From Flammeovirgaceae bacterium (GTDB lineage Bacteria; Bacteroidota; Bacteroidia; Cytophagales; Cyclobacteriaceae), in the NCBI GenBank assembly GCA_947457025.1, contig CANGUI010000002.1:1-28696 (forward strand): a stretch of DNA of 28,696 nucleotides, given 5' to 3'. Shown here piece after piece: positions 1-28,696 of the stretch; position 1 is the first letter of the stretch; each line of letters starts with the position of its first letter. The notes below the pieces were generated by a model. The model saw nothing but the letters and a program-made list of their open reading frames with translations, searched no databases and was not told where the DNA came from. Position numbers and translations under genes: made by a program.

Positions 1-115
1 ATATGGATCGGGTTAAAGGAGCCGAAGAACAGGCCTATTTTCACACAACCAAGGTAAGGCAAAAAAACGGGCTATGCATCGGGGTGGAGGCCGCGGTTCC
101 GGGCCGGGCGGCACA
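1..115. other. window edge, no assignable gene
   Basis: Plus-strand frame 1 is open from the edge to a TAA at 55-57 (18 residues, ending ...PIFTQPR), so it could be the C-terminus of an upstream gene. Frame 3 is open to a TGA at 132-134. Neither tail is recognisable and both are too short to judge. A run of seven A (61-67) on the plus strand gives a T-run on the minus strand that could belong to a terminator of the leftward DinB gene, but I cannot draw a convincing stem next to it. Confidence 0.3.
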
Positions 116-622
116 TCAGGGATTATTTTTCTGATTCAAATCTACGCCGCGGTAGAAATCCAGATTTCGGTCGCGGAGCAGTTTGGTGATGTACACGATC
201 TGGCCGGTGTGGTAGGCATAATGCTCCACCACGTGCAGAACAATGCCGATGCCGGAGAGGTGGAATGCCTGCACCTTGCGTATGCGCAATGCCTCGGCTT
301 CCGGCAGGTTGCCGATGAGTGCTGAAGCCTCGCGCACCGTGGCCTGACAGGCGCCCCAGACCTCCGCTTTGGTGAGGCCGCCGCGGGTGGCAAACTCCAG
401 GTCGCGCGTGCGCCGGTCGGGCTGCTGACCGAGGGACGACAGGATATACTGCGTAATGTTGCCGCGGAGATGAACCAGCGTGGTGCCGATGCTCAGCGTG
501 CTGCCATTGGGTTGGTACCAGCATTCGCTCTCGCTGATCAGCGCCAGGCAGTTGCCAATCTTGCTGGTGTTCTCTTCCAGGCGCATGATGACGTTGGAGC
601 GAAAATCGGATAGCCAAGACAT
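116..622 (-). CDS. DinB-fold (DUF1572-like) protein
   Basis: A 168-residue protein of the DinB/YfiT-like four-helix superfamily. The metal-binding triad typical of the fold is visible: His51 in LVHLRGNI, and His134 and His138 in the HVVEHYAYHTGQI segment near the end of the chain, the usual place. The length matches single-domain DinB proteins. Members are mostly metal-dependent, often thiol-dependent, transferases or hydrolases whose substrates are unknown, and family knowledge does not give the reaction here. The ATG at 622-620 starts directly at the helix that opens the domain (MSWLSDFRSNVIMRLEEN). The gene lies downstream of tRNA-Val on the same strand, but a terminator at 628-653 separates them, so its own promoter is not obvious. 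Overlapping ORFs in the other minus frames have no family character and are shadows. Confidence 0.85.
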   Translation of the reverse strand: MSWLSDFRSNVIMRLEENTSKIGNCLALISESECWYQPNGSTLSIGTTLVHLRGNITQYILSSLGQQPDRRTRDLEFATRGGLTKAEVWGACQATVREASALIGNLPEAEALRIRKVQAFHLSGIGIVLHVVEHYAYHTGQIVYITKLLRDRNLDFYRGVDLNQKNNP

Positions 623-627
623 AAAGC

Positions 628-653
628 AAAAAAGCCATCATTTGGATGGCTTT
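628..653 (-). terminator. rho-independent terminator of tRNA-Val
   Basis: Read on the minus strand, AAAGCCATC, a 5-nt loop and GATGGCTTT form a perfect 9-bp stem (645-653 with 631-639). The T residues of the stem end continue to a run of six T (633-628). It starts only a few bases after the tRNA 3' end and sits just before the DinB start codon, so it should end the tRNA transcript. Confidence 0.85.
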
Positions 654-656
654 CTG

Positions 657-731
657 TGGGAGCTGAGGGGTTCGAACCCCCGACCCTCTGCTTGTAAGGC
701 AGATGCTCTGAACCAGCTGAGCTAAGCTCCC
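657..731 (-). tRNA. tRNA-Val (anticodon UAC)
   Basis: On the minus strand the acceptor stem is GGGAGCT (731-725) paired with AGCTCCC (664-658), with discriminator A at 657. The D-arm contains AGCTCAGCTGG. The anticodon stem TCTGC/GCAGA encloses the loop CTTACAA, which gives anticodon TAC and reads GUA-type valine codons. The T-arm has the expected GGTTCGAACCCC core. The CCA end is not encoded; the next bases are CAG. This is a normal single-copy tRNA gene with its own terminator directly downstream. Confidence 0.95.
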
Positions 732-835
732 GTTTTTGGGGACTGCAAAAGTAGTACAGTTTTTTGTTTGTGCAAATGCACAATCGGAATTTCAGGGGCG
801 GTTTTTAATGCGGAGCATGTATCCGGATTGCGTTG

Positions 836-843
836 TACCTTTG
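836..843 (+). promoter_or_regulatory. Bacteroidota -7 promoter element (AsmA-like gene)
   Basis: TACCTTTG is an exact match to the Bacteroidota -7 consensus TAnnTTTG. Transcription should begin a few bases downstream, near 849. All ATG codons of the open frame upstream (736, 808, 817) would then be untranscribed, leaving the TTG at 862 as the start. No clear -33 TTG is seen. Confidence 0.6.
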
Positions 844-861
844 TATCACCATTTTTTAATC

Positions 862-3318
862 TTGAAGCGTTTACGAAAAATCATTCTTTACGCGTTCGCC
901 CTGCTGCTTTTTACCATAGTTGCAATCAGCGGGGTTTTTTACCTGTATCGCAACCGCATACTTGAACTTGTTGTGGCGCAAGCCAACAAACAGCTAAAGA
1001 CACCGATACGGGTTGATCAACTGAACGTAACGTGGTGGCGTGAGTTTCCACACCTGTCGGTGGAGTGCGTGGGCGTGTATGTGGAAGACAGCCATCCCGA
1101 AACGGCAGCCTTGTTTGTTGCGAAACGTGTATCGTTCGCATTTAATGCCTGGGCGCTATGGCGTGGAAAGTATGTGATTGAACGGATTGCCGTGCAGCAA
1201 AGTCAGACCTTCATCCGGATCAATCCGGCCGGCGTAGGCAACTATGACATTACTACCAAAACGGGCGACACCGCTGCCCTTTCGTTGCAACTTAACCGCA
1301 TCTCCCTGACCGATGCATGGGTTTCCTACACAGATCTGAGGGCCAGGCAAGAACACCGGTTTGCCAGCGAGGAACTGTCCGCCTCCCTGACCAGCCGCGA
1401 GCACCTGTACGACATTGAAACCCGCGGATTACTGCGGGTAGAGCAAATCGGGGTAGGTAACGGTCGTTACCTCACCGACAAAGACTTCGGGGTGCAGGCT
1501 CACGTACTGTATGATGACAAGCGAAAGGAGGTGCGGATTGACAGTAGCATACTACAACACCAGAACAGCAGGTATCAGGTAGCCGGCACCTACACCTTAA
1601 CGGATACGGCGAGAGTAAATTTGTCGCTGCAAGGTCGGGATGCCAATGTGCAAACATTGTTGACCTTCCTTCCAGCCAACGAAAAGCAGGCTTTGGCAAA
1701 ATATCAGAGCGAGGGAAATGTGTATTTTTCCGCGGAGTTGAAGGGCAGACTTTCCGGCGCTGAATCACCGGCCATGCGCGTGCACTTCGGATGGGATCGC
1801 GCTTCCCTTTTTCATCCGGATTATGACATCCGGATGGAAGATGCGCACCTGGAAGGAACCTTAAACATGCCCGAACTAAGCGACATGACGAGTGCCACCC
1901 TTGATCTTCAAAACATCCGGGGGAAGGTGAACGGTGAGGAATTGTCTGCGCGCGTGCGGATCGAAAATTTTCAACAAGCGTGGTTAACGATGGATTTTAC
2001 CGGAACGCTGAACGTTGGCTTCATCCACTCCATCTATCAGCCCGAAGCGTTTACCGCGCAAAGTGGAACAGTCTCGGGTAGCTTGCATTATGAGGGACCT
2101 CTCAGCAGAGGACAAACAGTTGTGCCTGTACGCAAGCTGGACGGCACACTCCTGTTTCAAAAAGTTCACCTCACAGTACATGACCCTGCACTCGAGCTGG
2201 TTGACCTCACCGGGCAGGTTTCGTTCACGCAGGCTGATGTTACGCTGAGCAACTTCTTCGGGCGTACGGGCAATACCGACTTTTATGTCAACGGACTGTT
2301 CAGAAACGTAGTGAACCACGTGCTTTCCGCTACGGAACCGGTGCGAGTTGATGCTGAACTGCAATCTCAAAATATGTACATCGATGAGCTGGTGGAGCGC
2401 TTCCAAAGCCGGACGGACACTCAAGCCGGTGAGCCCTTCCGGCTATCTCCGGCCTGGACGCTGAATTTCAACTGCCAGATTGATCGGCTGCAGTACAAAA
2501 AATTCAAGGCTCGTTTTCTCGCGGGCGATCTGCAAATCCGCCATCAGCTGGCTGCAACCCGCAATGTGCAGATGAAGACGATGGGGGGCGACCTCACATT
2601 CAACGCAATTGTGGACACTCAAACCCGAGGCTTGGTAGATGTTGTTGGTGGATTTCAATTAGGTAAAATCTTTTTAGACAGTATCTTTTTTGTGTTTGAC
2701 GACTTTGATCAGAACTTCATCCGGGCAACACACCTGAAAGGACGCGTGGACGCCGATGTAGCTTTGGAGATGACCCTCACCGATCAATTGAAGCTTCGGC
2801 CCGAGACATTGATAGCCGATGTTACGGCTACCCTGCGCGGGGGTGAATTGAACAACTTTGATCCATTCCAGAAGCTAAACCGCTACCTGGACGATGAGGG
2901 CCTGAGTAAGTTGCAGTTTGCCGACCTGCGCAATGAAATCCACATCGAAAATCAGACAATCTACATGCCACAGATGGAAATCCGAAGCAATGTCACCACC
3001 ATTCAGCTGAGCGGTACGCACACTTTCGCACAGCAATTCGACTATCGGCTCGTGGCTCCGCTGCGTAATCGGAAAAAAATTGACCCAGACGAAGCGTTCG
3101 GAGCCATTGAAGAGAGTAAGGGGAAAAGCAGGATATTTTTAAAGATCACCGGCACACCGGATAATTACGATGTGAGCTACGACAAGTCGGCTGTAAAACA
3201 AAAGATCGCGGGTGATCTGAAGAAAGAGGTGAAAGAATTGAAAGATGCGTTCCGCCTAAAAGGCAAGCAAAAGAAAAAAGAACTGGAACTATCTGATGAA
3301 GAGTTCGACTGGCGGTAA
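862..3318 (+). CDS. AsmA-like inner-membrane protein
   Basis: An 818-residue protein if translation starts at TTG 862. It opens with a basic stretch (LKRLRKII) and one membrane helix at about residues 6-28, followed by a long beta-rich region. The C-terminal third (about residues 560-745 of this model) looks like the AsmA-like C-terminal domain, with long strands such as the DADVALEMTLTDQLKL segment. The last 50 residues are a lysine/glutamate-rich charged tail (KQKKKELELSDEEFDWR). AsmA/TamB-like proteins are bridge-like envelope proteins linked to lipid transfer and outer-membrane assembly; that is family knowledge, and the role here is inferred. The frame is open back to an ATG at 736, but the -7 element at 836 and the sudden start of a signal-anchor at 862 argue for the TTG. 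The gene ends 3 bases before the stop of convergent cdaA. Confidence 0.8.
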   Translation: MKRLRKIILYAFALLLFTIVAISGVFYLYRNRILELVVAQANKQLKTPIRVDQLNVTWWREFPHLSVECVGVYVEDSHPETAALFVAKRVSFAFNAWALWRGKYVIERIAVQQSQTFIRINPAGVGNYDITTKTGDTAALSLQLNRISLTDAWVSYTDLRARQEHRFASEELSASLTSREHLYDIETRGLLRVEQIGVGNGRYLTDKDFGVQAHVLYDDKRKEVRIDSSILQHQNSRYQVAGTYTLTDTARVNLSLQGRDANVQTLLTFLPANEKQALAKYQSEGNVYFSAELKGRLSGAESPAMRVHFGWDRASLFHPDYDIRMEDAHLEGTLNMPELSDMTSATLDLQNIRGKVNGEELSARVRIENFQQAWLTMDFTGTLNVGFIHSIYQPEAFTAQSGTVSGSLHYEGPLSRGQTVVPVRKLDGTLLFQKVHLTVHDPALELVDLTGQVSFTQADVTLSNFFGRTGNTDFYVNGLFRNVVNHVLSATEPVRVDAELQSQNMYIDELVERFQSRTDTQAGEPFRLSPAWTLNFNCQIDRLQYKKFKARFLAGDLQIRHQLAATRNVQMKTMGGDLTFNAIVDTQTRGLVDVVGGFQLGKIFLDSIFFVFDDFDQNFIRATHLKGRVDADVALEMTLTDQLKLRPETLIADVTATLRGGELNNFDPFQKLNRYLDDEGLSKLQFADLRNEIHIENQTIYMPQMEIRSNVTTIQLSGTHTFAQQFDYRLVAPLRNRKKIDPDEAFGAIEESKGKSRIFLKITGTPDNYDVSYDKSAVKQKIAGDLKKEVKELKDAFRLKGKQKKKELELSDEEFDWR

Positions 3319-3329
3319 GCCTCAGGCTT
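3317..3329. terminator. possible short bidirectional terminator
   Basis: AAGCC-TCA-GGCTT is a perfect 5-bp stem lying across both stop codons, the AsmA TAA and the cdaA TGA. Short T-rich flanks follow on either strand. It is small for a terminator, so this is a weak call. No other terminator fits between these convergent genes, which are 3 bases apart. Confidence 0.35.
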
Positions 3330-4179
3330 TTATTTCAGGTTCGGCTTCGCTCTCTTCCCGCATTTCATCCCAGCGCTCGGGTTCTTCGTTATGCAGGTAC
3401 TCGAGAAGTTTTTGTTCGACCTGGCGCAGCTTCAGGCCACGCAGGAATTTTCCGTTCCGGGCGAGGATCAACCTGCCTGTTTCTTCCGAGACGGCAATCA
3501 CTAACGTATCGGTAACCTCACTCATGCCGATGGCCGAACGGTGGCGCAACCCGAAATGGGCGGGCAGATGATCATTCTCGCTTACCGGCAAAACGCAGCG
3601 CGCGGCCTTGATGCGGCCTTTATGGATGATAACCGCGCCGTCGTGCAGCGGACTGTTTTTATTGAAGATGGATAGCATCAGGCGTTTGGACACATCAGCA
3701 TCCAGTTTATCACCCGTTTCGAGGTAGAATTTCAATTCGGTCTCGCGCGAAAAAACAATCAACGCCCCGGTGCGGGTAGCCTTTAGTGTTTTCAGTGCTT
3801 CCATGAGTTGCGGCACGTCGAAGTCTTCATGGTACTTCGAGCGCCAGTTGGAGATCGAGCCAAACCAACCTTCGCGATTAAATTCGGTAGTGCGGCCCAG
3901 CACGAGCAAAAATTTCCGGATCTCCGGCTGGAACAGAATGATCATCGCCAGCACCCCGACCCCCATAAACTGGCCGAGGATCGTGGCGAGCAGCTCCATT
4001 TCGAGAGCCCGTACCAACAGGTAGATGAGATAAAGAGCGATGATCCCCAAAAAAATATTTACCGCCAGACTGCCGCGAATCAGTTTGTACACCTGATAAA
4101 GCAGAACCGCTACGAGCGTTACATCGGCCAGGTCAACCCAGGTAACTTCCAGGAATCCGATTGAAAAAAGTAACATCAT
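3322..4179 (-). CDS. cdaA: diadenylate cyclase CdaA (c-di-AMP synthase)
   Basis: A 285-residue CdaA/DacA-type enzyme that condenses two ATP into c-di-AMP. Three membrane helices occupy roughly residues 18-33, 40-57 and 68-84, followed by the DAC (DisA_N) domain at about 120-255. The diagnostic catalytic motifs are intact: DGA at 180-182 in NSPLHDGAVII and RHR at 212-214 in FGLRHRSAIGMSE. The C-terminus ends in an acidic tail. The gene follows folP by 12 bases and is probably cotranscribed with it, an arrangement I know from many Bacteroidota. There are two tandem ATG codons (4179 and 4176) and either could be used. No ybbR/cdaR partner gene is adjacent. c-di-AMP usually controls potassium and osmotic balance and wall homeostasis. 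Confidence 0.95.
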   Translation of the reverse strand: MMLLFSIGFLEVTWVDLADVTLVAVLLYQVYKLIRGSLAVNIFLGIIALYLIYLLVRALEMELLATILGQFMGVGVLAMIILFQPEIRKFLLVLGRTTEFNREGWFGSISNWRSKYHEDFDVPQLMEALKTLKATRTGALIVFSRETELKFYLETGDKLDADVSKRLMLSIFNKNSPLHDGAVIIHKGRIKAARCVLPVSENDHLPAHFGLRHRSAIGMSEVTDTLVIAVSEETGRLILARNGKFLRGLKLRQVEQKLLEYLHNEEPERWDEMREESEAEPEIKA

Positions 4180-4191
4180 CGCCGGGTAAAG

Positions 4192-5067
4192 TTACATCAT
4201 TTCGGTGTGGGCTGCCGCGCTTTCGACTTGAAGAAATAGCGTGACGGTTTCCACCGCCGCCTTCACATCATGAACGCGCAGGATGTCAGCACCTTTTTGC
4301 AACGCCACCATGTGCAAAGCTGTGGTGCCGTTGAGGGCTCCGGCGGCATCGGTACCCAGGGTACGCCACACCATGCTTTTACGCGATAGCCCCACGGCTA
4401 CGGGTACGGCCAGCACGTGGAGACGCTCGAGGCAGGCCAGCAGGGTATAGTTCTGGTTTACGGTCTTGGCAAAGCCAAAACCGGGGTCAATGAGAACATC
4501 GCAAATACCGGCTTGTTGGCAAGCCGCCAGTGTCCGGTGAAAATAGTCGACTATTTCATACACCAGATTTTCGTACTGCGTCTGTTCTTGCATCGTCTGC
4601 GGGGTGCCACGCATGTGCATGGCCAGATAAGGTACCTGGCAGCGCGCCACGGTGGCAAGCATGGCGCCATCCAGCTGGCCGGCTGAGATGTCGTTTACCA
4701 GAGCTGCACCAGCCTCCACGGCTTCGGCAGCTACGCGGGCACGAAACGTATCGATGGATAGCCATGCGTGAGGCAGTTCTCGCGCAAGTATCCTGATGGC
4801 GGGGAGCACGCGTTTCAACTCGTCTTCTTCGGAAACGTGGGCGGCCCCCGGCCGCGAAGAATAGCCCCCGATATCCAGGAAATCTGCACCCTCGGCCAGC
4901 ATCTGCTCTGCGCGCACAATCAGGTTACGTTCATCTTCCACCCGGCTGCCCGGGTAAAAGCTGTCGGGCGTGATGTTCAGGATACCCATGACACGGGGGC
5001 GGTCTAGCACCAGCAGACGGCCCCTGCCCCGAAGTGTTTTGTTTCTTGAAAAGAGTTTATTTTGCAC
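4192..5067 (-). CDS. folP: dihydropteroate synthase
   Basis: FolP joins p-aminobenzoate to dihydropterin pyrophosphate in folate synthesis. All family motifs are present: VMGILNITPDSFYPG, DIGGYSSRPGA, LSIDTF, NDISAG, MHMRGTPQTMQ, DPGFGFAKT, GLSRKS and the final RVHDV. The length (291 residues with GTG 5067) is normal. The start is not certain: GTG 5067 gives VQNKLFSRNKTL, which resembles the family N-terminus; TTG 5073 is two codons longer. The TTG at 5097 is unlikely because a -7-like element (TATATTGG, 5101-5094 minus) overlaps it. Its start region faces that of the DUF1599 gene with no spacer, so each promoter lies inside the other gene's coding sequence. It is followed by cdaA in the same operon. 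Confidence 0.95.
   Translation of the reverse strand: MQNKLFSRNKTLRGRGRLLVLDRPRVMGILNITPDSFYPGSRVEDERNLIVRAEQMLAEGADFLDIGGYSSRPGAAHVSEEDELKRVLPAIRILARELPHAWLSIDTFRARVAAEAVEAGAALVNDISAGQLDGAMLATVARCQVPYLAMHMRGTPQTMQEQTQYENLVYEIVDYFHRTLAACQQAGICDVLIDPGFGFAKTVNQNYTLLACLERLHVLAVPVAVGLSRKSMVWRTLGTDAAGALNGTTALHMVALQKGADILRVHDVKAAVETVTLFLQVESAAAHTEMM
5058..5064 (+). promoter_or_regulatory. -7-like element of the DUF1599 operon
   Basis: TATTTTG (TAnnTTG, one base shorter than TAnnTTTG) lies 9 bases before the ATG at 5074, inside the first codons of divergent folP. This is an imperfect match and a weak call, but there is no other intergenic space in which the promoter could lie. Confidence 0.35.
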
Positions 5068-5073
5068 GCTCAA

Positions 5074-5622
5074 ATGACGGATATAACGCTGAACCAATAT
5101 AATGAGGTGATCGGCACCTGCAAAGAATTATTTGCCAAGAAAACGCACGACTACGGCACGGCCTGGCGCATCCTGCGGCTACCGAGCATCACCGATCAGG
5201 TGTTCATCAAAGCACAGCGCATCCGCAGCATCCAGGAGAAAGGCGTGCAGCGGGTAACCGATCCCATCCGAGACGAGTTTATCGGCATCATCAACTACTG
5301 CATTATCGCCCTGATGCAGATGGAGTTGACCAATGAAGACGGAATGGAACTGACGTTCACCGATCTGGAACCACAGTATGATCATGCTGTGGCACAAACC
5401 CTGGCGCTGCTACAAAATAAAAACCACGACTATGCCGAGGCATGGCGGGAGATGCGCGTCAGCAGTATGACCGACATCATCCTGATGAAACTCTATCGCG
5501 TAAAGCAGATTGAAGACCATGCGGGAAAGACGCTCGCCAGCGAGGGTGTTCGCGCCAACTATCAGGACATGATCAACTATGCCGTTTTTTGTATGATCAA
5601 ATTGAACGAAGGGAAATCCTGA
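5074..5622 (+). CDS. DUF1599 (nucleotide modification associated domain 1) protein
   Basis: A 182-residue soluble protein made of two homologous halves. HDYGTAWR at 25-32 (followed by LPSITDQVFIKAQRIRSI) and HDYAEAWR at 118-125 (followed by VSSMTDIILMKLYRVKQIED) are 93 residues apart, and both halves end in an INY-x(2-5)-CxI/CMI type helix. This matches DUF1599, a family of unknown activity named from its association with nucleotide-modification genes; I infer nothing more specific. The start is ATG 5074; the frame extends to a TTG at 5062, but that is part of the probable promoter. The gene heads an apparent operon with the DoxX/thioredoxin-like gene (6-base gap) and aroK (2-base gap), and diverges from folP with almost no spacer. 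Confidence 0.85.
   Translation: MTDITLNQYNEVIGTCKELFAKKTHDYGTAWRILRLPSITDQVFIKAQRIRSIQEKGVQRVTDPIRDEFIGIINYCIIALMQMELTNEDGMELTFTDLEPQYDHAVAQTLALLQNKNHDYAEAWREMRVSSMTDIILMKLYRVKQIEDHAGKTLASEGVRANYQDMINYAVFCMIKLNEGKS
5094..5101 (-). promoter_or_regulatory. -7-like element of the folP-cdaA operon
   Basis: Minus-strand TATATTGG differs from TAnnTTTG at one position. It predicts a transcription start near 5087, a leader of about 15-20 bases before the TTG 5073 / GTG 5067 starts. It lies within codons 7-10 of the DUF1599 gene. Confidence 0.4.
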
Positions 5623-5628
5623 GCAACC

Positions 5629-6729
5629 ATGCAACGATTCATCGATCTGTTTTCAAAATTTTTTGTTGGCGGCCTGTTCATCTTCTCCGGGCTGATCAAA
5701 CTCAACGACCCGGTGGGCACCGAAATCAAACTCGAGGAGTACTTTGAGGTATTCGCCTCCGACTTCGGTTCCTTTTTCCATTTGTTCATGCCGTGGGCAC
5801 TTGAGATTGGTTTCATCCTGATTGTTCTGGAAGTCGTGCTGGGCGTTGCGATTCTGATCAACTGGCGCATGAGCCTAACCACCGTTGTGCTGGTGGGCCT
5901 GCTAACCTTCTTTACCTTCCTAACGTTTTACTCGGCCTATTTTAATAAAGTGACCGATTGTGGGTGCTTTGGTGATGCCATCAAACTCACACCGTGGGAA
6001 TCGTTCTGGAAAGATATCGTACTCATGATCTTTTCGCTGCACTTGTTTTGGCACCGCCGCCGGTTTACCGACATCCTCCGCACGCGGGAAGGGTATGCGG
6101 TGATCGTTGTCGCACTCGTTATCGCCGTTTACCTGGGGGTGTACGCCATCCGGCACCTGCCTTTCATCGACTTCCGCGCTTACCGCGTGGGCAACCACAT
6201 CCCCTCGCAAATGCTGCCGCCCGAGCAGCCCGTGATTGAATATCTGTTTTCCCGGAATGGTGAAGAAATTGCCTCCAAAGATTTTATCACCGACACAACC
6301 TACACGTACGTATCATCGCGCATCCTTAACGAAGATCGGATCAAACCAAAGATCACGGATTATGCAGTCAGTTCTCCGGAGGGAGAAGATAAAACCGCAT
6401 ACACGTTCGAGGGCAACCGATTGATGATTGTGATGTACGACGTACAAAAGGCGAACCCCGCGAAGATGGCGGAGATTCGCGCATTAACGCGTGCGCTTGA
6501 CGGCCAGGTTGATTGTTTCATCCTGACTTCTTCCGGCTACGAACAAGCCGAGGCATTTCGGCACGAATACCAACTGGCTATTCCATTCTACCTGGCTGAT
6601 GCCACCGTTTTGAAGACGATCATCCGCGCAAACCCGGGTATTTGCCTTTGGAAAGGAGGAACCGTGCTTGCCAACTGGCACTACAACGACGCCCCGGAGG
6701 CGGCGGAGGTACTCCGGCTGATTCGGTAG
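5629..6729 (+). CDS. BT_3928-type DoxX-like membrane protein with thioredoxin-fold tail
   Basis: A 366-residue protein. The N-terminal half has about five hydrophobic helices (roughly 8-26, 53-75, 81-103, 127-141, 156-175) and carries CGCFG at 111-115, the cysteine motif of MauE/DoxX-like redox membrane proteins. The C-terminal half (about 200-366) has a thioredoxin-like pattern with a NPGICLWKGG segment in the cis-proline position, but no CxxC where the active site should be, so it is probably not a classical disulfide oxidoreductase. This architecture is the Bacteroidota 'BT_3928 family', whose function is not established as far as I know. The only visible conserved redox pair is the two cysteines of CGCFG. 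It sits between DUF1599 and aroK, with 6- and 2-base gaps, so the three are probably one transcript. Confidence 0.85.
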   Translation: MQRFIDLFSKFFVGGLFIFSGLIKLNDPVGTEIKLEEYFEVFASDFGSFFHLFMPWALEIGFILIVLEVVLGVAILINWRMSLTTVVLVGLLTFFTFLTFYSAYFNKVTDCGCFGDAIKLTPWESFWKDIVLMIFSLHLFWHRRRFTDILRTREGYAVIVVALVIAVYLGVYAIRHLPFIDFRAYRVGNHIPSQMLPPEQPVIEYLFSRNGEEIASKDFITDTTYTYVSSRILNEDRIKPKITDYAVSSPEGEDKTAYTFEGNRLMIVMYDVQKANPAKMAEIRALTRALDGQVDCFILTSSGYEQAEAFRHEYQLAIPFYLADATVLKTIIRANPGICLWKGGTVLANWHYNDAPEAAEVLRLIR

Positions 6730-6731
6730 CC

Positions 6732-7256
6732 ATGCGGGTTTTTCTAATCGGGTTGCCGGGGGCTGGAAAGACAACTTTGGGGAAGGCCCTGGCCGCTCTT
6801 CTTGGTAGGCCCTTTATTGATCTGGATCAGGTTATCGAGTCTGGGGAGCACATTTCGATACCGGAAATTTTCCAGCAGAAAGGGGAGGCACATTTTCGGG
6901 AATTGGAACACGCCTACCTCATCGCACAGATCAATGCTCACCCGGATTTCGTAATGGCGACCGGGGGCGGTGCACCCTGCTTTCATGCCAACCTCAACCG
7001 TATGGATGCAGCCGGTATAACAATTTTTCTGGATGTGCCGGCGGCCGAAATCGTCCGACGTATGGAGCAATCTTCCGCGACCGAAAGACCACTTCTGGCG
7101 AACGTAGGGCGGGCGGAATTAAAAGACCGGATTGAATTTTTGCGCAGCCAACGGTTGCCCTTTTACCGGCAAGCCCGCTTTACCGTTACCGGGATTGCTC
7201 TTCAGGCGGCTGACCTGATCAGAACGGCCAGCCTATCGTCACCATCATCTGAGTAG
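6732..7256 (+). CDS. aroK: shikimate kinase
   Basis: A 174-residue enzyme that phosphorylates shikimate to shikimate-3-phosphate in the chorismate pathway. Walker A is GLPGAGKTT (7-15). Shikimate-binding residues are present: D32 in DLDQ, R56 in HFRELE, and GGGAP at 78-82. R119 in ERPLL is in the lid. The start is ATG 6732, two bases after the previous stop; the frame is open further upstream, but that overlaps the preceding gene in another frame and has no kinase character. The last 38 bases run antisense through the end of the convergent outer-membrane protein gene, so the final 12 codons of both genes share DNA. Confidence 0.93.
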   Translation: MRVFLIGLPGAGKTTLGKALAALLGRPFIDLDQVIESGEHISIPEIFQQKGEAHFRELEHAYLIAQINAHPDFVMATGGGAPCFHANLNRMDAAGITIFLDVPAAEIVRRMEQSSATERPLLANVGRAELKDRIEFLRSQRLPFYRQARFTVTGIALQAADLIRTASLSSPSSE

Positions 7257-8745
7257 CGCGCTGGTCATACACAAGCAGCGGCGCCGGAGCTGAACTGACC
7301 CGATACGGGCGATAGGACAGCGATCCTGTGCTGAGCATGCCGGTGACATCCACGAAAAAGTTTTTTTGGCGATACCCCATGCCTACTGAGAGTGTTTGCC
7401 AGTTGCGTGCCACCCCATTTTGTTCCGTTGCAAACGGATCCGGCATAAACTGGTAGCCGCCGCGGAAGCGCAACTTTTCCAGCCGCAGCTCGCCACCGAA
7501 CCGCACATTAATGACCGACTTATACAGATTCCGGATACGCTCATTGTCGCTGTCGTACGACACATCAAACGTGTTGGAGCGATAATTGGCACCGCCATAG
7601 TTTACGCGTTCTATGTCTGCGGTAATCAACCCGTGTTTTCCGGCAAAGACTGTTGCGCCGATGCTCAGCCGCCCCGGTGCGCGTAAAAGATACTCCGATA
7701 TGACGACATCTGTTGTGGCTTCTTCGTTGTTGATAAACTCTCCGGGTTGATACTCAAAATTTTTCCAACTGGTATTCATGCGGGCGTTGTAGGAGTCGGT
7801 TAGCAAATAACCGGTTGGGGAGGTGTATGCGACTCCCAACTGGAGAGCATCTTTCAGGCGGTAGATTGCACCAAGGTTCAGGTTGAGCCCCGAGCCCCGA
7901 ATCTCCAGGGTCTCCCGCAGGCGAAGATTGTCCACTGGTTCATTCACAAAGTCTTCCCGGTATAGTTTCTGCGACTGGTACCGTATGGTGGCGATAGCCA
8001 GCCCGGCACCCAGAAAAAGCTTGTCCTGCACATTCACGCCGTAAGAAAAATTCCATTGGCTTTGTGCACCCCGCAACTCGATGGTTTCGCGTTGTGTCGG
8101 CTGCCCTGCCACGTCGGTGAAATAATCCCGATCGCTGTTGGCAGGGTTGAGAATGGTGGCTTCCCCAATAAGATAATTATTGTAGGCTAATTCGGTTGGC
8201 GTATTGAACAACGCACCGCCGGATTTGAATTGTGTAGGCGGAAGTCCGGTGGCATCTTCGATGAAATAGTCGATGATGGATGTATTCGGATTCAGCCCTC
8301 CGTATTCTATGTTCTGGTTGAAATCATTGAGCCGGGTGTGCGATACGGCAAAATTCCCCTTCAATATGCCACTGCTGTTTTTATCCGAGGAAAAGACTAT
8401 TCCGAAATTCGGAATCCGGAATTGTGAGCGATTGGCGCGGTTGTTGGCCGATAGTTCTGTATTTCCACTGAAGTAGGTGCCCGTGTTGCTCAGATCGAAA
8501 TAGCCGAGTGAGAAAGAAAACTCAGAGCGATTGTACATCCCCAGGCCGGCCGGGTTGGATGCGGCCGTACTGATATCACCGCCAAGGGCTGTTTGAGCGC
8601 CACCCATCGCCAGGATACGGGCGCTACCGCCCGGCTGAGTACGGCTGAACATCAGCGCAGACTCCACAAAACTCTGGGCATCCAGGAGGTGCGAAAAGAG
8701 CATACCTATCCCGCCCAGCACACCGATGCCCCACCACTTCGTCAT
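7219..8745 (-). CDS. OmpP1/FadL-type outer-membrane protein
   Basis: A 508-residue beta-barrel precursor. It has an N-terminal signal (cleavage probably after LLDA), then the signature region GGAQTALGGDISTAASNPAGLGMY; the NPAGL motif is typical of FadL/OmpP1 hydrophobic-substrate transporters. It ends in ...MVTIGWPF with a terminal phenylalanine, the outer-membrane insertion signal. The barrel strands are aromatic-alternating throughout. The substrate cannot be read from the sequence. The T9SS component PorV is also FadL-like, but nothing here marks this copy as PorV. It lies 15 bases downstream of the Trp-rich protein gene on the same strand and probably shares its promoter. Its 3' end overlaps aroK by 38 bases in antisense. 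Confidence 0.85.
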   Translation of the reverse strand: MTKWWGIGVLGGIGMLFSHLLDAQSFVESALMFSRTQPGGSARILAMGGAQTALGGDISTAASNPAGLGMYNRSEFSFSLGYFDLSNTGTYFSGNTELSANNRANRSQFRIPNFGIVFSSDKNSSGILKGNFAVSHTRLNDFNQNIEYGGLNPNTSIIDYFIEDATGLPPTQFKSGGALFNTPTELAYNNYLIGEATILNPANSDRDYFTDVAGQPTQRETIELRGAQSQWNFSYGVNVQDKLFLGAGLAIATIRYQSQKLYREDFVNEPVDNLRLRETLEIRGSGLNLNLGAIYRLKDALQLGVAYTSPTGYLLTDSYNARMNTSWKNFEYQPGEFINNEEATTDVVISEYLLRAPGRLSIGATVFAGKHGLITADIERVNYGGANYRSNTFDVSYDSDNERIRNLYKSVINVRFGGELRLEKLRFRGGYQFMPDPFATEQNGVARNWQTLSVGMGYRQKNFFVDVTGMLSTGSLSYRPYRVSSAPAPLLVYDQRATQMMVTIGWPF

Positions 8746-8760
8746 ATGTTGTACAGTTGG

Positions 8761-9867
8761 TTAATCGCGACCGCGACCTCGGCTACCGCCAGAAGAACCG
8801 CCACCCGAAGATCCGCCACCACTGCTGCTGCGCGAACCACCTCCGTAGTTACCCCCGCTGTTCCAGGAACTGCGCGACGGCGTTGATTCAAAGCTACTGC
8901 TTCGTCCATTCGAGTTGCTGTTACCACTGCTCCAGGAAGATCGCGTGTTCGTGTTGGAGTCGCTCCAGCCTGAGCGCGCGGGGGCGCTGCTTTCGGAGCG
9001 GGCACGCCAAGTACGATCGTAGTAGTCGGAACTGGCCTCGCTGCGCGAGCGCCCTGAATTGACCTCGCGGCCCGTGCGCGTATAGCTGGGTTGCGATTGC
9101 CGCGCATTATCATACGCATTGTTGTTCAATGTAGAACTGCGATCCTGGCGGCGTTGGTACGCCACGCGCTGCGCTTCATGTCCGGGAAGGATGATGATCG
9201 GGCGGTTCCAACCCCAATTATTCCATCCCATACCCCAGGGAGAATTCCAGCCGCCGCCGGCCCAGCCCATGCACGACCAGCACGAGTTCCAGCCCATACC
9301 CCAGGGGTCATTCCAAGTATTCCAGAAACTCATCGAAGGGCTGCCCCACATGTTCCAGGTATTCCAGCCGAAACCCAAACCCCAACCTGCATTAAAACCG
9401 GGACGCATCATCCTCGGGTCATTCCAACCCCACGGACTCCCCCAGCCTGAATTCAACCCGAGGCCAGGGCCCATCATCCACGGGTTCATCATCCAGGAAT
9501 TTCCCCATCGATTAAAGTTGCTATTCGGCATACTCGCCAAACTCTGGTTTACACCCACCGGCTGGTAGGTTGCAGAGAAGTACCCCGTCTCCTCAACAGC
9601 CTCTTCGGATGTGTTGGTCATTGTTCTCGCCTGATAGTCCGGGTTTACACCCCAGCCCGAATAGCTGTAGCTATTCGTTGGGTTGATCCTCACCTCAGCA
9701 GCAGGTGATGCCGTCGCTGTCGGCTCCCTCCTTGCCGGGCGATGTGTCATCGAACGCTCTTGCTCCTTCACCCGGTCTTTAGAGTTGAAGTACATGTCAT
9801 CGTACTCTTCCTGTGCCCACGTCAGCCCACTCACCAACATCAAAGCCACTACCATTTGCGTTTTCAT
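8761..9867 (-). CDS. tryptophan/methionine-rich secreted protein, unknown function
   Basis: A 368-residue protein with a clear signal peptide (MKTQMVVALMLVSGLTWAQ, cut after AQ). Residues 20-110 are polar. Residues 121-220 hold 21 tryptophans with many Gly, Asn and Met (MM pairs at 126, 131 and 153), including the near-repeat WNDPWGMGWN (185-194) and WNSPWGMGWN (207-216). The only two cysteines of the chain form C196-W-S-C199 between these repeats. The C-terminal 130 residues are Ser/Arg/Asn/Gly low complexity, ending in SRGRGRD. I recognise no family. Possible roles, all inferred: metal or aromatic ligand binding by the Trp/Met/CxxC segment, or a surface adhesive. It precedes the FadL-type gene (15 bases), which points to an outer-membrane-related function. 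Database matches to the low-complexity tail would be meaningless. Confidence 0.8.
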   Translation of the reverse strand: MKTQMVVALMLVSGLTWAQEEYDDMYFNSKDRVKEQERSMTHRPARREPTATASPAAEVRINPTNSYSYSGWGVNPDYQARTMTNTSEEAVEETGYFSATYQPVGVNQSLASMPNSNFNRWGNSWMMNPWMMGPGLGLNSGWGSPWGWNDPRMMRPGFNAGWGLGFGWNTWNMWGSPSMSFWNTWNDPWGMGWNSCWSCMGWAGGGWNSPWGMGWNNWGWNRPIIILPGHEAQRVAYQRRQDRSSTLNNNAYDNARQSQPSYTRTGREVNSGRSRSEASSDYYDRTWRARSESSAPARSGWSDSNTNTRSSWSSGNSNSNGRSSSFESTPSRSSWNSGGNYGGGSRSSSGGGSSGGGSSGGSRGRGRD

Positions 9868-9934
9868 AGTATTGCGTTTTGAATCTCGTCTCTTACTTAA
9901 ACGGTTTCCCTTGTTTAAAGGCGTAATTGTTTAA

Positions 9935-9942
9935 CAAGTATA
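9935..9942 (-). promoter_or_regulatory. -7-like element of the Trp-rich/FadL operon
   Basis: Minus-strand TATACTTG matches TAnnTTTG at all but one specified position and lies 67 bases before the ATG at 9867. It predicts a leader of about 60 bases. No other good candidate is seen in this stretch. Confidence 0.4.
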
Positions 9943-9975
9943 CGAAAAAAATGATTCGAGATGTTGGCACCGGGC

Positions 9976-10002
9976 GGCTGGTAGTTTGGCCAACTACCAG
10001 CC
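9976..10002. repeat. 11-bp perfect inverted repeat between divergent operons
   Basis: GGCTGGTAGTT, a TGGCC spacer and AACTACCAGCC form a perfect 11-bp stem (9976-9986 with 9992-10002). No T-run follows on either strand, so it is not a simple terminator. It sits between the minus-strand Trp-rich gene and plus-strand proS, about 100 bases upstream of the proS -7 element. It could be a protein-binding palindrome or a cruciform-prone spacer; the 266-base gap holds nothing else I can name. Confidence 0.6.
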
Positions 10003-10103
10003 AAACGCGCACCAGCCACCTCACGTTACCCTAAAAGCGGTTTTTTTAAGTAGAACCGGCCTTCCTGCTGGTGATTCGCATGCCCCTAACCGCCTATTCC
10101 GGT

Positions 10104-10111
10104 TATATTTG
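10104..10111 (+). promoter_or_regulatory. -7 promoter element of proS
   Basis: TATATTTG is an exact TAnnTTTG match, 22 bases before the proS ATG. It predicts a leader of roughly 15 bases. Confidence 0.6.
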
Positions 10112-10133
10112 CGGCCGTTAGACAAACCGTTAC

Positions 10134-11612
10134 ATGGGTAAAGAGATTACATCCCGTAAGGAAGATTATTCACAGTGGTACCTCGACCTGGTAAAAAAAG
10201 CTGATTTGGCCGAAAACTCGGATGTTCGGGGCTGTATGGTGATCAAACCCTACGGCTATAGCATTTGGGAAAAAATGCAGCAGGGTTTAGACAAAATGTT
10301 TAAGGATACGGGTCACGTGAATGCTTATTTCCCGCTGTTCGTGCCCAAAAGTATGTTCGAAGCGGAGGAGAAAAATGCGGAAGGGTTTGCCAAGGAATGT
10401 GCGATCGTCACCCATTACCGCCTCAAGAACGACCCGGCTGCAAAAGGAAAGTTGATGGTTGATCCGGACGCTAAACTGGAAGAGGAACTGGTGGTTCGTC
10501 CCACCAGCGAGGCCATCATCTGGAGCACGTATAAGAAATGGATACAATCCTACCGCGACCTGCCCATCCTGGTAAACCAGTGGGCAAACGTGGTTCGGTG
10601 GGAAATGCGCACGCGCCTGTTTTTGCGTACGGCAGAATTTCTCTGGCAGGAAGGACACACCGCGCACGCCACAGCGACGGAAGCGATTCAGGAAACCCGC
10701 CAGATGCTGGATGTGTATGCCGACTTTGCCGAAAACTTCATGGCCTTGCCGGTGATCAAGGGCGTGAAATCGCCGGGAGAGCGCTTTCCGGGTGCAGTTG
10801 ACACGTACTGCATCGAAGCAATGATGCAGGATGGTAAAGCCCTGCAGGCGGGAACCAGCCATTTTCTCGGGCAGAATTTCGCACGGGCTTTTCAGGTGCA
10901 GTTCGCCAACAAAGAGGGCAAGCTGGACTACGTCTGGGGTACCTCGTGGGGCGTGAGCACGCGCCTGATGGGCGCGCTGATCATGGCGCACAGCGATGAT
11001 GACGGACTCATCCTTCCACCCAAACTTGCCCCGATACATGTAGTGATCGTGCCGATTTTCAAGAGCGAGGAAGAACTCATCAAAATCTCGGAGCAGGCGA
11101 ACCTGATCCATGCACAACTGCGGCAGGCTGGCCTGTCGGTGAAGTTCGACAACCGCGACACCCACAAGCCGGGTTTCAAGTTTGCCGAGTACGAAATGCG
11201 CGGGGTGCCGATACGGCTGGCTATCGGCCCGCGTGATCTGGAAAACGGGACCGTTGAACTAGCCCGCAGAGATACGAAAGAGAAAAAGGTGGTAGCCCAG
11301 AACGAAGTGGCAGCTCTTGTTCCCACCTTGTTAGCCGAAATCCAGCAGAACATGTACAACCGGGCGTTGGCGTTTCGGGAGCAGATGACCACGCGGGTGG
11401 ACACATTTGCCGATTTCAACAAAATTCTGGACGAAAAAGGAGGCTTTTTATTGGCGCATTGGGATGGTACTGCCGAGACGGAGGCCGCCATCAAGGAGGA
11501 AACAAAGGCAACCATCCGCTGTATCCCGCTTGACGCACCAGAAGAGGCAGGAGTTTGCGTATATTCCGGAAAACCCTCTGCCCGGCGGGTACTATTTGCC
11601 CGCGCCTACTAA
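10134..11612 (+). CDS. proS: prolyl-tRNA synthetase (ProS type 3, archaeal/eukaryotic type)
   Basis: A 492-residue class II synthetase charging tRNA-Pro. It is the shorter archaeal/eukaryotic type without the bacterial editing insertion. The N-terminus ([19 protein letters not shown]) and class II motif 2 ([20 protein letters not shown], then HTAHAT) are typical. Motif 3 lies in [16 protein letters not shown]. The anticodon-binding domain follows (about 285-390), and a C-terminal domain ends in the family's terminal tyrosine (RRVLFARAY). This ProRS type is the usual one in Bacteroidota. A consensus -7 element lies upstream. No terminator is visible between its stop and the nfeD promoter 40 bases on. 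Confidence 0.96.
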
Positions 11613-11652
11613 ACAAACCGCTGTGGGCTGCGGATAAGATGTAAAACCTGAG

Positions 11653-11660
11653 TAGCTTTG
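11653..11660 (+). promoter_or_regulatory. -7 promoter element of nfeD-floA
   Basis: TAGCTTTG is an exact TAnnTTTG match ending only 5 bases before the ATG at 11666. Transcription would begin at or next to the start codon, giving a leaderless or nearly leaderless message. Confidence 0.55.
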
Positions 11661-11665
11661 AAGCA

Positions 11666-12133
11666 ATGGAATGGCTCGTTGTACTGGCGCTGGTTTCACT
11701 CGGTTTGTTGCTGATTGTCATTGAGGTGATCTTCATCCCGGGCACGACACTCGTAGGGCTTGTGGGGTTTATCTTTGTGGCGGTCGGGGTGGCGCTCAGT
11801 TTCCGGTATTTCGGGCCCGACACCGGATGGGCTACGCTCGGTGGTTCCGCCGTAACCGCAGGAGGGGTGCTTTACTTCGCCCTGAAAACAAATGTGTGGC
11901 GGCGGTTTTCACTCAAGTCTTCCGTGCAGGGCAGGGTGAACGAAGGAATCCTGGATGCCCTGAATGTGGGTATGACGGGCACGAGCACATCGGTGCTTCG
12001 ACCAATGGGCAACGCGGAGATCAACGGCCGCCTGTACGAAGTGCGGACATTGGGCGAATATGTGGAAAGCGGTCAGTCTGTGCGCATCATCCGTATCAGT
12101 GACCATAAAATTTTTGTCGAATCATTTAACTAA
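11666..12133 (+). CDS. NfeD-family membrane protein
   Basis: A 155-residue short NfeD protein. Hydrophobic helices lie at about 3-23, 28-46 and 55-73, followed by a C-terminal OB-fold domain (about 90-153: [27 protein letters not shown]...), the usual NfeD C-domain pattern. The ClpP-like protease domain of long NfeD proteins is absent. Short NfeD proteins work with flotillin-type SPFH proteins, and floA follows after 8 bases, so the two should form a complex in membrane microdomains. The OB domain has the typical GxA.v..ng..ydv...g.yi..G..V.V pattern, so there is no sign of decay. Confidence 0.88.
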
Positions 12134-12141
12134 ATTATCAT

Positions 12142-13122
12142 ATGGCAGAGCTAGGTATCATTGTTATTGTCTTTTTAAGCATCATCGGCTTTTTCCTGTT
12201 CATGTATTTCATTCCGGTGGGCTTATGGATCACCGCTATTTTCGCCAGCGTTGACGTCACCATTGGCGAGCTCATTGGCATGCGGATTCGTAAAGTGCCT
12301 CCGGGTGTGATTGTCAACTCCCTGATCACGGCTACCAAGGCCGGCTTACAACTTACCACGCGCGATCTCGAAACCCATTACCTCGCGGGTGGCAATGTGC
12401 CCAATGTGATCCGCGCCCTGATCTCAGCCGACAAGGCCAACATCAGCCTGAGTTTCAAACAGGCAACCGCCATCGACCTGGCCGGTCGCGACGTATTCGA
12501 GGCCGTGCAGATTTCGGTTAACCCGAAAGTCATCACCACCCCGAAGGTAGCGGCCGTTGCTGCCGATGGAATTCAATTGATTGCGATCGCGCGGGTAACC
12601 GTGCGTGCCAGCATTGCGCAACTTGTGGGTGGCGCCGGCGAAGACACTATTCTGGCCCGCGTTGGCGAAGGCATCGTAACATCCATTGGTTCGGCCAAAT
12701 CACATAAAGAGGTGTTGGAAAACCCCGATAAGATTTCGAAAGTGGTTTTGTCGCGCGGCCTCGATGCCGGTACCGCCTTTGAAATTCTCTCGATTGATAT
12801 TGCCGATGTTGATGTGGGTGCAAACATCGGTGCGAAGTTGCAGACCGATCAGGCGGCAGCCGACCTGAAAGTGGCGGAAGCTAAAGCCGAAGAGCGCCGC
12901 GCGATGGCCGTGGCTGTGGAGCAGGAAATGAAGGCAAAGGCCCAGGAAGCGCGCGCAAAAGTAATCGAAGCCGAGGCGGAGATTCCCAGATCTATTGCTC
13001 AGGCTTTTATGAGCGGCAATCTGGGGGTAATGGACTACTACAAAATGCAGAATGTTCAGGCTGACACCGAAATGCGCCAGTCGATTTCGAGTTCAGGTAA
13101 GGGCGGCACTACGAAGCAGTAG
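12142..13122 (+). CDS. floA: flotillin-like protein FloA
   Basis: A 326-residue FloA/YqfA-type SPFH protein. An N-terminal membrane hairpin lies at about 5-30 ([20 protein letters not shown]), followed by the family-specific [21 protein letters not shown] segment. The SPFH domain comes next, then an alanine/glutamate-rich coiled coil ([30 protein letters not shown] in positions about 249-280). The end is the FloA signature [20 protein letters not shown]. FloA scaffolds fluid membrane microdomains and affects cell-wall and secretion processes in species where it has been studied. It follows nfeD by 8 bases, and a strong terminator 26 bases downstream ends the operon. Confidence 0.95.
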
Positions 13123-13147
13123 AACACATCACCCTCGCGTTACACTG

Positions 13148-13172
13148 AAGCCGGATCGCTCCGGCTTTTTTT
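13148..13172 (+). terminator. rho-independent terminator of nfeD-floA
   Basis: AAGCCGG (13148-13154), a 6-base loop and CCGGCTT (13161-13167) make a perfect 7-bp stem running into seven T (13166-13172). It is the clearest terminator in the window. Confidence 0.9.
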
Positions 13173-13201
13173 GTCTACTCAAACTGTCAACGCAGGTCAA
13201 G

Positions 13202-13810
13202 TTAAAGCCCCTGCCCGTGTGGTCGAGTTGTGGGTTTGTAAGGAAATGCCACCCGCCAAAGGCCGCGCACATCGCCTTGCTTATACCCAACTGCTTTGTC
13301 GCCGGGGTAGAGCTGGCGAATCAACCGATCGTTTTTTTTCAACAATTCATTGCCTGGCGTACCGTGGCAATTCAGGCAGAGCGCCTGGATGATGATCGGC
13401 TTGTAGTAAATCACCGTATCGTTCTTGAGCACCAGTTTCGGGGTGATTGGATTTTTCTCGTTCTGATCGTTGGTAAAACCTTTGATCATAAACTCTTCCA
13501 GCCGGTCGGCTTTATTGTTCCGGTTGCGGGGCTTGTTGGAAACTCGGCGCAGGGAAACGTGCTGCGTCCGGGCAAGCGAGTCGGTCAGGGGAATAGCACG
13601 CACGTTACAATGTTGTAATGCTGCCTCGATGCCGCCACGCTGCAGGGCCGTCTGCAACTCACCACTGATCGCGGCAAAGGCTACCTTCGTGATGGTATCG
13701 CCCTTCAGTAAGAATTGTTCCCGGTCGGCTGCGGGCAATTTCGTCTCTTGTGATTTCTGCCCACAGGAAGCGAGACCAAGAATAACCAGAAAAAAACCGA
13801 ATATCCGCAT
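13202..13810 (-). CDS. c-type haem lipoprotein, Tll0287-like (DUF3365) domain
   Basis: A 202-residue protein. It has a lipoprotein signal with lipobox LASC (lipid-modified Cys16), then a DUF3365/Tll0287-like domain. Visible family marks are Cys68 in ALQHCNVRAIPLTD, the RRVSNKPRNRNN segment (about 88-99) and the c-type haem site C145-L-N-C148-H149. Members are haem-binding redox or gas-sensing modules; here it is probably held at the outer face of the inner membrane or on the outer membrane, so it is extracytoplasmic. ATG 13810 is chosen because it begins the signal peptide directly; the frame extends 17 codons upstream into osmC. One base separates it from the osmC stop (TGA-T-ATG), so it is the last gene of a four-gene operon. 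Its partner for electron transfer is not visible. Confidence 0.88.
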   Translation of the reverse strand: MRIFGFFLVILGLASCGQKSQETKLPAADREQFLLKGDTITKVAFAAISGELQTALQRGGIEAALQHCNVRAIPLTDSLARTQHVSLRRVSNKPRNRNNKADRLEEFMIKGFTNDQNEKNPITPKLVLKNDTVIYYKPIIIQALCLNCHGTPGNELLKKNDRLIRQLYPGDKAVGYKQGDVRGLWRVAFPYKPTTRPHGQGL

Positions 13811-13811
13811 A

Positions 13812-14258
13812 TCACGCCGGCTTGGTAACCTGCACCGTTGGCTGCAAAGATACGGTAGCATTTATTGAGTTGGTTATCAGGCATGCCTGTTCTGCCTTCT
13901 CCAGCACGCGGAGAGCTTTCGCTTCATCAGCATGGTTGGCGATAATCAGCGTTGGACGCAAGGTAACGCGGGTCATCCGGTATCTGCCCTCCACAAGGTC
14001 CAAATCACCGGCCGCCGCGCACTCGAACGCGTCAAAAGATAACCTGGAGTTTTCAGCAATAGCCAGGAAGGTCGTCATGAAGCAACTGTTTACTGCGGCG
14101 GTGAACAGGTGCTCGGGCGACCAGGTACGCCCCACACCTCCCGGAAAGGGAGGCGGTGTAGCCACTTCGAAGGTGGTGGGTATGCCACTAGCAGAAAGAA
14201 GGCCTACGCGGTCTTGCCGCCAGGAAATATTTACCTGATAGGAATGCGGAAGGTTCAT
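13812..14258 (-). CDS. OsmC/Ohr-family protein
   Basis: A 148-residue OsmC-like protein. The two conserved redox cysteines are present: Cys59 in AAVNSCFMTTFLAIAE and Cys126 in AEQACLITNSI. The SPEHLFTAAV segment before the first cysteine is typical. OsmC/Ohr proteins are thiol peroxidases acting on organic hydroperoxides, and several members also act on persulfides; which applies here cannot be read from the sequence. The gene overlaps the upstream DUF2892 gene by four bases (ATGA) and is one base from the haem lipoprotein, so translational coupling is likely. The context of rhodanese and a YgaP-like membrane protein favours a reactive-sulfur or peroxide role. Confidence 0.9.
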   Translation of the reverse strand: MNLPHSYQVNISWRQDRVGLLSASGIPTTFEVATPPPFPGGVGRTWSPEHLFTAAVNSCFMTTFLAIAENSRLSFDAFECAAAGDLDLVEGRYRMTRVTLRPTLIIANHADEAKALRVLEKAEQACLITNSINATVSLQPTVQVTKPA

Positions 14259-14503
14259 CGATTACTCACTTTTGTCTCCAACTGAGTTGCCCCGGACGTT
14301 TTCCGCTGGGGTTGCGGAACCACCGCGCAGCCGACCACACCGCAACAGGAAATATTGAAGAGGCCCTGTAGGAACGTAACGGCACCCAAAGTAGCTATGA
14401 GCGAATCGCGATACACAATGCCGGCGGTTACTGCCAACAGCCCCAAGACCACACGCAACAGGCGCATGGCATTCCACAATCCCAGCCTTATTCCCGTGAT
14501 CAT
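14255..14503 (-). CDS. DUF2892 (YgaP-type) two-helix membrane protein
   Basis: An 82-residue protein with two membrane helices (about 12-30 and 35-60) separated by YRDS. A cysteine cluster, ISCCGVVGCAV, stands at the end of helix 2, as in DUF2892 proteins; a polar tail follows. In E. coli YgaP this module is fused to a rhodanese domain. Here the two are separate genes overlapping by four bases (ATGA at 14500-14503), with the rhodanese upstream. The protein probably anchors or serves the rhodanese at the membrane, possibly in transfer of sulfane sulfur. It overlaps osmC by four bases as well. Confidence 0.85.
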   Translation of the reverse strand: MITGIRLGLWNAMRLLRVVLGLLAVTAGIVYRDSLIATLGAVTFLQGLFNISCCGVVGCAVVPQPQRKTSGATQLETKVSNR

Positions 14504-14811
14504 CCCACCTTGTGTTGAAGACTCATCCAGCCGCCCCCGTTGTACACCTCAAAACCTTTTGCTTGCAGCAGCGACTTGGCCGAACCGCTGCGCCCCCCGC
14601 TTGCGCAGCAGGTGATCACCACTTTGTCTTTGCGAATCCGGCTAATCTGGTTTTCGAGTTGGTCGAGCGGAATGTTGACGGAGCCCCGGATATGACCGGC
14701 GGCATACTCCCCCTTTGTGCGCACGTCTATAATCTGAGCTCCGTTTTTCACGAGCTCCGGGTAATTCACTTTGGGACCGAGTCCAAAAAGTTGTTTTAAC
14801 ATTTCCATCAT
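14500..14811 (-). CDS. single-domain rhodanese
   Basis: A 103-residue rhodanese domain with the catalytic loop C69-A-S-G-G-R-S75 and typical IIDVRTKGEYAAGHIRGSVNIPL. Cys69 should carry the persulfide; Cys68 next to it is unusual and could form a second thiol. There is no signal peptide, so it is cytoplasmic. As first gene of the operon rhodanese - DUF2892 - OsmC - haem lipoprotein, it probably moves or disposes of sulfane sulfur. The start is the first of two tandem ATGs at 14811; an imperfect -7 element and a Crp/Fnr-like palindrome lie just upstream. Confidence 0.92.
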   Translation of the reverse strand: MMEMLKQLFGLGPKVNYPELVKNGAQIIDVRTKGEYAAGHIRGSVNIPLDQLENQISRIRKDKVVITCCASGGRSGSAKSLLQAKGFEVYNGGGWMSLQHKVG

Positions 14812-14836
14812 ACTTTAGATTTGTTGATTTCTGGCA

Positions 14837-14844
14837 CAAAGTTG
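14837..14844 (-). promoter_or_regulatory. imperfect -7 element of the rhodanese operon
   Basis: Minus-strand CAACTTTG differs from TAnnTTTG only at its first base. It predicts a transcription start near 14832-14830 and a leader of about 20 bases. No -33 TTG is seen at the right distance, which fits a promoter needing an activator at the neighbouring palindrome. Confidence 0.45.
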
Positions 14845-14866
14845 GCAACCAGCGCTGTCCCTGCCT

Positions 14867-14880
14867 GTGACTTGAGTCAC
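14867..14880. promoter_or_regulatory. Crp/Fnr-type operator palindrome
   Basis: GTGACTTGAGTCAC is a perfect palindrome of GTGAC half-sites around TTGA. In the frame TGTGA-N6-TCACG it differs from the classical CRP site at one base, and as xTGAC-N4-GTCAx it also resembles Fnr/FixK-type sites. Its centre (14873.5) lies about 41-43 bases upstream of the start predicted from the -7 element, the standard class II activator position. Which family member binds is unknown. Confidence 0.6.
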
Positions 14881-14893
14881 GCGGCGCAAAAAA

Positions 14894-17029
14894 TCAGGGA
14901 AAAAGTTTTTCTTCTCTGGACGGCAGGCGTGCAAAAAACGTGTGGGTTCCCGCCTGATAGAGAAGCAGTTCGTACACCATGGGGATTTTGCTGAGCCCTT
15001 CCCGCGTCAGCACGCCGTATTTCCCCGCCTGCCGCACGAGCACATCCGTGTTTGGCAAGACCTGCAACACGTCAAAGCGGGGCTCAATCAGCACCATGCC
15101 CTGCCGGTCAGCCATGCCAACGAGGTTTGATAGTTCGATGCGGTAATCGCCCGAAGCCAGTTCATGCACGGCACTGTAGCGAAGTGGAATAACCAACTCT
15201 CCTTTGCGATTGATCACGCCCCATCTGCCATCCCGTGAAACAATGGAACGATCGGCCGAAAAGGGAGCCACTGAATCATAGTTCGGATTGATTACCACCT
15301 GGTCTTTGGTGTTGACATAGCCCCAGCGGCCGAGAATTTTTACAGCAGCGAGCCCTTCGCTGAAAAACCCGATGCCTTCGTACCGATTTGCCACGCGGAG
15401 TTTTCCTTTCGCATCCAGAAATCCATAGCGGCCATCGCGCTGAAAACCGCGCATGCCTTCATGCTCGGCAAACCATTCCGGCAGTGGGCGCTTTTCCACT
15501 TTCGGCAGCGGCACGGTTGCAGCCGGGACTGGCTCGTGCTTATGCTCACGCCCATCCAGGCCGATCAGCCGGTCCGGTTGGCCGGGTAGCTGCTCCCGGA
15601 GGTATCCGTTCTCAACGCGCAGCGAATTCATGGTAAAGTAGATCACCCTGCCATCGAGTCGCTTCAACCACGTAGCCGTCGGTTCACGCAGCAAGTAGTA
15701 GTCTTCCGCTACAAGCTCAAGCGGGTAAGGTTGCGGCCGCAGCAGCCAGCGGTCTGCCGGCGAAATCAGACCGTAAAGCCCTTTAAAACGGACGGCGAGC
15801 ATTTCCTCGCCTACTTGCAGGATACTGTCGTACACACAGGCCACCTGTTCGTTGCCATAGCGGTCGACAACGCCGGCATAGGCGTTGGCGACTACCACAA
15901 AGCGGTTATTGCGGAAAGGCAGGATGTGGTCGTAGTAGCGTTTGGTTTTCCGGATTCCGAATGTGTCGTACACACTCCACATCGGTTCTCCCCAGGGTCG
16001 TTCTACAGCGCGAATGAGACTCCCCTGAACATGCAGCGAATCGAAACGGATGGGTAAAACCTCCGAGCCATCCGCGCGAATCAAGCCGAACTTCCCCTCT
16101 AGCCGGGCCAGCCAATGGGGGCCGCAACGCTCTAATTGTTCATAGCGGGTGGGCAGTTGGGTGGCCCAGTTTTGCGTCAGCAACCCATAGCGATCTGCCT
16201 GCCTGATCCGGATATACGGGGGCACCGCATCTAGTTCATCGGCATGGAGCGTATGCCTGGTTTCATGGTCGGCCGAGATGATCTTCCACTCCGGAAAGGT
16301 CCGGCCCCGCCAGTATTGGTCGTATTGGATTTCGCGGTAACGCGCCGGCACCGCCCACTCCCCCTGCCGGGTGATGAGGCCCTGGTGAAGCTGCTGGTAG
16401 ACAATAGCATAGTCATGCTGAAAGGCCGAAAGGCTGTCGATGGTGAAGTCGGTGAGCGCTTCGCCCGACTCGGAAAACAGGGCCATCTTACGATCGAAAT
16501 CCTCGACCGCGAAACGCAAAGTACCGAGCGGCGTAACCGACCGGTACTTCAATGGAATGACGCGCTGGTCGGACAAGGTGATCACGCCATGCTCGTAACG
16601 GCTGCCATTCTTATTGAAGACAATCGCCCGCAGCCCGACCACCTGGAGGCCATCGTAATGAAAGGGTATGGAGGGCTTGCCGTCTGGCGGCAGCAGGCCG
16701 AACTTGGTGGTGAACGGGTTCAACTCGCGGGCAGCCAGAAAATAATCACCGCCGGCCGGCCGCAGTTCCTGAAAGTCGGGAGGTGTGATTTCTTTTTTTT
16801 CCAGGTGCAGCAGGCCCCACCGGTTTTGCAGGCGGTAGCCGGTTAGGCCGGCAGTAACCGAGAACGTTCCGTCCGACCAGCCAAGCGCATCAAAGCGGGG
16901 CGGAACCACTACGACGCCCTGCGCATTGCGGAGGCCCACTTTGCCCCCTTCGGAAAAAGGTTGAAACTGCCCGGCAGCGGGCAGGAAAGAAAACACCAGC
17001 AGTGCAGTGAGAAGAAAAAGCCGCCCCAT
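14894..17029 (-). CDS. secreted WG-repeat protein
   Basis: A 711-residue protein with a signal peptide (MGRLFLLTALLVFSFLPAAGQ), then about 14 WG-like repeats covering almost the whole chain. Each has the pattern G-x-[WYF]-G-[LVF]-x(5-8)-I/V-P-x-x-[YF]-[DE]-x-[LIV], e.g. GRWGYVNTKDQVVINPNYDSV and GRYGFLDAKGKLRVANRYEGI. About 50 residues at 475-530, rich in Pro/Lys/Glu, break the series and may be a linker. WG repeats form beta-rich solenoid or propeller-like scaffolds; the binding partner is unknown. ATG 17029 is chosen over 17047: the upstream codons ATG TAC ATT TGC contain an exact -7 element, so they belong to the promoter. It diverges from prfC. Confidence 0.85.
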   Translation of the reverse strand: MGRLFLLTALLVFSFLPAAGQFQPFSEGGKVGLRNAQGVVVVPPRFDALGWSDGTFSVTAGLTGYRLQNRWGLLHLEKKEITPPDFQELRPAGGDYFLAARELNPFTTKFGLLPPDGKPSIPFHYDGLQVVGLRAIVFNKNGSRYEHGVITLSDQRVIPLKYRSVTPLGTLRFAVEDFDRKMALFSESGEALTDFTIDSLSAFQHDYAIVYQQLHQGLITRQGEWAVPARYREIQYDQYWRGRTFPEWKIISADHETRHTLHADELDAVPPYIRIRQADRYGLLTQNWATQLPTRYEQLERCGPHWLARLEGKFGLIRADGSEVLPIRFDSLHVQGSLIRAVERPWGEPMWSVYDTFGIRKTKRYYDHILPFRNNRFVVVANAYAGVVDRYGNEQVACVYDSILQVGEEMLAVRFKGLYGLISPADRWLLRPQPYPLELVAEDYYLLREPTATWLKRLDGRVIYFTMNSLRVENGYLREQLPGQPDRLIGLDGREHKHEPVPAATVPLPKVEKRPLPEWFAEHEGMRGFQRDGRYGFLDAKGKLRVANRYEGIGFFSEGLAAVKILGRWGYVNTKDQVVINPNYDSVAPFSADRSIVSRDGRWGVINRKGELVIPLRYSAVHELASGDYRIELSNLVGMADRQGMVLIEPRFDVLQVLPNTDVLVRQAGKYGVLTREGLSKIPMVYELLLYQAGTHTFFARLPSREEKLFP

Positions 17030-17036
17030 CAACAGG

Positions 17037-17044
17037 CAAATGTA
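17037..17044 (-). promoter_or_regulatory. -7 promoter element of the WG-repeat gene
   Basis: Minus-strand TACATTTG is an exact TAnnTTTG match ending 7 bases before ATG 17029. Transcription should begin at or within a few bases of the start codon. Confidence 0.6.
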
Positions 17045-17103
17045 CATAAAGAGCCGTGAGCCGAATCCCTGCAGCAGGCTGATCGAAATTCTATGGCATT
17101 CCG

Positions 17104-17111
17104 TACTTTTG
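17104..17111 (+). promoter_or_regulatory. -7 promoter element of prfC
   Basis: TACTTTTG is an exact TAnnTTTG match, 44 bases before ATG 17156. The open frame reaches back to an alternative ATG at 17093, upstream of this element, which is therefore not the start. Confidence 0.55.
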
Positions 17112-17155
17112 CCGCCTGTTTACGCTGGGGCGGTGAAGCCGCAGCCGCATACACT

Positions 17156-18739
17156 ATGGCGCTGGAACAAGAAATCGCAAAACGCAGAACGTTCGGAATC
17201 ATCAGCCACCCGGATGCTGGCAAAACCACGCTGACGGAAAAGTTACTACTGTTTGGGGGAGCCATCCAGAAAGCCGGCGCCGTGAAATCGTCAAAAATCA
17301 AAGACCATGCCCGCAGCGACTGGATGGAGATCGAGAAGCAGCGCGGTATTTCCGTGGCCACCTCGGTGATGGGTTTTCATTATCACGATACGAAAATCAA
17401 TCTGCTGGATACCCCCGGCCACCAGGATTTTGCTGAAGACACGTACCGAACCCTGACGGCGGTGGACAGCGTGATCATGGTAATCGATTGCGTGAAGGGC
17501 GTGGAAACCCAGACCGAAAAACTAATGGATGTCTGCCGCATGCGGAACACGCCCGTGTTGTGTTTTATTAATAAGCTGGACCGCGAGGGGCGCGACCCGT
17601 TTGAACTGCTGGACGAGATTGAGGAGAAGCTGAACATCCACGTGCGCCCGCTGAGTTGGCCGATCGGCATGGGCAAAGGTTTTCGCGGCGTGTATAGTTT
17701 ATATGAAAAAAGCCTGCACCTGTTTACCCCTTCGAAGACCACGGTGGAAGAAGGGATCAAAATTGAAAATATCCAGGACGAACAGATCGGCAACCTGATT
17801 GGTGAAAATAATGCCCGCCAGCTGCGGGCGGATGTTGACCTGATTGAAGGTGTGTACCCCGAGTTTGACGTCAGCGAATACCTTGCGGGCCGCGTGGCTC
17901 CCGTTTTCTTTGGCAGCGCAGTGAATAATTTCGGTGTGAAGGAATTGCTTGACACGTTCATCCGGATCGCCCCGGTGCCGCTGCCCCGCGCCACGACCCT
18001 CCGCACCATCGTTCCGACGGAAAAAAAATTCTCCGGTTTTATTTTCAAGATCCACGCGAACATGGACCCTAAGCACCGCAACCGGATTGCCTTTCTGCGC
18101 GTCTGCTCAGGTAAGTTCGAACGCGGAAGCAACTATTATCATGTACGCCAGGAAAAGAGTCTGCGATTTTCCAACGCCACAGCCTTCATGGCGCAGGACC
18201 GCGAAACCATTGACGAAGCCTGGCCAGGCGACATTGTAGGGATTTTCGATACGGGCAACCTGAAGATTGGCGACACCCTCACCGAAGGGGAAGCAACGAC
18301 CTACACCGGCATCCCCAGCTTTTCACCGGAGATCTTCAAGGAGGTGGTGAACAAAGACGCCATGAAAACCAAGCAACTCGAAAAGGGGCTGCAACAATTG
18401 ATGGAGGAAGGTGTGGCGCAGCTGTTCACGTATGAGCTGGGAAAAAAGAAAGTCGTAGGTGTTGTCGGGGCACTGCAATTTGAAGTGATTCAGTTCCGGC
18501 TGAAAAACGAGTACAACGCCACGGTGGAGTTTGTCTCCCAGAACATCTACAAAGCCTGCTGGATCAGCAGTAAAAGTCCGCAGAAATTGCAGGAGTTTAT
18601 TGCCTCCAAGCAGCGCCACATCGCCACCGACAAAGATGGCAAGCTTGTGTTTATGGCCGAGTCGAAAGCGTGGTTGCAGATGGTGCAGGACAACTTCCCC
18701 GACATTGAGTTTCACTTCACGTCGGAGTTTACCGACTAA
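17156..18739 (+). CDS. prfC: peptide chain release factor 3
   Basis: A 527-residue translational GTPase that removes RF1/RF2 from the ribosome after termination. G1 is SHPDAGKTT, switch I is EKQRGISVATSV, G3 is DTPGHQDF and G4 is NKLDREGRDP. The C-terminal RF3 domain follows (about 385-527). The length is the family norm. The start at MALEQEIAKRRTFGIISHPDAGKT matches other RF3 N-termini; the 21 codons upstream overlap the promoter. The pseudouridine synthase gene starts 5 bases after its stop, probably in the same operon. Confidence 0.96.
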   Translation: MALEQEIAKRRTFGIISHPDAGKTTLTEKLLLFGGAIQKAGAVKSSKIKDHARSDWMEIEKQRGISVATSVMGFHYHDTKINLLDTPGHQDFAEDTYRTLTAVDSVIMVIDCVKGVETQTEKLMDVCRMRNTPVLCFINKLDREGRDPFELLDEIEEKLNIHVRPLSWPIGMGKGFRGVYSLYEKSLHLFTPSKTTVEEGIKIENIQDEQIGNLIGENNARQLRADVDLIEGVYPEFDVSEYLAGRVAPVFFGSAVNNFGVKELLDTFIRIAPVPLPRATTLRTIVPTEKKFSGFIFKIHANMDPKHRNRIAFLRVCSGKFERGSNYYHVRQEKSLRFSNATAFMAQDRETIDEAWPGDIVGIFDTGNLKIGDTLTEGEATTYTGIPSFSPEIFKEVVNKDAMKTKQLEKGLQQLMEEGVAQLFTYELGKKKVVGVVGALQFEVIQFRLKNEYNATVEFVSQNIYKACWISSKSPQKLQEFIASKQRHIATDKDGKLVFMAESKAWLQMVQDNFPDIEFHFTSEFTD

Positions 18740-18744
18740 CGGGT

Positions 18745-19431
18745 GTGGGATCCCACGCAGCGTTGACCGTTCTCTACGAAGACAATCACCTGTTGGCCAT
18801 CAACAAGCGGGCCGGTGTGCTTGTGCAAGGCGATGAAACCGGCGATGAACCGCTCGTAGAACAGGCCAAACATTACCTGAAAGCGCGCTACCAAAAACCC
18901 GGCGCGGTATTTCTGGGTGTAGTACACCGCCTGGATCGCCCCGTGAGCGGGGTGGTCGTGTTTGCACGCACCTCCAAAGCACTGGCGCGCATGAACACCC
19001 TGTTTCGCGAGCGCGAGACCGAAAAAATCTATTGGGCACTTGTGCGACAGCGGCCACCGCAAAGCAGCGACACCCTCGTTCACTGGCTGCGCAAAGACGA
19101 AGTAAAAAACAAAACCACCGCCTTTTCGCGCGAGACCGAAGGCGCGCTGCGATCGGAGTTGCAGTACAGGCTGGTGGCGGAAGAAGATGGCCTTTACCTG
19201 CTGGAGGTTCGGCCCGTTACCGGGCGCCCGCATCAGATCCGCATCCAATTGGCCACGATTGGCAGTCCGATTGTGGGCGATGTGAAGTACGGCTATCCCG
19301 ACCCGTTACCCGATGCGAGCATCGCCTTACACGCCCGCCGTTTAACGTTTGCTCATCCCGTGAAAAAAGTGCCCCTCACGATCCTGGCTGCGCCTCCACA
19401 AACCCCGCCGTGGGCATCATTTACCCGTTGA
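18745..19431 (+). CDS. RluA-family pseudouridine synthase
   Basis: A 228-residue enzyme that isomerises uridine to pseudouridine in rRNA or tRNA. The catalytic aspartate is D64 in HRLDRPVSGVVVFARTS. The RPVTGRPHQIRIQLA and IVGDVKYG motifs near the end are typical. There is no N-terminal S4 domain, so it resembles the short RluA/TruC-like members; the target uridine cannot be assigned. The GTG start at 18745 is five bases after prfC; a TTG seven codons on (before TVLYEDNHLLAINK) is an alternative. Confidence 0.92.
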   Translation: MGSHAALTVLYEDNHLLAINKRAGVLVQGDETGDEPLVEQAKHYLKARYQKPGAVFLGVVHRLDRPVSGVVVFARTSKALARMNTLFRERETEKIYWALVRQRPPQSSDTLVHWLRKDEVKNKTTAFSRETEGALRSELQYRLVAEEDGLYLLEVRPVTGRPHQIRIQLATIGSPIVGDVKYGYPDPLPDASIALHARRLTFAHPVKKVPLTILAAPPQTPPWASFTR

Positions 19432-19437
19432 TGTTTT

Positions 19438-19445
19438 TAAATTTG
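19438..19445 (+). promoter_or_regulatory. -7 promoter element of the small membrane protein cluster
   Basis: TAAATTTG is an exact TAnnTTTG match ending 7 bases before ATG 19453, the same geometry as the WG-repeat gene. It overlaps the last bases after the pseudouridine synthase stop. Confidence 0.55.
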
Positions 19446-19452
19446 CCCCTTC

Positions 19453-19770
19453 ATGAGTTGGATTACACAGCTTCAGCAACGTTGGAAAGTTTCCAGTGCA
19501 TTGCAGGTGATCATCATCCTGGTGGTCTTTGCCTGTACCGGGTTTACCATCCTGTTCATCAAGCGGCCTTTGTTTCGCCACCTCTTTCCCGATGGACAAA
19601 TCCCACTTATGGCAAGCCTGGCCTACTGGATTTTGATACTTCCCATTTATAATTTAGTTCTTCTCGGCTATGGCACCATTTTTGGTCAGTTCCGTTTCTT
19701 TTGGGATTTTGAAAAACGTTTTTTTCAACGGTTAGTCACTATCTTTAAGAAGTCAAAAAATACCCGTTAA
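19453..19770 (+). CDS. small two-helix membrane protein (DUF6787-like, tentative)
   Basis: A 105-residue protein with two membrane helices (about 19-36 and 52-75), a basic loop between them (KRPLFRHLF) and an aromatic, basic C-terminus (FGQFRFFWDFEKRFFQRL). From memory it resembles a small conserved Bacteroidota family (DUF6787), but I could not check. Function unknown. A -7 element directly upstream and a 12-base gap to the next gene suggest it heads a short operon of envelope proteins. The start codon is well placed by the promoter. Confidence 0.75.
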   Translation: MSWITQLQQRWKVSSALQVIIILVVFACTGFTILFIKRPLFRHLFPDGQIPLMASLAYWILILPIYNLVLLGYGTIFGQFRFFWDFEKRFFQRLVTIFKKSKNTR

Positions 19771-19782
19771 CCCCGGCATCTT

Positions 19783-20292
19783 ATGAAATCCGTCAGCGTT
19801 CTGGTTCTTGGTGCACTTGTCTGTGCATCCTGTGCAACGCCCAAATTCGCCTACAAATTCAGCACGCATCGCTATTCATCTGCTTCGACATCTGCGGATG
19901 CGGTGCAGATGCGCGTGACTCCGCCCATGCAACCGGCGGAATGGATAGCCTCCTCCCACCCTGATATGACAGACGTGGTATCCCCGCCTGCTGCGCAGCC
20001 CGCCGCAAGGGAGGTTATGATTCCACAGCGGGAAATAGCAGCACCCCAGCCGGAGGCAAAGCGCTCATGGAAAGAACAGCGATCAGCCTCCCAGACAAAT
20101 GTCTCAAAAAAAATTTTTACAGTAAACCGGGCTCAGGAATTTGATCATGACCTAAAGCTGGCCGCGATATTTGGTTCAGTGGGGATCGTGGGGTTGTTGC
20201 TGGGTGTGGTGGGGGAATTCTTTCTGTTTGTTGGGGCACTCTCCTTGCTGGTGGGCACGTTCTTTTTTATCCGTTGGCTCCTCCGACAGTAA
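19783..20292 (+). CDS. putative lipoprotein with C-terminal membrane helices
   Basis: A 169-residue protein. It has a lipoprotein-like signal (MKSVSVLVLGALVCASC, candidate lipid Cys17), a disordered Ser/Pro/Ala/Gln-rich middle (about 30-110), and two hydrophobic helices at about 123-143 and 146-166, ending WLLRQ. A lipid anchor together with C-terminal membrane helices would hold both ends in the membrane with the disordered part between. No family recognised. It follows the 105-residue gene by 12 bases. Confidence 0.65.
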   Translation: MKSVSVLVLGALVCASCATPKFAYKFSTHRYSSASTSADAVQMRVTPPMQPAEWIASSHPDMTDVVSPPAAQPAAREVMIPQREIAAPQPEAKRSWKEQRSASQTNVSKKIFTVNRAQEFDHDLKLAAIFGSVGIVGLLLGVVGEFFLFVGALSLLVGTFFFIRWLLRQ

Positions 20293-20299
20293 GTTGAAC

Positions 20300-20324
20300 T
20301 ACCTCTCCTTCTTCCGAAGAGGTA
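20300..20324 (+). promoter_or_regulatory. leader hairpin before the 114-residue membrane protein
   Basis: TACCTCT and AGAGGTA form a perfect 7-bp stem around an 11-base loop, ending 6 bases before ATG 20331 and beginning 7 bases after the previous stop. It has no T-run. It might influence translation of the downstream gene or stabilise mRNA ends; it may also be chance. Confidence 0.4.
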
Positions 20325-20330
20325 CACTCC

Positions 20331-20675
20331 ATGGATGAATTATTTTTTGTAGGTCTGTCACTGATCCTGCTGCACGAGATGGATGCGGTTCGGTGCCACG
20401 AGTGGCGGATTTTTCCGGGGCTTTCGCAGCTAAACGAGAAGACCGGATTTTATCTGTTTATGGTGCTGCACATACCGCTGTTTGCGATCATACTCGGTTC
20501 CCTCGACAGTACTGGTTTCCGCAAGGGGTTTGACGTGTTTCTGATCATTCATCTGGGGTTGCATCTGCTATTTCTACAACACCCCAAAAATGAATTCAAA
20601 GACTGGTTTTCCTGGTCGGTTATCTGCGGTTCGGCTGTTTTCGGAGCAGCCGATTTTTTATATGTGATGGAGTAG
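20331..20675 (+). CDS. small polytopic membrane protein with HExxxxxxxHEW motif
   Basis: A 114-residue protein with about four hydrophobic helices (1-16, 40-58, 66-83, 93-112). The first loop carries LLHEMDAVRCHEWRIFP, and a second histidine-rich stretch is LIIHLGLHLLFLQHP. The His/Glu pattern (HE..D..R.HEW) resembles metal-site motifs in small polytopic proteins such as HXXEE and DUF6713 types; the family assignment is tentative and from memory. The product is probably an inner-membrane protein. It is co-directional with the two genes upstream. Confidence 0.7.
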   Translation: MDELFFVGLSLILLHEMDAVRCHEWRIFPGLSQLNEKTGFYLFMVLHIPLFAIILGSLDSTGFRKGFDVFLIIHLGLHLLFLQHPKNEFKDWFSWSVICGSAVFGAADFLYVME

Positions 20676-20996
20676 CTGCTCCCGTGGGTAGTACAAGAGA
20701 AGAAGCGGAGCCGGATCGCGTCTCTGTGTCGTTCTTTTTCCCGGGGGTACTTACGGCCACGGATTGGAGTGAAAACCCCGCCAGGGGCTGGCCAGTGCGG
20801 GGCGCGGAGTTGAAACGGAAAGCCGGGCCGCCCCGAAGAATCGGGGCGGGGCCGCCAACAGCAATCAGGTCATGAAGTCCGGGCTGGCTTTCACCTACGG
20901 GCAGCGGGCATTCACCGACGGAGTACCGGCGCTGACCTATCAGCGACGGTGATATTCCGAGGGTGGCCGTTTATTTACCTCATCAAACATCACATT
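20676..20996 (+). other. GC-rich structured intergenic element
   Basis: This 321-base gap holds no convincing gene. Its core has two related units: GGATTGGAGTGAAAA at 20761-20775 and GGAGTTGAAACGGAAAGCC at 20806-20824. Each is followed by a GC-rich hairpin. Hairpin 1 is CCCCGC (20776-20781) with GCGGGG (20797-20802) around CTGGCCAG. Hairpin 2 is CCGCCCCGA (20828-20836), AGAA, TCGGGGCGG (20841-20849), a perfect 9-bp stem. The composition is much richer in GC than the flanks. It resembles dispersed intergenic 'TGGAGcGGAAAgCCC' elements I recall from other Bacteroidota, but this could not be checked. A 26-codon ORF follows at 20872-20952 (MKSGLAFTYGQRAF...), unrecognised. Confidence 0.6.
20828..20849. 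repeat. 9-bp perfect GC hairpin
   Basis: CCGCCCCGA / TCGGGGCGG with AGAA loop; the strongest hairpin of the 20.7-20.9 kb element. No T-run follows on either strand, so it is not a standard terminator. Confidence 0.75.
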
Positions 20997-21716
20997 ATGG
21001 AAACGAACAATCGAAACGACAAAACAGACAATTTCATCAGATCAGACCGCTCCGGGCGCATCCTGGCCGGCCTTGTGCTCGTGATCATCGGCAGTGTGCT
21101 GCTCGGCCAGGAGCTGGGCTACGGCTTTCCAAGCTGGCTGTTCTCCTGGGAAATGGTGGTGATCACCATCTCCGTATTTGTGGGTGCCCGGAAAAATTTT
21201 GCACTGGGTGGTTGGCTGGTGGGGTTTGCCATCGGGAGCGTGTTTCTGCTGGGGGATTTCTACCCGGATCTGAACCTGCAAGCATACTTCTGGCCTGCGC
21301 TCATCATCGCCTTCGGGCTGTGGATGATTTTTCGCCCGAAACGAAAAGGCAAAGGCATCTGGACGGGGGATATCTCCTCCGATGAATCCATGGACATGGT
21401 ATCCATTTTTGGGGGTTCAAAAAAAAATATTGTCACCAAAAATTTCCGGGGGGGTGAGGCGGTAACAGTTTTTGGCGGCACAGACTTCGACCTGACACAA
21501 GCTGACTTCACCGGCACGGCACAGATTGAAATGGTGACCGTCTTTGGAGGAACGAAATTGCGCGTACCAGCCAATTGGAGGATTAAGAGCGAGATGGTTT
21601 CTATCTTTGGCGGTGTGGACGACAAACGGCCGCAGCCCGTTGAGGTGGATAACTCGAAGCTGCTGGTGCTTGAAGGCGTTTGTCTTTTTGGAGGCATCGA
21701 AATAAAAAGCAACTGA
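20997..21716 (+). CDS. LiaF-like membrane protein with FGG repeats
   Basis: A 239-residue protein. Four hydrophobic helices lie at about 22-37, 47-63, 67-86 and 95-113 (LiaF/DUF5668-type transmembrane domain). A C-terminal beta domain has five evenly spaced repeats: VSIFGGS (136), VTVFGGT (157), VTVFGGT (181), VSIFGGV (202) and VCLFGGI (229). This is the pattern of the 'cell wall-active antibiotics response' LiaF C-terminal domain. LiaF-type proteins restrain envelope-stress kinases in Firmicutes. Here a LytS-type kinase and LytTR regulator follow on the same strand, which supports a signalling role by inference. ATG 20997 is chosen over a GTG at 20949 because the signal is clean from METNNRND. 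Confidence 0.85.
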   Translation: METNNRNDKTDNFIRSDRSGRILAGLVLVIIGSVLLGQELGYGFPSWLFSWEMVVITISVFVGARKNFALGGWLVGFAIGSVFLLGDFYPDLNLQAYFWPALIIAFGLWMIFRPKRKGKGIWTGDISSDESMDMVSIFGGSKKNIVTKNFRGGEAVTVFGGTDFDLTQADFTGTAQIEMVTVFGGTKLRVPANWRIKSEMVSIFGGVDDKRPQPVEVDNSKLLVLEGVCLFGGIEIKSN

Positions 21717-21944
21717 TTTGCCCCGGCTTAGCGCATAGGCAATGAACACAGACATGGCTCATACCCACGATCACCACGCCGGCAAACGCGGTCGTTCGGC
21801 TGCCGCCTCCCGGGATGCGGCAGCTGCGCGGCTCTGTGAGCAAGTGGAGCCTTACTCCGGGCGATGCCGTGCTTCGGGTGTAGAAGCGGTAGCGCGTCAC
21901 GCACGTCCCGGTTTTGTTGATAGACCGTACACAATCCGTTGCAC
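21717..21944 (+). other. spacer before the two-component genes
   Basis: This 228-base gap contains a 68-codon frame (21742-21948, N-terminus MNTDMAHTHDHHAGKR) that overlaps the kinase start. It has no recognisable family or composition and I do not call it a gene. I see no exact TAnnTTTG element here, so the kinase may be transcribed with the LiaF-like gene. Confidence 0.4.
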
Positions 21945-22979
21945 ATGAGTCTGCCCGCGCTGAACCGTAGTTGGGCGATTGGCTTGCTCATTCTCGGATG
22001 GATGGTTTGGACTGCAATCTGGGCCGCCATATTGACGGAGGCAGGATGGCCATGGCGACCGGCGCTGACCGACGCTGCGCTACAGAGTATCACGCTGGCG
22101 ATGGCCTGCTACGCCACCCATTCATCGCTGCATTTCTTTCGTCCTACCGCGCGGGTGGCACTGCTCACCGCCTCCCTCACGGCGGTTTGTGCCTACGGGC
22201 TGGTTCAGGTGCACATCCATACGCTGGGGCCGCTGGTGGAGGCCGACTACTTGGGGTTTTGCGAACGTACGATGTGGCCGCGTGTAGTTGTGGTCTGGCT
22301 GTTGCTGGTGCTCACGGCGATCCCCACCTTATTGTGGGCGCAGATTACTGACCAGCACGAGACGGCAGCAGCCCTGAAAGAAACAGAGAAACTGGCGCGC
22401 GAGGCGGAACTGAACACCCTCCGCCAACAGTTGCAGCCTCACTTCATTTTCAACAGCCTGAACTCCATCACCGCACTCGTAGGCACACAGCCCGAGAAAG
22501 CGCGTACCATGGTTCACCAATTATCGGACTTTCTCCGCAGCAGCCTGCGCAAAGATGACAAGACCCTCGTTCCCTTGCGCGATGAATTACACATCTTGCA
22601 ATTGTACCTGGAAATCGAAAAGGTCCGCTTTGGCCACCGCCTGGACGCGACCCAGACATGCGATCCGGACTGCCTGGAGTTGCAGTTGCCGGCGCTGCTC
22701 TTGCAGCCGATTATGGAAAATGCCATCAAGTACGGGCTCTACGACATGACGGACAATGTGGTGATTGCGCTGGAGGCCCGCCGGCTGGGTAATGAACTCG
22801 AGCTGGTTGTGAAAAATCCATACGACCCTGCCACGTCTGACAGCCGAAAAGGAACCGGCTTCGGTTTGCGTGCTGTGAGCCGTCGGCTCTACCTGCTCTA
22901 CGGCCGTAACGATCTGTTGCAAACTCACAACGAAAAAAATGTATTTATCGCCACGGTGCGTATACCCCAATCCGTATGA
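21945..22979 (+). CDS. LytS/YehU-type sensor histidine kinase
   Basis: A 344-residue kinase. Four membrane helices (about 11-30, 44-60, 70-90, 112-133) come first, then a short coiled linker (HETAAALKETEKLAREAELNTLRQQ). The His_kinase domain follows with phospho-acceptor His166 in LQPHFIFNSLNSI, then the ATPase with N-box MENAIKYGL (257-265) and GTGFGLRAV (about 297-305). There is no extracellular sensor domain, so the signal is probably sensed in the membrane or via a partner such as the LiaF-like protein. The start ATG 21945 is two codons inside the longest frame (TTG 21939). The stop overlaps the start of the response regulator by four bases (ATGA). Confidence 0.93.
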   Translation: MSLPALNRSWAIGLLILGWMVWTAIWAAILTEAGWPWRPALTDAALQSITLAMACYATHSSLHFFRPTARVALLTASLTAVCAYGLVQVHIHTLGPLVEADYLGFCERTMWPRVVVVWLLLVLTAIPTLLWAQITDQHETAAALKETEKLAREAELNTLRQQLQPHFIFNSLNSITALVGTQPEKARTMVHQLSDFLRSSLRKDDKTLVPLRDELHILQLYLEIEKVRFGHRLDATQTCDPDCLELQLPALLLQPIMENAIKYGLYDMTDNVVIALEARRLGNELELVVKNPYDPATSDSRKGTGFGLRAVSRRLYLLYGRNDLLQTHNEKNVFIATVRIPQSV

Positions 22980-23707
22980 CTACTGTATTGATCATTGACG
23001 ATGAGCCCCTGGCCCGCTCGGTTGTAGCCGAGTACCTGCAGCACCATGCCGACTTTGCGCTCCTGCAGGAGTGCAGCGATGGCTTCGAAGGGGTGAAAGC
23101 CATCCACCAGCACCAGCCCGACCTCATCTTTTTGGATATCCAAATGCCCAAGATCAACGGCTTTGAGATGCTGGAGCTGCTCGATCGGCCTCCTGCGGTA
23201 ATCTTCACCACGGCCTATGACGAATTTGCTATAAAGGCGTTTGAGGCCCATGCAGTCGATTACCTGCTGAAGCCTTTCAGCCGTGAGCGGTTTGATCGGG
23301 CGATTCAAAAGTTCAAAACCGAAACCCGGAAAACTGATCCCGTACCGGCGTTGCTGCAGACTGCCGCCCAACCGGACGAACGCCACCGGCTCGTGGTGAA
23401 GAAAGGCAACAATATTGTGATCGTGCCTGTTCAGCAGATCGTATACATCGAAGCGTTTGACGACTATGTGAAAGTGCACACGAAAGAGGGATTTTACCTG
23501 AAGAAAAAAACGATGAACCATTATGAACGCGTGCTGGACAGCAAGCAGTTTGTACGGGTGCACCGCTCGTATCTGATGAACATACAGGAACTGACGCGTA
23601 TTGAGCCCCTCGAAAAAGACACACACGTGGCCCTGTTGCGCAGCGGCGGGCGAATACCCCTCAGTACAAGTGGCTATGCGCGGTTGAAAGAAGTGCTTGG
23701 AATCTGA
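22976..23707 (+). CDS. LytTR-family response regulator
   Basis: A 243-residue regulator. The receiver domain (1-115) has acidic D8/D9, phospho-acceptor D54 in IFLDIQMP, a Thr pair at 78-79 and K99 in LLKPF. The LytTR DNA-binding domain follows (about 140-242: IVPVQQIVYIEAFDDYVKVHTKEG... VRVHRSYLMN ... GGRIPLSTSGYARL). Four-base ATGA overlap with the kinase gene gives a translationally coupled pair. LytTR sites are direct repeats 21-22 bases apart in known cases; I did not find a clear pair upstream of the LiaF-like gene. Confidence 0.95.
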   Translation: MTTVLIIDDEPLARSVVAEYLQHHADFALLQECSDGFEGVKAIHQHQPDLIFLDIQMPKINGFEMLELLDRPPAVIFTTAYDEFAIKAFEAHAVDYLLKPFSRERFDRAIQKFKTETRKTDPVPALLQTAAQPDERHRLVVKKGNNIVIVPVQQIVYIEAFDDYVKVHTKEGFYLKKKTMNHYERVLDSKQFVRVHRSYLMNIQELTRIEPLEKDTHVALLRSGGRIPLSTSGYARLKEVLGI

Positions 23708-23744
23708 CGAGGTTTTCAGGACACTTTGGGGTGCTGAGGTGCCA

Positions 23745-24401
23745 TTAACTGATGGCCTCCTGCAAAAAATCGTTTAACGGTTTCATGGCGCGGCAGGCGG
23801 CTGCCACCTTACGGGCATAGCCGGGGCCCACAACATCCGCGTCTCGAAAAGCGTACGACACGACAAAGCTTTTGTTCTTTAATAGCGCAATCTGCGGGTG
23901 ATCTTTGGCATATCCCTTCGGGGCAGTTTTCAGGCGATCGAAGTCATCGAGGCCGGTGAAGTATTTCCGGAAGGCGGCACCTTCCATGATGTTGGTTAGT
24001 CGCCCGGAATTATAATCGATTTCCTGCCGGATGCGCGCGAGGTTTTCCGGATTGGGCATGTAGATGCCACCGGCAACAAAACTCTTATTGCCGGGCTCCA
24101 CATGCACGTAGTAGCCGGGCTCCTGATCCATCTTGCCGTGAGCGGAAAAGCCCGCACCCATGTGGATTTTGTACGGGCGCTTGTCTTTGCTGAACCGGAC
24201 GTCGCGGTAAATGCGGAATGCCTGCTTGCGCGGATTGAGCCCCGCCACTGATTCGTCAAACTTGATCAGTTCGCGGTGGATGGCTTCGAGGAGATCATCG
24301 AACCGGTCTTTTGCCTCCAGATATCGGTCTTTGTTTTGCAGGAACCAGTCGCGGTTGTTGTTTCGGGCTAGGCTTTTCAGAAAAGCAAGTACGGTCGTCA
24401 T
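23745..24401 (-). CDS. DUF2461 protein
   Basis: A 218-residue protein of the DUF2461/TIGR02453 family. Characteristic segments are the N-terminal FLKSLARNNNRDWFLQNKDRY, FRIYRDVRFSKDKRPYK, AGFS, GYYVHVEPGNKSFVAGGIYMP, and KGYAKDHP. It is a soluble protein of unknown function; the family is widespread in bacteria and fungi. The ATG at 24401 fits the family N-terminus and a -7-like element 22 bases upstream. The longer frame to 24446 crosses that element, so its ATG is rejected. It converges on the response regulator with a 37-base gap. Confidence 0.88.
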   Translation of the reverse strand: MTTVLAFLKSLARNNNRDWFLQNKDRYLEAKDRFDDLLEAIHRELIKFDESVAGLNPRKQAFRIYRDVRFSKDKRPYKIHMGAGFSAHGKMDQEPGYYVHVEPGNKSFVAGGIYMPNPENLARIRQEIDYNSGRLTNIMEGAAFRKYFTGLDDFDRLKTAPKGYAKDHPQIALLKNKSFVVSYAFRDADVVGPGYARKVAAACRAMKPLNDFLQEAIS

Positions 24402-24423
24402 GAAGATGGAGGGTTTGTGATCC

Positions 24424-24431
24424 GAAAGATA
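24424..24431 (-). promoter_or_regulatory. -7-like element of the DUF2461 gene
   Basis: Minus-strand TATCTTTC differs from TAnnTTTG only at the last base and predicts a leader of about 17 bases before ATG 24401. Confidence 0.4.
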
Positions 24432-24562
24432 AACGGCGCGGGCCAACTATTACAAAGCGGGATATGGGATGAGCGTTCGACCCGAACGTAGCGAATCAGA
24501 CAAATGTTTTTATCAATTGGTATAGTTACCTGCCGCGAGGCGTTAAAGCACTTGGAATTTGT

Positions 24563-24574
24563 CAAATATATTTG
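24563..24574. promoter_or_regulatory. palindromic double -7 element
   Basis: CAAATATATTTG is a perfect 12-bp palindrome that contains exact TATATTTG on both strands (24567-24574 plus; 24570-24563 minus). It lies between the murF 3' end and the DUF2461 promoter. The minus copy could drive a longer DUF2461 transcript or a short RNA; the plus copy points antisense into murF. The -33 part is not convincing. Confidence 0.4.
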
Positions 24575-24592
24575 GCATGATTCAACAACGCA

Positions 24593-25885
24593 TCACTCCT
24601 CCGGCAGGGCAGCCACCACGTGCTCTAACCCCATGCCGCGAGAGGCTTTCACCAGCACGGTGGCGTTGCGGATCGGCTGATCTTTGAGTGCCTGTAAGAG
24701 TTCTTCCCTCGTGCTAAAATAATGGCCGGCAGGCCATGCATCGCGGACGCCAAAAAAAAGACTGCCACACAGATACACGGCGTCAAAATGCCGGGAGCGG
24801 ATCAGTTCCAGCATGGTACGGTGTTCCCCGGCAGCTTCCTCCTCCAGCTCAAACATGTCGCCCAGCACGAGCACTTTATGTGGTGCCCTCATGGCCGCAA
24901 AACTTTCAATGGCTGCAGCCATCGAACTCGGATTTGCATTGTAGGCGTCCAGAATGATTTTGTTGCTGCCCTTTTCGATCACCTGCGACCTCATGTTGGA
25001 TGGCCTGTAATCGGCTACGGCCTGCTGTGCCTCGCGGGTGGGCACACCAAAATATTTTCCGATGCACAAAGCCGCCGCGATGTTCTCGAAGTTATAGGCT
25101 CCGACCAGATGAGTGGTCACGATCTCGCCCGTTTCCGTTTTTACCTGCACCCAGGGGTCGGATGCCACCAGCTCGGCATGGTAATAATCACCCGCTGCCG
25201 GGTACAGCACCGGGTTTGCAAATCGCTTTGCCATGTTGGCCAGAATGGGGTTCTGCGAGTTGATGAACACCGTGCCCCCGTGTTCGCGTAAAAACTGATA
25301 CAACTCTGACTTGCCGCGGATGATGTTTTCAAACCCACCGAACGTGCCGATGTGTGCTTTGCCGATATTGGTGATGAAGCCATGGGTAGGCTGCGCAATC
25401 GAACTCAGCAGCGCAATTTCGCCTACATGGTTGGCCCCCATTTCGATCACGGCGATTTCCGTACCATGGTCGATGGCCAGCACCGACAGCGGCACGCCAA
25501 TGTGATTATTGAGATTGCCCGCCGTGGCAAATGTGCGGTATTTGCGGCTCAGCACTTCGCGTACCAGCTCCTTGCTGGTGGTCTTCCCGTTCGAGCCCGT
25601 CAGCCCGATCACCGGAATGGTGAGCTGCCGGCGATGGTCGCGGGCCAGTTGCTGCAGGGCATCCAGTGTATCGTGGACTAAAATTGTCTGACCTGAGACG
25701 TCAAACTCAGCGTCATCGATTACAGCATACCGGGCCCCTTTAGCGAGCGCTTCGGCAGCAAACGTATTGCCGTTAAATTTTTCACCGCGCAGTGCGAAAA
25801 ACATGCAACCGGGCGTTATTTGTCGGGTATCGGTGCAAACCTTTCCACAGGTGAGGAACTTTGCGTATAAATCCGGGTTAGACAT
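24593..25885 (-). CDS. murF: UDP-N-acetylmuramoyl-tripeptide--D-alanyl-D-alanine ligase
   Basis: A 430-residue Mur ligase that adds D-Ala-D-Ala to the UDP-MurNAc-tripeptide, the last cytoplasmic step of precursor assembly. The N-terminal substrate domain has DTRQITPGCMFFALRGEKFNG. The ATP site is GLTGSNGKTTSKEL. The central domain has EMGANHVGEI and TNIGKAHIGTFGG. The C-terminal domain has DAYNANPSSM and LGDMFELEEEAAGEH. Start ATG 25885 gives the family N-terminus MSNPDLYAKFL; the 20 codons upstream overlap its promoter and that of the divergent gene. It stands alone, not in a dcw cluster. Confidence 0.96.
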   Translation of the reverse strand: MSNPDLYAKFLTCGKVCTDTRQITPGCMFFALRGEKFNGNTFAAEALAKGARYAVIDDAEFDVSGQTILVHDTLDALQQLARDHRRQLTIPVIGLTGSNGKTTSKELVREVLSRKYRTFATAGNLNNHIGVPLSVLAIDHGTEIAVIEMGANHVGEIALLSSIAQPTHGFITNIGKAHIGTFGGFENIIRGKSELYQFLREHGGTVFINSQNPILANMAKRFANPVLYPAAGDYYHAELVASDPWVQVKTETGEIVTTHLVGAYNFENIAAALCIGKYFGVPTREAQQAVADYRPSNMRSQVIEKGSNKIILDAYNANPSSMAAAIESFAAMRAPHKVLVLGDMFELEEEAAGEHRTMLELIRSRHFDAVYLCGSLFFGVRDAWPAGHYFSTREELLQALKDQPIRNATVLVKASRGMGLEHVVAALPEE

Positions 25886-25889
25886 TCCG

Positions 25890-25897
25890 TATCTTGG
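25890..25897 (+). promoter_or_regulatory. -7-like element of the FG-GAP gene
   Basis: TATCTTGG differs from TAnnTTTG at one base. It points rightwards, giving a leader of about 28 bases before ATG 25932. It forms an inverted repeat with the murF element at 25902-25909. Confidence 0.4.
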
Positions 25898-25901
25898 CGC
25901 G

Positions 25902-25909
25902 GAAAGATA
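25902..25909 (-). promoter_or_regulatory. -7-like element of murF
   Basis: Minus-strand TATCTTTC differs from the consensus only at the last base. It predicts a start near 25895, about 10 bases before the murF ATG. It faces the element of the divergent gene, so the two transcripts would overlap at their 5' ends. Confidence 0.4.
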
Positions 25910-25931
25910 GTTGAAATGCAGGGCTGATTGC

Positions 25932-28112
25932 ATGGCAGCAGGCAAAATTGTAGGGGTATTCGGAAGCTGGGGATTCTTTATCGCCTCACTGGCGCAGGCT
26001 CAGTTTGCGTATCAGTATGATCAGACTATTCCGGTTGAAGCCAACGACCGCGTCCTGCCGCTCGCCTGGGCGGGAGGACTCAATGCTGCGCAGTACAACA
26101 CGCTCGACCTGAATGGTGACATGCAGCCGGACCTGGTCATCTACGACCGCAGCGCGAACAAGGTGCTGACGTTTGTGAAATCCGGCAGCGCCTTTGTGTA
26201 CAACCCCGTTTATGAACTGCAATTTCCTGCCACCATCGGATCGTGGATATTGCTGCGGGACTATAATTGTGACGGCAAAAAAGATCTCTTTACCAGTGAT
26301 CCGTTTGGCATCCGGCTGTTTGTCAACACCCGCCAGGGCAATGGCCCGCTGAGCTGGCGCCCCTACAACAACGGCGAACCCATTTACACCAAAGGCTTTA
26401 GCGGAACCATCAACCTGAAGGTGAATGAGACGGACATCCCGGCCATTGAAGATGTGGATGGAGATGGCGATCTGGATATCCTCAACTTTCGCTTCGTAGG
26501 ATTTAATACGGTTGAGTACCACCGAAATTTTTCCCGGGAGCGCACCACCACCTGCGATTCGCTGCAACTGGAGCGAATAACCCAGACCTACGGTGGCTTT
26601 GAAGACTGCTCGTGCGGTCGTATGGCATTCGGACAAACCTGTGCACAGACGGGTGGTGGTCGCACCCAGCATGCCGGTGGCAAGAGTTTGCTAGTGTTAG
26701 ACCTCAACAACGACGGCGACAAGGAGCTGATCTACTCGGAAGAGAGTTGCGCTCAGTTATACATGCTGGAAAACACCGGAACTTCCACCACGGCAAAGTT
26801 TGAGACGTTTGTGCCCTACCCACCCGGTCAGCCGGTGGCGATGCCCTACTTTCCGGCCGCTTTTTTTGAAGATGTAGATGGCGATGGCCGCCGCGATTTG
26901 CTGGTGACCCCCACGCAATATGCCCGCAGCCTTTCGGCTATTGATTTCCAGCGCTCAAACTGGTTGTACAAAAATAACGGCACCAACAGTGCACCGCAGT
27001 TTACATTCGTCACCAGTCAGTTTCTCCAGGCCGACATGATTGACGTGGGCGACAACTCTACTCCCGCATTTTTTGATTTCGACAATGATGGCGATGAAGA
27101 CTTGTTCATGGGTTATTACGCAGGTACAAACTCGCGGGGTGGTATCTGGCTGTTTGAAAATGTTGGAACGGGTACGGCTGCCTTTCGCTTACGCAATACC
27201 GATTTTGCCGGACTACGTTTTCTCAACCTGTATAATTTTAAGCCACAGTTTGCCGATCTGAACCGGGACGGAAAAGTTGATCTGGCCTTTACAGCGACCG
27301 CCATCCAAAACGGACAGACCTCGTTGTTTTTTTTACCGAATCAGTCGGCTGCCGGCCTGGACGTTTCCGCGGCTAACGTGCAAAACACGGGCTTCCGCAT
27401 TGGCCCGGCCGAAAACCTGTTGCTAGTGGATATAGATCTTAACGGGTTTCCGGACGTTCTCTGGGGACGCAGCAATGGCTCCTTGCAGTTTTGGCGAAAT
27501 AGGGGTTCAGGTGGCCAGCCTGAATTTTCCCTGGCCACCGACGGCTACCTCGGATTGGCGCCCAGCACCTCACGCCAGAATCTGGCGACCGCGACCGGTG
27601 ATCTGGATGGAGATGGCAAATCCGATTTGTTGGTAGGCGACCAGTTCGGAGGAGTAGTTATTTATCCGAATTTCCGATCAGGCAATCCCGCACCGGTTGA
27701 CGACTGGCTTCTGATGAATGGCAATCCGGTTAAGAGGCGGAACCTGGGCGGCCGTGTGTGGCCGGCAGTGGCCAATCTGTTTACCGATGCACGTCCGGCG
27801 CTTGTGGTCGGTAATACGCTGGGAGGGTTGCATGTGCTGCGACCGACAGATCAAACTGAGTTGAGTGAGGAGCCCGTCATTACGCTCTACCCGAACCCGG
27901 TGCAGGAAAGTGAATCTTTATTTATCCGGGCTGACCGCGTGGCACAGGTACAGTTTTTCACTGTTCTCGGCCAGCCCTTACACGAGCCTTTTACGATCAG
28001 CGCCAATCAATCCACCCCCCTCAACCCGGGCCTGCTGGCGCCAGGTCTTTACCTGGTGCGCATCACCTCCCGCGGCAAGAGCTATGCCCGCCGGGTGGTG
28101 GTGATCCGGTAA
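25932..28112 (+). CDS. FG-GAP/VCBS repeat protein with T9SS sorting domain
   Basis: A 726-residue secreted protein. The signal peptide ends near ASLAQAQ. The body carries about nine FG-GAP/VCBS-type repeats with Asp-rich, calcium-binding-like loops (for example DVDGDGDLDIL, DLNNDGDKELI, DVDGDGRRDLLV, DFDNDGDEDLFM, DLDGDGKSDLLV), forming a beta-propeller. The C-terminal ~75 residues are a type A T9SS sorting domain: TLYPNPVQESESLFIRA, then LLAPGLYLVRI and a basic end RRVVVIR. So it should cross the outer membrane by the type IX system and be anchored at the surface. The ligand is unknown. ATG 25932 begins the signal peptide; the frame is open 7 codons upstream. Confidence 0.9.
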   Translation: MAAGKIVGVFGSWGFFIASLAQAQFAYQYDQTIPVEANDRVLPLAWAGGLNAAQYNTLDLNGDMQPDLVIYDRSANKVLTFVKSGSAFVYNPVYELQFPATIGSWILLRDYNCDGKKDLFTSDPFGIRLFVNTRQGNGPLSWRPYNNGEPIYTKGFSGTINLKVNETDIPAIEDVDGDGDLDILNFRFVGFNTVEYHRNFSRERTTTCDSLQLERITQTYGGFEDCSCGRMAFGQTCAQTGGGRTQHAGGKSLLVLDLNNDGDKELIYSEESCAQLYMLENTGTSTTAKFETFVPYPPGQPVAMPYFPAAFFEDVDGDGRRDLLVTPTQYARSLSAIDFQRSNWLYKNNGTNSAPQFTFVTSQFLQADMIDVGDNSTPAFFDFDNDGDEDLFMGYYAGTNSRGGIWLFENVGTGTAAFRLRNTDFAGLRFLNLYNFKPQFADLNRDGKVDLAFTATAIQNGQTSLFFLPNQSAAGLDVSAANVQNTGFRIGPAENLLLVDIDLNGFPDVLWGRSNGSLQFWRNRGSGGQPEFSLATDGYLGLAPSTSRQNLATATGDLDGDGKSDLLVGDQFGGVVIYPNFRSGNPAPVDDWLLMNGNPVKRRNLGGRVWPAVANLFTDARPALVVGNTLGGLHVLRPTDQTELSEEPVITLYPNPVQESESLFIRADRVAQVQFFTVLGQPLHEPFTISANQSTPLNPGLLAPGLYLVRITSRGKSYARRVVVIR

Positions 28113-28153
28113 CGCCAACTGGTTTCGCCCCCCCGTTCTTGGCAGCAGTTTCT

Positions 28154-28161
28154 TATCTTCG
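28154..28161 (+). promoter_or_regulatory. -7-like element of the HAD gene
   Basis: TATCTTCG differs from TAnnTTTG at one position and ends 5 bases before ATG 28167, giving another nearly leaderless geometry. Confidence 0.4.
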
Positions 28162-28166
28162 CAGCG

Positions 28167-28696
28167 ATGAAAAACCCGTTTGCCCTGATCTTCGACATGG
28201 ATGGTGTGATTGTGGACAGCAATCCGCACCACAAAATCGCCTTGCAACGTTTCTGCCGGCAGCATGGGCATGAACTTTCCGAGCAGCAGTTACGCGAGCG
28301 GATTTACGGCCGCACAAATAAAGAATGGCTGACAAATCTCTTTGGCGAGTTGAGCGAGAGCCAGTGGCGCACCTATGCAGACGAAAAGGAAGAACTTTAC
28401 CGCACACTCTTTAAAGATACCATTCGTCCGGTTGCGGGTCTGCCAGCATTTCTGGAGTCCATGAAGCAGGCCGGCGTGCCGATGGCGATTGGCACCTCTG
28501 CACCCCGCGCCAATGTCGACTTTACACTCGGGAGCACCGGGCTGGCGACCTTTTTTCCGATTGTGCTGGATGACAGCGCCATTTCCCACAGCAAACCACA
28601 CCCCGAAATCTACCTCAAAGCCGCCATGGCCCTGGGCTATCCCAACGAGCGGTGCATCGTGATTGAAGATTCACTCTCGGGGGTAACTGCCGGCAA
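28167..28696 (+). CDS. HAD-family phosphatase (beta-phosphoglucomutase-like), cut by window end
   Basis: 176 codons are visible and the frame is still open at the edge. HAD motif I is FDMDGVIVDS near residue 9. The helical cap follows (about 20-80). Motif II is IGTSAP, motif III is the lysine in SKPHPEIYL, and motif IV is VIEDSLSGV. The order and spacing match subfamily I phosphatases of the beta-phosphoglucomutase/YcjU group, acting on small phosphorylated sugars; the substrate cannot be given. About 40 more residues are expected beyond the window. The gene follows the FG-GAP gene by 54 bases with its own -7-like element. Confidence 0.9.
   Translation, partial: MKNPFALIFDMDGVIVDSNPHHKIALQRFCRQHGHELSEQQLRERIYGRTNKEWLTNLFGELSESQWRTYADEKEELYRTLFKDTIRPVAGLPAFLESMKQAGVPMAIGTSAPRANVDFTLGSTGLATFFPIVLDDSAISHSKPHPEIYLKAAMALGYPNERCIVIEDSLSGVTAG

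Follow-up and report, generated by a model that had tools for sequence, protein, structure and literature searches.

Haem proteins of the sCache_heme family have been surveyed by Deshpande et al. (2026, PMC12889525), whose main text reports that nearly half of these domains stand alone and apparently names no pathway for the stand-alone members; a word search of this main text finds neither 'rhodanese' nor 'operon'. In the same account, members fused to signalling modules show NO-sensor properties, and the one stand-alone member studied, a Cys/His-ligated protein of P. putida, has weak NO binding. SoxA and TsdA carry thiolate-ligated c-haems that perform chemistry on sulfur oxoanions (PMC9562282), at the Cys ligand (PMC9562282, PMC4423706). 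DsrJ is proposed to act similarly, and TsdA has a cytochrome c fold (PMC9562282). The operon described here ends in a stand-alone sCache_heme protein which, compared with Tll0287 (PDB 5b82) and the proteins of Deshpande et al., is lipid-anchored and lies within a rhodanese-OsmC operon. Like SoxA, TsdA and DsrJ, it has a sulfur gene context and, as judged from an aligned column, probably Cys/His ligation of its c-haem, but its predicted structure has a Cache fold and not a cytochrome c fold. The operon also resembles the PDO/rhodanese/DUF2892/thioredoxin sulfane-sulfur clusters (PDO, persulfide dioxygenase) of Bacteroidota relatives, which have rhodanese, DUF2892-like, OsmC and thioredoxin modules and a Crp or ArsR regulator. 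Unlike those clusters, it has no PDO, and the haem lipoprotein stands where genus relatives have thioredoxin. In the main texts of open journals, no listed title or abstract beginning on Tll0287/DUF3365, rhodanese, OsmC, DUF2892 and PDO describes the association.

The window, that is, the whole stretch of 28,696 nucleotides that was analysed, is the entire source contig of a genome that is 70% complete (358 contigs, 2.26 Mb). Within it lies a compact set of four ORFs, all on the minus strand, in the order rhodanese, 82-aa membrane protein, OsmC and haem lipoprotein (Table 1). ATGA overlaps join the rhodanese to the membrane protein gene (14500-14503) and the latter to OsmC (14255-14258), and a single base (13811) separates the OsmC stop from the ATG of the lipoprotein, as the earlier note had read them. 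Operon coding begins at 14811, after an 82-bp gap (14812-14893) that follows a WG-repeat gene. The earlier reading is supported as far as a compact unit with an operator-like site in front is concerned, and the four genes look like one switchable unit. For the lipoprotein, a longer listed ORF starting at 13861 was rejected; it overlaps OsmC, and the start at 13810 yields a signal peptide. The WG-repeat protein (14894-17047) is encoded on the same strand and ends 82 bp before the operon. From the other side, nfeD and floA (11666-13122, plus strand) converge on the operon, and a terminator-like hairpin lies at 13147-13168.

Table 1. Features of the operon and its upstream gap, in window coordinates
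Feature	Position	Strand	Details
Single-domain rhodanese, loop CCASGGRS	14500-14811	-	103 aa; PF00581 E 2e-17
Small membrane protein, YgaP/DUF2892-like, CCGVVGC motif	14255-14503	-	82 aa; PF11127 sub-threshold
OsmC-family protein, invariant C59 and C126	13812-14258	-	148 aa; PF02566 E 1.8e-16
Stand-alone sCache_heme (Tll0287-like) lipoprotein, CLNCH haem motif, axial-Cys column C68	13202-13810	-	202 aa; PF11845 E 8.8e-23
CRP/FNR-type operator-like palindrome TGTGACTTGAGTCACG	14866-14881	.	82-bp gap upstream of rhodanese

Rhodanese, OsmC and the Tll0287-like lipoprotein pass their Pfam cut-offs, and the membrane protein falls below its own. The rhodanese matches PF00581 and has a Cys in its active loop, which we take to be the CCASGGRS motif; it is 55-70% identical to OsmC-adjacent rhodaneses of genus relatives. 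The OsmC protein matches PF02566 and retains two conserved cysteines, presumably the catalytic ones. The 82-aa protein belongs to a small membrane family with a CC..GC-type motif, whose members turn up repeatedly in relatives in the vicinity of rhodanese or PDO genes. Judged by their families, these three proteins resemble a sulfane-sulfur kit. In E. coli YgaP a rhodanese is combined with a membrane domain, and the window rhodanese likewise adjoins a small membrane protein, but here the genes are separate. The identification of the first two genes as split halves of YgaP is weak, because the membrane protein does not reach the YgaP-like_TM (PF11127) cut-off (E 0.14; 12.8 bits against 25.3) and the rhodanese is closer to other rhodanese domains in the PDB (beta-lactamase/rhodanese proteins, CoA-disulfide reductase and PspE all score better than YgaP, E 2e-4).

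The last gene was correctly described earlier as a CxxCH DUF3365 lipoprotein. It scores 81.8 bits against a PF11845 cut-off of 24.1, carries the haem motif CLNCH and the lipobox LASC/G, and its predicted structure is Tll0287/Cache-like in a VIA-align comparison. C68 falls in the column of the cysteine of the aligned Tll0287 stretch, where 161 of 162 rows have C, and this column suggests Cys/His ligation of the c-haem. Its lipobox and c-haem predict an extracytoplasmic location; the same genome carries a cytochrome c assembly match. The axial cysteine is equally conserved in family members away from sulfur genes. It is common to the whole stand-alone family and hence is no marker of a link to sulfur genes.

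The operator-like site differs by one mismatch from TGTGA-N6-TCACA. We scanned the 400 bp upstream of 16 rhodanese-OsmC clusters, including that of the window and one (L048) from outside the genus, and 10 of them (9 of the 15 others) have such a site with no more than one mismatch. Five clusters have an exact match, five one mismatch and six two or more; L036 and L038 carry an exact site ~460 bp ahead of their first called gene. The window site is one of 41 in the 2.26-Mb genome, where a control pattern occurs 21 times. At haem-lipoprotein loci generally the operator shows no clear enrichment, as 7 of 145 loci have it and the control gave 3 matches. The usual cluster of the genus runs Crp/Fnr regulator, operator, DUF6132, one or two rhodaneses, OsmC and thioredoxin, with the Crp gene of L041 assigned by Pfam. 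Apart from the haem gene, the operon in the window resembles this genus norm; no Crp gene adjoins it. On contig 146 of the same genome lies its best Crp homologue (35%), directly followed by a PDO gene whose product is 61% identical over 181 aa to the PDO of L277, a cluster described below.

To place the lipoprotein among its relatives, overlapping sets of 58 relatives (matches in 28), 291 genomes of the order (106) and 395 of the phylum (110) were searched. A further 15 loci came from named records through a genus-level profile, a first one having been too divergent; the records whose lipoproteins are nearest are for the most part MAGs of Cyclobacteriaceae and Cytophagales. Nine of the 106 order genomes with matches, and most fused or weakest matches of the 395-genome set, were omitted from the loci. 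A filter for a length of 150-299 aa and a flank of 0.9 kb or more retained 154 of the 174 unique haem genes and removed 20; the resulting loci span 153 genomes, 76 genus bins and 35 family bins, of which one bin each holds records without a code. A simple longest-ORF rule served to call the neighbouring genes; it missed two rhodaneses, in L115 (genome G023, where the gene is 1.4 kb away on the other strand) and L364 (G564), which a six-frame search recovered.

Judged by called genes within 1.5 kb of the haem lipoprotein, 20 genomes have a rhodanese (one is an unassigned record, the others represent 15 genera and 11 families) and 7 have OsmC (5 genera, 3 families); thioredoxin-like genes occur in 15 genomes, DUF6132 in 6, DUF2892-like in 5 and a sulfur transporter in 4. 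The six-frame search raises the rhodanese loci to 22 of 154. A sulfane-sulfur setting, as proposed before, is supported. Rhodanese and/or OsmC lies within this distance at 26 of the 154 loci (called genes show it at 24, and the six-frame search adds two); neither is present in the other 128 (130 by called genes). At the 81 loci whose flanks reach 4.5 kb or more in both directions, with the two six-frame rhodaneses left out, 22, 3 and 3 rhodanese genes fall at 0-1.5, 1.5-3 and 3-4.5 kb, in 15, 3 and 3 loci (binomial 1e-6 on genes and 4e-4 on loci, the loci not being independent). Of the 19 loci (147 examined) that have a rhodanese within 1.5 kb, 18 have it on the strand of the haem gene.

Immediate neighbours point to the same families. 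By Pfam, 113 of 115 listed neighbouring proteins at 60 phylum loci (the list excludes genes longer than 1100 aa or truncated at their start) include 13 AhpC-TSA, 11 thioredoxin, 9 rhodanese and 4 OsmC. In a control at ±5 genes, which took 60 of 71 listed proteins and mostly dropped those running to the locus end, rhodanese occurs three times, and AhpC-TSA, thioredoxin and OsmC are absent among the 25 of 79 families listed. Three control genes (L324, L332, L348) carried rhodanese or PDO labels and belong to such clusters.

Individual clusters, labelled by our HMMs (some parts also by Pfam) unless Pfam is named, vary in composition. L340 (PDO-rhodanese-DUF2892-haem-DUF6132) is closest to the window and has no OsmC. 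L275 is arranged as ArsR-rhodanese-haem-thioredoxin with a single base between rhodanese and haem gene, L155 (Flavobacteriales) as rhodanese-haem-thioredoxin with gaps of 1 and -1, L277 as ArsR-PDO-rhodanese-haem-Usp-sulfur transport pair, and L335, by Pfam, as DUF6132-AhpC/TSA-haem-FeThRed_B-rhodanese-OsmC. OsmC adjoins the haem lipoprotein in L333, L334 and L336 (Pfam) and in L339 (HMM). Genome G582 carries two stand-alone sCache_heme genes ~21 kb apart (L341 and L331), one of them within a TauE-PDO-DUF2892-haem cluster that has a sulfur-transport pair close by. In the window's genus, a rhodanese and a DUF2892-like gene of G023 (L115:4374-4884) lie ~1.1-1.6 kb from the haem gene on the other strand.

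Conservation of the four-gene order, the check suggested in the earlier note, had a divided outcome: among the loci collected the exact order was seen in this genome only, and pairings of the haem lipoprotein with rhodanese or OsmC recur. All three occur together in three genomes of two genera (the window's own, G444 and G699). In the same 58 and 291 genomes, haem lipoprotein and OsmC within 10 kb were seen by eye in G000 only, with OsmC queries that miss a second subfamily, one that turned up later in families f35 and f48. Within the genus, the haem lipoprotein and the rhodanese-OsmC cluster each occur without the other. Phyletic co-occurrence with PDO was discarded as evidence; PDO matches are so common in the order (248 of 291 genomes) that it is uninformative. 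In a quick tree of the 154 rows, a rhodanese/OsmC label on 24 of them (the two six-frame rhodaneses not included) cannot be explained by fewer than 13 changes, and starred branches force at least 7 of these. Shuffled labels need ~23, so the label is clustered yet repeated. None of the 14 other rows in the starred clade of the window carries it, and the next nearest row by path outside this clade is L275. From these gene neighbourhoods, we judge the association of haem lipoprotein and sulfur genes to be recurrent, not obligate.

We think it rather likely that the window holds a CRP/FNR-controlled operon for handling sulfane sulfur (persulfide, polysulfide or thiosulfate). The rhodanese would move cytoplasmic sulfane sulfur, and the membrane protein with the CC motif may serve as a relay or anchor at the inner membrane. 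OsmC would reduce the product, a per-sulfur compound or a peroxide. The extracytoplasmic redox step would fall, whether by catalysis, electron transport or sensing, to the lipid-anchored haem protein. Its Cys/His-ligated c-haem may swap electrons with the same class of sulfur compound, or bind its sulfur through the cysteine. Purely by analogy with TsdA and SoxA, the lipoprotein might act on a sulfur compound as an oxidant, a reductant or a sensor, and the enzymes inside would process the sulfane sulfur of that compound. Haem proteins beside sulfur genes in a number of related bacteria point to a sulfur-related job for the sCache_heme family. We propose, tentatively and against likelihood, that rhodanese/OsmC-linked stand-alone members form a new class of sulfur-active cytochromes, in which a thiolate-ligated c-haem on a sensor-type (Cache) fold would oxidise, reduce or sense extracytoplasmic sulfane sulfur and hand sulfur or a signal to an inner rhodanese-OsmC-thioredoxin system.

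Several of the observations above speak against the sulfane-sulfur reading: the 128 loci with neither rhodanese nor OsmC, the 14 clade mates of the window row that lack the label, the separate occurrence of haem lipoprotein and rhodanese-OsmC cluster within the genus, the axial cysteine shared by the whole family, the lack of clear operator enrichment and the six scanned clusters with no operator within 400 bp. Other contexts of the family also have to be considered. In L110:5978-11636 (G007) and L115:6005-11575 (G023), the stand-alone sCache_heme gene adjoins apparent NAD-type [NiFe] hydrogenase genes (HoxF-like, HoxH-like and a maturation protease, named from their sequences alone). In eight of the nine loci L101-L109 (not L104), the haem lipoprotein is beside two apparent LytS-type kinases and a LytTR response regulator, named from L101 sequences; the haem gene follows these genes, and a secreted protein of ~470 aa is often upstream.

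The lipoprotein might instead be a promiscuous general redox or electron-transfer protein, placed behind a sulfur operon by rearrangement and co-transcribed with no specific sulfur job. The 128 sampled members away from rhodanese and OsmC, the hydrogenase and LytS/LytTR contexts and the confinement of the exact gene order to this genome all favour it, but adjacency across 15 genera and one unassigned record, steep decay with distance and several changes on the tree are more than chance, and we regard this explanation as rather unlikely. An extracytoplasmic redox or NO sensor, with a kinase or CRP/FNR system as output and carried with genes it helps regulate, would suit the predicted Cache fold, the NO-sensor properties of fused members (PMC12889525) and the LytS-type kinase pair beside genus homologues, but it is quite improbable given the weak NO binding of the Cys/His-ligated P. 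putida protein (PMC12889525) and the flanking of the operon by a WG-repeat protein and floA, with no kinase.

For a sulfane-sulfur role, the recurrent neighbourhood offers a directly testable pathway for orphan stand-alone sCache_heme proteins. Such a pathway would carry the sulfur chemistry of Cys/His-ligated haems over to a non-cytochrome fold.
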